From Neolewinella agarilytica (GTDB lineage: Bacteria > Bacteroidota > Bacteroidia > Chitinophagales > Saprospiraceae): a DNA stretch of 64,000 nt. Below the pieces are notes generated by a model, which worked only from the letters and a program-made list of their open reading frames with translations, was not told where the DNA came from and did not search any database. Both the position numbers and the translations under genes were made by a program. The stretch is from contig NZ_FOFB01000001.1 in the NCBI RefSeq assembly GCF_900110645.1, positions 1 to 64,000 of the forward strand, written 5' to 3'. This document shows, one piece after another, positions 1 through 64,000 of this stretch. Every line of letters begins with the position of its first letter. Position 1 is the stretch's first letter.

Positions 1-94
1 TAGAGCGAACAGTAGAAAATTCGGCAGGATTCATTCTAGCGGCCAATATTCAGATGGTTCTTTCGTCGATCAGTAGAAACCGAGACTCAAATTT
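1..94. other. left edge, no gene seen
   Basis: Short stretch downstream (minus sense) of the cupin gene. I see no convincing reading frame, hairpin or repeat in it. Confidence 0.4.
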
Positions 95-826
95 TTAGAC
101 ATGCTCTAAGAAGAAGTCCATCCACACGTAGTAAAGGGTTTTGTCTTTGTCAACAGAAACGGAATGCCGGGACCCCAGCGGAATATGGAGCACTGAATAG
201 GGTGGGAAGTTTGTCTGGGCCTCATCAGCATAAACCGTGCAATTGTTTTTTGACAAACCTAAGAATATTTGCTCCAGCATGGGGTGTTCATGAGCGCCAA
301 CTTCGTCTGGCCCCTTCGTTTGAACCGTCCCCATTGCTATTCTGGGGATGTATTCATTAGACAGGATGGTCCGGCTTACCGTATTGGGGCTTTTAATGGG
401 TTCGACGTAAGACTGGCAGTCGCTGAATTTGGCGTAGTACACCTTTTGTGTATTATCCTTCGGGAGTGCGTCCAGCTCCTTCAGGTCCTGAGCCGTCAGC
501 TTACACGAAATCTTGAGGTAATGCAGGTTGTCGTCCGTAGCGGCGGTGATCCTTATGCCCTCAATGGCGTTGGGCAGCAGGATCGTTTCCGGTACAATTT
601 CATAATGGTTGCTCTCCGCAATGGCCTCTCCCCTTCCTTTTACAAACAAGTAAACCAGTCTGTAGCCCTTTCTCGAACGGTCCACCAGTGATTGCCCACC
701 GACAAGTGCGACGTGCTCCACCTCAATACCCTCTATTTCATTTTCCAGTATTGGCGTAGTGCGCTGCTTTACACTTTCATCTATTCCAATATTCAAATTA
801 ACGATAGAGATTTCCCGAGTCGACAT
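95..826 (-). CDS. cupin-domain protein
   Basis: 243 residues. The C-terminal third carries both cupin motifs: HEHPMLE (the HxHx3E metal-ligand pattern) and later PLGSRH (PxGxxH), so a metal site of three His and one Glu looks intact. The N-terminal half is probably a degenerate second cupin. No signal peptide, so cytoplasmic. It is the last gene of the minus-strand alginate-type cluster, 70 bp after the small ORF at 897-1043. Cupins in such clusters can act on unsaturated uronates (KdgF-type), but KdgF is about half this length and I cannot assign a substrate; it could also be a sugar-sensing or isomerase-like cupin. Family call is firm, role is inference. Confidence 0.75.
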   Translation of the reverse strand: MSTREISIVNLNIGIDESVKQRTTPILENEIEGIEVEHVALVGGQSLVDRSRKGYRLVYLFVKGRGEAIAESNHYEIVPETILLPNAIEGIRITAATDDNLHYLKISCKLTAQDLKELDALPKDNTQKVYYAKFSDCQSYVEPIKSPNTVSRTILSNEYIPRIAMGTVQTKGPDEVGAHEHPMLEQIFLGLSKNNCTVYADEAQTNFPPYSVLHIPLGSRHSVSVDKDKTLYYVWMDFFLEHV

Positions 827-896
827 AAAGTTTGGTTTGTTTGCCAGAAGAATGGTCCTGTTTTTGGGCCTGACTTAAAATTCAAATGGGAGAGGC

Positions 897-1043
897 CTAC
901 TCTTCCTCTTCTACCCTGGCTTTGTAAGCAGCAGTAGCCTTTTCAAAGTCCCTGATGGTCCCTTTGATTCCAAATCTGTACAACCAACGAAAAAGAAAAC
1001 CAGGGCCACTACCTGCTCTTTGACCGGGTGGCAGGCTTTTCAT
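897..1043 (-). CDS. possible small protein, 48 aa
   Basis: An ATG-to-TAG frame in the gap between the PL7 gene (45 bp upstream) and the cupin gene (70 bp downstream), same strand. It begins MKSLPPGQRAG, has an aromatic/basic middle (FLFRWLYRFGIKG) and a charged end (FEKATAAYKARVEEEE). The middle resembles the cytoplasmic tail of a membrane transporter, so it may be the remnant of a deleted uronate symporter rather than a true small gene. No clear ribosome binding site. Evidence is position, strand and protein-like composition only. Confidence 0.4.
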   Translation of the reverse strand: MKSLPPGQRAGSGPGFLFRWLYRFGIKGTIRDFEKATAAYKARVEEEE

Positions 1044-1088
1044 ATTTCGTTATTCTGTGCGGTATTGCGCCATCAAATCAGGCCATTC

Positions 1089-2174
1089 TTAATCATTCTT
1101 AGTGAAGTATCCTTGATTGGAAATGGCATCATCGCTTACGAATATACTGCCCGTTTTAAACCAAACCTCTGCGTAATTACCATCTTCATACTGCTTCCGG
1201 ACGTCACCACCGTGTGTTTCTGCGCCCGAGCACCAATTTCTGTTTACTTCAGGCGATTTGCCGTTCGTTTGATTGTAAGCGCCCAGTTTGAAGAAAAGCC
1301 CTTCTTCAGAGTACGCATTCTCCCGCTCCACGCCATCCTGGCCGATGGGTACGAATAAGGCTTGAGTCTGCTCAGGGATATCAGCTTTAGTGGTATACTC
1401 CGATTCAATCAGGTTTTTAGAAAAGGACTTGGTCTCATGGCCGGGACTGCTAAACTTCAGGGTCATAATTCCATCCTTTACCTCGATTTCATAGCTGAAT
1501 TCTTCGCCTAAAGCAATACCCTCTTCGGGTTCGTCCGGGTAGCTGTTCTCCTCCGCTCCAACGACCGAAAAGTCATTGCCCCAGACAGTCGTTGAGAAAT
1601 CCCACCTTTTAGCATTATCCTCTCCTGCCGTATTGATTTCATAATGCCAAAAAACAGAGCCTTTGGTGTGACCGGGGAATTTCTTGTAGAATATTTTGAG
1701 CGGTTCGTTCTCGTGGCCGTCCGCACTATGAATTTGTCCTACGACTACTGAGTGGGAGGCTGCGACACGGGCATCACCCGTAGCAGATACATTCATCACC
1801 TTGAGGGTTGCATTCAACTTTGCATCCGTTAGCGGAGACCACTTTTTCAGTTGTGCCAACTCTGTTCTTGTGTTATTGGAAGTTCCGTGGGTATCACCTG
1901 CGTTAGGTGCTTTGAATACAACCCAATCTTCATCTCCATCGTTGGTGGTGTAAAAGAAGTCTTTTTGTTCAAAATCAATAGCAGGGCCTGCGTTAGAGCC
2001 ATCTCCTAAAATCAAATTCCAATGGTCAAAAAATGGAATGACACCACTGGCGTAGACGGTTTGGGCGGCATCCTCAACTGCAGGCTCTTTCTCCGCAGTG
2101 GTATCAGAACAACTGCTGATTAAAAAGATAGCGAAAAGTGCCAGGAGTGATGGTAAAAATGAAATGCTTCTCAT
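1089..2174 (-). CDS. alginate lyase, PL7 family, lipoprotein
   Basis: 361 residues. A signal peptide ends in the lipobox LISSC (Cys22), so the enzyme should be lipid-anchored. The three PL7 signature segments are present in order: RTEL (103-106), QIH (147-149) and FKLGAYNQ (295-302); these supply the catalytic Gln, His and Tyr in the family. Such enzymes cleave alginate by beta-elimination, giving unsaturated oligouronates. QIH rather than QVH at the second motif usually goes with activity on G-containing blocks (family knowledge, not shown here). It sits in the same minus-strand run as the SDR and DUF1826 genes, 70 bp after the latter, and is probably co-transcribed from the promoter near 3820. 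Confidence 0.88.
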   Translation of the reverse strand: MRSISFLPSLLALFAIFLISSCSDTTAEKEPAVEDAAQTVYASGVIPFFDHWNLILGDGSNAGPAIDFEQKDFFYTTNDGDEDWVVFKAPNAGDTHGTSNNTRTELAQLKKWSPLTDAKLNATLKVMNVSATGDARVAASHSVVVGQIHSADGHENEPLKIFYKKFPGHTKGSVFWHYEINTAGEDNAKRWDFSTTVWGNDFSVVGAEENSYPDEPEEGIALGEEFSYEIEVKDGIMTLKFSSPGHETKSFSKNLIESEYTTKADIPEQTQALFVPIGQDGVERENAYSEEGLFFKLGAYNQTNGKSPEVNRNWCSGAETHGGDVRKQYEDGNYAEVWFKTGSIFVSDDAISNQGYFTKND

Positions 2175-2244
2175 ATTCTTTATTTTTTGTTGATCGATTA
2201 ATCTTAGTCAGGATGTGTAGTGATAGAAAAAGTCAGGTGAGTCC

Positions 2245-2943
2245 TTAACAGATTAAAAGCAACCGATGCTTTCCTGATTTTTCCTGCGGTGCCCGGTGAA
2301 GGCAAGGAAGTACCTCGCTCTGAGGATGGTCAATGGCTAAGCGCCACAAGTGCCCCACACCTAAGCTGATCGGGTTAGCATCTGGCTTAGGCTGGTAATG
2401 GAGATCAAAAAAGTATTCCTGCAGGAAAGTCTCGAACCCTTCCTCCGGGCCATCATATAGCTTTTTAAGGGTATCCCGTATTTCAGGAATCAATACCTTC
2501 TGCGTAGCCTGCTCATTTGGTAACAGATCACTCGGTTCTCCGTAGTAGGTACACAGAATAGTGTCAGCGGGCACCGGAGATCGGTCTACGTGAAAGGAGT
2601 AAACATCCGTTGGGAAAAACGGGTAGCTGTCATCTCTGTCGTAGCACTTTATTACGTTAAGCGTTGGGGCATTACCACTTCCCTCCAGCAGATTCAGGTC
2701 ATTAAGGAGAGTCTCCCGGGCCAGCTGCCCCTGGTCGCTTAACTCAAGGGCGAGAAGGTCCTGTTGACTCAGCGTAACCATATTTTCGCTTACGGCTGCT
2801 TTTTCGACGATTTCAGCAAAATCCCCCGCCAGCTCACGTTGCCAACAAACGGCATTGATAGCTCCACGAAGAGGAGTCGATAGAAATTGCCGGAAACTCG
2901 TTACGGCGTGAATTTGATTCGCAGCCTGAAATACATCTGTCAT
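2245..2943 (-). CDS. DUF1826-like protein
   Basis: 232 residues, cytoplasmic (no signal or membrane segment). I recognise the pattern of DUF1826: a central FHVDR...LCTYYGEPSDLL segment and a C-terminal CLHRAP...HRLLLIC segment. An HxD motif followed far downstream by HRxP and Arg is the layout of Fe(II)/2-oxoglutarate oxygenases, so an iron-dependent oxygenase fold is possible, but the biochemical role of the family is unknown to me. It lies between the SDR gene (30 bp) and the alginate lyase gene (70 bp) on the same strand, suggesting a role in, or simple co-expression with, uronate catabolism. Family call from memory of the motif, not from a search. Confidence 0.6.
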   Translation of the reverse strand: MTDVFQAANQIHAVTSFRQFLSTPLRGAINAVCWQRELAGDFAEIVEKAAVSENMVTLSQQDLLALELSDQGQLARETLLNDLNLLEGSGNAPTLNVIKCYDRDDSYPFFPTDVYSFHVDRSPVPADTILCTYYGEPSDLLPNEQATQKVLIPEIRDTLKKLYDGPEEGFETFLQEYFFDLHYQPKPDANPISLGVGHLWRLAIDHPQSEVLPCLHRAPQEKSGKHRLLLIC

Positions 2944-2973
2944 AGTAATGGAACACCTCTTTTAAAACAATCG

Positions 2974-3744
2974 CTACATATTGTAAACGCCGCCATTGAT
3001 ATCCAGTGTTGCTCCCGTAATGAACCCGTCGTATTCAGAAGCAAGATACAAAACTGCCCGGGCTACATCAGCGGCATTGCCCGCACGCTGAATAGGAATA
3101 CCAGCCGTTGTTGCGGCCGCTGACTCTTTAGTCGTATGGGTATTGTGGAAAGATGTTCCAAGGATAAGCCCCGGAGCAACCGCGTTAACCCTTGTACCCT
3201 GAGGGCCCAATTCGGAAGCAAGGGCACGCGTGAACGTCAAAATTGCTCCTTTGCTTGTGGAATAAGCCAGCGATCCCGGGTGTCCCCCCTTACGCCCTGC
3301 CAAAGAAGCCAGGTTAACAATACTACTGCTCTCGTGCTTCGCCAGATGTGGTGCCGCCGCTCTGGTCACAAACATCATGGATGTCATGTTAATATCCATT
3401 ACTTTATGCCAAAACGCTGTCTCCATCTCACTGAGTAGTTTCCGTGCGACCAGTGAACCGGCATTATTGATCAGAACATCCAATCCACCAAGGGCTTCCA
3501 CCGTTTTCTCAACGAGGTTGGTTGCGTCGGCTTCTTTCGTCAGGTCACCGCTAATGGCAACCGCTTTTCGACCTTTACCGATCGCGTACGCCGTTAGTTC
3601 ATTCGCAGTGGCCGCACTCGAAAAGTAGTGTATCGAAACGTTGGCTCCGCTGTCAATAAAATGCTTCGTAATAGACTCCCCAATTCCCTGAGCCCCCGCA
3701 GTAATGAGGATGTTCTTTCCGCTTAGTTTGTTACTTGTTTCCAT
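2974..3744 (-). CDS. SDR-family oxidoreductase
   Basis: 256 residues, a classical short-chain dehydrogenase. The nucleotide-binding motif TAGAQGIG is at 15-22, NNAG near 93-96, and the catalytic Ser147, Tyr161 and Lys165 (YSTSK) are all present. It would reduce a keto group using NAD(P)H in the cytoplasm. As first gene of a cluster with a PL7 alginate lyase, the attractive substrate is 4-deoxy-L-erythro-5-hexoseulose uronate, the product of alginate lyases; SDR enzymes of this size do that in other alginate degraders. Substrate is inference from neighbours. A promoter and an operator-like palindrome lie 73-116 bp upstream. Confidence 0.82.
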   Translation of the reverse strand: METSNKLSGKNILITAGAQGIGESITKHFIDSGANVSIHYFSSAATANELTAYAIGKGRKAVAISGDLTKEADATNLVEKTVEALGGLDVLINNAGSLVARKLLSEMETAFWHKVMDINMTSMMFVTRAAAPHLAKHESSSIVNLASLAGRKGGHPGSLAYSTSKGAILTFTRALASELGPQGTRVNAVAPGLILGTSFHNTHTTKESAAATTAGIPIQRAGNAADVARAVLYLASEYDGFITGATLDINGGVYNM

Positions 3745-3816
3745 GATGCTAGTTGATTTATGGACTTTGTTTCAGAGTATGACTCCTCATTAGCCCGTGC
3801 AGATCGATATTTGCGT

Positions 3817-3860
3817 CAAAGCTACACAAAAGTTAGAATTGGTTCACCAATTTAGCTTTT
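3817..3860 (-). promoter_or_regulatory. promoter with overlapping GntR-type operator
   Basis: Read on the minus strand, TAGCTTTG (3824-3817) matches the Bacteroidota -7 box TAnnTTTG, and a TTG lies 23 bp upstream (3850-3848). Over the -33 region is the palindrome AATTGGT-TC-ACCAATT (3837-3852), extended on both sides by AAAAG and CTTTT. TTGGTnnACCAA is the core of operators of FadR-subgroup GntR regulators such as UxuR/ExuR, which sense hexuronates. The position would let a bound repressor block the alginate-type operon. No regulator gene is in the window. Confidence 0.6.
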
Positions 3861-4461
3861 TATGTATGAGCTTACAATTCTATTTATCAAAATGCCGGCA
3901 CTTAGAGGGCCGCAAACAGGGAAGGAAAACGTAAGTTTGCTGGGGATAGCTGAATCCTGCTACTTCAAGGCCAGGCTGAAAAGCGAATCATATGATAGAT
4001 TCTACGGAGGCAAGCATAAAAGAGCAGCCCCGAAGGGAAAGAAACGCTTTCTCCTACGCTCCGGTCTGGAAAACGTACGCTTGTATGTTCGAGGTTCTAA
4101 TCATTCGTTTTAGGACGTCGAAGCGTGCTCAGTTATAGAGCCAGAAAAGTAGCCGCTTGGTTCCTTTTAGCGTCCGGTAAGCTTGCGATTACCCTAGAGT
4201 ATTGTGTGTTCCAAGTACTTTTAAATTATTGTTTAACTACCTTTACGGCTAATAAGATTGCTTAATCTAAGCTGCTGACTGACGAACCCTATTAAGCTTT
4301 TCACTCGCGTTCTTATTCATGTCTGTTTTTCGGCTTCTTCTCGCCTGTTTTTACAAAAATCGTGTAGTTGTGGCTGCGCTCAGTTTTATTCACTTGCCCC
4401 GAAGCCTGAAGAGTAGATGTTTTTGAAAATTTCAAAGGGTTCATGTTTAAAATCGAACTCA
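3861..4461. other. intergenic stretch, no clear gene
   Basis: About 600 bp between the divergent alginate-type cluster and the ELWxxDGT gene. An 83-codon frame at 3862-4113 has no recognisable features and I do not call it. The segment 4172-4198 (GTCCGGTAAGCTTGCGAT then CCCTAGAGT) recurs with few changes at 8823-8853 in front of the GH13 gene. No convincing TAnnTTTG box was found for the downstream gene. Confidence 0.5.
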
Positions 4462-7400
4462 ATGAAATATATATTCTCTGTTTTAATTATTTTACTGATT
4501 GGAACAATCCACGGTCAGGAGATACCATACATTTCCGGCACTCTCAATAAGTCAACAACCCCACGACAAGGATCAGCGCTGCGCGAAATCCTGGAAACAG
4601 ACAGTGGCACTTACTTTGTTCATTCGATAAGGGGAGAGTATATCCTTAGTTTTTTTGATGGTGCAACCATAAAAGAACTCTTTAAAAAACCTAAGCCTCT
4701 TTCGGTTATCGGAAACACGAGAGAGGGGATACTTCTCCAAGTGAATCCCAGTTCATTTTTAACTGCCAATTCAGAAATTGTTTTGGTAAACAGTAGTGGT
4801 ATCGTAAGTTTTCTTTTTCAGGAAGATGGCTTCTATCGGTACGCTCTTCAGGAAGACGTCCTGTACTCATTTAGCAGTACGAACGGGGTAAGAAGGTATG
4901 ATCTAACCGGCGAATTTGAGCAGCTATCTGATGAGTACTCTCATTGCAATTCTTGCGATAAGGATTTTTATTTCTACCAGGATCGATTGTTTTACGAGAC
5001 GGCTGACAATGTGTGGGTAACGGACGGAACCCCGCAAGGAACAAAGTCAATTTTGGAGTCTAATAGTAGCTCATTTGGAGAGTTATTCGGACTTAACGGG
5101 AAGCTATACGTCCGGGGCACTAGTCGCTTAAACGCCTATGATATTGAAAACGACCTCAGCGTAAATTTGCTCAGAGACCTACCGAATACAGAAGGCAATC
5201 TTCGAATAAGAAGTGAAGCTGTCCCCTCTGGAAACAGGGTGCTATTCATCGCCAATTCCGATGATTTTGGATGGGAAGTTTTTACTACCGATGGAACTAA
5301 AGCCGGTACAGTCCTTGTCGCAGATGTGATTACTGGCCCAGATGACGGAATTACTGAGTCCGGCGTTGGTTTCGAGGGAGTCGGAGGCAGCATCATTTTC
5401 CGAAAAACGCCAGAAGAAGGAGACTCAGAATTTTGGATATCGGACGGTACAATCGAAGGAACCTTCAAAATCTTCGACCTTGATGACGAAGCAGTCCTGT
5501 TCCGGGGCAGCATGGTTGGTTTTCAAAGATCTGACGGGAAGATCATTCTGGCAGTTTATCCTGAGACAACCAATGAAGCGAATTCGTATATCTACAGTAT
5601 TGACCCTGCTAATGCAGGACAAGAAGCCGTCTTAGTTGCGACTGTTCCTTTTACTTTAGATAACCAGTTCCCGAGTATGAGAATGGTCGGGGATCGCTTT
5701 GTCACAACTGTTGGAAACAGTTTAAATCGACACTTGCTATCCTACGGCACGGAAGTAAATGATATTGATACGCTGGACCATCTTCCAGAAAGTTACGCCT
5801 ATCTGCTAAGTACCGATTCAATCCTGGCATACTTCAAAAAAGAAAATGGTGTAAATCTGATACGGTTTTCTGACGGAAAGTCAAGCCCCTTCGATTCAAC
5901 AAACACACTTACCTCAGTAATTCCTACTGGTTTCAGTAAATATGAGGCTGTTTTCAAGATAGGTGATCTTCTTTTTGCCCACATGTTTTCAAGGGTGTAT
6001 GGAGAGTGTATTTTTAATATCAGTCAGGAGGATTTTACGTCTGAATTTGTAACTGACATTTTTGATTTCACCTTAGGGAGCAGCTTTGTAAATATTGAAT
6101 CCATAGGGGACCAAGCCTTTGTTTTACCTAGCTCAGGCCCCGAATTTTTGGTGCAGAAAGATGCGTTTTTAAATTTGTCCGAACCTGAAGGTGTATACAG
6201 CCCTCCGGGGCTATCTAATTTTGTAGGCCGAATTGGTGACCGGTTCTATTATAGCCCAACTGGAGGCGGGAATTTTTTGACCGAAATAAACATTACCGAA
6301 GCTACAATAAATACGATGCGTATGGTGCCTGCTAATATAAATGGTAGCATTGGCAAACCCGTTTTATTGAAGGACAAAATTTATGTTTTTTCAGATCATA
6401 ATGGTAGCAGCCGTATTAATACGCTACTTGAGATTACGCCTCTCACCAGACAAGTTGATACGCTGTACCGAGAAACCACTGGAATGTTTGCTAACTATCA
6501 AAATATTGAAATTGCTTCTGATGGGGAACTGCTGTACCTAGCACGATTAGAAAATGAGGAGACAAAACTCTCTTCTTACAACCCAACAACGGGAGAGTTT
6601 TCTTCGATTACGGATCACCGGCCGTTCACCACCTTTACCTTTAGAAAGATTGGCAACAGAATTCTCGTGGAATCAGATGATGATTTGACCAATGAGGCCA
6701 AGACCCGCTGGGTTTCCGGAGAGGGTCTTGGCCAGGAGCTTCCCCTTCAATTCACGAATAGGGAAGATATTTTATACGATCTGGGGTTAAACCTCTTAGC
6801 CAACAATAATGTCAAAGGACTAAGAAGTATTAACAAAGAATCCGGGGAAGAGACACTCATCGCTAGTGACAACGAGCGGATTGATAATATCATTACGATA
6901 AACAACCGGGAAGCTCTATTTTTTCAACGACCGAATTCTACTAGTCCATGGACAATCAAGATCACTGATGGAACAATCGCTGGTACCCGAACCGTTCAAA
7001 ATGTTCCCGACGCTATTAAAAACGGCATTATCGATATTGAAAAATTCGGAGCCCACCTGGCAATGATTGGAGACGAAGAGACCGGTCTGTTTTTATTCGA
7101 TCCGGCTAGGGAAGTATTCCAATTAACTGAATTTAAGGAAACAACCTATTTCCGCCAACTAGACATGGTCGGTATAAACGAACTTCTTTATTTTATGGCT
7201 GAAGACTCAGTTGATGGATTCGAGTTGCATCATTTGGAGGTAGCTGAGCAAAACGCAATAAATGGTTACGTTTTCAGTGACGACAACGAAAATGGTATAC
7301 GGGACGAGGGAGAGCCTGGCCTCAACAACATCAACGTAGAAGTTTCAGGAGATCATAATTATACCCTCTTTACGACTGGAGAAGGAAAATTTAGCTTCCC

Positions 7401-8724
7401 TGCACAGGAAGGGAATGAATATATCGTCAATGCTAATCCGCAAAACTGTATTGATCTGCTAACTACTCCCACTGAAACATACTCATTTATATTTTCGGAA
7501 GAAGAAAACGACGAATTGGCGTTCGGATATCGCACAACACAAGGAGCTCCTTCCATCCGTACATTACTCAATTCCGGAACGATTCGTTGTGGTTTTGACA
7601 TCAACTTCTGGTTCACTATTATCAATGACGGCTGCTTGCCAATGGCAGGCCGAGCAGTCCTTACGCTGGGAGAAGAGGTATCCTTCCTGGGCAGTAGCGA
7701 AGTGCCAGAAACTATTGATGACCAAACTATTTCTTTCAAATTTGATACGCTATCACCTGCGGCTTCGCATCAAATTCTGTTAAGCCTACGGATGCCCGAT
7801 GAGGACTTCGTCGGCCTCCCCGTCCAAATGCAATCTTTTGCAACAGGGTTAAACGGCGAAGTATCCATCGCTTCAGATACGTTTCACTATGCTGAAGAGT
7901 TACGTTGCGCCATCGACCCTAACGATAAGCAGGTTGCTCCAAGTCGGCCAGACTCAACAAACAGTAATTTCACACAACTTGACGAAACCATACGATACAC
8001 TATCCGCTTCCAAAACACCGGGAACGACACTGCCTTCACTGTCCGGGTGGAGGATGTACTGACTCCAGAGCTAGACCTTGAAACCTTTCGCCCGTTAACC
8101 GCTAGTCACCCCTACACCGTTAGTATCGAAGATCGTAGAGTAGTATTTCTATTCAAAGACATTTTATTGCCAGATAGCACCACCAACCTTCCCCTTAGCC
8201 AGGGGTTCGTAACGTTTGAGATTAAAAGTCTACCAGATTTGGAAGACTTTACTACCGTTGAAAACGACGTAGGTATTTTCTTCGATTTCAACCAGCCAGT
8301 TATCACGAATACCGTTTCTTCCAGTATAGTTGAGTTTCTTGATGAAGATGAAGACGGCTTCTTGTTCTTTGAAGAATGTGACGACAAAAACAGAAATATC
8401 TTTCCTGGTGCAGCTGAAATCGCGGGCAATGGGATCGATGAAAATTGCGATGGAGATGATAGTCCCTTGTCAGTAATCTCCCACTTACAAGGAACGCTAA
8501 ATGTTTTTCCAAATCCAACCTCAGGAAAAGTCCATTTACAATACACTGAGACTGGAGCATTATGGGTTACAGTATTAAATGCCTACGGCAGCAAATTGAC
8601 CAGCGAAAAAGTGAACCAGTCAGGAACGCTTGATTTAGGACGTTTTGCCAGTGGGATTTACTTACTTAAAGTTCATCATTTACGGACAGGTCAAGTAAGT
8701 ACTTACAAAGTAGTTCGTAAGTAA
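4462..8724 (+). CDS. large T9SS-secreted ELWxxDGT-repeat protein
   Basis: 1,420 residues from the ATG at 4462, which opens a clean signal peptide (MKYIFSVLIILLIGTIHGQ); an upstream ATG at 4417 would add 15 unlikely residues. Repeats of the ELWxxDGT type fill much of the first two thirds (for example VTDGTPQGTKS, TTDGTKAGTVL, ISDGTIEGTFK, ITDGTIAGT). Then come a CNA-B/SdrD-like domain (GYVFSDDNENGIRDEGEPG), a DUF11-like beta domain (IRYTIRFQNTGNDTAF), an acidic MopE-type metal-binding segment (DEDEDGF...ECDD...GNGIDENCDGDD) and a type-A T9SS sorting domain (VFPNPTSG to the terminal KVVRK). Exported through T9SS to the surface; ligand unknown. Base composition looks more AT-rich than its neighbours. 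Confidence 0.85.
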   Translation: MKYIFSVLIILLIGTIHGQEIPYISGTLNKSTTPRQGSALREILETDSGTYFVHSIRGEYILSFFDGATIKELFKKPKPLSVIGNTREGILLQVNPSSFLTANSEIVLVNSSGIVSFLFQEDGFYRYALQEDVLYSFSSTNGVRRYDLTGEFEQLSDEYSHCNSCDKDFYFYQDRLFYETADNVWVTDGTPQGTKSILESNSSSFGELFGLNGKLYVRGTSRLNAYDIENDLSVNLLRDLPNTEGNLRIRSEAVPSGNRVLFIANSDDFGWEVFTTDGTKAGTVLVADVITGPDDGITESGVGFEGVGGSIIFRKTPEEGDSEFWISDGTIEGTFKIFDLDDEAVLFRGSMVGFQRSDGKIILAVYPETTNEANSYIYSIDPANAGQEAVLVATVPFTLDNQFPSMRMVGDRFVTTVGNSLNRHLLSYGTEVNDIDTLDHLPESYAYLLSTDSILAYFKKENGVNLIRFSDGKSSPFDSTNTLTSVIPTGFSKYEAVFKIGDLLFAHMFSRVYGECIFNISQEDFTSEFVTDIFDFTLGSSFVNIESIGDQAFVLPSSGPEFLVQKDAFLNLSEPEGVYSPPGLSNFVGRIGDRFYYSPTGGGNFLTEINITEATINTMRMVPANINGSIGKPVLLKDKIYVFSDHNGSSRINTLLEITPLTRQVDTLYRETTGMFANYQNIEIASDGELLYLARLENEETKLSSYNPTTGEFSSITDHRPFTTFTFRKIGNRILVESDDDLTNEAKTRWVSGEGLGQELPLQFTNREDILYDLGLNLLANNNVKGLRSINKESGEETLIASDNERIDNIITINNREALFFQRPNSTSPWTIKITDGTIAGTRTVQNVPDAIKNGIIDIEKFGAHLAMIGDEETGLFLFDPAREVFQLTEFKETTYFRQLDMVGINELLYFMAEDSVDGFELHHLEVAEQNAINGYVFSDDNENGIRDEGEPGLNNINVEVSGDHNYTLFTTGEGKFSFPAQEGNEYIVNANPQNCIDLLTTPTETYSFIFSEEENDELAFGYRTTQGAPSIRTLLNSGTIRCGFDINFWFTIINDGCLPMAGRAVLTLGEEVSFLGSSEVPETIDDQTISFKFDTLSPAASHQILLSLRMPDEDFVGLPVQMQSFATGLNGEVSIASDTFHYAEELRCAIDPNDKQVAPSRPDSTNSNFTQLDETIRYTIRFQNTGNDTAFTVRVEDVLTPELDLETFRPLTASHPYTVSIEDRRVVFLFKDILLPDSTTNLPLSQGFVTFEIKSLPDLEDFTTVENDVGIFFDFNQPVITNTVSSSIVEFLDEDEDGFLFFEECDDKNRNIFPGAAEIAGNGIDENCDGDDSPLSVISHLQGTLNVFPNPTSGKVHLQYTETGALWVTVLNAYGSKLTSEKVNQSGTLDLGRFASGIYLLKVHHLRTGQVSTYKVVRK

Positions 8725-8822
8725 TATAAATGCCTAGAGTCAGGTCAATCGTAAGTTCCTAACTGAACACTCAAAGGAAGGTTTTTTCTCCGCTCCGATA
8801 AATGTCCCCTTCGAGGCAGGAT

Positions 8823-8894
8823 GTCCGGTGAGCTTGCGATAGCCCAACTAGAGTTAAGACAGTATGGCTCCGTATTATTTCTGCTGTACCTTTG
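8823..8894 (+). promoter_or_regulatory. putative promoter region of the GH13 gene
   Basis: TACCTTTG at 8887-8894 fits the Bacteroidota -7 box, giving a leader of about 40 nt before the ATG at 8940. I see no good TTG at the -33 distance. Just upstream, 8823-8853 repeats the motif seen at 4172-4198 (shared 18-mer GTCCGGTrAGCTTGCGAT). Confidence 0.45.
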
Positions 8895-8939
8895 AATTGA
8901 ATTCGATGATGGTATATCATATAACCTACCTTAGCCCCA

Positions 8940-10940
8940 ATGATTAGGCAAAAACTTACCCTCCTCTTCCTCCTTATACCTACCCTTCTCTCCGCCCAGC
9001 AGCCCAGCATCTTTGACGACGATCCGATGCAGCATTTGCCACTCGGTATGGAGTACAGTAAATACGTGATTCGTGAGCCAACGGGGCTACCGGTAGTGAA
9101 ACAGCGGGTGGAACCCTTGCACTGGTGGACGAACATGGTCAATCCACGGCTGGAGGTGCTGATCTACGACCGAAAGGTGGCAGAGTTCTCCGAAGTAAAA
9201 GTGGAGTATCCCGGGGTAAGCGTGGAGTATGTCCGCAGGCTGGAGAACCCAAACTACCTATTCGTAGGGCTTTACATTGCGCCGGGAACCTCCCCTGGCT
9301 TTTTTGACCTTACCCTTGCATCCCGCGTCCGCGCCCTTAGTAGTCAAACAGTCAGGGAGTCAAATAGTCAGGGAGTCGGGGCGACTAAAACGGTGCGCTA
9401 CGAATTGAAGGCCCACCCCCGAGATGGCTGGAAGGAAAGAGAGTCTCTATCGTCCAAAGACCTGATTTACCTCATTATGCCGGACCGCTTCGCTAATGGC
9501 GACCCCGCAAATGACAAGGTCTATGGCATGACCGACACGCTGGTGAACCGGAAGAAATTTCTCTTTCGCCACGGCGGAGACCTTCAGGGTATCATCGATA
9601 AACTGGACTACCTGGAGGAGCTCGGTGTAACTGCTCTCTGGCTTAATCCGGTACTGGAAAACGATCAGCCCTACGCCAGCTATCATGGTTATGCGGTGAG
9701 CGATCACTACCGGATTGACCGACGATTCGGGAATAATGAAAAGTACCGCGAGCTCGTAATGGAGGCGCATGAGCGAGGCATAAAAATAGTGATGGACGTC
9801 ATCTTTAACCACGTTGGTGACCAGCACTGGCAAATCAGGGATTTGCCGAGCAAAGACTGGATTCACCAATGGCCTGAATACACCCAGACAACCTACCGCG
9901 CGCCTACCATTTTCGACCCCAACGGCAGCGAATATGACCGCAAGCGGATGACCGACGGTTGGTTTGACCGACACATGCCCGACCTCAACCAGCAGAATCC
10001 GCATCTGGCTAAATACCTGATCCAGAACAGCATCTGGTGGACGCTGTACAGCGGGCAGGATGCCTTTCGTATCGACACCTATGCCTATCCGGACACCGAA
10101 TTTATGGCGGAGTGGAACCGACGCCTGCTGGCGGAAGTCCCTCATCTCGGTATTTTCGGCGAAACCTGGGTTCATGGCCCCGGCGTACAAGCCTGGTTCG
10201 TTGGCGGAAGCCAACTAAAGCAAACGGTTAACACTCATTTGCCCGGCGTAACGGATTTTCAGGTCTACTATGCCCTCAACGAAGCGCTGAGTAAAGACCC
10301 CGGTTGGACGGAAGGTGTCAACCGTCTTTACTACACCATGGCTCAGGATTACCTCTACCCCAACCCACAACGTAACGTTACTTTTCTTGACAACCATGAC
10401 ATCTCCCGGGTTTTCACTTCCGTTGGAGAAGACATGACCAAAATGAAATCGGCTCTCTCCCTACTACTTACCATTCGAGGCATTCCGATGATCTACTACG
10501 GAACAGAGCTAGGTTTTACGGGTGCCGGAGGTGCCTTCGGAGAAGCGGGACGGGTAGATTTCCCCGGGGGCTTTGCTGGTGACCAACGCAATCTCTTCAG
10601 CCAGGCGGATCGAAACAGCACTGAACAAAAGCTGCATGGTTTCGTGAAGCGTCTGGCTAATTTCAGAAAGTCCAGCCTCGCCCTTACCAGCGGTAAAACC
10701 ATTCAGTACGTTCCACAAGATGGGGTGTACACCTTTTTCCGCCAACAAGGCAATGAGCTGGTGATGGTCATCTTTAACGGTAATAGTGAGGCCAGAACGG
10801 TGACGGACTTATCACCCTTCCAGCAGCAACTCGGTGGCTTAACCAGAGGGTTCGATCTTACGCGCAATGCGGAGGTTTCCCTGAAGGGCATAGAATTGGC
10901 AGGGAAAGAAACCCGGGTCATTAGTCTGGTAAGTCAGTAG
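8940..10940 (+). CDS. secreted GH13 alpha-amylase / neopullulanase-like
   Basis: 666 residues with a signal peptide ending near LLSAQQ. An N-terminal beta-sandwich (cyclomaltodextrinase-N type, about 30-165) precedes a GH13 barrel and a C-terminal beta domain. The catalytic triad is intact: nucleophile Asp379 (FRIDTY), acid/base Glu408 (FGETW) and transition-state Asp487 (FLDNHD). It should hydrolyse alpha-1,4 linkages of starch, glycogen or pullulan in the periplasm or at the surface, as SusA-type enzymes do, though no SusC/D genes are near. Odd point: the linker ALSSQTVRESNSQGVG before the barrel is encoded by a 16-bp tandem repeat (9342-9381) that also occurs in intergenic DNA at 24154. 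Confidence 0.88.
   Translation: MIRQKLTLLFLLIPTLLSAQQPSIFDDDPMQHLPLGMEYSKYVIREPTGLPVVKQRVEPLHWWTNMVNPRLEVLIYDRKVAEFSEVKVEYPGVSVEYVRRLENPNYLFVGLYIAPGTSPGFFDLTLASRVRALSSQTVRESNSQGVGATKTVRYELKAHPRDGWKERESLSSKDLIYLIMPDRFANGDPANDKVYGMTDTLVNRKKFLFRHGGDLQGIIDKLDYLEELGVTALWLNPVLENDQPYASYHGYAVSDHYRIDRRFGNNEKYRELVMEAHERGIKIVMDVIFNHVGDQHWQIRDLPSKDWIHQWPEYTQTTYRAPTIFDPNGSEYDRKRMTDGWFDRHMPDLNQQNPHLAKYLIQNSIWWTLYSGQDAFRIDTYAYPDTEFMAEWNRRLLAEVPHLGIFGETWVHGPGVQAWFVGGSQLKQTVNTHLPGVTDFQVYYALNEALSKDPGWTEGVNRLYYTMAQDYLYPNPQRNVTFLDNHDISRVFTSVGEDMTKMKSALSLLLTIRGIPMIYYGTELGFTGAGGAFGEAGRVDFPGGFAGDQRNLFSQADRNSTEQKLHGFVKRLANFRKSSLALTSGKTIQYVPQDGVYTFFRQQGNELVMVIFNGNSEARTVTDLSPFQQQLGGLTRGFDLTRNAEVSLKGIELAGKETRVISLVSQ
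9342..9381 (+). repeat. 16-bp tandem repeat inside the GH13 gene
   Basis: AGTCAAACAGTCAGGG at 9342-9357 is followed by AGTCAAATAGTCAGGG (9358-9373) and a partial unit AGTCGGGG. The second unit matches 15 bases exactly with the reverse complement of intergenic DNA at 24154-24168. The insertion keeps the reading frame. Confidence 0.75.
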
Positions 10941-11077
10941 TCTTATGATCTTGTAAGCTTTCGCACGTTGGGGAAATGACAGACATTGGAGAAGAGGTAT
11001 TCTGCACATTGGAGGTGCCACGATCTGACACCTATTTCACATTATAGCCTACGACATGCGGTAGCCTACCAGACTAC

Positions 11078-12064
11078 CTACTGTACCTTAAAGTCATAAG
11101 TAATCTTACCACACTGCCGTTGGGGGGCAGTTGGGTCAGCCTTAAACTTCCAGGCGCGGGCATTTTTGATCGCAGCAGCGACGAGGTTAGGATCTGCGGT
11201 GCTACTTCCTGACTGGGTGTACTTAGCCTCTGAGATCGAGCCATCGGGGCCAACACAGACGGATACGACGACGCGGCCGGACACCTGAGAATTCTCCCGA
11301 ACGGGCGGGCTTTTGAGTACGCCGCGGCCTCCCAGTCCGCCGGAAACACGACCGTCTCCCGTTGAAATACCGGTCAGGCGATCGGCGTTCGGATCACCAT
11401 TAGGGTCCCCCTGGTTGCCAGGCTTTCCTGTATTACCGTTACCTCCTCCGGAGCCGAAAAGGCCTCCGATTTGATCACGGGTGGCATTGGCCTCTGCCTG
11501 ACGGGCCGCTTCGGCGGCTTCCGCGCGGCGCTGAGCTTCAGCGGCTTCCGCTGCCCGACGACGATTTTCCGCATCGATGGCTTCCTGGCGGCGGCGTTCA
11601 GCGGCTTCAGCCTCTTGTTGTTGCCGTCTTTCGGCGTCCGCTTCCCGTTGGCGCTGAGCTTCTGCTTCCTGACGACGGGCTTCTTCCTGAGCTTTCTGTT
11701 TTCGCAATGCAATTTCGGCCGGTGTCTCCTGTTGCACTACCTCTCGTTGTTGCTCAACCGGTTTAGTTGGAGCTGCAGGTGGTGGTGGCGGAGGAGTCGC
11801 TTCCTGTGGCTCCGGAGGCGTAGGAACCGGATCCGGTGGAGTGGGCTCAGCCACAGCCGGAGCGCTGGGGCCTGCGTTTTCACTACCCTCACCCGTATCA
11901 ACGAAGCCAAGGTTCACCAGAATACCTGGTTGTCCGGGAGGAGGATTCAAGTGATAAAACACCGGAATAACTAACAATAGAATGAAAAGAATGAAACCAA
12001 TGCCTGCGGCTATTTTGCCCCGGCGGTCTCCTCTGATTTCCGATTCTGACAGTTGAACGTCCAT
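11078..12064 (-). CDS. TonB/TolA-like energy transducer
   Basis: 328 residues. One membrane segment near the N-terminus (GKIAAGIGFILFILLLVIPVF begins at about residue 16; cytoplasmic side in). Then a proline-rich stretch (PTPPDPVPTPPEP...), a long charged Ala/Glu/Gln/Arg coiled coil (about 105-200) as in TolA, a Gly/Asn linker and a C-terminal TonB-type domain (VVVSVCVGPDGSISEAKYTQSG ... ARAWKFKADP). It likely spans the periplasm to pass proton-motive energy to outer-membrane receptors. No exbB or exbD is adjacent, so it is an orphan transducer here. It faces the GH13 gene convergently. Confidence 0.8.
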   Translation of the reverse strand: MDVQLSESEIRGDRRGKIAAGIGFILFILLLVIPVFYHLNPPPGQPGILVNLGFVDTGEGSENAGPSAPAVAEPTPPDPVPTPPEPQEATPPPPPPAAPTKPVEQQREVVQQETPAEIALRKQKAQEEARRQEAEAQRQREADAERRQQQEAEAAERRRQEAIDAENRRRAAEAAEAQRRAEAAEAARQAEANATRDQIGGLFGSGGGNGNTGKPGNQGDPNGDPNADRLTGISTGDGRVSGGLGGRGVLKSPPVRENSQVSGRVVVSVCVGPDGSISEAKYTQSGSSTADPNLVAAAIKNARAWKFKADPTAPQRQCGKITYDFKVQ

Positions 12065-12143
12065 GTTATTTTTTCTTTGTTCTGGGTGGTAGATGTAAAA
12101 CTACACAGGATTACACAATAGTATGTGGGGAAAGGTGGAAATT

Positions 12144-12185
12144 GCAGGTTGCGGGTTGCAGGTTACAGGTTACAGGTTACAGGTT
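12144..12185 (+). repeat. GCAGGTT heptad array, 6 units
   Basis: Six head-to-tail 7-mers: GCAGGTT, GCGGGTT, GCAGGTT, then ACAGGTT three times. It lies between the start of the TonB-like gene and the terminator of the subtilase gene. Same heptad as the arrays at 28681-28752 and 63032-63146. Confidence 0.85.
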
Positions 12186-12202
12186 GATTCTGGCAACTCC
12201 TT

Positions 12203-12240
12203 AAAAAAACAACCCCGCCTCCTGTTCTGGAGACGGGGTT
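12203..12240 (-). terminator. intrinsic terminator of the subtilase gene
   Basis: AACCCCG-C-CTCC (12211-12222), loop TGTTCT, GGAG-A-CGGGGTT (12229-12240): an 11-bp stem with one mismatch. On the minus strand it is followed by a run of seven T (complement of 12203-12209). It is 45 bp past the subtilase stop. Confidence 0.85.
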
Positions 12241-12285
12241 ATTACGCAAACACCGTTTTCTTCAAAACGGTTTGACTTAAGAAGC

Positions 12286-15200
12286 TTAGCGACGAATCAC
12301 GACACGTTCGGTATTCGTTTCCTCTTCGGTCTGCACACTCAACAGGTAGACACCGGTTGGCAGCTGACTGATGTCGAGCGTAGTTGTCTCAACATTACCG
12401 ATGGTGCGGTTCAGGAGAAGCTTACCATCAATGCTGTACAGGCTTACTTCTTCGATCAGCTCATCCGCAGTTACCTGAAGGTAATCGCTGGCGGGGTTAG
12501 GCGTGATCTTGAACTCATAGTCTGCCACATCCGGGTTGTCAAAGCGTACTGGTCCACCGACTGGCTCAATCGTAGAGATGGTTCCCGTATTCAGCTTTGA
12601 AGTGGAAGAACTGGTGATGATGACCTCGTCGATGTAAATCTGGTCGGCATTAGCACTCGCGTCACACTGGAAGCGGAACTGGGCGCCGTTCACGAGGTTA
12701 TAATCAGCGGAGCTCAGGGTAACTTCAGCAGAGTAGAAAGACCCATTATTGAAGCTGCTTCCGCTGGCATAGGTGGCAACTGTTTGCCAGCCGGAACCAC
12801 TATTGTAGCGCAGCCAGAAGTCTTCTCCGTTCTCCATGCTGTTGGGGTAGAAGTAAAAACTAACCGTGACGGAGGATGCACCGGACAGATCAAGACTTGG
12901 TGAAGTCATGGAAGATGCCGTACCACTGTTATCGCGAATCCGAACGGAATACTGTCCTTCCCAACTACGGGTAGTGGTTCTTACCCGCGCACAGTCACTA
13001 CCTCCATCGGCCCAGCCCTGAAGGCCGGTCTCGAAGTAGTAAGCCTCACTGATTCCGCCTCCGCCACCGGTACAGCCGGTGGTTGTTCCGCTTGCGCTTG
13101 CGGTGCCGGACTCGTTACCAGCTGCATCAACGGCACTTACCGCGAAGGTGTAAGACGTACAAGCTACCAGTCCTGTAATGCCCGTGGAGGTACCCGTAAC
13201 CGTTCCGGCCAAGCTACCATCAATGTATACGTTGTAACCAGTGACACCTACGTTGTCGCTGGAAGCATTCCAGCTAAGGTCAAGGGTGGTTTCAGCTTCA
13301 TTGCTGACGGAAAGACCCGTTGGGGTAGTTGGAGCCTGTGTGTCAGCGCCAGAGCCACCGATACAGAAATCCGTTGCTTCACTGCTGCCGAAGGAACCAC
13401 CGCTGGCAAGCGTAGTTCCTCCCTGGGTCAGGCTGTAAGAGCCGTTGCCGTAAGAACAGCAAATGCCGTCGCCGTAAGTGTCGTTAATCGTAAAGGTGTA
13501 GCAATCATCCACAAGACAAATCGTCTCCGTGTAGTTACCACCATCCGGGATACTACCGTAAGTTCCTCCTGATGCAACCGTCTGACCGGCATCATTAGTC
13601 AGCGTCCAGCTGGTTTCCTCAGGGTAGTTGTCCATCGTAATGCTAAGTACAACCTCCGTTCCATTACAGCCGGTTGGGCAGGAAGGACAAGTTGGGCCAC
13701 CGCAATCAACACCCGTTTCCTGGCCATTTTGAATGCCATCAGAACAGGTTGGTCCGCCGCCGGCACCGGCGGCCTGAAGGGCACCTAGTGCGTTCACCCG
13801 TCCGTTACCATACAGGTTATCAAAGCCGGAGGCGCCCATGTCAATAGCAGAGTTGTAAAGGATCGTCTTCAGCTGACCAGAAGTCAGGTTAGGGTTGTAA
13901 CCCAATACCAGTGCCGCAACGCCAGAGACTACCGGACAAGCAGAGGAAGTACCTCCGAAGGTGTTGGTGTAGTTGGTGCTGGTATATCCGGGGCTACCCA
14001 TGCGATCCGTCGTGCGGACACCCGCTCCCGGGCCTCCAACATTGTTCGAGGGGGCAACGATGTCAAGCGCAGGACCAGCATTACTGTAAGCAGACTTTAC
14101 CCCAGTATTGGCGATGGCACCGACGGCGACAACGCTTGGAACGTCGGCCGGGTAGCTGACACAGCTACCGTAGTCGTTGCCCGAGGCGAAAGTGATCAGA
14201 CAGCCCAGACCTCCGCGACCATTACTGTTAGCGGTATTCAAAGCATTGGTAATGTTGGAAAAACTCGCGGTACAGGATCCGTAGCCCCAGGAATTACTCA
14301 TTACGTCAGCTCCCTGGTTATTAGCCCAGGTGATACCGTCAGCAATATCCTGAGTAGACTCGCCACCGACAAAAATATTGACGGAGATCAGGTTGACCAG
14401 TGGTGCGACTCCGCGAACACCAATACTGTTGTGAGTAGCGGCAATGGATCCAGCGCAGGCAACACCGTGGTTACTTCCGCTTACCGCGTCGCCGTTACCA
14501 TTATTGGCTGGGCTGAAGCCGGCAGTATAACGGCTTTGGCCGCTGCTGTTGTTCAGGTCTTCGTGATCTTCCAGGCCATCATCAATGACGGCAACCGTGA
14601 TGGAGGAAGAGCCAAGAGAAATGCCCCATGCTTCCAGAGCATTACAGTCGGCATCATTAGCGCCAGCGACACCGTCAATGGTCTGACCAGTATTGTGCAT
14701 CTGGAATTGCTCACTAAAAAGCGGGTCGTTAATCTGGAAACGCTCAATGGGAGCGTAGAAATCAGGCTGGGCGAAAATGGCCAGGCCGCTTTCTTCCAGT
14801 TTATTAGCGGCCGCGAACACATCGGACAGCTGATTCATTTCCATTCGGTAGGTGCCAAACTTTTTAACGATGGTTTTAACCCCCATGGCCGCAACGGTCT
14901 GCAACATAGCGGCGGCATCGTTCTTGTCTTTGAGCTTCACCACAACCGTACGGGTTGGGTATAAGGCGAATCCGTCAGCCTGCAGGTAAGCAGGGCTAAC
15001 CTGCACCTCATCGGTGTCGAAACCCAGGCTGTTAGCTACCTCATCAGCCCGCATACTGCGCGTAGCTTCAACTACTGCGTAAGGTTTATGCGCCCAGTTG
15101 TCATACTGTTTAACGTCAGTTCTTTTAACCGTCGCTAGCGTACTTGCGGTATTGGCCGTAACGATAAACTGGGTGGAAGAAGGGGTGAGTTGCACTTTTT

Positions 15201-15288
15201 CGCCTGCGGCGTAGTAATGCTTGGTTTGGGCAAAAGAGAGGGATGCCCAGAGAACGCAGAGCGCTCCGAGGAGTAGTCTTTGAAACAT
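12286..15288 (-). CDS. T9SS-secreted subtilisin-like serine protease
   Basis: 1,000 residues: signal peptide (to about SFAQ21), an N-terminal prodomain-like region (about 25-180), an S8 peptidase domain with Asp236 (AVIDDG), His274 (SNHGV) and Ser448 (GGTSSAC) in place, a Cys-rich GIQNGQETGVDCGGPTC segment, two small beta modules, a fibronectin type III domain (TPTGLSVSNEAETTLDLSW), a jelly-roll-like domain and a type-A T9SS sorting domain ending TERVVIRR. It should be exported through T9SS and digest protein outside the cell. Domain order is typical of Bacteroidota secreted proteases. Transcription ends at the hairpin at 12211-12240. Confidence 0.92.
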   Translation of the reverse strand: MFQRLLLGALCVLWASLSFAQTKHYYAAGEKVQLTPSSTQFIVTANTASTLATVKRTDVKQYDNWAHKPYAVVEATRSMRADEVANSLGFDTDEVQVSPAYLQADGFALYPTRTVVVKLKDKNDAAAMLQTVAAMGVKTIVKKFGTYRMEMNQLSDVFAAANKLEESGLAIFAQPDFYAPIERFQINDPLFSEQFQMHNTGQTIDGVAGANDADCNALEAWGISLGSSSITVAVIDDGLEDHEDLNNSSGQSRYTAGFSPANNGNGDAVSGSNHGVACAGSIAATHNSIGVRGVAPLVNLISVNIFVGGESTQDIADGITWANNQGADVMSNSWGYGSCTASFSNITNALNTANSNGRGGLGCLITFASGNDYGSCVSYPADVPSVVAVGAIANTGVKSAYSNAGPALDIVAPSNNVGGPGAGVRTTDRMGSPGYTSTNYTNTFGGTSSACPVVSGVAALVLGYNPNLTSGQLKTILYNSAIDMGASGFDNLYGNGRVNALGALQAAGAGGGPTCSDGIQNGQETGVDCGGPTCPSCPTGCNGTEVVLSITMDNYPEETSWTLTNDAGQTVASGGTYGSIPDGGNYTETICLVDDCYTFTINDTYGDGICCSYGNGSYSLTQGGTTLASGGSFGSSEATDFCIGGSGADTQAPTTPTGLSVSNEAETTLDLSWNASSDNVGVTGYNVYIDGSLAGTVTGTSTGITGLVACTSYTFAVSAVDAAGNESGTASASGTTTGCTGGGGGISEAYYFETGLQGWADGGSDCARVRTTTRSWEGQYSVRIRDNSGTASSMTSPSLDLSGASSVTVSFYFYPNSMENGEDFWLRYNSGSGWQTVATYASGSSFNNGSFYSAEVTLSSADYNLVNGAQFRFQCDASANADQIYIDEVIITSSSTSKLNTGTISTIEPVGGPVRFDNPDVADYEFKITPNPASDYLQVTADELIEEVSLYSIDGKLLLNRTIGNVETTTLDISQLPTGVYLLSVQTEEETNTERVVIRR

Positions 15289-15709
15289 AGAAAAGGAAAA
15301 TTGAATGTGTTTTTATGAGAGATTAAACAGTGAATGGACTAGTAAAAATTGATTTAGGTTTATTCTGTTAATTAAGTGTGAACGCCATAAAAGTAGCCAA
15401 AAAAGGCAAATACAGCGAATTTTCGCAATGCCATCAGGGTGATTAACGGTAAAAAATACGGCAATAGACATATTTATCAGATGCTAAGCCCAAATAAAAA
15501 TCCGATGATCCAAAAATTAATAGAGAACAAAAAAAACAACTATAAATAGCTGACCAACAATGCATTACGAAACATCAAAAAACAAACGAGATGAATGTTA
15601 ATTCATTTTCATTTAAAGAAAACCAACTTCTCAAAGCAAGCCTCAGGTCGCGGCAAAAAAATTACAATTCAATCAACTTTTAGCCCTCAAAAGGGCTCTA
15701 AGCCTAGAA
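15289..15709. other. AT-rich intergenic stretch
   Basis: About 420 bp upstream of the subtilase gene and downstream of the amidase gene, clearly AT-richer than its surroundings. It must contain the subtilase promoter; the nearest box I see on the minus strand is TACTTTTA, one base off TAnnTTTG. A hairpin AGCCCT-CAAA-AGGGCT (15682-15697) lies 13 bp past the amidase stop but lacks a T-run on that strand. No gene recognised. Confidence 0.5.
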
Positions 15710-17404
15710 TTACCGCCCCAACAGGTAACGAACAGATGCAGGAGGCAAGCGCTTTCCATCCAGATAGACAACTATCATTGCATCATAAAAGCCTGCAGAA
15801 TTTATTCGTTCTTTTGCGGTTTTAGCATCGGCTGCAGTCCGTAATCCCCTGGCCTGATACTTATTCAGATTGCCCTCCACAATTTTAAGAATCGGGTAAG
15901 GCAAACGTTGCCATTGAGGATCATCAAGATTCAACTCCCGTTTAGTAGCAATGATTTGGACGGCGTAAAGAAGTTGTGCGTCCGGAATTCTTTTCAAATC
16001 CGGCCCTTTCGGCTTCGGTGGAGCTTCCCGCTTTTTGGCTTCGCCAAAAGTATAGCCCTTGCCCTTTCGCGGGTTAACGGTGTCAGCAGCCATTACCGGT
16101 GTACCGTATGTAACCGGAACATACCCACCACGCGGAACTACCCGGTTGGGAGGTGCTACCCGACCTTCCTGAACCTGCCGACGCACAAGATCTTCGTACT
16201 GATTAATCGTCGGCTTTGGGGCCTCATTTGGCGGAGTAATCACTGCCGGCGTGTTTGAAGGTTCGGGGGCACTGTAGTAGGGCACCACCGAACTGGAGGG
16301 CTTATACACCAGCGGAGACTCCCCAACTCCCTTTGCCGTCCATTGTTGCTGCCGGGCAGCAGGAGGCGGGTTTTCCGAGAGTTGAATCTCTCGTCCAAAG
16401 ACAGAGGCCTTTTGGGTAAAAGTTGGCGGGCTGACCACCTCTTCCTGCCGGGCTAAAACATTACTTGCAGCGGCCGGCTTGTTTACGGCAACTGCGGGCG
16501 ATGAAGCAACCACGGCTACCGGTTGAGACTTTCGCTCTATCACGGGGCCCGGCTGTCCGGTAATCCGCTCATGATATTTACCAAAAGCGCGCAGCAGCGA
16601 ATTGGCCAGTTTGCGTTGACCGGCATCACTCATTAAAAAGGCTTCCTCATCGGGGTTACTCATGAACCCGGTTTCCACCAGTACACTCGGCATGGTGGTT
16701 TCTTTCAGGACAACAAATCCCGCTTGCTTAACACCTCGACTTTTCCGTCCGGCATCCGAAAATTCGTTTTCCACCAGTTCAGCAAACTGAATACTGCGCT
16801 CCAGAAAAGCATGCTGAAACATGCTCATCATAATATGCCCTTCATCACTGTTAGGATCGTAGCCATAGTTTTGCTCGACGTTATCTTCCAGTAAAATAGA
16901 AGCGTTCTCCCGTTTAGCCACACTCAGGTTATGCTTGGCTACGTGTTGCCCCATGACGAAAGTCTCCGTACCATAGGTCGAGGTCCCACCGGGCATTATG
17001 TTGGCATGAATGCTGATAAAAAGATCTGCGCCGGCATCATTGGCGATGGCGGCACGCTCGTATAAGGGGATAAAGGTATCGTCAGAACGGGTCATGATTA
17101 CCTCTACCTCCGGGTAGTTGGTTCTGATTCCAATGGCCAACAATTGCGCGATACTAAGTGCAATGTGCTTTTCCCGGCTATTCTCCCCCATCCCGCCAGG
17201 ATCTTTCCCGCCATGGCCGGCATCAATAACTACCTTTTCTAGTCCGTTAAAGGTAGTTGACGTACTTTTGAGCTTCCTTTTATTTAAGGAATCGTTAAAG
17301 CCCCCTTCAGTTGGCGACACAAAGCCCGGACCTGCCATCATTGGGGAACAGCTCAGTAACGAAAAGATCAATAATAACAGTGCGTAATTACCCTTTGGTA
17401 TCAT
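15710..17404 (-). CDS. N-acetylmuramoyl-L-alanine amidase with C-terminal SPOR-like domain
   Basis: 564 residues from the ATG at 17404 (MIPKGNYALLLLIFSLLSCS opens a lipoprotein signal; the longer frame from 17452 would run into the divergent promoter). Amidase_3 domain with VIDAGHGGKDPG, the zinc Glu in NSREKHIAL, SIHAN and VETGFMSN. Then a long Pro-rich disordered linker and a C-terminal repeat-like domain (YAVQIIATKREL ... AKERINSAGFYDAMIVVYLDG) of SPOR type, expected to bind denuded glycan at the septum. It cuts the amide bond between MurNAc and the stem peptide. It is divergent from the LptD-like gene with only 35-113 bp between starts, a pairing I associate with Bacteroidota. Confidence 0.9.
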   Translation of the reverse strand: MIPKGNYALLLLIFSLLSCSPMMAGPGFVSPTEGGFNDSLNKRKLKSTSTTFNGLEKVVIDAGHGGKDPGGMGENSREKHIALSIAQLLAIGIRTNYPEVEVIMTRSDDTFIPLYERAAIANDAGADLFISIHANIMPGGTSTYGTETFVMGQHVAKHNLSVAKRENASILLEDNVEQNYGYDPNSDEGHIMMSMFQHAFLERSIQFAELVENEFSDAGRKSRGVKQAGFVVLKETTMPSVLVETGFMSNPDEEAFLMSDAGQRKLANSLLRAFGKYHERITGQPGPVIERKSQPVAVVASSPAVAVNKPAAASNVLARQEEVVSPPTFTQKASVFGREIQLSENPPPAARQQQWTAKGVGESPLVYKPSSSVVPYYSAPEPSNTPAVITPPNEAPKPTINQYEDLVRRQVQEGRVAPPNRVVPRGGYVPVTYGTPVMAADTVNPRKGKGYTFGEAKKREAPPKPKGPDLKRIPDAQLLYAVQIIATKRELNLDDPQWQRLPYPILKIVEGNLNKYQARGLRTAADAKTAKERINSAGFYDAMIVVYLDGKRLPPASVRYLLGR

Positions 17405-17439
17405 CAGTAGTCGTTCGGAATCCGGTAGGGGCCGGAGGG

Positions 17440-20379
17440 ATGAATATTGCACAAATATATAATATTTTTATTGCATCTAAATCACTTAAAACCCCATGGT
17501 TAGGGGGGTGTCTCACCATGTTGCTTCTGGTGATGGCGCTGACGCTGGTGCAAGGAAAGCTTATTGGAGCAGGGCTTGTAACAAGCTCCGGCGGGGCTTC
17601 GCCCGCCTATCCGACCAGCACTGCCTTTCAACAAACCCCTGCACCTGCGGCCGCGCCTGATACTCTACCGGCTGACACCTTACCCGCTGGCCCCATCCAG
17701 CTTCTCCGCCCTGACCTTGACACGCTTCCCGCTCCTGCCATCAGTGGTTCAACGGCCGAGTTCATTATGTCTTCTGACTCCCTCACCGCACCCGTGGATT
17801 ATGCAGCAGAAGACAGCATGTGGGTAGACTTTGAAGCACAGGAAATTCACCTGTACGGCTCAGCTACCGTTGATTACCAAACGATTAGCCTGAAGGCCAA
17901 CCACATTGTGCTCAATTACGGCACCAACATCGTTTTTGCCGAACCACTCCCCGACAGCATCGGTCGGCCAGCCGGACAGCCGGAATTCAGCGACGGAGGG
18001 CAGAGTTTTGTTGCCAAAGAAATGCGCTACAACTTCAAGACAAAAAAGGGCATTGTCTACGGTACCACCACCACCCAGGACGATATTTTTGTCAGAGGAG
18101 GAAAGTCAAAATTCGTAAGCGGTGCCGTGAGGATCGACGATACCACCAGAGCCGACGTTATCTATACCGAAGGAGCCATTTTCACGACCTGTTCTGATGA
18201 ACATCCCCACTTCGGCATCCGGACGCGTAAAGCCAAAGTGATTCCCAATAAGCTGGCCGTCATCGGCCCCAGTAATCTGGAGATAATGGGCGTCCCTACC
18301 CCACTCTGGCTGCCCTTTGGCTTTTTCCCCCTGAAGAGCGGACGAAGTACCGGTCTGCTCTTTCCGTCTGACTATCAATATTCCCCTCAGTTTGGTTACG
18401 GCCTGCAGGGAGTCGGCTGGTTCTTCCCCATTGGCGAACACGTCAACCTTCAGGTCACCGCAGACTATTACCTCAAAGGCACCTACGCCCTGAACACGAA
18501 CGTTCGCTACGTTCGCCGCTATAAATACAGTGGTAGTTTCAATGCCAGTTTCCGCAATCAACAGGTGGAAGATGACGAGCTGAACATCAACACCAACAAA
18601 GGAATCAGCCTGCAGTGGAGCCACCGGCAAGACCGCAGTGCCCACCCGACGTTTAATTTCGGCGGCTCCCTCAACTTCCAGACCAACCTGGTGGATCAGC
18701 GCTTCATCAACTCTTATGAGGTAGCCAGCCAGAACGTGATCCGCTCGAGCATGAACATGACCAAGCAGTTCCCGGGCATAAAATCCACCCTGACTGCCGG
18801 TTTGAACCACAGCCAGAGTAATCAAACGCGACAGATCACGGTCAACTTCCCCGATGCGACCTTCCAGACGCAGACCATTTATCCGCTACGCAACCTGCCC
18901 GGAAAGCAATCTGCCTGGTGGAAAAAGCTGTCTATGCGCTATAAAAATGCGCTCCGTACGGAGTTCTCCGGAGCGGACTCCACCTTCTTCACTCAGGCGA
19001 CACTGGATGACGGTCAGTATGGCTTCCGCCATGACGTGACCGCTGCGGTCAGCCTGAACGTTTTGAAGTATTTCAACGTAAGCCCCAACATCAGTTACGA
19101 GGAAGTCTACTACGGCAAGACGAGGGATTATCGACTCGACGGGAATATTACGCAAGATACCATTATCGACCCCATTACCGGAGAGGAGCGGATTGAAGTG
19201 TCCAGCCTTGGGGACATCATCAACGAACTCAACCCTGGCCTGGCCAGTTACCGAACCTTTAGTGCCGGAGTGAGTGTAAGTACGCAGCTATTCGGCAAGG
19301 TCAAGTTTCGAAAGAAAGGACTATTGGGTCTCCAGGGCTTACGGCACGTGATGAAACCGTCCCTGAACTTTGGTTATCAGCCCAACTACCTCAACGGTAG
19401 AGACTACATAAGTGACACACCTTACTTCATCGCTGAAAACGAAATTGACCCGCTGAACGGAGATTCTACTACTTTCCTTTCTCCCTTCGCTAACCAAATA
19501 TTCGGCGCTCCTACTGCTTCAGAGCAACGCCTTGGCATTGGCTACTCCATTGCCAACCTCTTTGAGGCGAAGGTCTGGAACAAAAAAGACAGTACTTCCC
19601 AAAACGTTAAGCTCTTCCAGAACATTGGGGTGAGCGGAAGCTACGATTTCACCCTGGACAGTCTGAAGTGGAGTACCGTACGCTTCAGCGGCGGCACCCA
19701 GTTTTTCAAGGGAGTAACCAGGATCAACGTATCGGCGACGATGGACCCCTACATCACCCGCTATGATGCCGCAAAAGAGTCTTACCAGCGGGTAGATGTT
19801 TTCAACCTCTCTGAAGGCCGTTTCCCCCTATCGCTTACCAATTTAAGCAGTACGATCTCCACTAACATTACGGTGCAGAAAATTCGCGAACTCTTTCAGG
19901 GGGCCGAAGAAGAAGTTGTTACCGATCTGGAGGAAGAACGGCGAAAAAGACGGGAAGAAGAGACCACTCTGTTCGAGGAGACGGACCTGCTGAGTTTATT
20001 CGAACGCTTCAGTATCCGGCATACTTTTAACTTCCGCTTTGTCCGCGAGTTTAACACCGACGATCCGGACGTAGACGACCGCGGTACACCGGTCTTCCAG
20101 CAGATCGCCAATTCCATCGAATTGCGGGGAGATCTTCAGCTGACCAACAACTGGAGGGTCAACATCGGCCAAATTGGTTATGACTTTACCAGTAAGCGCA
20201 TCACCTATCCTTATTTAAGCTTTGTACGTGACCTGCACTGTTGGGAAATGCGTTTTAGCTGGGCACCGCAACGTAATACTTACCAATTCTCCATTGCCGT
20301 AAAACCAGGTACGCTGGACTTCATCAACCTGCCGGTGAACCAGAACAGGTTTGATGGCGGGCGACTGCTTTCTCAGTAA
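17440..20379 (+). CDS. lptD: LptD-like LPS assembly protein
   Basis: 979 residues from the ATG at 17440 (preceded by GGAGGG); an alternative ATG at 17518 with an AGGGGGG stretch upstream would start right at the hydrophobic signal MLLLVMALTLV and is also plausible. After an Ala/Pro linker comes an OstA/LptA-like domain (VDFEAQEIHLYGSATVDYQT ..., about 120-280) and a large C-terminal beta-barrel (GVPTPLWLPFGFFPLKSGRSTGLLFPS onward) ending in an aromatic-rich strand. It should insert LPS into the outer leaflet of the outer membrane. The linker contains a coding copy of the ACCTGC repeat arm (17638-17657, QTPAPAAAP). Confidence 0.85.
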   Translation: MNIAQIYNIFIASKSLKTPWLGGCLTMLLLVMALTLVQGKLIGAGLVTSSGGASPAYPTSTAFQQTPAPAAAPDTLPADTLPAGPIQLLRPDLDTLPAPAISGSTAEFIMSSDSLTAPVDYAAEDSMWVDFEAQEIHLYGSATVDYQTISLKANHIVLNYGTNIVFAEPLPDSIGRPAGQPEFSDGGQSFVAKEMRYNFKTKKGIVYGTTTTQDDIFVRGGKSKFVSGAVRIDDTTRADVIYTEGAIFTTCSDEHPHFGIRTRKAKVIPNKLAVIGPSNLEIMGVPTPLWLPFGFFPLKSGRSTGLLFPSDYQYSPQFGYGLQGVGWFFPIGEHVNLQVTADYYLKGTYALNTNVRYVRRYKYSGSFNASFRNQQVEDDELNINTNKGISLQWSHRQDRSAHPTFNFGGSLNFQTNLVDQRFINSYEVASQNVIRSSMNMTKQFPGIKSTLTAGLNHSQSNQTRQITVNFPDATFQTQTIYPLRNLPGKQSAWWKKLSMRYKNALRTEFSGADSTFFTQATLDDGQYGFRHDVTAAVSLNVLKYFNVSPNISYEEVYYGKTRDYRLDGNITQDTIIDPITGEERIEVSSLGDIINELNPGLASYRTFSAGVSVSTQLFGKVKFRKKGLLGLQGLRHVMKPSLNFGYQPNYLNGRDYISDTPYFIAENEIDPLNGDSTTFLSPFANQIFGAPTASEQRLGIGYSIANLFEAKVWNKKDSTSQNVKLFQNIGVSGSYDFTLDSLKWSTVRFSGGTQFFKGVTRINVSATMDPYITRYDAAKESYQRVDVFNLSEGRFPLSLTNLSSTISTNITVQKIRELFQGAEEEVVTDLEEERRKRREEETTLFEETDLLSLFERFSIRHTFNFRFVREFNTDDPDVDDRGTPVFQQIANSIELRGDLQLTNNWRVNIGQIGYDFTSKRITYPYLSFVRDLHCWEMRFSWAPQRNTYQFSIAVKPGTLDFINLPVNQNRFDGGRLLSQ
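17452..17459 (-). promoter_or_regulatory. putative -7 box of the amidase gene
   Basis: TATATTTG on the minus strand fits TAnnTTTG and lies about 48 bp before the chosen start at 17404. No clear -33 TTG. It falls inside the N-terminal frame of the divergent LptD gene if that starts at 17440. Confidence 0.4.
17638..17657 (-). repeat. GCAGGTGCA arm inside the lptD linker
   Basis: Plus reads CCTGCACCTGCGGCCGCGCC, in frame, giving PAPAAAP in the Ala/Pro linker after the LptD signal region. Same core as the intergenic arms. Confidence 0.5.
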
Positions 20380-20393
20380 AGTATTCCAACCGA

Positions 20394-20939
20394 TTACATC
20401 GTTTGGCTAACGGACTCTTTTTGATAACGGTTTTTGTTTATCCGGTATCTTAACCACCGAAAGCCGTCTTCTGTATGATCTTCTCGCTCGTGCCGAAGGA
20501 AACCCAGCTTTGCAAGCACTTTTTGGCTTCCGACATTTCCCACTGCAGCATTTGCCACAATTTCGGAGAGCTGGCCTTCATTAAAACCATACTCCAGCCA
20601 GGCCAGGCCTGATTCCGTAGCATAGCCATTACCCCACTCGCTTTCGTGAAACCGAAATCCCAGATCTACCTCTCCATCCTTCTGCTCCCGCAGGCCGCAC
20701 CAGCCCAACCACTTACCGTCTGACCTCCGTATAACGGCCTGACGAACAAAGGCTACTTCCTCCGATTTCCGAATATAGCTCTCAAGAAAATGGCTGGCTT
20801 CTGCCTGACTACCAAAGAATTCATCCCTGGGCAGAAACTGCATTACCTTCCGGTTTCCATTTAACCGGAAAATGTCATTGCTATCCTCTGGCAGAAAGGG
20901 ACGAATAATTAGCCTCGAGGTTGAAAAGGTAGGAAGCAT
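20394..20939 (-). CDS. GNAT N-acetyltransferase, RimJ/RimL type
   Basis: 181 residues from the ATG at 20939 (MLPTFSTSRLIIRPFLPED is the usual family opening; a 34-residue upstream extension is unlikely). The acetyl-CoA loop lies around GNGYATESG with LEYGFNEGQLSEIVANAAVGNVGSQKVLAKLGF, a standard C-terminal half of Acetyltransf_3 proteins. It transfers an acetyl group from acetyl-CoA to a small molecule or a protein N-terminus; target unknown. It ends 14 bp from the convergent LptD gene. Confidence 0.85.
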   Translation of the reverse strand: MLPTFSTSRLIIRPFLPEDSNDIFRLNGNRKVMQFLPRDEFFGSQAEASHFLESYIRKSEEVAFVRQAVIRRSDGKWLGWCGLREQKDGEVDLGFRFHESEWGNGYATESGLAWLEYGFNEGQLSEIVANAAVGNVGSQKVLAKLGFLRHEREDHTEDGFRWLRYRINKNRYQKESVSQTM

Positions 20940-21590
20940 AAGTTGTATTAAAACGATGGCCGCCTCCCGGAGGAGGCAGCCATCAAGATAACCTACTTCA
21001 AAATAGTCGTTCATCTTTCCACTGAGGAAAGGAAATTTCATTTACACACGACGGTACACCCCCCGGGACCCAACAGAGATTCGAAGTACAAAGACCTCGA
21101 ATTCTGCATGGGACAAAGGGTAATAGCGAGTAGGTTAATATGTGTGTTCAAGCGCAAATAATTTGAATCTTTAACTAATTACAGATTTTAGTGGTTAAAA
21201 CAGGTTCACGGTCGGAGGGTCCGTTGAAGGGCATCCGATCAAAGTCCTTCCGAAGAAGGTTTATGTTCCTAGGTACTGATTCAAGCCTCTATCCTGGCGA
21301 TAGAAGTCTTTGGTACCGGGTTTGAATGGACCGTGGTGACACGGTCTGAAGTAGGGAAAACGTTCAGCTTTTCGCAAAAGAGTCGCGCCGCTGATGGTCG
21401 TGAATCAGTAAAATATATCTACAAGATATGCCCTGCCATCTGTTATTCAAAATGACACAGCATCCTTTGAACCCTAAAGATCAAGTCTTAGCCCCAAAAA
21501 AAGGCACTTTCGTCCGATAAACGGTGGTTTTGATTCGAATAGTGGTCGAATTAAGTAGTTTAGAACAAAAAACAAAATACGCTATCAGGC
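20940..21590. other. long gene-free stretch holding a hairpin run
   Basis: 650 bp with no credible protein frame, between the GNAT start and the OsmC stop. Its central part (21208-21429) is the hairpin run described separately. The rest shows only an A-rich patch near 21497 and no recognisable promoter. Confidence 0.5.
21208..21429. ncRNA. candidate structured RNA (seven consecutive hairpins)
   Basis: Perfect short stems follow one another: ACGG/CCGT (21208-21224); CCTTC-CGAA-GAAGG (21246-21259); TCTATC-CTGGC-GATAGA (21288-21304) enclosed by GGTAC/GTACC (21272-21317); GACCGTG-GTGA-CACGGTC (21329-21346, a GNRA loop on plus); CTTTT-CGC-AAAAG (21368-21380); CTGAT/ATCAG (21391-21408); ATATCT-ACA-AGATAT (21415-21429). 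On minus the second hairpin has a C(UUCG)G loop, so the sense is undecided. It does not match tmRNA, SRP RNA or RNase P consensus cores that I know. It could be an unnamed RNA or remnant regulatory DNA. Confidence 0.4.
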
Positions 21591-22010
21591 TTATTCAGGG
21601 AGTACCTTGTACTCCCAGGACACCTCAATGCCACCTGCTTTAAGCATTAAGCTCACCGAGCACATTTTCTCCATACTAAGGCGACAGGCGCGTTCCGCTT
21701 TTTTCTCATCAATGTCTCCGATCAGAGTATAGTCAACATGGATAGCGGTAAAGAGTCTTGGCGCTTCGTCCCGACGGGTTCCGGTAACGGCGATTCTGAT
21801 GTCTTTTAGCTCTTGACGCTGCTTTTTAAGCAGCATGATAACGTCAATACTGGAACAGCTTCCAACGGCTGACAGGACCAGCTGCATCGGACGCATGCCG
21901 GCATTATGGCCTCCGATGGCGGGGCTACCGTCGGTTTCCACGGTTAAACCGTCTTCATTGGTGGCTTGCAGGTGGAAGGCATCGTCGAGGCGGTGAAGGT
22001 TGATGGTCAT
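21591..22010 (-). CDS. OsmC/Ohr-family protein
   Basis: 139 residues. The family layout is clear: N-terminal beta strands, then GMRPMQLVLSAVGSCSSIDVIMLLKKQRQ with the first conserved Cys, and the second Cys in MEKMCSV. OsmC-type proteins are cytoplasmic, use the Cys pair to reduce organic hydroperoxides, and belong to stress defence; the YhfA-like subgroup, which this resembles in length, has less certain activity. Single gene, with its own short upstream region that also carries a repeat arm at 22077-22095. Confidence 0.85.
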   Translation of the reverse strand: MTINLHRLDDAFHLQATNEDGLTVETDGSPAIGGHNAGMRPMQLVLSAVGSCSSIDVIMLLKKQRQELKDIRIAVTGTRRDEAPRLFTAIHVDYTLIGDIDEKKAERACRLSMEKMCSVSLMLKAGGIEVSWEYKVLPE

Positions 22011-22076
22011 AGTTTTAGTTCTTTAGTTTTTGTTCTTTGGGCTGCCGCTTATTGGGACATTGGAGACGGGGTATTT

Positions 22077-22095
22077 GGGCGCAGACGCAGGTGCA
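22077..22095 (+). repeat. single GCAGGTGCA repeat arm
   Basis: GGGCGCAGACGCAGGTGCA, the left-arm type of the dispersed family, standing alone in the 194-bp gap between the OsmC gene and the 139-aa gene. Confidence 0.7.
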
Positions 22096-22204
22096 AAGTA
22101 AGTTTTAATTAGCCAGGAAGCAGCTTCGTAATTACGCCAGCCCGAAGGATTATAAAGCAAAGACTTACGCTTCAGTACAAGCAAGGAGCTGTTCAGCAGC
22201 TCCC

Positions 22205-22624
22205 TCAATCCTCCAGCACCGGTTGCCCCAGCACCACCCTTACCTCCGGAGAGAGACGGACGATGACCTTCAGAATCAACGGATCTTTGAGGGGGGCTTT
22301 GGTCTTCTTCTGCAAACGGTAGGCCGTCCGGATGGTGGAGAGCACCATCGTGATGGACGTCTCCCCTTTATGCGCTTCCAGCCGTTCAGCAATAGCTTCC
22401 TCTGACCAGTCTTCATGACTTCCCAGCAGTTCTACATTAAGCGAAGGGCTGATGGCCAGTCCCATCGAAAAGCTGGTGATCTCCAGGCCGTACTCTGAGA
22501 GTTGCGGAAATATTTCCAGCCAATCTTCAATTAACTCCAGGGTTTTCTCCCGGGCACCGTCTCCTACGGAGCCCGCCAAATCACTTACGCCCTGCCGGGC
22601 AGCATTCCAAAGATCACCTAGCAT
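22205..22624 (-). CDS. conserved hypothetical protein, 139 aa
   Basis: No family recognised. The N-terminal part (LWNAARQGVSDLAGSVGDGAREKTLELIEDWLEIFPQL, read in pieces) is amphipathic helix; the rest mixes strands and a further helix (STIRTAYRLQKK). No signal peptide or membrane helix. It begins 5 bp after the lipoprotein gene on the same strand and is surely co-transcribed with it, so it may act with that cell-envelope protein. Confidence 0.6.
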   Translation of the reverse strand: MLGDLWNAARQGVSDLAGSVGDGAREKTLELIEDWLEIFPQLSEYGLEITSFSMGLAISPSLNVELLGSHEDWSEEAIAERLEAHKGETSITMVLSTIRTAYRLQKKTKAPLKDPLILKVIVRLSPEVRVVLGQPVLED

Positions 22625-22629
22625 GGTTA

Positions 22630-23415
22630 CTATTTCTTGAATTTGATTTCCCCGCTCAGCCCAAGGTCTACGATTTCGGGCTTGTCCAGCAGCTCCAAAA
22701 AGTCGAAGGCCTGAATAACCTGATTACCGACTACTTCGTGGCCGGGAAAGCCTTTCACCTTTTTCACTTTACCGGGAAACTCCATGGTGTACACCATGAC
22801 AGCATCGGAGAACATTTCTTTCACCATCTCCATTCCTTCTTCTCCTAACTCCTCGTCTTCAAAGGGATTGTCCATTGAGCTCGCCACGGTACTGGTACGA
22901 ATCAGTTTCTTGCCCTTCAGAACGAGCGTCCCGGTAGTGAAATTTTTGCCGGCCAGGCCGGACATCATTCCGCCGGCACCTCCCTCTTCCTCGCTGGCCG
23001 GTTGGTTCGCCGATGCCAACAGGCTCTTCAATGCTTCCAGCTCTGCTAAGTCCTGAAAAGGAAAGCTCATGGTCATGGCACTTTCTCCGGCAGCCAGATC
23101 CATTACCATCCGTCCTTCAGTACGCAGCACCAGCGACCGCTCTTCGTCCGTCCACTGTGGATTGGCCGGCAAAAATTCTTCGTACACCAGAAAAGAAGAA
23201 TCTATCCGCTCCTCCTGCTCACCTTTTCCTTTTTTCAGTTCTTCTTCCATCGCCATCATCATCAGCGGGTTATCGAACATTTTACTCATATCGATGGTCG
23301 TCACCTGCGAGCCGGAGCCATCGCGCCGAATCGTGGTGTGCTCCTCGATGGTCAGGCAGCTGGAGAGGAAGGCCGTGATTACGGCTACTAACAGAAACAA
23401 GAGAATTCTTCTCAT
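22630..23415 (-). CDS. putative lipoprotein of unknown function
   Basis: 261 residues from the ATG at 23415, which starts MRRILLFLLVAVITAFLSSC with a lipobox Cys at 20; the longer frame to 23550 overlaps the tRNA terminator hairpin and is rejected. The mature part opens TIEEHTTIRRDGSGSQVTTIDMSKM, the look of Bacteroidota lipoproteins that bear a beta-rich domain on the inner face of the envelope. It contains a Glu-rich, Met-rich middle and ends in beta strands. Forms an operon with the 139-aa gene (5-bp gap). Function unknown. Confidence 0.7.
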   Translation of the reverse strand: MRRILLFLLVAVITAFLSSCLTIEEHTTIRRDGSGSQVTTIDMSKMFDNPLMMMAMEEELKKGKGEQEERIDSSFLVYEEFLPANPQWTDEERSLVLRTEGRMVMDLAAGESAMTMSFPFQDLAELEALKSLLASANQPASEEEGGAGGMMSGLAGKNFTTGTLVLKGKKLIRTSTVASSMDNPFEDEELGEEGMEMVKEMFSDAVMVYTMEFPGKVKKVKGFPGHEVVGNQVIQAFDFLELLDKPEIVDLGLSGEIKFKK

Positions 23416-23541
23416 AAAGCAAAAGGATTTGTAGTTGTCTACCCAACTAATGAGATGTAGCGGTGAAAGGTTGATGTTGGCGGTCTCCCGCTGAGCCTGC
23501 ACCCTTTCATTGCACCCGCGCTGCGTCGCCCAAAAACGAAC

Positions 23542-23575
23542 AAAGCCCAACTTCCGTTACCGGAAGCTGGGCTTT
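23542..23575 (-). terminator. terminator after tRNA-Leu(CAG)
   Basis: AAAGCCCA-A-CTTCCG (23542-23556), loop TTAC, CGGAAG-C-TGGGCTTT (23561-23575): 14 pairs with one mismatch, 14 bp beyond the tRNA 3' end on the minus strand and followed there by TTTGTTCGTTTTT-like sequence. Confidence 0.75.
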
Positions 23576-23588
23576 TGTTACTAAGAAG

Positions 23589-23673
23589 TGGTGCCGAAGG
23601 GGGGAGTCGAACCCCCACGCCCGAAGGCACACGTCCCTGAAACGTGCATGTCTACCAGTTTCATCACTTCGGC
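23589..23673 (-). tRNA. tRNA-Leu (anticodon CAG)
   Basis: On minus: acceptor GCCGAAG paired with CTTCGGC, D arm with CTGGTAGA, anticodon stem CACGT/ACGTG around loop TTCAGGG (anticodon CAG), a long class II variable arm (TGCCTTCGGGCG), T arm GGGGGTTCGACTCCCCC, discriminator A and an encoded CCA. Reads Leu codon CUG. Its own promoter lies near 23795-23824 and its terminator at 23542-23575. Confidence 0.95.
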
Positions 23674-23763
23674 AGGCACAATTGGTTGGAATACCTATAT
23701 ACATTGGTTAGTGAACATAATGGCAATCAGGGAGCCAGACGTAATAAATAACCAGATATTCCG

Positions 23764-23824
23764 ATAAAACTCATATCGTTTTATGAGTGGACCGCAAAGG
23801 TAATACGGTGTGTGAATTTACCAA
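23764..23824 (-). promoter_or_regulatory. promoter of tRNA-Leu(CAG)
   Basis: TACCTTTG (minus, 23802-23795) with TTG 19 bp upstream (23824-23822): a near-ideal Bacteroidota promoter. Directly at the expected start site are two overlapping, mutually exclusive stems: ATAAAAC/GTTTTAT (23764-23784) and ACTCATA/TATGAGT (23769-23788). Confidence 0.7.
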
Positions 23825-23877
23825 GCGATCAGAGAAAAAAAACAATCATCACTAGCGTAAAACACGAAAAAAACAAG

Positions 23878-23959
23878 TACCGACGGTGGGAATCGAACCC
23901 ACACTTCCGAAGAAACTGGATTTTGAATCCAGCGCGTCTACCAATTCCGCCACGTCGGC
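23878..23959 (-). tRNA. tRNA-Leu (anticodon CAA)
   Basis: On minus: acceptor GCCGACG with CGTCGGT (terminal G-U pair), D arm with ATTGGTAGA, anticodon stem CTGGA/TCCAG around TTCAAAA (anticodon CAA), long variable arm (TTTCTTCGGAAG), T arm GTGGGTTCGATTCCCAC, discriminator A; CCA is not encoded. Reads Leu codon UUG. Separate transcription unit from the CAG tRNA. Confidence 0.95.
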
Positions 23960-24021
23960 ATTTTTGCCATCAACCACCCCGGCGGAAGGGAAAGTTGCGG
24001 AGCTTCTCTTTTGAAGCGCGG

Positions 24022-24029
24022 CAAAGGTA
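24022..24029 (-). promoter_or_regulatory. putative -7 box of tRNA-Leu(CAA)
   Basis: TACCTTTG on minus, giving a leader of about 55 nt to the tRNA, with a small GCTTC/GAAGC hairpin in it. No TTG at the usual -33 distance. Confidence 0.55.
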
Positions 24030-24153
24030 GGAAATAGTCTGATAGTATGGTAGTAAGTTGGTTTGATAGTGATGGTCATTGCGAAATTTCACGCTGCTAC
24101 TCAACCAGGAAAAGCATAACGCTAACCCGCTAACTCTACTTACTATTTGGCCG

Positions 24154-24168
24154 CCTGACTATTTGACT
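24154..24168 (-). repeat. copy of the 16-bp AGTCAAATAGTCAGG repeat
   Basis: On minus this reads AGTCAAATAGTCAGG, identical over 15 bases to unit 2 of the repeat inside the GH13 gene (9358-9372). It lies just past the rimO stop. Confidence 0.65.
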
Positions 24169-24185
24169 ACCTGACTATCAGGTTA

Positions 24186-25493
24186 TTAAGCGATCTCTCC
24201 CTCCAGGTCATACTCCGTAGCGCCTGTGATTTTCACTTTCACCATATCCCCGGTCCGTAGATAAACGTCTTTTGCGGGTATAAGAACTTCGTTATCTACG
24301 TCGGGGCTGTCAAATTCGGTACGACCGACGTACATGTCGTTGTCCTTACGGTCGATCAGCACATCGAGGGTTCGCCCTACCCTTTCTTCATTGAGCTCCA
24401 GGCTGATTTCCTGTTGAATCTCCATGAGCCGGTTGGCGCGCTGTGCTTTTACCTCAGCGGGAATATCATCTTCCACCTTATGCGCACTGGTATCTTCTTC
24501 GTGGCTGTACTGAAAAACGCCGAGCCGCTCGAAGCGCATATCCCGGACGAAATCACAGAGTTCTTCGAATTCCTCCTCTGTTTCTCCGGGGTATCCTACG
24601 AGGAAGGTTGTTCGGATGGCAATCCCCGGCACCCGCTGGCGGGCGTAGCGAATCAGGTCTTCCGTCTCCGCCCGGGTAATCTGCCGGCGCATTCGAAACA
24701 GTACGGCATCAGAGCCATGCTGCAGGGGAATATCCAGGTAGTTGCACACCTTAGGCTGCTCTGCCATGACATCAAAAATGTCGCGCGGAAATTTACTCGG
24801 GTAAGCATAGTGCAAACGGATCCAGCGAATACCTTCTACGGCCGACAAAGCTTCCAGTAATTTAGGCAGCGTACGCTCCTTGTACAGATCGAGGCCATAA
24901 TAGGTAAGCTCCTGCGCGATGAGCATCAATTCCTTGACGCCGTTGCTGGCGAAGTGCTCCGCCTGCTTCACCAATTCTTCTATCGGACGGCTAATGTGTT
25001 TACCGCGCATCAGCGGGATGGCACAGAAGGAACAGGTCCGGTTGCAACCTTCGCTGATTTTCAGGTAGGCATAGTGCTCGGGCGTAGTGATAAAACGCTC
25101 ACCAATGAGATCATGCTTGTAATCTGCCTCCAGGCGATTGAGCAAGCCGGGCAGCTCCATCGTACCGAAGTAATCGTCTACTTCCGGTATTTGTTCTTCG
25201 AGGTTGTCTTTGTAGCGCTGGCTCAGGCAGCCCGTTACGTAGAGCTTATCGATCTCGCCCTTTGTCTTACGGTCAGCGTAATCCAGAATAGTATTAACGC
25301 TCTCTTCTTTGGCCAGATCGATAAATCCGCAGGTATTCACGATCACGATGTTCGCCTCTTCATTGGCATCGTGCTTTACCTCATAGTCATTGGCCTTCAG
25401 CTGGGTGATGATGTTCTCAGAATCCACCAGATTCTTGGAACACCCGAGGGTGATGACATTGACTTTGTCCGGACGGAGCGTTTTCGTTTTCAT
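24186..25493 (-). CDS. rimO: ribosomal protein S12 methylthiotransferase
   Basis: 435 residues from the ATG at 25493 (the frame extends upstream but MKTKTLRPDKVNVITLGCSK fits the family start and leaves the promoter free). UPF0004 domain with Cys in LGCSKN, NTCGFID and TGCLSQRY; radical-SAM motif CNRTCSFC; C-terminal TRAM domain. It uses two 4Fe-4S clusters and SAM to add a methylthio group to an Asp of ribosomal protein S12. YLKISEGCNRTCSFCAIP and the LVDSEN segment distinguish it from MiaB. Preceded by a TACCTTTG box about 20 bp before the start. Confidence 0.93.
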   Translation of the reverse strand: MKTKTLRPDKVNVITLGCSKNLVDSENIITQLKANDYEVKHDANEEANIVIVNTCGFIDLAKEESVNTILDYADRKTKGEIDKLYVTGCLSQRYKDNLEEQIPEVDDYFGTMELPGLLNRLEADYKHDLIGERFITTPEHYAYLKISEGCNRTCSFCAIPLMRGKHISRPIEELVKQAEHFASNGVKELMLIAQELTYYGLDLYKERTLPKLLEALSAVEGIRWIRLHYAYPSKFPRDIFDVMAEQPKVCNYLDIPLQHGSDAVLFRMRRQITRAETEDLIRYARQRVPGIAIRTTFLVGYPGETEEEFEELCDFVRDMRFERLGVFQYSHEEDTSAHKVEDDIPAEVKAQRANRLMEIQQEISLELNEERVGRTLDVLIDRKDNDMYVGRTEFDSPDVDNEVLIPAKDVYLRTGDMVKVKITGATEYDLEGEIA

Positions 25494-25512
25494 AGGCTTT
25501 CGCTTAAGGGCG

Positions 25513-25520
25513 CAAAGGTA
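25513..25520 (-). promoter_or_regulatory. putative -7 box of rimO
   Basis: TACCTTTG on minus, 20 bp before the rimO ATG, giving a leader of only about 12 nt. It lies just outside the 95-bp repeat element. Confidence 0.55.
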
Positions 25521-25522
25521 CG

Positions 25523-25617
25523 GCGCGCTGCGCCGTTTTAGACGCACTTCGCACTTTTAGACGACTGCACCTTTTTAGACGCAGCGCGTTTTTAGTCTAA
25601 ATGGAGCGCAGCGCGCG
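25523..25617. repeat. 95-bp element with terminal inverted repeats and inner tandem units
   Basis: Ends carry GGCGCGCTGCGCC (25522-25534) and its near-inverse GGAGCGCAGCGCGCG (25603-25617). Between them TTTTAGACG-type units start at 25536, 25555, 25573 and 25590, spaced 19, 18 and 17 bp. It fills the whole gap between the rimO promoter and the stop of the isomerase-like gene. Confidence 0.6.
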
Positions 25618-25618
25618 T

Positions 25619-26572
25619 CTAGGAATTCCGGAGGAATTCAATACTCTTACCCGCCGAAGCCAGGCTTCCCGTATCGTAATTGCCGTCCTGCTCCACCATA
25701 CAATAGGTTACGCCGAGTTCTTTACCGTAGCGCATGAGTTCTTTAATGGGCATATCTCCGTCTGGCAGTTCTTCGAAAGCGTTTTCGGGGACATCCGCAA
25801 TCCGGGTAACGACGGGAGTGCCCCGGTGAAGTTGCTTCAGGTGGAGTAGTTCGAGCCGGTCCCTGGTGGCAGTCATGACCTCCCGGGCATCCTGCCCGGC
25901 GATCTGGGCCCAGAAGAGATCGAGTTCCCAGGGGGTAAGCTCTCCGTCCATCCGCTCGGTTAGAATATCGAAGCCCGTGGTTCCTTCAATGGGATCCCAC
26001 TCAAAGTTGTGGTTATGGTAGGTGAGCTGCATGCCGGCAGCTTTCGTTTTTTCTCCCGCTACATTAAGTTTATCGGCCAGCCGCTTCCAGTCATCGGCCG
26101 AGGTACGCTCCTCCGGACGGAGGTAACCGAAAACGAGGTGACTCAGGCCAGCTTTCGTAGCCGCTTCGAGCACTTCACCGAAATCAAAAGGTGTATCCTC
26201 CGGGGTGTATTGCCAGCCTCCGGTTACGGTGTTCCAGTTAATGAAAGAACTGTTGATCTTCAGGTCGAGGTCATCACAGATCGGCTTAAGCTCGGCCAAG
26301 GTACGGGTGTCACCCAGTTCGACTTGATGGTAGCCCAGCTCTTTGATGGTTTTTAAGGTGGCTTCAGGATCGATGGCCATCTGATCCCTTACGGTCCAGA
26401 GCTGAATCCCGATTTCGTCAACGTAAGGCAAGGTTTTTTTAGTCATGGAGGCTGATTCTTTTCCGGAGGTCGTTTCTCCCGTATTACCACCACAGCCCAA
26501 CACACTGACGCCAGCAGCGGCAATGACGGAGTGGCGCAGGAATTGACGGCGGGAGGTCGAAAGCTTGGACAT
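25619..26572 (-). CDS. sugar phosphate isomerase/epimerase-family lipoprotein
   Basis: 317 residues. N-terminus has a twin-arginine motif (SRRQFLRHS) followed by a hydrophobic stretch and lipobox VLGC, so Tat export and lipid anchoring are likely. The rest is an AP-endonuclease-2/xylose-isomerase-like TIM barrel: IGIQLWTVRDQM, LGYHQVELGD, LTYHNHNFEW and ELDLFWAQIAG carry typical metal-binding His/Glu/Asp positions. It probably isomerises or epimerises a sugar or sugar derivative outside the cytoplasm; substrate unknown. Stop codon is next to the inverted-repeat element. Confidence 0.82.
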   Translation of the reverse strand: MSKLSTSRRQFLRHSVIAAAGVSVLGCGGNTGETTSGKESASMTKKTLPYVDEIGIQLWTVRDQMAIDPEATLKTIKELGYHQVELGDTRTLAELKPICDDLDLKINSSFINWNTVTGGWQYTPEDTPFDFGEVLEAATKAGLSHLVFGYLRPEERTSADDWKRLADKLNVAGEKTKAAGMQLTYHNHNFEWDPIEGTTGFDILTERMDGELTPWELDLFWAQIAGQDAREVMTATRDRLELLHLKQLHRGTPVVTRIADVPENAFEELPDGDMPIKELMRYGKELGVTYCMVEQDGNYDTGSLASAGKSIEFLRNS

Positions 26573-26617
26573 GGGTCTGTAATGTTTTGGCGTAAGATAG
26601 CAAGGAAAAGAAAATGC

Positions 26618-26644
26618 GGGCGCCGGGGCGCTGGTGCATTGGGA
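26618..26644 (+). repeat. diverged GCAGGTGCA-type arm
   Basis: GGGCGCCGGGGCGCTGGTGC then ATTGGGA: the same layout as the arm at 47186 (GGGCGC, about 7 bases, GCnGGTGCA, ATGGGA) with a few changes. Lies between the isomerase-like gene start and the cutC stop. Confidence 0.5.
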
Positions 26645-26655
26645 GGCTTGCGGGC

Positions 26656-27387
26656 CTAGCTCACAGCCTCCAGAAATTGACGTACCCGATGGGCGGTGGT
26701 AATTTCTCTTTCGTACTCGGGTAAACCAGGAATCCCCATATAGACATCGGGGTTCTGATGCTCCATGGTGGAAGTTAAGGTATCGAAGGCCGTAGCGTGA
26801 AATTCGCTTACGCCCAGATACGCTACCAGCTCCGCCACATTATCCGGCGTGATACCACAGCCCGGCAGGATACCGATGCGGCCTGCGGCTTGATCCACTA
26901 ACTGGCGCAGCATCTCTTTGCCCTCCGGAACGGTTGCTGCCTGACCGCTGGTCAGGATGCGGCTTACGCCCAGTTCAACCAGAGTTTCCATTGCGGCGGA
27001 GGGGTCCAGGCACACGTCGAAGGCCCGGTGAAAAGTAACGGAGAGTTCCCCTGCTGCTTCCACCAGTCTTTGCACCCGCGTCCGCGCCACCTCCCCGTTC
27101 TTGTCCAGCAGGCCAAACACGACGCCGGCTACCCCAATTTCCCGGCACACCTTAATGTCTTCAAGCATCACGGCAAACTCCTGCTCAGTGTAATCAAAGT
27201 CTCCACCACGTGGCCGGATCATCACCATGATATCAATATCCACAGCAGCCTTACAGGCCCGGATCGTGCCCAGGCTCGGCGTAATCCCGCCCTCCACCAG
27301 GGCGGCACAAAGTTCTACCCGCTGCGCACCACCCGCCTGGGCTGCAATAGCATCGTCTACGGATTGGAGGCATACTTCAAATAGCAT
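26656..27387 (-). CDS. cutC: CutC-family protein
   Basis: 243 residues, a full-length CutC TIM barrel: EVCLQSVDDAIAAQAGGAQRVELC at the N-terminus, then GGITPSLG, MIRPRGGDF, FHRAFDV, RILTSGQ and GCGITPDN, all hallmark segments. Described as a copper homeostasis protein, though the enzymatic role is unsettled. Cytoplasmic. A gene for an N4-GlcNAc asparaginase follows the same strand upstream; the two often neighbour each other in Bacteroidota, hinting at a glycan-related role. Confidence 0.92.
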   Translation of the reverse strand: MLFEVCLQSVDDAIAAQAGGAQRVELCAALVEGGITPSLGTIRACKAAVDIDIMVMIRPRGGDFDYTEQEFAVMLEDIKVCREIGVAGVVFGLLDKNGEVARTRVQRLVEAAGELSVTFHRAFDVCLDPSAAMETLVELGVSRILTSGQAATVPEGKEMLRQLVDQAAGRIGILPGCGITPDNVAELVAYLGVSEFHATAFDTLTSTMEHQNPDVYMGIPGLPEYEREITTAHRVRQFLEAVS

Positions 27388-27572
27388 ATTTGTATTTTGG
27401 TTAATTGAAGGTTAGGATTTTCTCATCGAATACATCATTCCTGGCTGGCGCAGCCGCCGGAATGTTTATCCGATATGTAAAATCCGGTCATAAGGAGATT
27501 GATTAATTCTCTCTCCGACCGAGACAGGCAGCTGGCTGATGTAGCCGCCGTCCGACCGAGACATCGGATGAA

Positions 27573-27600
27573 CTTTTGCCCGACTTCGTCAGGGCAAAAG
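27573..27600 (-). terminator. possible terminator hairpin after the asparaginase gene
   Basis: CTTTTGCCC (27573-27581) pairs with GGGCAAAAG (27592-27600), with GAC/GTC continuing inside: 9-12 pairs, 30 bp past the asparaginase stop on minus. The T-run is poor. A direct repeat CCGACCGAGACA (two copies near 27517 and 27552) lies beside it. Confidence 0.45.
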
Positions 27601-27629
27601 ATACCGCTGATGACCGGTCTATCGCTCTG

Positions 27630-28631
27630 CTAACCAACATCAGGTGCCTCTATCTTAAATTCCGGCACCAGCATTTCATTGTCGATGGATTCATTTTTCA
27701 CCGCATAATCAAAGCCTGACTGGATGCAATAAGCTCCCGTTGCCCCGGCTTTGTTCAGAGCAATGAAGCCTACCTGAATATCCTTCCAGTCCGGATTTTT
27801 ACTGATCACCCTTTCTACGGCCAGTTGGCAGGCTTTGGTGGGGGAATGCCCCATCCGCATAAACTCCACCACCAGAAAGCAACCGCAGGCGCGGATCACG
27901 GCTTCGCCCCAACCGGTGGCCGTAGCGCCACCGATTTCGTTGTCCACGTAGAGGCCAGCCCCAATCAGCGGGGAATCCCCCACTCTGCCGTGATACTTAA
28001 AGCCCGCACCGCTGGTAGTGCAGGCTCCGGCCAGATCTCCCTTTTCGTCAAGGGTCAGCAAGCCTATCGTATCGTGATTTTCTACGTTAATGGGTGGGCT
28101 GTAGTCCGGGTTCTTTGTTTGCCAGTTGGCATACACCTCCCGGCTCCAATCCGTACTCAGCTCGGTTAATTCCATACCCTGCGTAAGGGCAAAATCTTTG
28201 GCGCCTTGCCCGACGATCATCACGTGAGGCGTTCGTTCCATCACCATGCGTGCCAGAGAGATCGGGTGCAGAATATCCTGAACAGCGGCCACCGAGCCAC
28301 AATCTCCGGCGGAGTTCATAATGCAGGCATCCAGGGTGATGATGCCATCCCGGTCGGGGTAAGAACCCCGCCCAACGGTATGTACCTCCGGATCCGCCTC
28401 GGTTACCTTTACGCCAGCTTCCGCCGCATCGAGTGCTGACCCTCCGGCAGAGAGCACCTCCCAGGCTTTTGCGTTGGCCAGCTGCCCATGCTGCCAGGTC
28501 GAGATAACAACAGGGCGGACCGGCTTACTAACCTCATCAGAAGAGGCATTTTCTCCGGCACAGGAAGCCAGTACCGGAACCAGAGCACCCGCAGCGGGTA
28601 GTGAACGTAAAAATTGACGACGGGTAGACAT
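27630..28631 (-). CDS. N4-(beta-N-acetylglucosaminyl)-L-asparaginase
   Basis: 333 residues, an N-terminal nucleophile hydrolase of the aspartylglucosaminidase group. Signal: twin-arginine STRRQFLRS and lipobox VLASC. The autocleavage site is NVENHDTIGLLTLDEKG: Thr after HD becomes the N-terminal nucleophile of the beta subunit. Downstream TSGAGFKYHGRVGDSPLIGAGLY supplies the usual binding Arg and Gly residues. It would remove the Asn from GlcNAc-Asn left by glycoprotein digestion, in the periplasm or at the surface. Confidence 0.9.
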   Translation of the reverse strand: MSTRRQFLRSLPAAGALVPVLASCAGENASSDEVSKPVRPVVISTWQHGQLANAKAWEVLSAGGSALDAAEAGVKVTEADPEVHTVGRGSYPDRDGIITLDACIMNSAGDCGSVAAVQDILHPISLARMVMERTPHVMIVGQGAKDFALTQGMELTELSTDWSREVYANWQTKNPDYSPPINVENHDTIGLLTLDEKGDLAGACTTSGAGFKYHGRVGDSPLIGAGLYVDNEIGGATATGWGEAVIRACGCFLVVEFMRMGHSPTKACQLAVERVISKNPDWKDIQVGFIALNKAGATGAYCIQSGFDYAVKNESIDNEMLVPEFKIEAPDVG

Positions 28632-28680
28632 AAGCGGAGGAATTGGTTAGGAGGCGGTAAATATAGGTTTCTCCCTCCAC

Positions 28681-28761
28681 CAACCCGCAACCTGCAACTT
28701 GCAACCTGCAACCTGCCCCCCCTGCAACCTGCAACTTGTAACTTGCAACTTGCCCCCCCCC
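28681..28761 (-). repeat. degenerate heptad array with C-tracts
   Basis: On minus: about ten 7-mers of the GCAGGTT/GCAAGTT type, broken by a run of seven G and preceded by a run of nine G (28753-28761) that begins inside the TAG stop of the agmatine deiminase gene. It fills the gap to the asparaginase gene. Confidence 0.75.
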
Positions 28762-29783
28762 TACCACTTCGGCACCTGCATCGTCAAACAGTGCAATGAA
28801 CCGTGCTGCTCAATAAAGGGACGGCAGTCGATGGCAACAACTTTATATTTCCCGTACTTCTCGAACGCTGCTAGCGCAGCGGTATCAGCCGCCCTTCCGG
28901 GGTGATCTTCTGCTTCGTTAGAAAAGTAAGTTGGCACGAATACCGTACCGTTGCTGATCAGGAAGTTAGCGTAGGTGGCTGGCAACCGATGTCCGTCTTC
29001 CCCGTGAATTGCCGGTGGCAACGGAAGCGGAAGTAGCTTGTAGGGCTTATTGTGGGGCGTGATCAGGTATTTCAGGTCTTCCCACATTTCCTTGAGGGAG
29101 GAAAAATGTGGATCGGTCTTATCCTCACAACTCGTATAAGCAATGGTCCGCTCATCCAGATAGCGTGCCAGGGTATCAATGTGTGCGTCGGTATCGTCCC
29201 CGATCAGGTGACCATCCGTGAGCCAGTAGACATCGGTTTTACGACCGAACCAGGACTGCAGGTATTTTTCAGCGAGTTCAGGGTCATTCCAATCGTTTCG
29301 GCCTTCGCTGAAAAGGCACTGGGTGGTCGTCAGCATGGAGCCCATTCCGTCGGACTCGATGGAGCCGCCTTCCAGTACGAAATCGACCCGCAAGCGCTCA
29401 ACTTCCGGGAAACGGGCCTCCTGAAATCGTTGGGGGAATTGGTTGTCTTCTCCGGCTTCGAACTTTCCGCCCCAACCGTTGAAAGTAAAGTCAAGAAAGA
29501 CGGGCTGCCGGTCTTTATTGATGACGGTGATCGGGCCGTAGTCCCGGATCCAACAATCGTTGGTCGGGCAATTCATCACCTCGCCCTTAAATTCGGCGGC
29601 GAAGCTGGCAAAATGTTCCTGATCACTTACGACCATCAGGACGGGGGTCACTTCGTTCACGGCATTAGCGGCGGCAAGGATGGCGGCAGAAGCGGCCTGC
29701 AGTTGCTCGCCCCAGTCTCCATCTCGCTGCGGAAACGTAAAAAGAACGAGCTGTTGATCTTCCCATTCAGCGGGTAAACGCAT
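28761..29783 (-). CDS. aguA: agmatine deiminase family protein
   Basis: 340 residues from the ATG at 29783 (MRLPAEWEDQQLVLFTFPQRDGDW is the usual family opening; a 50-residue upstream extension overlaps the opposite promoter). Porphyromonas-type peptidylarginine deiminase fold with NDCWIRDYGP, EGGSIESDG, HIDTLARYLDE and the C-terminal catalytic Cys in GSLHCLTMQ. It converts agmatine to N-carbamoylputrescine. Arginine decarboxylase (48609) in this window would supply agmatine, so the pair gives the plant-like putrescine route. Immediately after the stop comes a G-tract and heptad array. Confidence 0.88.
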   Translation of the reverse strand: MRLPAEWEDQQLVLFTFPQRDGDWGEQLQAASAAILAAANAVNEVTPVLMVVSDQEHFASFAAEFKGEVMNCPTNDCWIRDYGPITVINKDRQPVFLDFTFNGWGGKFEAGEDNQFPQRFQEARFPEVERLRVDFVLEGGSIESDGMGSMLTTTQCLFSEGRNDWNDPELAEKYLQSWFGRKTDVYWLTDGHLIGDDTDAHIDTLARYLDERTIAYTSCEDKTDPHFSSLKEMWEDLKYLITPHNKPYKLLPLPLPPAIHGEDGHRLPATYANFLISNGTVFVPTYFSNEAEDHPGRAADTAALAAFEKYGKYKVVAIDCRPFIEQHGSLHCLTMQVPKW

Positions 29784-29791
29784 AGTAATTA

Positions 29792-29823
29792 TTTGAAGGC
29801 ACGAAGATAGCAGCTTAACTTTG
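29792..29823 (+). promoter_or_regulatory. strong promoter almost touching the FGE-like start codon
   Basis: TTTG (29792-29795), 20-bp spacer, TAACTTTG (29816-29823). The ATG is at 29828, so the predicted start site is at or within a few bases of the ATG. Confidence 0.65.
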
Positions 29824-29827
29824 AGCG

Positions 29828-30631
29828 ATGAATCAAGTCCGTCTTTCTTTTTGGTCCTTACTGAAAATTGTGGTTGTTGGCGCTTTCGCAGGTGCCATGG
29901 TAAGTTGTGAAGCAGAGGGGGCTCAGCGGCCAACTGATATTCCGGAAGGGATGGTCTGGATCAAAGGCACAGAAGAGCACCCGTCCTTCCTGATGGATGC
30001 AACGGAAGTAACAACGGCTGCTTTCGCTGCTTTTGTGGAGGAAACGGGCTATGTCTCCGAAGCGGAGGAGTTCGGTTGGTCCGGGGTATTCAACAAGGAT
30101 TCTCTGGCCTGGCTGCCCATCGACAGTGCTAACTGGCGCTACCCGCTTGGGCCCGACTCTCTGGCAGCCCGCCCGGAACACCCGGTTACCCAGGTTAGCC
30201 TGCGTGACGCTAAAGCCTATGCTGAGTGGGCCGGCAAAAGTCTGCCCACCGAAGAGGAGTGGATGTGGGCCGCCTCCCAGAGCGGCCGGTTTACGGACTT
30301 CCCCTGGGGCAAAGAGATGGTCCCCGACGGAAAATACCCGGGCAACTGGTGGCAAGGCCCCTTCCCCTACGAAGACAATGTACTGGATGGATTTCCCGGC
30401 ATTGCCCCCGTTAAATCTTACCCGCCCGCGGAGAATGGGCTGTACGACATTTCGGGCAATGTCTGGGAGTGGACAGCAACGACCAAGGCCCAGACGAAAG
30501 AGTCCGTCATCAAGGGTGGCTCTTTTCTTTGCAGTACTTCCTATTGTACGGGTTTCAACTTCCGCCAGAATCAGTACACCCCGGCGGATAGCGGGTTGAA
30601 TCACCTGGGCTTCAGGCTCATCATCCGATAG
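29828..30631 (+). CDS. formylglycine-generating-enzyme-like lipoprotein
   Basis: 267 residues. Signal peptide with lipobox AMVSC (Cys27). The whole mature part is an FGE-sulfatase (SUMF1) domain: GMVWIKGTEEHPSF, MDATEVTTAAFAAFVEETGY, HPVTQVSLRDAKAYAEWAGKSL, LPTEEEWMWAA, GLYDISGNVWEW and KGGSFLCSTSYC. The last holds Cys235 and Cys240, the spacing of the two active-site Cys of genuine FGE, which many family members lack; the usual RYR is replaced by FNFRQ. It may activate exported sulfatases, or be a non-enzymatic envelope member. Very short leader (see promoter). Confidence 0.82.
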   Translation: MNQVRLSFWSLLKIVVVGAFAGAMVSCEAEGAQRPTDIPEGMVWIKGTEEHPSFLMDATEVTTAAFAAFVEETGYVSEAEEFGWSGVFNKDSLAWLPIDSANWRYPLGPDSLAARPEHPVTQVSLRDAKAYAEWAGKSLPTEEEWMWAASQSGRFTDFPWGKEMVPDGKYPGNWWQGPFPYEDNVLDGFPGIAPVKSYPPAENGLYDISGNVWEWTATTKAQTKESVIKGGSFLCSTSYCTGFNFRQNQYTPADSGLNHLGFRLIIR

Positions 30632-30661
30632 CTAAGTACGTGTCTGAGCTGACACTGCCTT

Positions 30662-31027
30662 TTAGCCCTCCCCTGCACCTGCGCCTGCGCCCAGCCTCCA
30701 CAGCCACCAAATGAGGACAAACTGAATGAGTAAACGAATGACTGCTGCCATTTTTGAGCCCATCAGGGGTCTCTCCCTGGCCAGGTCTATGATGTGCAAC
30801 GGTAAAAAGATAACCATTAGCGCAAAAGCAGCCCAGATAGCGTACTGCCTCGTTGGCCCATAAAACAAAGCCGCTCCAATCAGTATCTCTGCCAGGCCAC
30901 CCGCTGCATTAGCCAACTGCTTAGGAAACCATTCCGGCATAAACGGGTCATAGAACGCTGGATTGTAAAAGTGATAGATTCCGGCAAGGATCAAAACAAT
31001 AGCAAAACCGGCAAGTGGATAAGACAT
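30662..31027 (-). CDS. DoxX-like membrane protein
   Basis: 121 residues from the ATG at 31027 (MSYPLAGFAIVLILAGIYHF); the longer frame overlaps rlmH and is rejected. Four membrane helices in the DoxX pattern: GFAIVLILAGIYHF, NAAGGLAEILIGAALF, YAIWAAFALMVIFLPLHI, and VIRLLIQFVLIWWLW. Inner-membrane protein; family function is poorly defined. The C-terminal tail GAGAGAGEG is encoded by a copy of the dispersed repeat arm (30673-30692), so the repeat supplies its last residues. Divergent from rlmH, 36 bp between starts. Confidence 0.75.
   Translation of the reverse strand: MSYPLAGFAIVLILAGIYHFYNPAFYDPFMPEWFPKQLANAAGGLAEILIGAALFYGPTRQYAIWAAFALMVIFLPLHIIDLARERPLMGSKMAAVIRLLIQFVLIWWLWRLGAGAGAGEG
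30673..30692 (-). repeat. GCAGGTGCA arm within the DoxX-like gene
   Basis: Plus reads CTGCACCTGCGCCTGCGCCC. It codes for the terminal Gly/Ala tail of the DoxX-like protein. Confidence 0.65.
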
Positions 31028-31050
31028 GGGCGGGAAGGTAAGGAATCTCT

Positions 31051-31058
31051 TACCTTCG
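31051..31058 (+). promoter_or_regulatory. putative -7 box of rlmH
   Basis: TACCTTCG, one base off TAnnTTTG, 5 bp before the GTG at 31064. The speA gene has the nearly identical TATCTTCGCC at 48581. Confidence 0.35.
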
Positions 31059-31063
31059 CCACC

Positions 31064-31537
31064 GTGAAAGTACACGTCTATTATATCGGCAAAACCAACG
31101 AGACTTACCTGAAAGAAGGTGAGGCGATCTACGCTAAGCGGTTGAAGCACTACCTTCCGGTCACCTTCGAAGTGTTACCTGACGTTAAGGGCGGAGGTAA
31201 ACTCAGCCCGGAGAAGCTAAAAATTAAAGAAGGCGAAATGGTACTTGCCCGCCTGAAAAATGATGATGGGCTCATCCTGCTCGATGAAGGAGGCAAGCAG
31301 TTCGGCAGTGTTGAATTTGCCAACTGGATGGACAAACAACTACAGCGGCCCTACCGACGACTGGTATTTCTCGTTGGTGGAGCTTTCGGCTTTTCACCCG
31401 CTGTTTATCAGCGGGCGAACGGTAAGCTATCCCTTAGCAAAATGACCTTCAGCCATCAGATGATTCGTCTGTTCTTCGCCGAACAGCTCTACCGTGGAAT
31501 GACGATACTCCGGGGAGAGAAATACCACAATGAGTAG
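31064..31537 (+). CDS. rlmH: 23S rRNA (pseudouridine-1915-N3) methyltransferase
   Basis: 157 residues from a GTG at 31064 (VKVHVYYIGKT matches the family N-terminus and gives the usual length of about 155; the ATG-initiated longer frame would overlap the divergent gene). SPOUT-type motifs: LILLDEGGKQFGSVEFA, LVFLVGGAFGF and the C-terminal LSLSKMTFSHQMIRLFFAEQLYR with GEKYHNE. It methylates pseudouridine 1915 in helix 69 of 23S rRNA on the assembled ribosome. Confidence 0.95.
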   Translation: MKVHVYYIGKTNETYLKEGEAIYAKRLKHYLPVTFEVLPDVKGGGKLSPEKLKIKEGEMVLARLKNDDGLILLDEGGKQFGSVEFANWMDKQLQRPYRRLVFLVGGAFGFSPAVYQRANGKLSLSKMTFSHQMIRLFFAEQLYRGMTILRGEKYHNE

Positions 31538-31854
31538 TACCTACCGGACGCTCATCGCGGAGCAGCCCGGAAGGGAAAGGAACTCAGCCATTTCGCCTCC
31601 GGCTCTACATTAGGATTTCGCGGAAAGCCTTCGGTTCCATACTTATGATTTTGCCTTGGTTTTAAACTCTGTATAAACCAGCCCGGTAGTTAACCTTCCC
31701 TAAATCGTGATGTCCAGGCGGGTTAAAGTAACAGTCCTGTAAGGCCAATACGTTAAAACTCTGCTTAACCGACTGTTCCTACATCAATTAGGCAGTGAAA
31801 TGGTGCTGTTTTGTAGCCCCCCATATATCTTTGCGCTCAACTGACGACCTACCG
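31538..31854 (+). promoter_or_regulatory. upstream region of the glycine-rich gene, with promoter box
   Basis: Gene-free 317 bp. TATCTTTG at 31826-31833 is a good -7 box, about 22 bp before the ATG at 31855; the nearest TTTG upstream (31810-31813) is only 12 bp away, so the -33 element is uncertain. I see nothing else in the stretch. Confidence 0.5.
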
Positions 31855-34338
31855 ATGAAATTTTGCATCTCTATTATTTTTGTTGTTTTCTCATTTTTGC
31901 TCGGTGCTCAAAACACCTACCATGAAATAACGGAGCTAAACGGCGAAGAACGTTGGTTACGAGGAAGTTTGGCCTCCACCAATGCTTCTCATGTCATGAT
32001 CTACCAGCACGGTGGAGCCACTATAAACCTTGGCGGCGGAGAAACAGGATATGTGAATAATCTCCGTGGAACGGGTCATTATGATTTGAACAAGGTTGTA
32101 CGAATGGGAGGTGACACTGTGTACCTGGCTAACCCCATCGTCAATGATTATGATCTGTCCAACAGCCAGGTAATCGGTGTTAGTGCCGACAAAGAACTTG
32201 CCTTCCCTAACGGTTTAACCGTTAACCAGGCATTTGACGGGCAAACCGGCGGGGTGATTTTTCTGGCAGCGAATGACCAGCTTACACTTGGTGGCACTTT
32301 TGACGCCAGTGGCGCAGGATTCAGAGGCGCATCCGGCAATGAATCTGACAGTCAGTGTGGCCGTTTCACCGTAATAAATGGTGAGGTTTACAGTATGGAT
32401 GATTGGCGGGGATCTCCACGGGCAGAAGGAGTAGCAACAATTTCGATTGGACAGGAACAAGGAAGAGCTCCTGCGGCCAATGGCGGTGGTGGCGGCAACG
32501 ATCACAATGCCGGCGGCGGTGGCGGTGGAAATACTGCTGAAGGCGGCGGTGGAGGCATCAACGTCGTTAATGGCATTTTCAATCGGGCCTGCCGGGGAGC
32601 TTACCCGGGCCGGGGAGGGCGCGGACTGGCCGCTGACAGAGATCGGATTTACTTCGGAGGCGGAGGAGGAGCTGGCCACGCCAATAATAGTGGCAATGCA
32701 AACGGTGGAAATGGAGGGGGGATCATCGTCTTATGGGCTGAACAGATCGTGTTCACAGAGGGTTGCAAGCTGATAGCTGATGGTAGGAATGGCAGTACCG
32801 TCACCGGAGATGGTGCCGGAGGCGGCGGTGCCGGAGGTAGCATGATGATAATCGCTGATATTGTGAGTGGTAACCCTGACATATCACTGGATGGCGGACA
32901 GGGAGGTAGTACTAACAATCGTACTGACCGTTGTTTTGGGCCCGGCGGTGGCGGAGGTGGCGGCAGGCTAATCACCGCAGTCGCTGATCGAAACGCTTAT
33001 AACCCTATAACGTCCTTTGACGCTGGTGGTAGTGGCCTTCGTCTGGGCTCTAATGAATGCTCTCCTACCGAAAACCCCGCGGGAACAGGTGTTAACGGAG
33101 GACAGCAAGTAGTGCAAATACCCGTCCCTTTTCCCGGCCTCGGCATTACTGCTAACACCGTATGCAGCAATGAAACACTTGGCATTACGGACGAGAGTGC
33201 CGGTGCTCAGGAAGTCAGTTGGGAAATTACTCCTGCTAACAGTGGGCTGAACATTGTAAGCCCCGACGGGCGCAACCTTATCGTCACGTTTGATAACGGA
33301 ACCGAAGGTACCTTTACGGTGCAGCAAAGCCTGGTCGCAGACGGTGTTACCTACGAAGGAGCTTCTACTAACTTTACGGTCTTTGCCGCCCCCTATGCTG
33401 AAGCTGCCGACATTTCTCCCGACCGTGAGAACGTAACGGCAACCGTTACCAATCCGGGCAATTTCGTCTCCATCATTTATAATTTTGGTGACGGGACGAT
33501 TCTGGGAGGTACAGACGAATCCAAGGACCACAGCTATACCGAACCCGGTGAATACAACGTCAGCATTACACTGACTAACGCAAACTGTGATCAGATTGTG
33601 GTTGCCTCGAGAACCGTCGTTGTTGGTGAGTTTGCCGTAGCCCGAACGGACGTAAAAGACGCCAGTGGATGTTCTCCTTTTTCCGTTACGGTAAGAGATG
33701 ACAGTGAAGGAACCTACGCCAGCAGACGATGGGATTTCCCCGGAGGCGATCCTGAGACTTCTACTGATTCCGCTCCATCCGTCACCTATACTGAACCGGG
33801 CACCTATACCGGCACATTAACGCTGGTGGACGCCGTAGGGGCAGATTCTGTTGCCACTGTAGATATCGTCGTATTAGAATCCGCTGACACAGACTTTGAT
33901 TTCGCCGTTGATACTGCTACGGTAACCTTTACGGTTTCCAGTAATGCCGAATCCTGGGGCTGGGACTTTGGTGATGGTAACATGAGTGACGAACTAAGCC
34001 CGACGCATACCTACACCCGTCGGGGGACCTACTCCGTAGTCTTTACGGCCAGCCTGCCTCCCTGCACCACAAGGATTGTACAGGAAATCACCATCGACGT
34101 ACTCTCTGACGTAACTACCCTACAACAATTGGGCGTAAAAATATTCCCTAACCCCACTACCGGCGATGTCCGGCTGAGTGGCCCGGCGAGCTTTGTCGAT
34201 GTATTCGACCCGAGAGGCAGACTCATTAACCTGAGGAACGAGCAGCAACTGGACCTTAGCAACTACCCTTCCGGCATGTACCTGGTTCGGGTAAGTGCAG
34301 AAGGGAAAATCTACACCGTCCGGATTATAAAGCGCTAG
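31855..34338 (+). CDS. glycine-rich T9SS surface protein with PKD domains
   Basis: 827 residues from the ATG at 31855, which opens signal peptide MKFCISIIFVVFSFLLGAQ; the ATG at 31795 lies upstream of the promoter box. Residues about 180-400 are extremely Gly/Asn-rich (GGGGGNDHNAGGGGGG and similar), a region that should form a poly-glycine sheet. Then an Ig-like segment and three PKD-type domains (YNFGDGTILGG, RRWDFPGGDPETS, WGWDFGDGNMSDE), then a type-A T9SS sorting domain (KIFPNPTTGDVRLSGPAS to VRIIKR). Likely an adhesive or matrix protein; no enzyme motif seen. Confidence 0.82.
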   Translation: MKFCISIIFVVFSFLLGAQNTYHEITELNGEERWLRGSLASTNASHVMIYQHGGATINLGGGETGYVNNLRGTGHYDLNKVVRMGGDTVYLANPIVNDYDLSNSQVIGVSADKELAFPNGLTVNQAFDGQTGGVIFLAANDQLTLGGTFDASGAGFRGASGNESDSQCGRFTVINGEVYSMDDWRGSPRAEGVATISIGQEQGRAPAANGGGGGNDHNAGGGGGGNTAEGGGGGINVVNGIFNRACRGAYPGRGGRGLAADRDRIYFGGGGGAGHANNSGNANGGNGGGIIVLWAEQIVFTEGCKLIADGRNGSTVTGDGAGGGGAGGSMMIIADIVSGNPDISLDGGQGGSTNNRTDRCFGPGGGGGGGRLITAVADRNAYNPITSFDAGGSGLRLGSNECSPTENPAGTGVNGGQQVVQIPVPFPGLGITANTVCSNETLGITDESAGAQEVSWEITPANSGLNIVSPDGRNLIVTFDNGTEGTFTVQQSLVADGVTYEGASTNFTVFAAPYAEAADISPDRENVTATVTNPGNFVSIIYNFGDGTILGGTDESKDHSYTEPGEYNVSITLTNANCDQIVVASRTVVVGEFAVARTDVKDASGCSPFSVTVRDDSEGTYASRRWDFPGGDPETSTDSAPSVTYTEPGTYTGTLTLVDAVGADSVATVDIVVLESADTDFDFAVDTATVTFTVSSNAESWGWDFGDGNMSDELSPTHTYTRRGTYSVVFTASLPPCTTRIVQEITIDVLSDVTTLQQLGVKIFPNPTTGDVRLSGPASFVDVFDPRGRLINLRNEQQLDLSNYPSGMYLVRVSAEGKIYTVRIIKR

Positions 34339-34346
34339 CGTACCGG

Positions 34347-36326
34347 CTAATCCAGTATCCGGAAGGTTGTACGACGGTTTCGCTGGTGTTCCTCTTCTGT
34401 GCAACGATCACAAAGACAATCTTCAATGGGCTGGTCTTTGCCATAGCCCCGGGCAGTTAGCCGGTCGGCAGCAACGCCCTGATTGATCAGATAATCCACG
34501 GCAGCCTGCGCCCGCGCCTGACTTAGGTTTTGGTTGTAGGCCTTTGGCCCCCGACAATCCGTATGGGACCCCAGCTCAATCCGGATATCCGGGTTGCGGT
34601 TCAGCAAAGCCGTCAGTTCGTTCAGGGTTGGCTGGGCATCTTCCCGGATGAAACTCTCCTCAAAGTCGTAGTAGATATTCTTCAGAACCACCTCCTGGTT
34701 GCGGAAAATCTTTTCCAGCTCCAGCTCCAGTTCGTAGCGTTGTTCGGGTGCCTCCGGATCACGTGGCAGGTCCCGGCTGGAGAAGCGCCCCTCCGCCACC
34801 AGGTATTCTTCCCGCTCCGCGCGGAAGGAATAATTTTGGTCATCTACCAGAACCAGACTCAGTATTCCCTCAGCGTTTGTGTTCACCGTTCTGCTCTGTT
34901 CACCAATGCTGGCGATGATGGTAGCATTCGGGACCGGCTTAACCCCCAGTACCCGGCTTTTGGGATCGGCGGGGTCCTCGTAGATTTTTTCCACGACGGT
35001 AACGTCCAGTACATTTCGGTATACAATTGGCGTAGGGTCTTCAGGGGGCGGAGGAATGACCCGCCTGGTGTAAGCGTAGATATCGTCGCTGCCTGCGCCT
35101 CCGGATCGGGCGCTGCTGAAATAACCGGTCATTGTTGCCTCCAGGCCACTTCCTTCGCGACGCAGGATGGTAAAGCCGAAGTCGTCCGCTCCGCTATTTA
35201 CCGGAGGTCCCAGATTTTTAGGAGCGGAAAATCGCCCGTTAGCCATTGGGTAAGTACGGAAAATATCAAGTCCACCAAGTCCTTCCAAGCCATCGCTGGC
35301 GAAATAAAGAGTGTCTCCGTCCAGGCTGGGGAATTGCTCATTCCCCTGAGTGTTAATGGCCCGATTCATGAGAATAGGATCGCCCCACTCACCACTGTCC
35401 TGCAAATTACTAACGTAAATATCATATCCACCCCAGCCGTCTTCCATCAGTGCACTAAAGTAAAGACGCTTTCCGTCAGCAGATAGCGCGGGATGCATGT
35501 AATTGATGCCATTTTTAATAAAGGGGAGCTGTTTCGCCGGCCCCCAACCTTCACCAACCCGCTCCGAGCGGTAAAGTCCGCACCAGGCATCCTCTTTTTT
35601 TGCCGGTGAAGCACAGCGCGTGAAAATCATGTAGGCGCCATCGGCACTAAAGGCGGGTGTTCCTTCATGATCTTCCGTGTTAAGACGAGCATCAAAAGCA
35701 TCTACGCTGGCGCCACGAGCCTGTGGATCAACGATAAAAAGATCAGTGAAGCCCCGGCCAGTCCACTTAAAGGTTTCCTCTCCGCTGGAAGCACTCCGGT
35801 CACTGGTGAAAATTAATCGATCCTCGAAGACAACGGGCGCATAATCTGCCTGTCTGGTATTAAAGTCTGTTGCAGCAACGGTAAAGGGGCGGGGTTTCCC
35901 TGCTTCTTCTGCTTCCTTGTAAGCCATCGCCAGCTCGGCACCGCTGATGTCTTTGCGGAACTCATATTTGGACCCAATTTCAAAGCCCAGGTCGGTGTAA
36001 ACCTGAATGGCCTCTTCGTATCGCTCCAAACGCTTCAATGCAGCGGCTTTCTCGCGTAATGCCGGTGGTCCGGCATTATTATCATAAGCCGTTTGAAACC
36101 AGTCGATGGCAGCGGCGTCATCTTCCGTTTCACGGAGAGCTATGCCCAGGTTCAGGGCGATCTCTCCTTTCTCTTTTCTGGACTTCGCTTTCTTGAATTC
36201 ACGCTTCAGCATATCCACAGCAACATCATACTGTTTTCGGTCAATGGCCGTTGCTCCATCGGTCACTTTAGCCGTGTAACTACAAGAAGACAGGATGAGC
36301 AAAAACAAATAAGGGAGATAACGCAT
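34347..36326 (-). CDS. PorE-like TPR / beta-propeller / OmpA lipoprotein
   Basis: 659 residues. Lipobox LILSSC near residue 15. Order of domains: TPR repeats (about 20-130), PD40/WD40-like propeller blades (about 150-410; FTSDRSASSGEE, PAFSADGAYMIFTR, PALSADGKRLYFSA, PSLDGDTLYFASDG), a carboxypeptidase-regulatory-like beta domain (about 430-520), and an OmpA peptidoglycan-binding domain (IYYDFEESFIREDAQPTL, ELGSHTDCRG, AARGYGK-like RLTARGYGKDQP, NRRTTF). This is the architecture and length of PorE, a T9SS component linking the secretion complex to peptidoglycan. Paralogues with other roles exist, so PorE itself is not proven. Ends convergently 8 bp from the glycine-rich gene. Confidence 0.85.
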   Translation of the reverse strand: MRYLPYLFLLILSSCSYTAKVTDGATAIDRKQYDVAVDMLKREFKKAKSRKEKGEIALNLGIALRETEDDAAAIDWFQTAYDNNAGPPALREKAAALKRLERYEEAIQVYTDLGFEIGSKYEFRKDISGAELAMAYKEAEEAGKPRPFTVAATDFNTRQADYAPVVFEDRLIFTSDRSASSGEETFKWTGRGFTDLFIVDPQARGASVDAFDARLNTEDHEGTPAFSADGAYMIFTRCASPAKKEDAWCGLYRSERVGEGWGPAKQLPFIKNGINYMHPALSADGKRLYFSALMEDGWGGYDIYVSNLQDSGEWGDPILMNRAINTQGNEQFPSLDGDTLYFASDGLEGLGGLDIFRTYPMANGRFSAPKNLGPPVNSGADDFGFTILRREGSGLEATMTGYFSSARSGGAGSDDIYAYTRRVIPPPPEDPTPIVYRNVLDVTVVEKIYEDPADPKSRVLGVKPVPNATIIASIGEQSRTVNTNAEGILSLVLVDDQNYSFRAEREEYLVAEGRFSSRDLPRDPEAPEQRYELELELEKIFRNQEVVLKNIYYDFEESFIREDAQPTLNELTALLNRNPDIRIELGSHTDCRGPKAYNQNLSQARAQAAVDYLINQGVAADRLTARGYGKDQPIEDCLCDRCTEEEHQRNRRTTFRILD

Positions 36327-36665
36327 CTTCGGGGTCTTTGGGTGAAAACGGACGGCCGGGAGCTTTGTTGTCAGTAGATGCTAATCCCGTAGGTTTTGCA
36401 CGCGGCGGGACATTTTTTCAGCAACAATCAAATAGCCCGGGTGGCGCCTGCTCCTTCCTCCCGATTCAGGCGCGGACGCAGGTGCAGTGGGAGCTAAAGG
36501 AAGCAAGCTCAGGTAGCAAAACACAGCTCCTCATCCCATCAACATGGCACCTGCGGCTGCGCAAAAATTTTCTGAGAAAGAAACAAAAGATACTAAACGC
36601 TCATTGTTACCTTACTCACCTTTAAGAAGCAACTACTAATCAATACTCTTTTCCAGATAACAGCC
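36327..36665. other. gene-free stretch with an inverted repeat pair
   Basis: Holds the arm pair at 36467-36562. The EEP frame stays open upstream of its GTG as far as 36597, reading a hydrophobic segment (TLFQITAVLLGAFG), but without ATG, GTG or TTG before 36666. No consensus promoter recognised. Confidence 0.5.
36467..36562. repeat. inverted GCAGGTGCA arm pair, 96 bp
   Basis: Left arm CAGGCGCGGACGCAGGTGCA (36467-36486); right arm TGGCACCTGCGGCTGCGC (36545-36562). The interior (about 58 bp) lacks the GC-rich stems of the copies at 54419 and 63190. Confidence 0.7.
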
Positions 36666-37730
36666 GTGCTTTTAGGCGCCTTCGGGGTGATCGGCACCCT
36701 TATGCCCTTTTTGCGCTACAAGGACTGGTGGATCAGAGGCTTTGATTATCCCCGGGCTCAAATGATCATAATTCTTGGGCTTGCTGCTTTTCTATGGATC
36801 ATTTCGCATAACAATAACGACAGCCTTAATCTGCTGGTCGCTTTTCTACTCATCAGCGCTACCCTGTATCAGTCCTATCGTATCCTTCCTTACACCGGGG
36901 TGTGGGTCAGGCAGGTCAAGAACGCACCATCTGACTACCATGAGCGACCGCAGATCAGCCTTATGGTGGCGAATGTACTGCAGACCAACACTGCATATGA
37001 TCGGCTGATCTCGCTGGTAGAAGAGCAACAGCCGGACCTGCTGCTGACCCTCGAATCTAACGCCGACTGGGAAAAAGCACTGAAGAGCGGTCTCCGGGAA
37101 CACTTCCCACACAGTATAGATGTGCCCTTGGAAAACCTCTACGGTATGCACCTCTTCAGCAAACTGGAGTTGCAAAACCCCAGCGTAAAATTTCGCATAA
37201 AGGACGATATTCCGAGTATTGATTGCAAGGTTGACCTTAGCGATGGCTCCCGGGTAAATCTGCACTTTCTGCACCCAATGCCCCCCAGCCCTTCGGAGGA
37301 TTACTCCAGCGTCGGAAGGGATGCTGAGCTCGCACTGGTAGGCAAACAGGTGGGGCAGCACCGGGAGCCAACCATTGTTGCGGGAGACATGAATGACGTC
37401 GCCTGGTCACATTCCTCGCGGCTGTTCCGGCGGTTGAGTGGCTTGTTAGACCCCAGGCATGGCCGTGGCCTCTTTGCCACCTTCCACGCTGATTACTGGT
37501 TTGCCCGCTGGCCACTCGACCATGTGTATCTTTCCACTCATTTTAAGGTAATTGAGCTAAAGCGGCTTACTCATATCGGATCAGACCACTTCCCTGTATT
37601 CGTACGTCTTTGCTTCGATCCCGCTTCCCCCGACCCCGCAAGGCCTTCTCCCAGCACAAAGGACAAGGAAGAAGCAGATGAATCAATCAGCTCTGCGAAA
37701 CAAGGAAATAAAAACGCAACTGTGGGATAA
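36666..37730 (+). CDS. endonuclease/exonuclease/phosphatase-family membrane protein
   Basis: 354 residues from a GTG at 36666. Two or three membrane segments at the N-terminus (LLGAFGVIGTLMPFL; MIIILGLAAFLWIIS; LLVAFLLISATLYQ) are followed by an EEP-fold domain: LMVANVLQTN, PDLLLTLE, VAGDMNDVAW and the final IGSDHFPVFVRL hold the metal-binding Asn, Glu, Asp and His. The domain should face the periplasm and hydrolyse a phosphodiester; substrate unknown. The frame is open for 23 codons upstream and that stretch would complete the first membrane helix, so the true start may be a non-canonical codon. Confidence 0.8.
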   Translation: MLLGAFGVIGTLMPFLRYKDWWIRGFDYPRAQMIIILGLAAFLWIISHNNNDSLNLLVAFLLISATLYQSYRILPYTGVWVRQVKNAPSDYHERPQISLMVANVLQTNTAYDRLISLVEEQQPDLLLTLESNADWEKALKSGLREHFPHSIDVPLENLYGMHLFSKLELQNPSVKFRIKDDIPSIDCKVDLSDGSRVNLHFLHPMPPSPSEDYSSVGRDAELALVGKQVGQHREPTIVAGDMNDVAWSHSSRLFRRLSGLLDPRHGRGLFATFHADYWFARWPLDHVYLSTHFKVIELKRLTHIGSDHFPVFVRLCFDPASPDPARPSPSTKDKEEADESISSAKQGNKNATVG

Positions 37731-37741
37731 ACACAACATTC

Positions 37742-37804
37742 GCAAAAAGTTGCAAAGAAAATGTTTCATCACTATTGCATTTATGCTACACTAAACTATC
37801 TTTG
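37742..37804 (+). promoter_or_regulatory. promoter of the S24 regulator-mltG operon, with palindrome
   Basis: TTG (37775-37777), 19-bp spacer, TATCTTTG (37797-37804), leader about 30 nt. Some 20 bp upstream of the -33 element is GCAA-AAAG-TTGC (37742-37753), a short palindrome that could bind the regulator encoded by the first gene. Confidence 0.7.
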
Positions 37805-37839
37805 ACGGGTCATCACTCGGATATCTACAAACTACAACC

Positions 37840-38667
37840 ATGAATAACGTCGTTTCTCAACGTTTCATTAAGTGCCACAATAAGCTTAGAGAAGAGAAAC
37901 GGGTTCGTTCCAGTCGTCAGTTCGCTTTATCGCTTGATTACCTGCCACAGTCTCTTTCAGAAATTCTGAAAGGACGTCGGGATGTAACCATCGAGTTACT
38001 CCGTAAGGCCATCGCCAAATATAAAATGAATCCGGTCTACATTATGACCGGAGACGGGCCGATGTTCATGACCGAAGAAACCAATCAGAGTTTTCGGGTC
38101 CTCACCACTATCCGGTCACCCAACGAGGAAGAGCTCATCGTACACGTTCCCCTGCCGGCTCATGCAGTATATGCTGCCGAACTTGGGGACCCCTCTTTTA
38201 TTCAGGACCTTCCCACCTACAGTCTCCCTGATTATAAGTACAAAGTGGGAACCCACCGCAGTTTTGACATTCCCGGAGACAGTATGGAGCCTACTCTGTT
38301 TGAAGGAGACAAGGTTGTTTGTTCGTTTCTGGAACCTACTCTTTGGGAGTCTGGAGTAAAAGACAACTACGCTTACGTTATTGTCACCCGGAGTGACGTA
38401 GTCGTTCGTCGGGTAAAAAACCTTATTGCAGAAAGCAAGGAACTGGAGGTGATAGCAGACAATAACTTTTACGAGCCGTACAAGATCCCCATGTCTGATC
38501 TTCGCGAAATATGGTACGTTCGGGCCCGCATTACCCCCTTTCTCCCTTCTCCGCAAAACATTCAGCGCTACGTACAGGAAGAGATGCAGGGCCTGAAGGA
38601 AACCATCCAGCAGCAGGGCAAGATGATTAACCGCTTGTCCGGCGCCATTGACCGCCTGGGGAAATAG
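37840..38667 (+). CDS. HTH/S24-peptidase-type transcriptional regulator
   Basis: 275 residues. An N-terminal XRE-like helix-turn-helix (about 5-65; RQFALSLDYLPQSLSEILKG) is joined to a LexA/CI-like S24 domain with FDIPGDSMEPTLFEGD (Ser148) and VVRRVKN (Lys193), the catalytic dyad. I see no Ala-Gly cleavage site in the linker, so RecA-driven self-cleavage is doubtful. A C-terminal coiled-coil tail (VQEEMQGLKETIQQQGKMINR) is added. Probably represses its own promoter and mltG, 21 bp downstream. Not the canonical LexA. Confidence 0.82.
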   Translation: MNNVVSQRFIKCHNKLREEKRVRSSRQFALSLDYLPQSLSEILKGRRDVTIELLRKAIAKYKMNPVYIMTGDGPMFMTEETNQSFRVLTTIRSPNEEELIVHVPLPAHAVYAAELGDPSFIQDLPTYSLPDYKYKVGTHRSFDIPGDSMEPTLFEGDKVVCSFLEPTLWESGVKDNYAYVIVTRSDVVVRRVKNLIAESKELEVIADNNFYEPYKIPMSDLREIWYVRARITPFLPSPQNIQRYVQEEMQGLKETIQQQGKMINRLSGAIDRLGK

Positions 38668-38688
38668 AATTTATCCTACTTAAGAAAT

Positions 38689-39732
38689 ATGAAATTTTTC
38701 CGCAGATTACTACTGCTCTTCCTCCTGGCATCTATGGCCATCGGAGGCTTCGCTTATTGGATGTATGCTGCCATAGAGGCGCCGGTTGAGCACGAAAACG
38801 CTGATCGTTACCTAACGATTGATCAGGGTCTGGGCTCGAACAGCATTTTACAGATACTGGAAGAAAACAACATTATTCAGGCACCACTGGCTACTAAGCT
38901 GTATCTCCGGTTCTTTGATCAGGGGACTCAATTGCAGGCCGGAGACTATCTATTTCCCTCTCCCATCAGTCCGAAGGAAGTTTTAGCTAAGCTGAAAGAC
39001 GGGAAGAAACGCACTAAAGCTCTTACCATTCCGGAAGGCTGGACCCGCTTTGAGATAGCCAAACGCCTGGCAGCACAGTTTCCCACAGAGCCCGCCATCG
39101 ATGAAAAAGAGGTGTTGGCCATGATGAACGATGTTAGCCTGATCGAAGAAATGGCTCCGGAGGCTAAGAATCTGGAGGGCTACCTCTACCCTACTACCTA
39201 CGAAGTTGAGTTAGACGCTCACCCTAAAGACGTCATCATTAAGATGGTCAATCAATTCAAGTCTGTTTGGGAAGCGGACTGGGATGCGCAAGCCGAAAAA
39301 ATAGGCCGGACGAAGCAGGAGATCGTTACCATTGCCAGCCTGATTGAAAATGAATCAAAAGTAGCCGAGGAACGGGCTTTAGTGGCTTCAGTGATTTATA
39401 ACCGCCTGGAACAGGGAATTCCTCTGGGCATTGATGCAACGAACGTTTACATCGCCAAACTACTTAATCGCTGGGATGGCATCATTCATAAAAGTGACGT
39501 AGAGGTTGACCATCCTTACAACACCCGGAAAATTTACGGGCTCCCCCCCGGTCCGATCAGCTCAGCAAGTAAGTCTGCTTATGAAGCAGCCCTGAATCCC
39601 GCAAAAACGGACTATCTGTATTATGTGCTTAACGTTGAAAAAGGAGATGGTTCTCATCACTTCTATGCTACTGCTGCGGGCTTTGCCAAAGGAAAGGCCG
39701 CCTATCAAAAGTGGTTAGCTAAGCAACGATAG
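38689..39732 (+). CDS. mltG: endolytic transglycosylase MltG
   Basis: 347 residues. One N-terminal membrane helix (LLLLFLLASMAIGGFAYWM), a LysM-like part (YLTIDQGLGSNSILQILEENNI) and the YceG catalytic domain with ASLIENESK (catalytic Glu220), IYNRLEQGIPLGIDATNVY and PYNTRKIYGLPPGPI. It cuts nascent glycan strands at the inner membrane and sets their length. Co-transcribed with the S24 regulator. Confidence 0.93.
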   Translation: MKFFRRLLLLFLLASMAIGGFAYWMYAAIEAPVEHENADRYLTIDQGLGSNSILQILEENNIIQAPLATKLYLRFFDQGTQLQAGDYLFPSPISPKEVLAKLKDGKKRTKALTIPEGWTRFEIAKRLAAQFPTEPAIDEKEVLAMMNDVSLIEEMAPEAKNLEGYLYPTTYEVELDAHPKDVIIKMVNQFKSVWEADWDAQAEKIGRTKQEIVTIASLIENESKVAEERALVASVIYNRLEQGIPLGIDATNVYIAKLLNRWDGIIHKSDVEVDHPYNTRKIYGLPPGPISSASKSAYEAALNPAKTDYLYYVLNVEKGDGSHHFYATAAGFAKGKAAYQKWLAKQR

Positions 39733-39750
39733 AAGCAATGGCTTTGCCAT

Positions 39751-39782
39751 AAAAAACCCGTTCCGCCTGTTGGCGGAACGGG
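39751..39782 (-). terminator. intrinsic terminator of the Arg/Thr-rich protein gene
   Basis: CCCGTTCCGCC (39757-39767), loop TGTT, GGCGGAACGGG (39772-39782): 11 perfect pairs, followed on minus by six T (39756-39751). It lies between the convergent mltG and Arg/Thr-rich genes and may serve both. Confidence 0.88.
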
Positions 39783-39823
39783 ACATATACAGTTCGTGGG
39801 ATTATTATGGGAAGACTTTAATT

Positions 39824-40360
39824 CTAGTTGCGCTTAGAGCGGCTGGCATATACATCATCGAAGTTGATGCTCCGCCCATCGATGGTACCCCGTGCTTTCT
39901 TAGTCCGGGTTCTTGCTTCGGCCCGGGTATTAGCAGCAGTGCCTGCAGGACGGGTCGTTACTCTGGTAGTTCCGCCAGCCTGGTTAACACGGCGGCTGGT
40001 GCCACTGGTCTGCGTGCTGGTGCGTCGGTTGGTGGTCGCCGCTGTTCCACCCGGAGGGCAGTAGTTCGGGTTAGTATTACGGTTTGTGCTGCTGGGCGTA
40101 CTGGTACGACGACGGGTAGAAGTCGTAGGCGTCGGGTTAGTCCGGCGGGTAGTACGGGTAGTCGCCTGAGGGCGGCTGCTGGTTTGGCGGTTAGTGCTGG
40201 CCCGGGTACTACGGGTAGCAGCAGGCTGCGTGTCTGCTCGGCTCGTAGCGGTCGTTGTGGTAGAACCACGGGTGCCGCCTGGGCGCTGTGCATTTGCCGG
40301 AAGGGCAAAGAGAGCGACGAAAAGGAAGACTAAAGTAGGGAGAAGGAAATTCTGTTTCAT
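39824..40360 (-). CDS. secreted Arg/Thr/Ser-rich low-complexity protein
   Basis: 178 residues from the ATG at 40360, which opens signal peptide MKQNFLLPTLVFLFVALFA then LPANAQ; the ATG at 40417 would bury it. The mature part is almost entirely Arg, Thr, Ser, Ala, Asn and Pro (TTTTATSRADTQPAATRSTR and so on), strongly basic and presumably disordered, with one YCPPGG motif and an ordered-looking C-terminus (GTIDGRSINFDDVYASRSK). Possibly a nucleic-acid- or polyanion-binding exported protein or a glycosylation substrate. No family recognised. Confidence 0.65.
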   Translation of the reverse strand: MKQNFLLPTLVFLFVALFALPANAQRPGGTRGSTTTTATSRADTQPAATRSTRASTNRQTSSRPQATTRTTRRTNPTPTTSTRRRTSTPSSTNRNTNPNYCPPGGTAATTNRRTSTQTSGTSRRVNQAGGTTRVTTRPAGTAANTRAEARTRTKKARGTIDGRSINFDDVYASRSKRN

Positions 40361-40709
40361 GACCGTTACAAGTTTGGTTACACAATTATAACGGCAGAAG
40401 TCACACATTGTCACCAAATGGGTTCTTGATTAACCGCATCTTATGAGGAAGTGGAAGGAAACGTTAACAAACCCGCCAGCCATGAGGGGTTTTTAATATT
40501 TTGCGGTGTAGGTAACGCAACGAGAAGCACTGACGGCCAACTGCATTATCCATGCCAGCCAGCGGCACAAGACCCAATAAACGAAGTGGTAGCTCAACGG
40601 CTGCGGGAGGGCTAACACATTAATTATGTGTAAGCAGCAGCCGAAGCAGAGAAACAAACCAGGGTGAGGCCTGACGGCACTCTATTTCCATAAAATCCCA
40701 AACGAGCTC
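40361..40709. other. gene-free stretch with two hairpins
   Basis: Contains a nested stem at 40598-40643 (CGGCTGC/GCAGCCG outside; GCT-A-ACACAT/ATGTGT-A-AGC inside, loop TAATT) and AAACCC/GGGTTT at 40469-40492. Both lie downstream of gltD on minus; either could end gltBD transcription, though T-runs are weak. The words GTGGTAGCTCAACGG near 40586 resemble a tRNA D arm but no T arm follows. Confidence 0.5.
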
Positions 40710-42188
40710 TTAAATAGCCAATGCCAGGTTTCCACCGTCCTTACTTTCCAGCATAGACTCACCTCCATTCAGGTAAGCATCAACGGCACGAGCGCACTCC
40801 CGACCTTCTGAGATAGCCCATACGACGAGGCTCTGCCCGCGGCGCATATCGCCCGCAGCAAAGACTTTAGGTATACTGGTCTGATAGCCGTGCTCCGGGC
40901 TGGCAGCCACATTCTTGCGGGCATCAAGGCCAACACCCAGGTTGGTTAACATACCCTCATGTTGGGGATGCAGGAAGCCCGCAGCAATAAGCAACAGCTG
41001 GCAGGGCAGTTCCCGCTCACTACCTTCAATCTTTACAAAGGTATTTCTGCCTGCCGGGTTTTTGCCCCAGCGGATGTTTACTGTTTTAATGGCTCGCAAC
41101 TTCCCGTCCTCGTCCCCCAGGAAGGCTTCTGTAAGCACAGCAAACTCTCGCTCGCAGCCTTCTTCATGGCTGGTACTTGTCCGAAGAATCATAGGCCAGT
41201 TAGGCCAGCTATTCTGATCTCTTTCCGTTGGGGGCATTGGCATGATCTCAATCTGGGTAACCGACTTAGCACCATGTCTGTTGCTGGTACCCACACAGTC
41301 TGCGCCCGTATCTCCACCACCGATAACGACAACGTCCAGACCTTTTGCGTGTATTTCCTCGGTGCCCGTCAGATCATCCCCGGCCACCCGTTTGTTATTC
41401 TGATCCAGAAAATCCATAGCAAAATGAATTCCTTTAAGTTCTCTTCCGGGAGAAGGGATGTCTCTGGGAATCGTTGAGCCCCCCGCAAGGATTACGGCGT
41501 CACTATCCCGTACTAACTGCTTGGCATCTACATTACCACCAACATTAGCGTTCACCTCAAAGGTGATCCCCTCCGCTTTCATCAGGTCAACCCGGCGGTC
41601 GATGATGCGCTTTTCCAGCTTAAAGTCAGGAATGCCGTAGCGTAGTAATCCGCCGATCCGGGTGTTTCGTTCGTATACCGTCACCGTATGTCCTGCCTTG
41701 TTAAGCTGAGCCGCAGCCGCCAGACCTGCCGGGCCAGAACCAACAACAGCCACTTTCTTACCCGTACGACTGCTGGGTGGGTTGGGGCGGGCATAACCAC
41801 GGGAAAATGCTTCTTCGGCAATGCTTTTTTCGATATGCTCAATGGCAACCGCCGGTTGATTGATGCCTAACACACAAGCTGCTTCGCAGGGTGCGGGGCA
41901 AATTCTCCCGGTAAATTCCGGGAAGTTATTCGTCTCACTAAGGATATTCCAGGCGAGCTTCCAGTCTTCCTGATAAACTGCATCATTGAACTCAGGAATA
42001 ATGTTTCCTAACGGACAACCATTATGACAAAACGGGACGCCACAATCCATACAGCGACTGGCCTGCTGAATCGTTTTCTCTTCTGCCAGGGGCTCATATA
42101 GTTCCTTCCAGTCCTGTTTACGAACCGCTACTTCACGCTTTCCGGGTAATTCTCGGGTGTATTTGAGGAAACCTTGTGGATCTGCCAT
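40710..42188 (-). CDS. gltD: glutamate synthase small subunit
   Basis: 492 residues. N-terminal 4Fe-4S region (ASRCMDCGVPFCHNGCPLGN ... CPAPCEAACVLGI), FAD-binding GSGPAGLAAAAQL with YERNTRIGGLLRYGIPDFKLEK, and NADPH-binding VVIGGGDTGADCVGTSNRHG. It oxidises NADPH and passes electrons to GltB for glutamate synthesis from glutamine and 2-oxoglutarate. It follows gltB by 65 bp on the same strand; normal length and all motifs intact. Confidence 0.96.
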   Translation of the reverse strand: MADPQGFLKYTRELPGKREVAVRKQDWKELYEPLAEEKTIQQASRCMDCGVPFCHNGCPLGNIIPEFNDAVYQEDWKLAWNILSETNNFPEFTGRICPAPCEAACVLGINQPAVAIEHIEKSIAEEAFSRGYARPNPPSSRTGKKVAVVGSGPAGLAAAAQLNKAGHTVTVYERNTRIGGLLRYGIPDFKLEKRIIDRRVDLMKAEGITFEVNANVGGNVDAKQLVRDSDAVILAGGSTIPRDIPSPGRELKGIHFAMDFLDQNNKRVAGDDLTGTEEIHAKGLDVVVIGGGDTGADCVGTSNRHGAKSVTQIEIMPMPPTERDQNSWPNWPMILRTSTSHEEGCEREFAVLTEAFLGDEDGKLRAIKTVNIRWGKNPAGRNTFVKIEGSERELPCQLLLIAAGFLHPQHEGMLTNLGVGLDARKNVAASPEHGYQTSIPKVFAAGDMRRGQSLVVWAISEGRECARAVDAYLNGGESMLESKDGGNLALAI

Positions 42189-42253
42189 GATAGATTTTTT
42201 TTGCTCTGCTATTGCAGGGTTATTTTTTTGGTGGAATTGGGGTGCCGGAAGCC

Positions 42254-45200
42254 TTAGATAAGTTCTGCAGCCTTGACCTGAACATCAGGCTGAGCGGACT
42301 TTTCGGCCAGGACTCGCTTATAGTCTCGTGGCATTACTTTGATGAAGTGTTTAAGCTCTTCCTGCCAGTCATTCAGCATGTCCATAGCCACTTTTGAACT
42401 TGTGTACGTAAAGTGGTTCCGAACCATCTGCTGTAATAATTGCTGATCAAAGTCATTAAGCGATTCCAAATCCGCCATATCGCCGTTCAGCTTATTCGAT
42501 AAGGTTTTATTGGGGTCGTAGACATAAGCCATGCCACCAGACATTCCGGCACCGAAGTTCTTGCCCGTCTCGCCAAGGATCACTACTAATCCGCCAGTCA
42601 TGTACTCACAGCCATGGTCTCCGATTCCCTCGACGACCGTTTTCACGCCAGAATTACGTACACAGAAACGTTCACCGGCCATACCTTTGATGTAGGCTTC
42701 GCCAGCTGTCGCTCCATAGAAGGCAACGTTGCCGATGATAATGTTCTCATGCGGATCAAAAGTGGAAATCCGGTCTGGAACAACAATCAGTCGACTGCCA
42801 CTGAGGCCTTTGCCGAAGTAATCATTCGACTCTCCTTCCAGCAGGAACTCCAGGCCTTTAGCACCGAAAGCCCCGAAAGACTGTCCTGCAGAGCCACGGA
42901 AACGGAACTTAATGGCTCCGTCGGGCAGGCCTTCTCCGTGAAAACGGCGACTTATTTCATTAGAAAGCATTGTACCAACGGAACGATCGGTATTCTTGAT
43001 CGGGAACTCACTGGCAACGGGCTCCATGTCCTCCAACGCTTGTCTCGCAGCAGAGATCAGTCTGCGGTCAAGGACGTTGTCAAGTTCGTGATCCTGCTCT
43101 GTTTTCTGGTATAAGCCAACGCCTTTTTCGGCAATTGCCTTGTACAGTATTGGACTCAGGTCCAGAGCCTTATACTTCCAGTGCTCAATTTCAGCATTAG
43201 TCTTCAGTTGCTCCACTTTACCTACCATTTCATTAACGGTACGGTAGCCAAGCTCCGCCATAATCTGGCGTAGATCTTCAGCCAGGAAACGGAAGAAATT
43301 AATGACATGCTCCGGGTCTCCGGTAAAACGCGCCCGTAGATCCGGGTTCTGGGTAGCAATACCAACCGGGCAGGTGTTTACGTGACACTTACGCATCATA
43401 ATACAGCCTTCTACGACCAGTGCGGCAGTTGCCACACCAAATTCCTCTGCTCCGAGGAAAGCGGCAATGGCCAGGTCTCTTCCGGTACGGATCTGACCGT
43501 CCGTTTGTACGACGACCCGATCCCGTAGTTTGTTCTTTACCAGCGTCTGATGCGTCTCCGCCAGGCCAAGCTCCCACGGGAGGCCGGCATGTCGGATACT
43601 ACTGAGTGGGCTGGCGCCCGTGCCACCATCATGGCCTGAAATGAGAATGGCATCGGCTTTAGCTTTCGCGACACCGGAAGCAATGATCCCTACACCGGCC
43701 TTGGATACCAGCTTTACGTTAATCCGTGCTTTACGGTTAGCGTTTTTGAGGTCATAAATCAATTGCGCCAGATCCTCAATGGAGTAAATATCGTGGTGGG
43801 GAGGCGGAGAGATAAGCCCAACTCCCGGAGTGGAGTTTCTTACCCGGCCAATCCAGTCATCGACTTTGTGCCCGGGCAACTGCCCTCCTTCACCGGGCTT
43901 GGCTCCCTGAGCCATCTTAATCTGGATTTCATCCGCATTCGTCAGGTAGTGACTCGTTACGCCAAAACGCCCCGAAGCTACCTGCTTAATGGCAGAGCGC
44001 ATGTTATTGCCTTTTTCATCAATCTCGAAGCGGACCGTATCTTCTCCTCCTTCTCCAGAGTTCGACTTAGCGCCGATCTTATTCATCGCTATGGCCAGCG
44101 TCGTATGCGCCTCCCAGCTGATGGAACCGAAGGACATGGCTCCGGTGGCGAAGCGCTTCATGATTTCACTGGCCGGCTCAACGTCCTCAATATCAATGGG
44201 GGTTCCACGACGGAAAGCTAACAAACCACGAAGGGTTAGTGCCCGCTGGGTCTGCTCATTGATTTCATTCTTATACTTCTCGTAGGCCTCCGCGTCATTC
44301 TTCCGCGCGGCTAACTGCAGGTAGTGGATGCTCTTGGGGTTAAAAGTGTGCGCTTCTCCCCTTCTTTTCCATTGGAAAACACCCCCCACTTCTAACTGCG
44401 GATTGGCGATCGGCTGAGCCGGATAAGCTAATGCGTGACGCACCAGCACTTCTTTGGCGATTCCGTCATAGTCCATTCCTTCAATCCGGCTGATGGAGCC
44501 CCGGAAACATTCGTCCACCACACTGCGGCTAAGCCCCAGCACTTCGAAAATCTGCGCCCCCTGGTAAGATTGTAAGGTAGAGATGCCGATTTTGGACATG
44601 ATCTTAAGCAAGCCCTTACCAATGGCTTTACGGTAGGTGTAAAGCACCTCGCTACGCTCCATTCCGGACTCATCAAAGATGCCAGAAGAATGAAGTTCCG
44701 ACAAAGCGGCATAGGTCAGATATGGATTAACGGCACTTGCGCCATAACCGATTAGCGTGGCAAAGTGATGTGTTTCCCGAATATCCCCTCCTTCAATGAC
44801 CAGGCTCGTTTTAGCCCTGAGGCCTTTGCGGACCAGGTGATGGTGAATGGCCCCCGTAGCCAGTAAGCTCGGAACAGGAGCGTTATTGCTATCTGCCGCC
44901 CGGTCGCTGATCACCAGAATGTTGTAGCCACTACGAACGAGACTTTCCGCCTGCGCTTTTATACGCTCGATGGCGGCGGAAAGCCGGCCATCCTGCCCGT
45001 CAACCTGAAAAACAGAATTGATAACACTGGCCTTAAAGTGCGGATGGTGAATTTCTTTGATCTTGGCCATCTCGTCATTCGTCAGCACAGGAGACGGGAG
45101 GTGAATGTTGCGGGCATTCTCAGCCTTCACTTCCATAATGTTTCCCGTACTGCCCAGCATGGCAAAAAGAGACATCACGCTACGCTCCCGAATCGGATCG

Positions 45201-46807
45201 ATGGGCGGGTTAGTCACCTGGGCAAAGAGCTGCTTAAAGTAATTGGCAATGTGCTGTGATTGCAGGCTCAATGCCGCCAGCGGAGTATCTGCCCCCATTG
45301 AACCAATCGGATCTTTTCCGCCCTTAATCATTGGTTCCAGAAGGAAATTGAGGTCTTCTTTGGTGTAACCGAAGAGTTGTAAGCGTTCAAACAAGGTCTT
45401 CTCTCCCATACTTACGGAAGCCCGGCGACTTAGCGGAAGGTCTTCCAGAGTTGTACGGTGCTCATCCAACCATTCCCGGTAGGGTAATCTTTTACAAATG
45501 ATCTCCTTAAGCTCTTCATCACCGATGATCCGGTGTTCGTCGAGGTCCGCCACCAGAATACGCCCTGGCTGCAAACGTCCTTTTTGAACAATTGAAGACT
45601 GATCAACGGGCAGAGCGCCCGCTTCACTGGCAACGATGAGTACGTTGTCCTTGGTAAGGCACCAGCGACTTGGCCGCAAACCATTACGATCCAGTGTTGC
45701 ACCAACGAGAATACCGTCCGTAAAGCAAATGGAAGCCGGGCCATCCCAGGGCTCCATCAGGCCTTTAGTGTACTCGTAAAAAGCTTTCTTGTAATCCGGC
45801 ATTGCATCGTCATGCTGCCAGGCTTCCGGCACCATCATCATTAAAGCATGTGGAATGCTAATGCCGTTCAGCGTAAGAAATTCCAGTACATTGTCGAAGT
45901 TAGCAGAATCTGAGAGGCCCGTCCCGCAAACGGGGTAGATCTTGTCCAGTTCTTCCTCCGTAAATTTAGAGGTTTCCCGAATCAGGCTTTCCTTGCTTTT
46001 CCACCAGTTTACGTTGCCTTGAATAGTATTAATCTCTCCATTGTGGGCAATCATCCGGAAGGGCTGAGCCAGTTTCCACTTTGGTTCGGTGTTCGTAGAA
46101 AACCGACTGTGTACCAGGGCAATAGCTGACTTGAAGTCCTGTGACTTAAGATCCTGAAAATACCCCGGCAACTGCCAGGTGGTAAGTTGTCCCTTGTAAG
46201 CAATCGTCTTATAACTGAAACTGGCCAGATAGAACTGATCTCTGGTTTCCGGGTAGGTTAAGTGAATGCTGTGCGTAGCGTACTTACGAAGAATAAAAAG
46301 CCGACGTTCCAAAGCGGCTGGCTCCATCTCTTTTCTCGGTTTAACGAAAACTTGTTGAAACCGTGGTTCAACGCTGCGACTCGTGGGGCCTACTTCTTCA
46401 TTATCAACGGGTACTTTGCGGTAGTGAATTACGTCAAAGCCCATTTCGTCCGCATAATCTTCGAAGGCAAACAGACACTGGTCCATAAGTTGCTTCTCAG
46501 CGGGCAGGAAGAGCATCCCCACACCGTACTTCCCTTTCTCGGGTAATTCTTTACCAACTTCCGTCAGTTTACGGGCAAAAAAGTCGTGTGGAATCTGGAC
46601 CATAATACCAGCGCCATCACCACTGTTTGGCTCACATCCACAGGCACCACGGTGCTCCATATTGGCCAGCATGGTGAGTGCATTGGTAACTATATCGTGA
46701 GAGGGTATGCCATTAAGGTTGGCAATAAACCCCGTGCCACAAGCATCTGATTCAAGGTGAGGGGAGTATAATCCTTCAGTAGAAGTAGTATCAGCTACGT
46801 AACGCAT
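42254..46807 (-). CDS. gltB: glutamate synthase large subunit
   Basis: 1,517 residues, full length. A 22-residue propeptide ends before Cys23 (ESDACGTGFIAN), which becomes the N-terminal glutaminase nucleophile. Then the class II amidotransferase domain, the central domain, the FMN-binding synthase barrel (IKMAQGAKPGEGGQLPG, ILISGHDGGTGASPLSS, CHVNTCPVGIATQ with the 3Fe-4S Cys residues) and the C-terminal beta-helix (GAKGLEFLLEGESNDYFGKG, GANG-type repeats). It transfers ammonia from glutamine to 2-oxoglutarate. First gene of the gltBD operon. Confidence 0.97.
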   Translation of the reverse strand: MRYVADTTSTEGLYSPHLESDACGTGFIANLNGIPSHDIVTNALTMLANMEHRGACGCEPNSGDGAGIMVQIPHDFFARKLTEVGKELPEKGKYGVGMLFLPAEKQLMDQCLFAFEDYADEMGFDVIHYRKVPVDNEEVGPTSRSVEPRFQQVFVKPRKEMEPAALERRLFILRKYATHSIHLTYPETRDQFYLASFSYKTIAYKGQLTTWQLPGYFQDLKSQDFKSAIALVHSRFSTNTEPKWKLAQPFRMIAHNGEINTIQGNVNWWKSKESLIRETSKFTEEELDKIYPVCGTGLSDSANFDNVLEFLTLNGISIPHALMMMVPEAWQHDDAMPDYKKAFYEYTKGLMEPWDGPASICFTDGILVGATLDRNGLRPSRWCLTKDNVLIVASEAGALPVDQSSIVQKGRLQPGRILVADLDEHRIIGDEELKEIICKRLPYREWLDEHRTTLEDLPLSRRASVSMGEKTLFERLQLFGYTKEDLNFLLEPMIKGGKDPIGSMGADTPLAALSLQSQHIANYFKQLFAQVTNPPIDPIRERSVMSLFAMLGSTGNIMEVKAENARNIHLPSPVLTNDEMAKIKEIHHPHFKASVINSVFQVDGQDGRLSAAIERIKAQAESLVRSGYNILVISDRAADSNNAPVPSLLATGAIHHHLVRKGLRAKTSLVIEGGDIRETHHFATLIGYGASAVNPYLTYAALSELHSSGIFDESGMERSEVLYTYRKAIGKGLLKIMSKIGISTLQSYQGAQIFEVLGLSRSVVDECFRGSISRIEGMDYDGIAKEVLVRHALAYPAQPIANPQLEVGGVFQWKRRGEAHTFNPKSIHYLQLAARKNDAEAYEKYKNEINEQTQRALTLRGLLAFRRGTPIDIEDVEPASEIMKRFATGAMSFGSISWEAHTTLAIAMNKIGAKSNSGEGGEDTVRFEIDEKGNNMRSAIKQVASGRFGVTSHYLTNADEIQIKMAQGAKPGEGGQLPGHKVDDWIGRVRNSTPGVGLISPPPHHDIYSIEDLAQLIYDLKNANRKARINVKLVSKAGVGIIASGVAKAKADAILISGHDGGTGASPLSSIRHAGLPWELGLAETHQTLVKNKLRDRVVVQTDGQIRTGRDLAIAAFLGAEEFGVATAALVVEGCIMMRKCHVNTCPVGIATQNPDLRARFTGDPEHVINFFRFLAEDLRQIMAELGYRTVNEMVGKVEQLKTNAEIEHWKYKALDLSPILYKAIAEKGVGLYQKTEQDHELDNVLDRRLISAARQALEDMEPVASEFPIKNTDRSVGTMLSNEISRRFHGEGLPDGAIKFRFRGSAGQSFGAFGAKGLEFLLEGESNDYFGKGLSGSRLIVVPDRISTFDPHENIIIGNVAFYGATAGEAYIKGMAGERFCVRNSGVKTVVEGIGDHGCEYMTGGLVVILGETGKNFGAGMSGGMAYVYDPNKTLSNKLNGDMADLESLNDFDQQLLQQMVRNHFTYTSSKVAMDMLNDWQEELKHFIKVMPRDYKRVLAEKSAQPDVQVKAAELI

Positions 46808-47298
46808 AACAGCTCAGGTTGACCGCCTGGTTAAGGCGGTGGATTTCAAATGCCCGGCCATCAGTTCTTCTACTACCAAAGTTTCGAAGAACTTAAAATC
46901 AGCAAATAATTGGCCGGTTTTTCAGAATCCACAAAGTATAAATTTAGGGTTAGTTAAGCCGGGTCAGGGCCTGCACGTCTTCAGTAAATCACCAGTCGCT
47001 AAGCATGAACCCAAAAATGGATTTAGTAAAAATACGAATTTAAATACGTTAATACGCGAACAATACAGTTTTAAAAACTAAACTTCTAAACAAATACGCC
47101 ATTTAATTTCACTTGCAAGTTTCGGTGTGGTTTAGGGAATTGGGACACAAAAGGAAAAAAGACTGATTTCCAAAAATGAACATCAGGGCGCAAACGCAGG
47201 TGCAATGGGAAGATATTAGCGCAAGGAATTCCTTTCCGTAACAAACAGTTAACATCCTTAGCTCGTTATTTCATCACTCAACTACTCATTCGTCCATC
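46808..47298. other. upstream region of gltB and of the phosphatase gene
   Basis: Gene-free 490 bp between divergent genes. On the gltB side, ACCGCC-TGGTTAA-GGCGGT (46822-46840) is a 6-bp hairpin 15 bp before the ATG, positioned to affect gltB translation or bind a regulator. A TATACTTTG near 46930 (minus) is one base longer than the -7 consensus. The repeat arm at 47186-47206 lies on the phosphatase side. Confidence 0.45.
47186..47206 (+). repeat. left arm of a pair bracketing the phosphatase gene
   Basis: GGGCGC-AAACGCAGGTGCAAT. Its inverted partner is at 48503-48524, with the phosphatase gene between. Confidence 0.75.
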
Positions 47299-48399
47299 GT
47301 GCACAAGCTACTCCTACTCTTTCTGTTGCTTTTATTCGTTCCTGTTATAGTTTCTGCACAGGAGGAGATGCCGCCTGATGGCCCCTATCTGGTTTACCGT
47401 ACCCCAGACTCCCTGGTGGCCCGCATCGCCTGGCCCGAAGAAAGAAGAAAAGAATATCTGGTATGGAATGACAGCATCGCTAAGCAACTTCCGACTTTTC
47501 CCTCTTTCCGCCCGGAGTTAGTTAACCCGAAACGTAAGTTTCGCCGGGACCCTCAGATCTCTTTCAGCGGTGTAAAAAAAGTAGTGGCTCTCAGTGATAT
47601 TCACGGTCAGTACGAAGTGGCAAAAAAGCTGCTGGAGAACTTTGGTGTGATTGATGAAAATCAACACTGGATTTTCGGAAAAGGACACCTGGTGATTGTG
47701 GGAGACGTTTTTGACCGCGGAGACGAAGTCAACCAGGCACTTTGGCTTATTCACAACCTGCAGCTCGAGGCCGAAAAGGCCGGTGGAAGAGTTCACCTCT
47801 TACTTGGCAATCACGAGACAATGATTCTGGCCGGTGATGTGCGCTATATCCATAAGCGTTATTTGCTGACGACAGCTCTGCTGACAACCCCCTACCAGGA
47901 CCTTTACGGACCGGACACGTACTTAGGCCGGTGGCTTAGATCCCTTCCTCTGACGATTCGGATCAACGATATTGTTTATGTCCACGGAGGACTGAGCAAA
48001 TCACTACTCAGGGAAGTGAATACGCTCAGTAAAATTAATGACATCTATCACGACAAACTCATTGACGCCATCCCTTCCCTGGTGGTTGCAGAGTCTGAAA
48101 AGCTAAAGGTCTTACAGGGCAGAGAGGGGCCACTTTGGTACCGGGGGTACTTTCTGGACAAAGAATTTGAGGAAAACGATCTTGACAAAATTCTTAAGAA
48201 GCTCAAGGCTACTAAAATGGTAGTCGGCCATACTTCATTTGATGCCGTCAAAAGTTACTTTAGCGGAAAGGTTATTGCCGTTGACAGCAGCATAAAGTTC
48301 GGCTCAACGGGTGAGGTGCTCATTATTGAAGATGGCCACTACAGCCGTGGCACACTAATGGGCGAGCGCAAAGAATTATTCGTGTCCGAAAAAAAATAA
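47299..48399 (+). CDS. exported PPP-type metallophosphatase
   Basis: 366 residues from a GTG at 47299. Signal peptide LLLLFLLLLFVPVIVSAQ. The PPP-family metal-binding motifs are in order: DIHGQYEV, GDVFDRGDEVNQ, GNHETM, VHGGLS and VVGHTSFD. The set and the export signal resemble Shewanella-like bacterial protein phosphatases. It likely dephosphorylates a protein or small phosphoester in the periplasm; substrate unknown. Flanked by inverted repeat arms at 47186 and 48503; a TTTTTGCC/GGCAAAAA hairpin (48423-48447) follows the stop. Confidence 0.83.
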   Translation: MHKLLLLFLLLLFVPVIVSAQEEMPPDGPYLVYRTPDSLVARIAWPEERRKEYLVWNDSIAKQLPTFPSFRPELVNPKRKFRRDPQISFSGVKKVVALSDIHGQYEVAKKLLENFGVIDENQHWIFGKGHLVIVGDVFDRGDEVNQALWLIHNLQLEAEKAGGRVHLLLGNHETMILAGDVRYIHKRYLLTTALLTTPYQDLYGPDTYLGRWLRSLPLTIRINDIVYVHGGLSKSLLREVNTLSKINDIYHDKLIDAIPSLVVAESEKLKVLQGREGPLWYRGYFLDKEFEENDLDKILKKLKATKMVVGHTSFDAVKSYFSGKVIAVDSSIKFGSTGEVLIIEDGHYSRGTLMGERKELFVSEKK

Positions 48400-48422
48400 C
48401 TCAACCTCTCCACTGCTCCTTG

Positions 48423-48447
48423 TTTTTGCCAGAAGAAAAGGCAAAAA
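48423..48447. terminator. possible bidirectional hairpin after the phosphatase gene
   Basis: TTTTTGCC, loop AGAAGAAAA, GGCAAAAA: 8 pairs, 24 bp beyond the stop. U-rich flanks are part of the stem, so termination strength is doubtful. Confidence 0.35.
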
Positions 48448-48502
48448 ATCGCGGTCAGAGACAATTCTGAGGGTCCATTCTACGGCCAGCAGCAAGCTTT
48501 TC

Positions 48503-48524
48503 ATTGCACCTGCGTTCAGCGCCC
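48503..48524 (-). repeat. right arm of the pair bracketing the phosphatase gene
   Basis: Plus reads ATTGCACCTGCGTTC-AGCGCCC, the inverse of the arm at 47186-47206 apart from a small indel. It sits in the leader of speA. Confidence 0.75.
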
Positions 48525-48580
48525 CTTTTTTTATTGAAAGTTTCTCTCAACTGCCCCTATAAACTTAGGAATGGAGAAAG

Positions 48581-48588
48581 TATCTTCG
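48581..48588 (+). promoter_or_regulatory. putative -7 box of speA
   Basis: TATCTTCG, one base off TAnnTTTG, 20 bp before the GTG at 48609; this also argues against the upstream ATG at 48504. Confidence 0.4.
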
Positions 48589-48608
48589 CCGCGCAAAAAG
48601 ACACGCTG

Positions 48609-50006
48609 GTGGCCAACAAGTACTTTGATCTGATTGATCAAACCTTCTATTTTCCTCAGGAAGGCTTCGACCTGGAAAACGGATATCTGACCTTCAATAA
48701 GGTCCCTCTGATTCATTTGATCAGGAAATACGGTACCCCCCTTAAGCTGACTTATCTCCCCAGTATTGGTACTAAGATAAAGCAGGCGCGTAACCTCTTC
48801 AGGCGGGCCATGCGCAGTCAGGGATACAGCGGAAAGTATAGCTATTGCTATTGCACTAAAAGCAGTCACTTCGCCCATGTGGTGGAAGAAGCACTGGATC
48901 ACGACGTCCAGCTGGAAATCAGTTCCACCTATGATATTGATTTGATCAGGACGCTGCACAAATCCGGAAAAATTGATAAAAAGACGTACATAGTTTGTAA
49001 TGGCTTTAAGCCCACCAGCTACCTGGAAGGCATTGTGAGTCTGATCAATGATGGCTTTGAAAACGTCATTGCAGTCGTCGACAATGGTCACGAGCTGGAC
49101 TACTATGAAGAGCACGTAAAGGTGAAAGCCAAAATCGGGATCCGGGTGGCAACGCAGGAGGAGCCCAATTTTGAATTTTACACCAGCCGCCTGGGGCTAC
49201 GGGAAGCTGACGTCATTCCGCTCTTCAACGAACGCATCAAAGACAATCCGAAACTGGAGCTTCACATGCTCCACTTCTTCGTGGACACCGGCATTAAGGA
49301 CAGCCTTTACTACTGGGGCGAGCTAAAAAAGGCCGTTCGTCTCTACGGTAAACTCAAACAAGAAAGTGAGCAACTTCATGCCCTGAACATCGGTGGCGGG
49401 ATGCCCATTCGTAACAGTCTGGGCTTTGAGTTTGACTACAAGTACATGGTTCGGGAAATAGTCTCCAATATTCTGGAAGCCTGCGAAGAATTAGAGGTTC
49501 CGGAACCCGACATCTTTACTGAATTCGGGAAATATACCGTCGGTGAAAGTGGTGCAACTATCTTTTCTGTATTAGCCCAAAAGCAGCAGAACGATAGTGA
49601 GATGTGGTACATGATTGACAACTCACTGATGACTACCCTGCCCGATGCATGGGGCATTGGCGAACGGTTTATCCTCCTGCCGATCAACAAATGGAACAAT
49701 GACTATCACCGGGTTAACATTGGTGGACTGAGCTGCGACAACTCCGACTATTACAATAGCGAAATCCACGAAAGCCAGGTTTATCTCCCCATGAACAAGC
49801 CGGAAGATGAAGAGCTGCTTTACCTGGGCTTCTTCCATACCGGAGCCTACCAGGACAGCATTTCAGGATACGGAGGGATAAAACATTGCTTAATTCCCAG
49901 CCCACAGCATATAATTATTGACCTGGATGAGCAAGGCAACCTGACCGACCGGGTGCTGCACCCGATGCAAACGTCGGAGAGTATGCTGAATATTTTGGGG
50001 TATTAA
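48609..50006 (+). CDS. speA: arginine decarboxylase, biosynthetic type
   Basis: 465 residues from a GTG at 48609: ANKYFDLIDQTFYFPQEGF is the start shared by Bacteroidota homologues, whereas the frame upstream (ATG 48504) runs through a repeat arm. Fold type III PLP enzyme: YSYCYCTKSSHFAHVVEEAL contains the PLP Lys, and IGGGMPIRNSLGF, EFGKYTVGES and LYLGFFHTGAYQ follow. It decarboxylates arginine to agmatine; agmatine deiminase is encoded at 28761-29783. Shorter than the E. coli enzyme, as usual in this phylum. Confidence 0.88.
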   Translation: MANKYFDLIDQTFYFPQEGFDLENGYLTFNKVPLIHLIRKYGTPLKLTYLPSIGTKIKQARNLFRRAMRSQGYSGKYSYCYCTKSSHFAHVVEEALDHDVQLEISSTYDIDLIRTLHKSGKIDKKTYIVCNGFKPTSYLEGIVSLINDGFENVIAVVDNGHELDYYEEHVKVKAKIGIRVATQEEPNFEFYTSRLGLREADVIPLFNERIKDNPKLELHMLHFFVDTGIKDSLYYWGELKKAVRLYGKLKQESEQLHALNIGGGMPIRNSLGFEFDYKYMVREIVSNILEACEELEVPEPDIFTEFGKYTVGESGATIFSVLAQKQQNDSEMWYMIDNSLMTTLPDAWGIGERFILLPINKWNNDYHRVNIGGLSCDNSDYYNSEIHESQVYLPMNKPEDEELLYLGFFHTGAYQDSISGYGGIKHCLIPSPQHIIIDLDEQGNLTDRVLHPMQTSESMLNILGY

Positions 50007-50140
50007 TCAATTGCCTGAGACATGACGGCCGCGAGGGACAGGCGGCAAGATCAATACTTATGGTCAGGCTCCGAACTGGCCCGTAAGTTTAGCGCGATAG
50101 AATGTCGATAATCCTGGCCGTCAGGCTTACTCTTTTAAGT

Positions 50141-50176
50141 ATTACGTCTGTAACACCCTGACAGGACGTAATTTTA
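50141..50176 (+). terminator. hairpin with T-run between speA and kdsB
   Basis: ATTACGTC-TGT (50141-50151) pairs with ACAGGACGTAAT (50161-50172): 11 pairs with one bulge, then TTTTA. 135 bp after speA and 28 bp before kdsB; a terminator for speA or an attenuator for kdsB. Confidence 0.5.
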
Positions 50177-50199
50177 CCGCCCGTCAATCCATCTCTTAC

Positions 50200-50934
50200 A
50201 TGACCATTGCCATCATTCCCGCCCGTTATGCCAGCACCCGGTTTCCCGGCAAGCCACTCGCACTTATTGCGGGAATAACAATGATTCAAAGGGTGTATGA
50301 ACGGGCGAAGGAATGCTCTGCCATCGACAAAGTGGTGGTGGCGACGGATGATGACCGGATCTTTAACCACGTAATTGGTTTTGGTGGCGAAGCCATGATG
50401 ACCAAAGAAGATCACCCCAGCGGGACCGATCGTGTAGCGGAAGCAGCGCTGGCCTTTCCGGACGCTTCCGTAATTGTCAATATTCAGGGAGACGAGCCCT
50501 TCATTGATCCCCGTCAGATCGAAACAGTTGTACGCCCCTTTAGCGACCCGAGCCTGGCCATCGCGACCCTGGCGCACAGAATAACGGATGAGCGGGCGCT
50601 ACTTTCCCCTAACGTGGTTAAGGTCGTACGGGATGAAACCGGGCGGGCGCTTTATTTCAGCCGGCACGCCATCCCTTACCTGCGCGATGTCCCAGTGGGG
50701 CAATGGGTGCAGAAAGGTAAACATTTGCAACACCTTGGCATTTACGCCTACCGCGCGAAAGTTTTGCCGCAGCTAACCGCTTTAGCAAAAGGTAAGCTGG
50801 AGAGCGATGAATCCCTGGAGCAACTCCGGTGGTTAGCAGCCGGCTTCCCCATCCAGGTAGCGCTTACCGACCTGCCTGCTTATGGCATTGACACACCGGA
50901 AGACCTCCGCAAAGCGGAGGCTAAACTAAAATAG
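50200..50934 (+). CDS. kdsB: 3-deoxy-manno-octulosonate cytidylyltransferase
   Basis: 244 residues. IIPARYASTRFPGKPL is the family nucleotide-binding signature; VVVATDDDRI, HPSGTDRVAE, VNIQGDEPFI, ALYFSRHAIPYLRD and GIDTPEDLRKAE complete it. It activates Kdo with CTP for the inner core of lipopolysaccharide, in the cytoplasm. Fits the LptD gene in this window. Its start follows directly after a strong hairpin. Confidence 0.95.
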   Translation: MTIAIIPARYASTRFPGKPLALIAGITMIQRVYERAKECSAIDKVVVATDDDRIFNHVIGFGGEAMMTKEDHPSGTDRVAEAALAFPDASVIVNIQGDEPFIDPRQIETVVRPFSDPSLAIATLAHRITDERALLSPNVVKVVRDETGRALYFSRHAIPYLRDVPVGQWVQKGKHLQHLGIYAYRAKVLPQLTALAKGKLESDESLEQLRWLAAGFPIQVALTDLPAYGIDTPEDLRKAEAKLK

Positions 50935-50978
50935 TCGCGCTTTGGTGTTAGATTGCAGTCCAGGCAAAATCCAATTGT

Positions 50979-51575
50979 ATCAACTTCCTCGCCCACCTTA
51001 CGCTTTCTTATTTTGAACCGGACCTCCAGGTGGGGAACTTTCTGGGTGACTTCGTAAAGGGCGCCAGGGTTCACCTCTTGCCTCCACCCATCAAACGGGG
51101 CATCCATATGCACCGGGCCATTGACTCGCTTACCGATCATGACGAAGACGTCAGAGCCCTCAACCAACTCCTCAAGCCCAGGCACGGCAGGTATGCCGGT
51201 GTTATAACCGACATCGGGTTCGACTATCATTTGTGGAGAAATTGGGAAGAATTCGGTCCGGCACCTTTCAGTGAGTTCACTCAATCAACCTACGCCAGCC
51301 TCTACGGCAGGCGGGAAGAAATGAATGAGCGGGTACGCGGCTATGTCAACCAAATGGTAAAGGATGACTGGCTTCGGCTCTACACCAGCCGAGAGGGCAT
51401 GGCTAAAGTATTCGGCCGCCTGGAGCCACGCTTAAGCAAACCAGAACTTCTGGAAGGCATCAATGATACCCTCGTTGATTTTCATGAAGAGTTCAACCAG
51501 ACCTTCCTGGCCTTGTTTCCAAGACTGCAAACTCTCGCTAATGCCTACCGCCCCGACGCCACCCCGACCGATTAA
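50979..51575 (+). CDS. acpH: acyl carrier protein phosphodiesterase (AcpH/DUF479)
   Basis: The conserved N-terminus NFLAHLTLSYFEPDLQVGNF, followed by LGDFVKG, is encoded from 50982, but the codon at the Met position (50979) is ATC. The only canonical start in frame is a GTG at 51030, which would remove the first conserved block; no ATG, GTG or TTG lies between the upstream stop (50949) and 51030. Later motifs GIHMHRAIDSLTDHD, DIGFDYHLWRNW and LEPRLSK are intact, 198 residues in all. It would remove phosphopantetheine from ACP. Either a rare ATC start, an N-terminally shortened protein, or a point mutation. Confidence 0.75.
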   Translation: MNFLAHLTLSYFEPDLQVGNFLGDFVKGARVHLLPPPIKRGIHMHRAIDSLTDHDEDVRALNQLLKPRHGRYAGVITDIGFDYHLWRNWEEFGPAPFSEFTQSTYASLYGRREEMNERVRGYVNQMVKDDWLRLYTSREGMAKVFGRLEPRLSKPELLEGINDTLVDFHEEFNQTFLALFPRLQTLANAYRPDATPTD

Positions 51576-51585
51576 TCTCCAGCTG

Positions 51586-52017
51586 ATGCGCTTCAGCTCT
51601 CAGCTAAACGTGAAGCAGGAAGGGAACAAGCGACTTGTCTTCGGAAACATCCGAAAGAAATGGCTGGTGCTGCAGCCGGAAGAATTTGTTCGCCAGCTCC
51701 TCCTTCATTTCTTTATCGGAGATATGCGCTACAACCGTAACCGCATAACGGTGGAACGAGGGGTTACGGTTAATTCGGAATCCCGCCGGACGGACATCCT
51801 GATTTTTGACGCCGATATGCGCCCCTTTCTGCTGGTGGAGTGCAAAGCACCGAAAATTCCGCTGACCACGGATGTCTTCCGCCAGGCCGCCAACTACAAT
51901 GGCCCGATAAAGGTGCCCTACCTGATGATCTCCAACGGTAGAGAAAGCTACGTGGCGGAAATAGATTACGCGGCCAAAGACTACCGCTTTTTGACGGCAG
52001 TTCCGGAGTGGTTGTAG
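51586..52017 (+). CDS. HsdR N-terminal-domain-like protein
   Basis: 143 residues from the ATG at 51586, 10 bp after acpH, so probably co-transcribed. It is a stand-alone restriction-type nuclease fold of the type I HsdR_N group: PEEFVRQLLLHFFI, RRTDILIFDADMRPFLLVECKAP (Asp, then Glu-x-Lys as in PD-(D/E)xK nucleases) and QAANYNGPIKVPYLMISNG. The longer frame from 51463 overlaps acpH and is rejected. No methylase or specificity subunit is near, so it is not a restriction system; role unknown. Confidence 0.8.
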   Translation: MRFSSQLNVKQEGNKRLVFGNIRKKWLVLQPEEFVRQLLLHFFIGDMRYNRNRITVERGVTVNSESRRTDILIFDADMRPFLLVECKAPKIPLTTDVFRQAANYNGPIKVPYLMISNGRESYVAEIDYAAKDYRFLTAVPEWL

Positions 52018-52074
52018 AGACAGGTCAACCGCAAGTTCGAAGCCGAACGCCCATCACCCACTACCTTTACCTCC

Positions 52075-53646
52075 ATGCCCCTCATTCTGGACATTCAGGA
52101 CTTAACCATTGCCTTCGGAGATAATCCGCCGGTTGTGGACGGTGTCACCTTTACACTGGAAGCGGGAGAGCAGCTGGGAGTTCTTGGTCTTTCCGGCTCG
52201 GGAAAAAGTATGACTGCCCTGGCCTGCCTCGGCCTGTTACCTCCGGAAGCGAAGGTGATAAGGGGCAGTATAAACTACTACTCCAGAGAAGGGCAACAGA
52301 CCAACTTGCTCGCTCTTAGCGAGAAGGAATGGTCCGGCTTCAGGGCCAAAGAAATAAGCCTTGTTTTTCAGGAGCCGCTTACGGCTTTGAACCCCGTGCA
52401 CAGGGTTCGCAAACAACTTACCGAGGCCATTCAAAAACTGCTCCCCGGCATAAGCACCACAGAGGCAAGAGAACACCATCTTAGAGAATGGCTGGCCCGC
52501 GTTGAGCTGCCAACTGAACAGCACGACAGAATTCTGTCCGCTTATCCTCACGAACTGAGCGGTGGCCAGCGGCAACGACTGCTCATTGCCCTGGCCTTGC
52601 TGGCGGAACCAGGAATCCTCTTCGCTGACGAACCCACTACGGCTCTGGATACCATCACAGAGACCGGTATCCTCGATCTGCTGGCCCGCCTCCGGCGGGA
52701 GCTGAATATGACCACGGTTTTCATTACGCACGACCTGGACGTACTTCGTCGTACTTCTGATCGATTACTGGTCATGCGATCCGGAAAGATCATACGGGAA
52801 GGAAAATCAAAAGAACTGATCACTGATAGCCCGGAAGAAAGGTCAAGGCTCTTTCGGGTTCCGGGAGAAGAGAAAGAAGTACCAAGGACTTTGGTAAAGG
52901 CGAAGCACCACTCTCCCGCCCCGGCGGCTTCCGCTTTGACCGTTAGCCAGTTGAAGGTCTCCTACCGGGGAAGAGCCGCCTGGCCCTGGTCTTTGCCGGA
53001 GGAGTTATTAGCCGTCAGGTCCGTAAACCTGCACGTTGATTGCGGAGAATGGGTCGCGCTGGTTGGCCCAAGCGGCTGTGGTAAGAGTAGTATAGCCCGT
53101 TGCCTGGCGGGCCTTGTTCCTAAGCTCAGCGGGGAGATAAAGCCGCCGGCTAACGGGAACATTCAGCTTGTTTTTCAAGACCCTTTCAGTTCGCTCAACC
53201 CCAGCCATACGGTATTAACGGCTCTCCGGGAGGTCCTTCAGCTGGGGAGGAGTCAGGACACGGCAGAAAGTTTGCTGGCAGCCGTAGGCTTACCCGCTAC
53301 GGAATACGGAGAGCGACTTCCGGCGGCCCTGAGTGGCGGGCAGCGACAGCGGGTGGCTATCGCCAAAGCGCTGGCTGCAGGGCCTGGACTTTTAATTGCC
53401 GACGAAGCGGTGTCCGCCTTAGATGTCCCGCTGCGAAAAGATATCCTGGCACTGCTCAACACCATTCGCCAGGAAAGAAATATAGGACTGTTGTTCATTA
53501 GCCATGACCTTAAGCTGGTGGCTCAATACGCCGATCGGGTTCTGGTAATGGAAGCAGGACAAATAGTGGAAGAAGGCCCGGCTGGCCAGGTACTGGCTAA
53601 ACCGGAAAGTGAGATGGGGAAACGGCTGGTGGCAACTAAAGAATAA
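52075..53646 (+). CDS. double ABC ATPase of peptide-transporter type
   Basis: 523 residues with two ABC domains of the DppD/DppF (oligopeptide) type in one chain. Domain 1: Walker A GLSGSGKS (38-45), signature LSGGQRQRLLIALALL, Walker B ILFADEPTTALD. Domain 2 (about 290-520): GPSGCGKSS, LSGGQRQRVAIAKAL, LLIADEAVSALD. It would energise uptake (or YejF-like import) of peptides at the inner membrane, but no permease or binding-protein genes are next to it, so its partners must be elsewhere. Confidence 0.88.
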   Translation: MPLILDIQDLTIAFGDNPPVVDGVTFTLEAGEQLGVLGLSGSGKSMTALACLGLLPPEAKVIRGSINYYSREGQQTNLLALSEKEWSGFRAKEISLVFQEPLTALNPVHRVRKQLTEAIQKLLPGISTTEAREHHLREWLARVELPTEQHDRILSAYPHELSGGQRQRLLIALALLAEPGILFADEPTTALDTITETGILDLLARLRRELNMTTVFITHDLDVLRRTSDRLLVMRSGKIIREGKSKELITDSPEERSRLFRVPGEEKEVPRTLVKAKHHSPAPAASALTVSQLKVSYRGRAAWPWSLPEELLAVRSVNLHVDCGEWVALVGPSGCGKSSIARCLAGLVPKLSGEIKPPANGNIQLVFQDPFSSLNPSHTVLTALREVLQLGRSQDTAESLLAAVGLPATEYGERLPAALSGGQRQRVAIAKALAAGPGLLIADEAVSALDVPLRKDILALLNTIRQERNIGLLFISHDLKLVAQYADRVLVMEAGQIVEEGPAGQVLAKPESEMGKRLVATKE

Positions 53647-53798
53647 TATGATCGTAAAGGTTGTAGTGATAGTATAGTAGTAATTCACAATTGATTAGTT
53701 GGGGTACTACCACCATGATAAAACGGAGAATCCTTACGAAAAAGTAAATATGTTAAGGCGGCGTACACAAAACCGCCCGGAATACCGTTTGTAGAAGC

Positions 53799-54410
53799 AT
53801 GATCAAGAAAATTCTTCTCGCCTCCTGGCTATTTCCACTATTCCTGACGGCTCAATCTTATGACGCCTCTTTAGGCCTGCGCCTGGGAACGGACTGGGGC
53901 GCAACGGCACAGATTAGAGTACCACAGGTGCACAAAAACTTTGTGCTGGAAGGCATCCTGCAGTCCAGCTTGCAACGGGACGAAGGCTCCTTTACCCTAC
54001 TGGGCAAGCAGCACCGTCCTCTCTTAAGCAGACGGCTGAATCTTTTCTATGGTGCCGGCGTTCACGCTGGCTGGAACAACGAGCTGGACAAGGAAACCGG
54101 AGAAGAAATCGGTGGCCCGGTGGGCATCGATGGCGTAGTGGGCATTGAGGCTACCTTTGCCGGCTTCAATCTCTCTTACGATTTCAAACCAGCCATCAAT
54201 GTTGGAGGGGGAAGCTCCCTCTTATACGCCCAGACGGGTATCAGTATCCGTTACGTGATCGCCAAGCGCAACGTTATCTGGGACAAGAAGAAGGAGCGGG
54301 CTAACCGCAAAGACAAGAAACAGCGGCAGCGGGAGAAAAACAGAGAGAAAAAGCGAAAGGAGCGGGAAGCCAGCGGTAAAAAATGGTTTGAAGTCTGGAA
54401 GAAAGGGTGA
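53799..54410 (+). CDS. small outer-membrane barrel-like protein with basic tail
   Basis: 203 residues. Signal peptide to LTAQS. Residues about 20-160 alternate polar and hydrophobic in strands (ASLGLRLGTDWGATAQIRV, FVLEGILQSSLQ, LNLFYGAGVHAGWN, FAGFNLSYDFKPAINV, LLYAQTGISIRYVI), enough for an eight-strand barrel. The last 45 residues are nearly all Lys, Arg and Glu (KKKERANRKDKKQRQREKNR and on). The tail would stay outside the barrel, perhaps facing peptidoglycan or LPS. No family named. Directly followed by the structured repeat at 54419. Confidence 0.65.
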   Translation: MIKKILLASWLFPLFLTAQSYDASLGLRLGTDWGATAQIRVPQVHKNFVLEGILQSSLQRDEGSFTLLGKQHRPLLSRRLNLFYGAGVHAGWNNELDKETGEEIGGPVGIDGVVGIEATFAGFNLSYDFKPAINVGGGSSLLYAQTGISIRYVIAKRNVIWDKKKERANRKDKKQRQREKNREKKRKEREASGKKWFEVWKKG

Positions 54411-54418
54411 CGGAATCA

Positions 54419-54616
54419 GGGCGCCGGAGCGCAGGTGCAGGGGTTTCCCCGGCTACCACGCGCTCCGGCGCGTGTACGGACTTTGCGCGGTCCCCGCGCT
54501 GAGGACAGCTGTTTTCAGGCACGCACGCGGGAGCGTGCTTAGCCCCTTCGCGCGCGGGAGCGCGTGGTGGCCGGCACACTGCCGCAAAACATTCCTCTGC
54601 ACCTGCGGCCCCGCCC
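54419..54616. repeat. structured repeat element, copy A (198 bp)
   Basis: Bounded by inverted arms GGGCGCCGGAGCGCAGGTGC (54419-54438) and CTGCACCTGCGGCCCCGCCC (54597-54616). Inside, CCGGCTACCACGCGCTCC (54449-54466) pairs 17 of 18 with GGAGCGCGTGGTGGCCGG (54557-54574). Further stems: GCGCGG-TCC-CCGCGC (54485-54499) and GCACGC-GGGA-GCGTGC (54523-54538). Homologous along its length to the copy at 63190-63385. It fills the gap before the caspase-like gene. Confidence 0.8.
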
Positions 54617-54711
54617 AAAATTTTCCTTTTGTAAAATAAGCACCGGCCGGTAACCGTTCCTTTGTCACTTCCCCGATTTTATTACTTCACACATCCGGTA
54701 ACCCCTAACTC

Positions 54712-55791
54712 ATGCTCTTGCGGAGACTACTCCTCCTGTGCCTGGCCAGCCTGTTCCTTGCCGCTCTCAGCGCTGAAACCCGCCACATACACGTTATTCA
54801 ACTCCTTGATGATAACAGCCCGAATTTTCTGATCCGTGAAGGTTGTCGCAGTATTGATTACGGCGTTGCCCGCGAGGTGGATCGCATTCAGACGGCTCTT
54901 GGTATTTCAGACGTTCATTATTACCGACTTAACGGGATGAGCTTCAGTGCCGAAGCACTGGACTTCGTTATTGACTACCAACTCTCCTATCAGGAACGGG
55001 ACATCGTCCTTTTTGTCTATGCCGGTCATGGATTCCGCACCCCCAACAGTACCAATCAACTCCCTAAATTATACTTTACCGGATATGACACGGCTCGGGA
55101 AGGCGACGACATCCGGCTGAGATTACTCGAACGAAACCCAAGCGTACTGCTGAATATTGTTATTGCCTGCAATGCTACGCAACAAAACTACCAGGTTCCT
55201 CCCGGCCAGCCACAGGATAGCGGACCAACCCAGAACCGACTGGCTGCACGTCCGCGATCCTCCCGTCCCTACGAAGTCTTATTTGCTGATCAGCCGGGCT
55301 ACACCAAAGTTGTAGACCTGGTGAGTTCTGACCGGGAGTACGAAACCTTCATGAGCCGGGATGGAGGCATTTTCTTTAGTGAAGTCATCTATGCCTTTGA
55401 AGAGATATTTGCCGACGAACGATTCAGCAACTGGCCCGCCATCTGCAATTACATCAGTAACCAAACGTTACAACGAACCAACACGCGAAAGCTACCGCAA
55501 AAGCCCTATTGTGCCTACAGTGTCTTTGCCGCTATCGCCGAAGCACCGCTGGTAACCGCCAGCCGGCTCACCAGCAGTCAACCGCTGGGCTGCCGCATGG
55601 CTGCCCGGGCCTTGCGAAAAGATCAGCGCATGGAACTGAAAATTCTGCGCAGGCGGCACCGTCGGGAGAGTGCCTCTTCGAAGAATCGAGCCGAACGAAA
55701 ACTGGTCAACGCCAGGCATCGTCAGGAGACCAGCCAGATGAAATATGTGCATTTGCAGGCTTACCAGCGTCAATCCGGCTCCTGCAAATAA
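54712..55791 (+). CDS. caspase-like (C14) protease, exported
   Basis: 359 residues. N-terminal hydrophobic signal (LLLLCLASLFLAALSAE). A caspase-fold p20-like part has the His/Cys dyad: IVLFVYAGHGFR (His106) and LNIVIACNAT (Cys153), with strands HIHVIQLLDD and a regulatory-looking helix between. The region 170-290 continues the fold (YEVLFADQPGY, FFSEVIYAFEEIF). The last 65 residues are a strongly basic helix (LRKDQRMELKILRRRHRRES...). Likely cleaves after basic residues like other bacterial metacaspases (inference). Alone on its strand between the repeat and the PorP/SprF gene. Confidence 0.8.
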   Translation: MLLRRLLLLCLASLFLAALSAETRHIHVIQLLDDNSPNFLIREGCRSIDYGVAREVDRIQTALGISDVHYYRLNGMSFSAEALDFVIDYQLSYQERDIVLFVYAGHGFRTPNSTNQLPKLYFTGYDTAREGDDIRLRLLERNPSVLLNIVIACNATQQNYQVPPGQPQDSGPTQNRLAARPRSSRPYEVLFADQPGYTKVVDLVSSDREYETFMSRDGGIFFSEVIYAFEEIFADERFSNWPAICNYISNQTLQRTNTRKLPQKPYCAYSVFAAIAEAPLVTASRLTSSQPLGCRMAARALRKDQRMELKILRRRHRRESASSKNRAERKLVNARHRQETSQMKYVHLQAYQRQSGSCK

Positions 55792-56099
55792 AACTATTCC
55801 CGTCAGATCAGTCCCTTTACCCCTTATACCGGCCCGCTTCCTAAACCAGGGCGGTCTTAACGGTTAGTTGAAAAAAATAATAGTATTTTTGCCCCCACTT
55901 TGAGAAGAGTCAAAACGGATCCCTTCCCCCACGGTTTGCCTCCTTAGTCTCCACGAATAACACCATTTAGTAAACACTTACGACCGTTGACAATAGCGGG
56001 CGAAGGTGATCGTTCTGCAATACGTAGGCCGACGCAGCTCCGCCCATTTAAGAATCGTGATCCCATGTCCGTATTGCCCCGGACGGAAAAAATCTGTTT
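55792..56099 (+). promoter_or_regulatory. upstream region of the PorP/SprF gene, with -7 box
   Basis: Gene-free 308 bp. TATTTTTG at 55884-55891 fits the -7 box, but the only TTG upstream is 13 bp away, and the leader would be about 200 nt. A small GTCCG/CGGAC hairpin (about 56068-56086) lies before the start. Nothing else recognised. Confidence 0.4.
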
Positions 56100-57053
56100 A
56101 TGAATAATACCCGACTCCTTTGTCTTGGGTTATTGCTGGCGCTGATGGGTGCCGGTAACCTTTTCGGCCAGCAACTATCTCTCTTCACCCAGTATAGGGA
56201 AGCAGCGACGCTGATAAATCCAGCAGCGCTGGAAAGTGATTTTCTTACTTACGGCTATAATATGTCAGTTGGCGCCAACTATCGGCGCCAGTGGGCTGGC
56301 CAGGAAAATACTCCGGAGACGCAATCTATCCGGTTTTCCTACATTAACCCTTACCAGAGCGGGGCGACCATTACGGCAGGAGGCTACCTGCTTAACGACC
56401 AAACGGGGCCTACGGGTTACACCGGTTTTTACGGTCGTATTGGAACGGTCCTGAGCCCGGATCCGGAACAAGGCGGCATCAGTGTTGGTTTGTCAGCAGG
56501 CTACGTTGGCTACCGGGTTCGGTCCAGTGAATTGATTCTTCGTGACGTTGGTGACCCTCTCGGCGGTGTTGACCAAAGCCAAAGTCACCCGGATATCGGT
56601 CTGGGTGTGTACGCCTATCGCTTAACTGGCGACCATATGTTCTACGGAGGAGTCTCCATTCCCCAGCTTCTTGGTTTTGACCTGACCTTTCAGAACGATG
56701 CCGGGGATTTTGAGATCCAACGCCTTCGCCACTACTACGGTATGGCGGGCTGGTACTGGTTTACCGGAGCGGACAGTTACCTGGAAGTCAGCACCTGGGT
56801 TAAGTACGTAGACGGTGCTCCGTTTAACGCTGACGTTAACCTGCGCTATCAACTTCCCAGTGCTCCCTACATTGGCTTTGGTATGAGCACGGCGGGTAAT
56901 TTTCACTTTGAAGCGGGCATCAACGTTGGTCAGTCCTATAATGCAGACACCAACTTCCGGGTAGGCTACGGTTTTGATTACTCCTTCCAGAGTTTCGGCC
57001 CAAGTGTTGGTGGCACCCACGAAATCCAGTTGGCCGTAGCACTTAGCCGTTAA
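56100..57053 (+). CDS. PorP/SprF-family T9SS membrane protein
   Basis: 317 residues: signal peptide to FGQQ, then the family opening LSLFTQYREAATLINPAALES, and beta strands through to the C-terminus (IQLAVALSR). PorP/SprF proteins are outer-membrane barrels; SprF is needed for surface delivery of type-B CTD adhesins such as SprB. The next gene (57122), 68 bp on, encodes exactly such a type-B adhesin, so this is probably its dedicated partner. Confidence 0.9.
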   Translation: MNNTRLLCLGLLLALMGAGNLFGQQLSLFTQYREAATLINPAALESDFLTYGYNMSVGANYRRQWAGQENTPETQSIRFSYINPYQSGATITAGGYLLNDQTGPTGYTGFYGRIGTVLSPDPEQGGISVGLSAGYVGYRVRSSELILRDVGDPLGGVDQSQSHPDIGLGVYAYRLTGDHMFYGGVSIPQLLGFDLTFQNDAGDFEIQRLRHYYGMAGWYWFTGADSYLEVSTWVKYVDGAPFNADVNLRYQLPSAPYIGFGMSTAGNFHFEAGINVGQSYNADTNFRVGYGFDYSFQSFGPSVGGTHEIQLAVALSR

Positions 57054-57121
57054 ACGCCGGCCATTTTATGCTCCAAAGCTCCCCGTACATCTTACATCCC
57101 ACGATCTCAAGAATTTTACCC

Positions 57122-60100
57122 ATGCGGTACCTACTACTTATCATTACCCTGGCCTTTGGCACTGCTCTTACGGCTCAGGTATCTACTACTTTCATTCTTC
57201 CTAATCTGGCGGCCGATAACAATACGGAGGTCTGTTTACCCATCTCGGTGATTGACTTTTCCGCAACGATTGAGTTTGGCTTTGCCCTGCAGACCGATAA
57301 GCCGGAAGATGGAGGAGCGTTGACCTTCTCCCGGGTCCAGAATCTGAATCCGGACCTTCCCGGTTTTGGTATGGAAGATTTTGACTTGAGCACCTACCTT
57401 CCGGCCGGACTCATCACCGTAAATTGGCGAACCTACCTCGATGGAGAGGACTGTGAAACGGCTCCGATTGTTACGCTCGATGATGGCGCAATCCTCTTTG
57501 AGGTTTGTTACAATGTTAGCGGCCCGATTGCCACTCAACACCCTGTTCGCTTCTTCAACAAACCGGACGATGACCCTTTTGACGGTGTTGACGACAGCGT
57601 AGACATCACCTTTAACCGGAGAAACACCTGTAATGTCGGTGGTTTCCCTGGTATTGAGCAGGGCTCAGTAACCGTTGGTGTGAGTCCATTAATTCTGACC
57701 ATTACCGATGAAGAAGGCATCTACCAACCCGGAGACACCTATTGCGTGGAGGTAGTTGCAGAATCTGGCTTTGACAACCTCAAGGGCTACCAGTTCGGAA
57801 TTCAATTTGATAATACAGTATTACAAGTGATTTCTGCCACGGCGAACACGGACCTGCCACAAAACTCAGATGGTGGCTATAACCTATTCGACGGTGATGC
57901 CTTTTATGGGGTCTGGGCTCCCTTTGGAGACCTGGTGGAATCTCTTGATCCAGGAACCTCTCTGGTAACCGTTTGCTTTGAGATCATTGGAGAATGTCGG
58001 GGGCGAACCGATATCAATATCGGAGAAATCCCCACCAGTTCGGGCGGAACCCGCCCCGTTGAAGCTAACGGTGATGGCCCTGGACTTGTCGCTATACCCG
58101 TAGTTCAGGAAGGTATTCGGTTGATCATCGACGATTGTAACCCAGACGGATTTGACGTTGTTGTTGACTGCCCGGATCAGCCTGTAAACTTTGGTGACGA
58201 AGGTTTCTGTGTCGCCATTCGTGCCGGAGACGACTTCGAGAACATGACTGATATTGATTACCTCATTAAGTGGGACCCGAGCATCCTGGAGTTTGCCAAT
58301 ATTGGAGCCCGCAATCCTGACCTATTCATTAATATTGGTGATGACTTTGACGATTCAGGAGTAAACAATGGAGTTCTGAGTTTTGATTGGGACGCCGTTG
58401 GCAGCCAGAGTCCTTCCGTAAATGAAGGAGACCTAATCTATGAAATTTGTTTCAACGCCATTGGATTCGGTGGCACCAGCTCGGTGACTATTGCAGATTT
58501 CCGAAACGATATTCGAAACACGGACGGCCCCTTCCGTGGCCTCAACCCCACTAACTGTGCCATTACCATTCAGAAGCCGGAGGGTGTAGCCATCCGCTAC
58601 CCTTCAACCATTGGGTTCAGCTCTACTCAGCAAAACTGCTTTGATTTGGAAGTTGATGGCTTCACGGACGTCACCTCCTTTAGCATATTTGTAACCTACA
58701 GCGCTTTCCTGTTTGAGTTTGATGCTTTCACCCCAGACGTTGCGGGCGTGACGGCTACAATGTTAGCCGATGGGCTGTATCGACTGGACTATAGCGGAGC
58801 CCCGATTACACTTACGGATGGATCATCACTTGGCTCATTTTGCTTATTGGCAGAAGACGGGGCAACACCCGGGGATTGTGATTTGCTCGGTAACGGAGGC
58901 TTCATTGCTGACCAGGTTGTCACCACCGAAAGCGAAGGTAATTCCGTGCCCGTAGAGGTATTTAACGGAGAAGCCTGTGTGCTTTTCCCAAACGGCTTTG
59001 GCATTACTATTGAAGATACGGAAGGAGACATTGGAGACAACTTCTGTGTACCGGTATTAGCGCAGAACTTTGTCAATATCCAGACGGCTAACATTCAGTT
59101 TAACTTTGATCCAACGCTGGTGGAATTCAGCAGCATCAATATCAGTGGTAGTAACTGGCCAGGACTGAACACTGCTGATTTCGACCTGAGTCAAACGGGT
59201 GTGGGTATCATCACCCTTAATTTTGACAGCGAAGGAGCAGGCGTATCTCATGCCGGAGGAGCCGTTGAGTTCCGGGCCTTCAGCCTTTGCTTCAACGCAA
59301 GGAACCGGGACGAGTGTTTTGATCTTACGGCTGAAGATGCTGCTACCCCTCCCACCGTTACCGATGATGGAGACGGTAGCATCATATACCAGGGAGGAGA
59401 AGTTTGCCTCAATGACCGGTTAATCCTGATCAGCATCGACGCCGTCGACGCCAGCTGTAGTGATGCCGACGACGGAGGCATTCGATTTGAAGTAGCTCCC
59501 CGCCCCAATAATGAAGATGTCTTCATCCGCACGGACAACCCCGTCCGGCTCGGTAATAACGGCTCCGTAGACGGTCTTTTGCCCGGAACAACCAACTACG
59601 TCCTCTACAACGCTAACGGTACCGTAGCGCTTGAAGGAAGCATAGAAATTGGGGTAAATCAGGATAATGCCGCCTTTGCCAACGCCGGCGAAGACAGAAC
59701 GCTCAGCTGTGCCGACCCTCAGACTGCGCTGATTAATGGGCGCGATAATATTGGTGAGGCATACGAATTGTTTATCGTTCAGGGAGACGGCACCACCAGA
59801 AACGTTGGCGGCGGCAATGTTGGCGGAGGCGGAAACGTCGTAGCCTCCGTAAGTGAACCCGGCACATATCTCCTGGAGGTCTTTAGTGCCAGTGGTTGTA
59901 GTGCCATCGACACCGTAGAGGTGTTGGGCATCAACCGCCCCGTTGCAGAGGTGCCAGATGAGCTCATCATTGACTGTAACAACGAAACGGTTGTCCTCGA
60001 CGCCGCTGGCTCCAGCGAAGGTGGCAACGTCAGCTACCTCTGGGAACGCATCAATGGTGAAGGGACTCCCTTAGATACCGTAGGTACTAACGCGCAGGAA

Positions 60101-63031
60101 AGTACTGACCGTGGCGGTCGCTACCGTCTGACGGTGACCTTCACCGATTTGCAGTGTTCGAATACGGCTCAGTTGATCGTTAGAGATCAAATCATCCTGC
60201 CTTCCAGTTCTTTACCTACTCAGGTGCCCTTGAACTGTAATGGTGACGACGTAGAACTAACCACTGGCGCAGCTGAAGATGGCATCGATTATGCCTGGAC
60301 CCGCCAGGGAGAAGCTGCTGTGTTGAGCATGACAAGTTCCCTGAGCGTCAATGAAACGGGCAATTATGTAGTCGAGCTCAGCAACCCGGCTACCGGTTGT
60401 ACCCGCATGGATACGGTAGCGGTTGTACCCAGCTCAGGCGTGCCCACCATTACGGCTCCGGCTAGCGGCCCGGTTAGTATCAGCTGTAACCCCGACACGA
60501 CTACGCTGACGCCCATTTTTGAAAACGTAGATGCCTCCACCAGTTACTTCTGGGAAACCATGGATGGCCGAGTGGTGGTAACGGACGTAACCAATCCTTC
60601 GGCCCGGGTAGTATTACCTGGTACCTACCGGGTTTTTGCTTCTAACGGAGAATGCCGGGACAGCCTCGACATCGTCGTCGGAGAAGCCGTCCTACCGACC
60701 GTAGACGCCGGTGAAGACAAGGAAATTGCCTGTGAAGACGACGCTCAACTTACGGGTAGTGCCACCAGCACTACGGGTAACGACCTGACTTTCCAGTGGA
60801 CGATCGACGGGGAAGAAGTACCGATGGGCTCCGCCGAGACGGTCGTTGTTACTCAGCCCGGCACCTACTTCTTCACGGCAACGGACGCCATCACTGGCTG
60901 TAGCGCCAGTGACTCCATCGTCCTCTCCGCTCCCAGCGGGTTCCCGACATACACACTTGCCGATACTATTGGTGGCTTGGGTTGTTCGCCCAGCACCGTT
61001 CGTATTCGCGTGGAGACAGAATTTGCCGATGATTACGACTTCGTCTGGAATGATCCTTCCGGCAGTGAAATCAGCACCGAAAGCTTTGCTTCGGCCAGCA
61101 CCTCAGGAATTCACACGGTAACCATCACCAACCGGGCCACGGGCTGTGTAGCTACCGACGAGGTGTTTGTTGATGACGACCAGTCTGACCCACCCTTCGT
61201 TGCCTTCCGCCGCAACAATATTGATATCAGCTGTGAATCTGGCCCGGCCGTCATTGACGCTGAACCATCCGTTGGAGAAGGCGGAGGCCGCTACACCTAC
61301 ACCTGGAGTGTCGTCTCCGGCGGTGAGGAGCCATCGGAACAGGGCAATGATACGCTCACCGTACGTACGGCAGGCGTTTACCGCTTAACGGTATTGGATA
61401 ACGTGACCCTTTGTGAAGATTTCCGCGATATAGAAGTCACCGATTCCCGGGTATTCCCCGAGGTAACGGCCATAGAAGGCGAGCAACTGGACTGTGACAC
61501 CCGGGAAACCACCATTGGTATCACCATCGCAGACCAGCCTAACGACTACACCATTCAGTGGGTTGGCCCTCCCGGCGTTGAAGACATTCCCCAGCAGGTA
61601 GAGATGATTACTGTCACCACCGGTGGCACCTACAATGCGGTAGTTATTAACCCGGCCACCAGCTGTGTAACAACTGTCCCGATTCGGGTCGACGATCTGA
61701 TCGACAGCATCGCCAGTATCGTCATTATGCCCGCTGACAGCTTCGATTGCAACAACGCAACGATCACCCTGGACGCCTCTGATACTAACCTCAACGGCAC
61801 GGATCCTTCGGGCATCAGCTGGCGGAGTTTCGATGGCAATAACATCACACCGGCCACGGGCTCCCTCATCGTTTCGGTGGATGGCCCAGGTGACTATGAG
61901 TTGTCCGTCACCGACATCAATGGCTGTACGGTGCAGGATACCGTATCCGTTGCAGCGGCCTTGAATACACCCTTTGCGCAGGCAGGTGATCCGATTGAAG
62001 CGGAATGTGGAGACACCCCTCAACTGGACGGAACGGGCAGTTCGCCCGAACCCGGAGGAGACATCATTTACGCCTGGAGTGCGGAGGATGGTGGAGCATT
62101 TGTTGGCCGAACAGATGTGGCACGACCATCCGTTACCGGCCCCGGCACCTACCAGCTCATCGTCACCAACCTGAACAACGGCTGTTCGGACACCAGTCGA
62201 ACAACGGTCACCCTTGCTGATCAGGAAGCGGCTATGCTGCCCGCCAGCTTCACCACTTGTGAAATCCCGACGGTAGTGGAAGGCAATTTGCCCGCCGGTA
62301 CGACGGGAGTCTGGACTTCCTATAATGATGACGGCGCCGTATTCACGGTAGATAACAATCGGGCCACGATTACGGAGTTAGGAGAAGGCATCAACCTGGT
62401 CTGGACGCTTTCCGCCGCGGGCTGTCCTGATTACAGTTCTGATTCCCTCCGGGTTTCTCCGGAGGAAGGCCCGACGGCCAACGATGATGTACTTCAAGTG
62501 ATCGGCGATGACAACATCGGACAGATTGATCTCTTGCTCAATGATCAACGGACCGGTCCGGTAGAGGTTACCCTGCTGACCGAGCCTGGATTTGGCGAAA
62601 TTACCATTGATCTCAATGGCAACATCACCTTTGAATCGCCGTTGGGGCTTACCTCTACTACGACGGTGGATTACGAAGTCTGTAGCACCGTTTGTGAAGG
62701 CTTATGTGACCAGGCGACGCTGACCATCCGCGCCAGTGCGGATGGCTCAGACCCGACGGTGTTCAATGCCTTCACGCCAAACGGCGACGGCATGAACGAT
62801 ATCTTCGTTTTTGATATCCTCAACCTTCGCCCGGACGAATTCCCGGACAACGAGCTCATCATTTTCAACCGCTGGGGAGACATCCTTTACGAAGCCAAGC
62901 CCTACAACAACGACTGGGACGGCACTAGCAATGGTGGAACGCCCGTTCCCGAAGGCACCTACTACTACATTCTGCGCCTGAACGTGGGCGAGGGTGAAAT
63001 CATCCGGGGGGATGTGACGGTGGTGCGGTAG
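57122..63031 (+). CDS. giant gliding-motility-type adhesin with type-B T9SS domain
   Basis: 1,969 residues from the ATG at 57122, which opens signal peptide MRYLLLIITLAFGTALTAQ (the ATG at 57068 adds 18 residues before it). The first 800 residues hold about six cohesin-like beta modules (pattern GD.FCV.V.A..F.N......I.FDP..L.F..I, for example GDTYCVEVVAESGFDNLKGY). Then a long series of Ig/PKD-like modules with paired Cys (LSCADPQ, IDCNNE, ISCNPD, IACEDD). The end VFNAFTPNGDGMNDIFVF ... GTYYYILRL is the gliding-motility-associated type-B C-terminal domain. Surface adhesin delivered by T9SS with the preceding PorP/SprF protein. Confidence 0.9.
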   Translation: MRYLLLIITLAFGTALTAQVSTTFILPNLAADNNTEVCLPISVIDFSATIEFGFALQTDKPEDGGALTFSRVQNLNPDLPGFGMEDFDLSTYLPAGLITVNWRTYLDGEDCETAPIVTLDDGAILFEVCYNVSGPIATQHPVRFFNKPDDDPFDGVDDSVDITFNRRNTCNVGGFPGIEQGSVTVGVSPLILTITDEEGIYQPGDTYCVEVVAESGFDNLKGYQFGIQFDNTVLQVISATANTDLPQNSDGGYNLFDGDAFYGVWAPFGDLVESLDPGTSLVTVCFEIIGECRGRTDINIGEIPTSSGGTRPVEANGDGPGLVAIPVVQEGIRLIIDDCNPDGFDVVVDCPDQPVNFGDEGFCVAIRAGDDFENMTDIDYLIKWDPSILEFANIGARNPDLFINIGDDFDDSGVNNGVLSFDWDAVGSQSPSVNEGDLIYEICFNAIGFGGTSSVTIADFRNDIRNTDGPFRGLNPTNCAITIQKPEGVAIRYPSTIGFSSTQQNCFDLEVDGFTDVTSFSIFVTYSAFLFEFDAFTPDVAGVTATMLADGLYRLDYSGAPITLTDGSSLGSFCLLAEDGATPGDCDLLGNGGFIADQVVTTESEGNSVPVEVFNGEACVLFPNGFGITIEDTEGDIGDNFCVPVLAQNFVNIQTANIQFNFDPTLVEFSSINISGSNWPGLNTADFDLSQTGVGIITLNFDSEGAGVSHAGGAVEFRAFSLCFNARNRDECFDLTAEDAATPPTVTDDGDGSIIYQGGEVCLNDRLILISIDAVDASCSDADDGGIRFEVAPRPNNEDVFIRTDNPVRLGNNGSVDGLLPGTTNYVLYNANGTVALEGSIEIGVNQDNAAFANAGEDRTLSCADPQTALINGRDNIGEAYELFIVQGDGTTRNVGGGNVGGGGNVVASVSEPGTYLLEVFSASGCSAIDTVEVLGINRPVAEVPDELIIDCNNETVVLDAAGSSEGGNVSYLWERINGEGTPLDTVGTNAQESTDRGGRYRLTVTFTDLQCSNTAQLIVRDQIILPSSSLPTQVPLNCNGDDVELTTGAAEDGIDYAWTRQGEAAVLSMTSSLSVNETGNYVVELSNPATGCTRMDTVAVVPSSGVPTITAPASGPVSISCNPDTTTLTPIFENVDASTSYFWETMDGRVVVTDVTNPSARVVLPGTYRVFASNGECRDSLDIVVGEAVLPTVDAGEDKEIACEDDAQLTGSATSTTGNDLTFQWTIDGEEVPMGSAETVVVTQPGTYFFTATDAITGCSASDSIVLSAPSGFPTYTLADTIGGLGCSPSTVRIRVETEFADDYDFVWNDPSGSEISTESFASASTSGIHTVTITNRATGCVATDEVFVDDDQSDPPFVAFRRNNIDISCESGPAVIDAEPSVGEGGGRYTYTWSVVSGGEEPSEQGNDTLTVRTAGVYRLTVLDNVTLCEDFRDIEVTDSRVFPEVTAIEGEQLDCDTRETTIGITIADQPNDYTIQWVGPPGVEDIPQQVEMITVTTGGTYNAVVINPATSCVTTVPIRVDDLIDSIASIVIMPADSFDCNNATITLDASDTNLNGTDPSGISWRSFDGNNITPATGSLIVSVDGPGDYELSVTDINGCTVQDTVSVAAALNTPFAQAGDPIEAECGDTPQLDGTGSSPEPGGDIIYAWSAEDGGAFVGRTDVARPSVTGPGTYQLIVTNLNNGCSDTSRTTVTLADQEAAMLPASFTTCEIPTVVEGNLPAGTTGVWTSYNDDGAVFTVDNNRATITELGEGINLVWTLSAAGCPDYSSDSLRVSPEEGPTANDDVLQVIGDDNIGQIDLLLNDQRTGPVEVTLLTEPGFGEITIDLNGNITFESPLGLTSTTTVDYEVCSTVCEGLCDQATLTIRASADGSDPTVFNAFTPNGDGMNDIFVFDILNLRPDEFPDNELIIFNRWGDILYEAKPYNNDWDGTSNGGTPVPEGTYYYILRLNVGEGEIIRGDVTVVR

Positions 63032-63146
63032 GCAGGTTGGAGGTTGCAGGTTAGCAGGTTGCAGGTTAGCAGGTTGCAGGTTAGCAGGTTGCAGGTTGCA
63101 GGTTGCAGGTTGCAGGTTGCAGGTTGCAGGTTGCGGGTTGCGGGTT
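63032..63146 (+). repeat. GCAGGTT heptad array, 16 units
   Basis: Starts 1 bp after the adhesin stop. 16 heptads, 13 exact GCAGGTT and variants GGAGGTT and GCGGGTT; three extra A bases in the first half create GCAGGTTAGCAGGTT 15-mers. Ends 3 bp before the terminator. Confidence 0.9.
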
Positions 63147-63149
63147 GGA

Positions 63150-63189
63150 GGCAGCATTCAGGTACGGTCCTGAATGCTGCCTTCTTTTT
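63150..63189 (+). terminator. intrinsic terminator of the adhesin gene
   Basis: GGCAGCATTCAGG (63150-63162), loop TACGGT, CCTGAATGCTGCC (63169-63181), then TTCTTTTT. 13 perfect pairs. Confidence 0.92.
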
Positions 63190-63385
63190 GGGCGCGGGGC
63201 CGCAGGTGCAGGGTTTTGCCGGTCACCACGCGCTCCGCGCGTGCACGGGCTTAGCGCGGTCCCCGCGCTGAGGAGCAATGATTCAGGGGCGCGTACGCGG
63301 AGCGTACTTAGCCCGTTCACGCGCGGGAGCGCGTGGAGACCGGGGCCTTGCTCCTCTACCCCACTCTGCACCTGCGGCTGCGGCT
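63190..63385. repeat. structured repeat element, copy B (196 bp)
   Basis: Arms GGGCGCGGGGCCGCAGGTGC (from 63190) and CTGCACCTGCGGCTGCGGCT (63366-63385). The long stem CCGGTCACCACGCGCTCC (63219-63236) pairs 17 of 18 with GGAGCGCGTGGAGACCGG (63326-63343). Inner stems AGCGCGG-TCC-CCGCGCT and GTACGC-GGA-GCGTAC (63293-63307). Two stems differ from copy A (54419) by paired changes that keep the pairing. Abuts the terminator and precedes the tRNA-Leu promoter. Confidence 0.8.
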
Positions 63386-63417
63386 GAAACTTCTTGCACA
63401 ACTCATGACCTTTTCTC

Positions 63418-63447
63418 TTGGCAATATCCCACAAAGAATTACCTTTG
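63418..63447 (+). promoter_or_regulatory. promoter of the interrupted tRNA-Leu
   Basis: TTG (63418-63420), 19-bp spacer, TACCTTTG (63440-63447), predicted start within a few bases of the tRNA 5' end at 63458. Identical in form to the tRNA-Leu(CAG) promoter. The only promoter I see for the HNH gene downstream. Confidence 0.75.
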
Positions 63448-63457
63448 CAGCCTACCC

Positions 63458-63496
63458 GCCCGGATGGCGGAACTGGTAGACGCGCTGGACTCAGAT
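63458..63496 (+). tRNA. tRNA-Leu 5' half, interrupted in the anticodon arm
   Basis: GCCCGGA (acceptor 5' strand), TG, GCG-GAACTGGTAGA-CGC (D arm), G, CTGGA (anticodon 5' strand), then CTCAGAT in the loop position, after which the expected TCCAG is replaced by TGCGG and no variable or T arm follows. Either the 5' exon of an intron-containing gene, or a fragment left by an inserted element; the 3' half is not in the window. Anticodon cannot be fixed because the junction may lie anywhere after U33. Confidence 0.75.
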
Positions 63497-63538
63497 TGCG
63501 GCCTTGTTTGCTCATACTTTTTGTTTGTATATTGAAGC

Positions 63539-64000
63539 ATGCGCTACAAATACACAAAACAAGAACTACAAGCCGCTGTTACTGCTTCGTTTAGTATTGC
63601 CCAGGTTTGCAGAATGCTGCAAATTAAAGCTGCCGGAGGAAATTACACTACCCTTAAGCAGAAGTTTAAGGATTGGAACATTGATACTTCCCATTTTCGT
63701 GGTCAAGGATGGAATGTTGGTTTAAAATTTAAGCCGAATCCCAAAAAGCCTTTGTCTGAGATTATGGTGAAGAACTCGAGTTATCAACCTTACAAACTTA
63801 AGCGTAGGTTATTGAAAGAGAAGATAAAGAAACGTGTTTGCGAATCTTGCAAAAACACGAAGTGGTTGAGCGAAGAGATTCCCTTGGAACTTCACCATGT
63901 AAACGGAGATAGACATGACAATAGACTTGTCAATCTGCAATTTCTTTGTCCTAACTGTCATGCCCTCACGGATAACTATCGAGGTAGAAACATTGGGTTG
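63539..64000 (+). CDS. HNH endonuclease, cut by window edge
   Basis: 154 codons from the ATG at 63539 to the last base, still open. An N-terminal helix-turn-helix-like region (YTKQELQAAVTASFSIAQVCRML and a TLKQKFKDWNID helix), a basic middle (KLKRRLLKEKIKKRV), and an HNH domain: zinc CESC and CPNC pairs around LELHHVNGDRHDNRLVNLQFL, with the His-His and Asn of the nuclease site, then CHALTDNYRGRN. This small HNH type is common in homing genes of introns and phages. Visibly more AT-rich than neighbouring genes, suggesting transfer. It begins 42 bases after the broken tRNA-Leu and has no promoter of its own that I can see. Confidence 0.85.
   Translation, partial: MRYKYTKQELQAAVTASFSIAQVCRMLQIKAAGGNYTTLKQKFKDWNIDTSHFRGQGWNVGLKFKPNPKKPLSEIMVKNSSYQPYKLKRRLLKEKIKKRVCESCKNTKWLSEEIPLELHHVNGDRHDNRLVNLQFLCPNCHALTDNYRGRNIGL

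Follow-up and report, generated by a model that had tools for sequence, protein, structure and literature searches.

A mobile group I intron, to which we assign a probability of about 87%, interrupts the sole tRNA-Leu(UAA) gene found in Neolewinella agarilytica, at the right-hand edge of the window (the 64,000-nucleotide stretch analysed here, positions 1–64,000 of the 590,372-base contig G000:C27, whose sequence to the right of the window we also read). All features lie on the forward strand. The 5′ exon, G1 to U33 (63458–63491), is defined by its sequence, by eight copies of the interrupted gene in the genus and by an ARAGORN call on the joined exons, and the 3′ exon, U34 to A73, lies beyond the window at contig positions 64216–64266. 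Between them sits a 724-nt group I intron (63492–64215, of which 63492–64000 fall in the window), identified by a match to the Rfam model RF00028 (63976–64180; 52.5 bits, cut-off 50; E=2.6e-11), by the genus copies and by guide pairing. Its only long open reading frame (ORF) encodes an HNH endonuclease of 161 amino acids plus stop in intron loop L1 (63539–64024; 63539–64000 in the window). The internal guide sequence, GGUU (63996–63999), lies inside this ORF and pairs with exon nucleotides G30-A31-C32-U33, ending in a U33·G wobble. A test for an IStron, made on long ORFs, found no transposase beside the group I core, the HNH being the one long ORF. ARAGORN called no tRNA in the split gene, and called the joined exons tRNA-Leu(taa) with acceptor and anticodon stems paired.

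The promoter-like element, the 5′ half of the tRNA and the HNH reading frame lie at the positions given by the first-pass annotation. The element (63418–63447, forward strand) consists of TTG (63418–63420), a 19-nt spacer and TACCTTTG (63440–63447); we take TTG-N19-TACCTTTG to be the Bacteroidota promoter consensus. In G002 and G018 the gene is again preceded by TACCTTTG, and in G011, G017 and G001 by variants of it; with none seen in G010, the same or a similar element is present in five of six carriers besides our own genome. That annotation had put a break directly after the anticodon loop: the break is real, but its place is inside the loop, after U33 and before the anticodon. It had also given a 42-base gap to the HNH gene, for which we measured 47 nt from the end of the exon to the ATG. 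Its suggestion that a tRNA-Leu anticodon loop holds a group I intron bearing an HNH nuclease gene is borne out by the RF00028 match, both exons and the joined tRNA; the 3′ half that it looked for to the right of the window is there, and the covariance model that it proposed to run across the gap scores above its cut-off. With that 3′ half present and no other UAA tRNA-Leu found, its alternative of a dead fragment (no 3′ half and a full tRNA-Leu set) falls away. Just 5′ of the tRNA region are tandem AGGTTGC-type repeats (63034–63150), and a long GC-rich inverted repeat (63222–63340), with a chance-like Rfam match to MIR918, lies in the interval that separates the tRNA from the preceding gene.

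The 5′ half reads …CTGGACT|CAG and the exons join as CT|TAAAA. The anticodon CAG, suggested by the 5′ half, was rejected because these bases belong to the intron and joining U33 to U34 gives UAA. The anticodon CAA, obtained by shifting both ends by one base, was also rejected, as the last base of the intron would then be other than G and the 5′ exon would lack its terminal U·G pair. Rfam reports 49 tRNAs in the genome, 47 of them covered by the 41 ARAGORN loci; two on contig C60 (72 nt each) fall outside this set. The count of tRNA-Leu genes that had been proposed earlier found CAG, CAA, TAG and GAG intact elsewhere in the genome and UAA solely as the split gene, with no other tRNA-Leu carrying UAA among the 41 loci. 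A pattern search of the genome for an uninterrupted UAA site matched only the CAA gene. Since no other UAA tRNA-Leu was found, the interrupted gene appears to be the sole tRNA-Leu(UAA) found in this genome of 74 contigs.

In all eight genus copies (from seven genomes, G011 having two identical copies), C directly follows U33 and the final G of the intron directly precedes U34. Each copy obeys the group I rule, the 5′ splice-site U pairing with a guide G and the intron ending in G. The guide, located 5′ of P2, is GGUU in all eight, GGCU in 19 of 20 tRNA-fMet introns of the surveyed genomes (own genome included) and GAGU in 10 of 11 tRNA-Leu(UAA) introns of other genera, which are located at U34|A35. 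The difference between GGCU and GGUU matches exon base 31, which is G in fMet and A in Leu. The genus introns failed a test for insertion at U34|A35; they sit at U33|U34, one nucleotide 5′ of the site used by the 11 introns of other genera. We infer that an A-to-G change at guide position 2 would shift the U·G pair from U34 to U33, carrying the splice site along. The core helices P4–P8 (our own labels) covary, with both-sided changes in 14 of 26 pairs across 36 sequences, an alignment that takes in phage and fMet introns. In a core tree of 37 rows, the genus introns group with other Leu introns, away from fMet (96/91); the rows exclude four places with tmRNA-like or unread flanks, four tRNA-Ile introns, the unassigned G034:C29, the motif-less Leu intron G065:C166 and the identical copy G011:C10. 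On the strength of this placement we rejected derivation from an fMet intron, which the shared U33 site and similar 5′ ends had suggested. The HNH ORF overlaps both the guide sequence and P2, and protein and ribozyme should therefore be constrained together.

Matches to RF00028 occur at 48 places in 34 of 198 genomes, our own included: 20 in tRNA-fMet, eight in tRNA-Leu(UAA) of the genus, 11 in other tRNA-Leu(UAA), four in tRNA-Ile(CAU), one unassigned and four others. Three of the last four look like tmRNA by their 3′ flanks (L063, L064, L066), and all four, with tmRNA-like or unread flanks, were dropped from later comparisons. The 11 tRNA-Leu(UAA) introns of other genera have related cores; ten come from the same family and one from another family of the order. 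The second group I intron of our genome (L039:2296–2669) interrupts tRNA-fMet; it too is inserted after U33, and it has no long ORF. An fMet intron of G070 encodes a PD-(D/E)XK protein that matches Pfam PDDEXK_5 and PDB 2ost (E=1.5e-53), the latter presumably I-Ssp6803I, and the Ile(CAU) intron of G081 carries a different HNH-like ORF, below the Pfam cut-off. Loci L071, L079 and L081 comprise fMet introns of relatives with PD-(D/E)XK ORFs (G070 tested, G090 by resemblance) and the Ile(CAU) HNH-like ORF. The nuclease type may differ from one tRNA target to the next.

Comparison with relatives lacking the insert, another check proposed at the outset, revealed an intact, uninterrupted tRNA-Leu(UAA) in 12 of the 21 genus genomes (11 exact, G003 with one mismatch). 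Seven carry the intron, and in G009 (55% complete) and G013 we found neither an empty nor an intron-bearing tRNA-Leu(UAA). The HNH gene is intact in three carriers (G000, G010, G017) and broken or gone in the other four: it is split across two frames in G018, reduced to N-terminal remnants in the introns of G001 and G002, and unrecognisable in the intron of G011. In G011, intron-bearing tRNA-Leu(UAA) copies on two contigs (L103, L104), each beside a carboxylase gene, are identical in the intron and displayed flanks, reflecting either a real duplication or an assembly artefact. One carboxylase gene was found in 19 of the genomes; the tRNA site in the 1.5 kb upstream of it is occupied in five, empty in eight and not found in six. 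On a tree of this carboxylase (19 of 21 genomes; G007 40% filled, G010 on a long branch), occupancy requires six changes, at least four forced by well-supported branches, and the occupancy label does not cluster (500 of 500 shuffles as low). Sister pairs of opposite occupancy are G017/G003, G011/G008 and G001/G006. The three intact HNH genes (154 codons) show pN of 0.17–0.21 and pS of 0.78–0.90; the carboxylase of the same genomes shows 0.12–0.18 and 0.66–0.72. Such low pN against near-saturated pS indicates strong purifying selection on the HNH protein. Its synonymous sites, near saturation and host-gene-like, give no sign of recent transfer. The pattern in the genus agrees with gain through homing, nuclease decay and loss.

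The best family for the HNH protein is PHROG phrog_10822 (E=5.9e-45), which all 44 aligned proteins match. The HNH motif and zinc-ribbon cysteines (C101, C104, H120, C137, C140, H141) are invariant in these 44 sequences. Pfam HNH matches fall below curated cut-offs, and in a test for the I-Ssp6803I type the ORF matched HNH families, not PD-(D/E)XK. Sequence comparison with solved structures gave no confident match. A fold model (mean pLDDT 88.5, pTM 0.57) predicts an N-terminal helical domain (helices 7–16, 20–26 and 33–45), a middle part of lower certainty and an HNH domain at the C terminus. No PDB fold matched this model at E≤0.001; the weak matches were to HNH enzymes such as EcoKMcrA and to short stretches of regulator DNA-binding domains.

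This family is uncommon in bacteria: protein matches occurred in 12 of 198 relatives at E≤0.001 and in 3 of 395 phylum genomes at E≤1e-10, a single scan of genome contigs gave three HNH loci, and plasmids gave no match at E≤1e-8. Six of the 12 relatives match weakly (G047, G048, G068, G123, G149, G180), and the five weak-match loci scanned (L059 left out) have no tRNA-Leu or group I intron adjoining the HNH. Several bacterial loci place the HNH at tRNA-Leu genes. In G049 it lies within a Leu(UAA) intron at U34|A35 (44% identity over 111 residues, 35% across the alignment). In G355 (L109:1474–2033) a free-standing HNH ORF enters tRNA-Leu(UAA) such that its stop is the TAA anticodon, as read by eye, and G081 has an HNH C-terminal fragment just 3′ of an intact tRNA-Leu(UAA) (L056:1480–1723, reverse strand). 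Three further bacterial loci have the HNH directly upstream of tRNA-Leu(UAG) (L038), amid tRNA genes (L037, Nocardioides) and with no tRNA called (L036, a Bacteroidales contig). An HNH tree, built without viral proteins that have inner stops or fewer than 120 amino acids, left the sister of the window protein without resolution.

Viral contigs are a richer source. Two scans yielded 80 and 20 loci, forming 77 clusters at 90% identity (63 and 14); the first had at least 576 relatives on at least 600 stretches, of which the best 80 were kept. The HNH is at tRNA-Leu(UAA) in 61 of the 77 clusters, that is, in 61 of 63 in the closest set and none of 14 in the distant set; because the best 80 of at least 576 relatives were used, 61 of 63 holds for the closest relatives. 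The other 16 clusters lie away from tRNA-Leu(UAA). In the distant set, 12 of 14 have a tRNA within 120 nt, which in five is another tRNA-Leu (UAG or GAG). ARAGORN called tRNAs in 63 of the 77 clusters. In 29 clusters the HNH has an intact tRNA-Leu(UAA) no more than 120 nt away; 29 of the 32 intact tRNA-Leu(UAA) genes in these loci are this close, versus 33 of 207 other tRNAs. Among the 46 loci with at least two tRNAs, tRNA-Leu(UAA) is nearest to the HNH in 20; the expectation from a random choice of a single tRNA in each locus is 7.1, and none of 20,000 random draws was as high as the observed count.

A covariance model detected a group I core in 30 of the remaining 48 viral clusters; the model was built from 36 cores, 15 of them from these clusters, which thus match by construction, leaving 15 independent matches. 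Split tRNA-Leu(UAA) exons accompany the core in all 30, both in 28 and the 3′ exon alone in two. The HNH is in the intron in sense orientation within L1 in ten clusters (L144, L145, L151, L152, L153, L154, L159, L161, L197, L211) and within L6 in two (L150, L212), antisense in the intron in eight (L146, L168, L169, L173, L180, L186, L199, L208), and beside an intron-bearing gene in ten (L147, L156, L165, L166, L189, L190, L193, L196, L216, L217). Placement in L1 or L6 was judged by the position of the HNH relative to exon and core matches; L150 and L168 were read fully, and L208 was placed by spacing. Across 20 viral loci the Rfam group I model matches five and the new covariance model 16. Our exon finder, limited to GACTT and AAAA ends and hence blind to other insertion sites, was positive in 26 of 77 clusters, 25 with a core match and one false (L141, an intact gene); in controls it fired on 4 of 770 Markov sequences and 0 of 30 bacterial tRNA loci. 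Of the five other core-matched clusters, L151, L165 and L180 have both exons by a looser pattern, and L156 and L166 have only the 3′ exon, close to the locus end. For U33-type sites, viral contigs gave only weak, promiscuous matches.

In phage records, the HNH found 123 matches at E≤1e-8, the best at 56% identity. Of 11 such records, picked by hand from named phages, three have the HNH next to tRNA-Leu(UAA) (LR756511, with an intron, LR745208 and Salmonella phage Munch), four have a different tRNA-Leu within 150 nt, two have only non-Leu tRNAs and two have no tRNA within 150 nt. A second core tree joined the genus introns to three phage introns (97/98), but the program warns of meeting long branches and we therefore did not rest a phage origin on it. 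In two further clusters the HNH lies beside a phage tRNA-Leu(UAA) that is interrupted precisely at U34|A35 by a 71-nt insert (L175:1278–1348, L188:1290–1360). Both inserts end in CCA; that of L188 folds into a tRNA-like cloverleaf and that of L175 only partly. They have no group I match and are not called as tRNAs by ARAGORN, which calls the joined outer exons tRNA-Leu(taa). Each may be a tRNA-like element that sits within a tRNA. A search by pattern for a third case gave four matches, L175's own contig and three of another kind. At L150:545–1029, 5′ of the intron-borne HNH, we noted a sub-threshold match to the Rfam GOLLD RNA.

From this anatomy we infer the following cycle. The precursor would be transcribed from the tRNA promoter, and the intron RNA would fold, use a G cofactor and cut after U33, at the U·G pair with the guide; U33 would then be joined to U34 to give a normal tRNA. 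The HNH protein, made from unspliced or excised RNA, would cut intronless tRNA-Leu(UAA) alleles close to the anticodon, and repair off the intron-bearing copy would install the intron together with the HNH gene. As the intron splits the target, the carrier would be immune to its own nuclease. The HNH gene belongs to a family in which the close members are linked to tRNA-Leu(UAA), and was most likely taken up by an intron that already occupied this tRNA gene, a move that would have produced a self-contained mobile intron such as that in the window. Its presence on either side, in either orientation and in different loops of one gene is the trace expected of a nuclease that recognises that gene. 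We give even odds to a broader proposal, in which one HNH branch is dedicated to tRNA-Leu(UAA), nuclease and ribozyme have joined repeatedly (L1 sense, L6 sense, L6 antisense) with intermediates still alive, and phages are the reservoir for the bacterial intron and HNH. Under that proposal, an HNH beside an empty gene, beside an intron-bearing gene and in at least three intron settings would reflect repeated joining. The arrangements look as if a mobile intron were assembled in stages; the trees do not give the order of steps.

We considered three other explanations. The intron may be real but owe its distribution to ancient vertical descent and to precise losses on repeated occasions, with an HNH that has ceased to drive homing in the genus. 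Among the seven carriers, the tree of intron cores is roughly compatible with that of the carboxylase, a host gene, which makes an old presence with many losses possible, and four of these carriers have a broken or missing HNH. We nevertheless think this explanation unlikely, roughly a one-in-four prospect: the three intact genes hold low pN against near-saturated pS, and occupied and empty sites alternate between sisters. It is considerably less probable that the HNH is a splicing helper (maturase) or has another host role rather than acting as a homing enzyme. The overlap of its ORF with the guide and P2, and the joint constraint that this implies, would suit a maturase. In 29 viral clusters, however, genes of the same family stand free, no more than 120 nt from an intact tRNA-Leu(UAA), and in eight they lie antisense in introns; the introns of G001, G002 and G011 persist with the HNH mostly deleted or unrecognisable. 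The first-pass annotation had also raised a DNA cassette that uses the tRNA as target and promoter source and restores a whole tRNA at the distal end. We consider this next to impossible: although the HNH does lie under the tRNA promoter, only the 3′ exon is present at the far end, with no duplicated tRNA segment seen, and a group I core occupies the gap.

A mobile group I intron in tRNA-Leu(UAA) invites comparison with known systems. Cyanobacterial tRNA-Leu(UAA) introns are mostly without ORFs and sit at U34|A35. The portions of the literature available to us place them in the UAA anticodon. The window intron shares with them the gene, the anticodon loop and a small group I core, but it lies after U33, one nucleotide upstream, and bears an HNH gene. 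The Synechocystis tRNA-fMet intron with I-Ssp6803I likewise combines a tRNA anticodon loop and an intron-encoded homing endonuclease (homing would be a prediction here), but its nuclease is PD-(D/E)XK, not HNH, and the window core belongs to the Leu lineage (96/91). SegB of phage T4 belongs to a nuclease family other than HNH. In the excerpts available, SegB is a homing endonuclease of the phage tRNA region, free-standing and not borne on an intron, and is suggested to cleave tRNA-containing DNA (PMC13096335); a nuclease gene in a phage tRNA region is common to both systems. Collaborative homing, as outlined in the accessible parts of two papers, pairs the free-standing F-CphI with the S-PM2 psbA intron (PMC6083498, PMC10448857). 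Ten of our viral clusters similarly have a free-standing nuclease beside an intron-bearing target; in those accounts, however, the targets are protein genes rather than one tRNA gene, and our HNH family also occurs within introns and beside empty targets. The entry for phrog_10822, the same HNH family, describes an HNH endonuclease and names no target. As far as the portions at hand go, tRNAscan-SE 2.0 mentions group I introns in fMet and Ile2 tRNAs, and interrupted tRNA-Leu-TAA genes are described in Thiomargarita and BOGUAY. In the literature searched, which mostly excluded subscription papers, we recognised no description of an HNH-bearing tRNA-Leu(UAA) intron or of group I introns in phage tRNAs.

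Mobile group I introns are already known; what is new, on our reading of the sequences, is one tRNA-Leu(UAA)-linked HNH family in all these states. The gene that it occupies here, the sole one found for its anticodon, is missed by ARAGORN, and the intron adds a one-nucleotide shift of the splice site with a matching change in the guide. How group I introns gain homing nucleases is an open question, addressed here by a single nuclease family, a single target gene and a single intron type, whose arrangements run from separate elements to a fused one. As alleles that are empty, occupied or decayed occur within one bacterial genus, the order of assembly would be testable at the bench.
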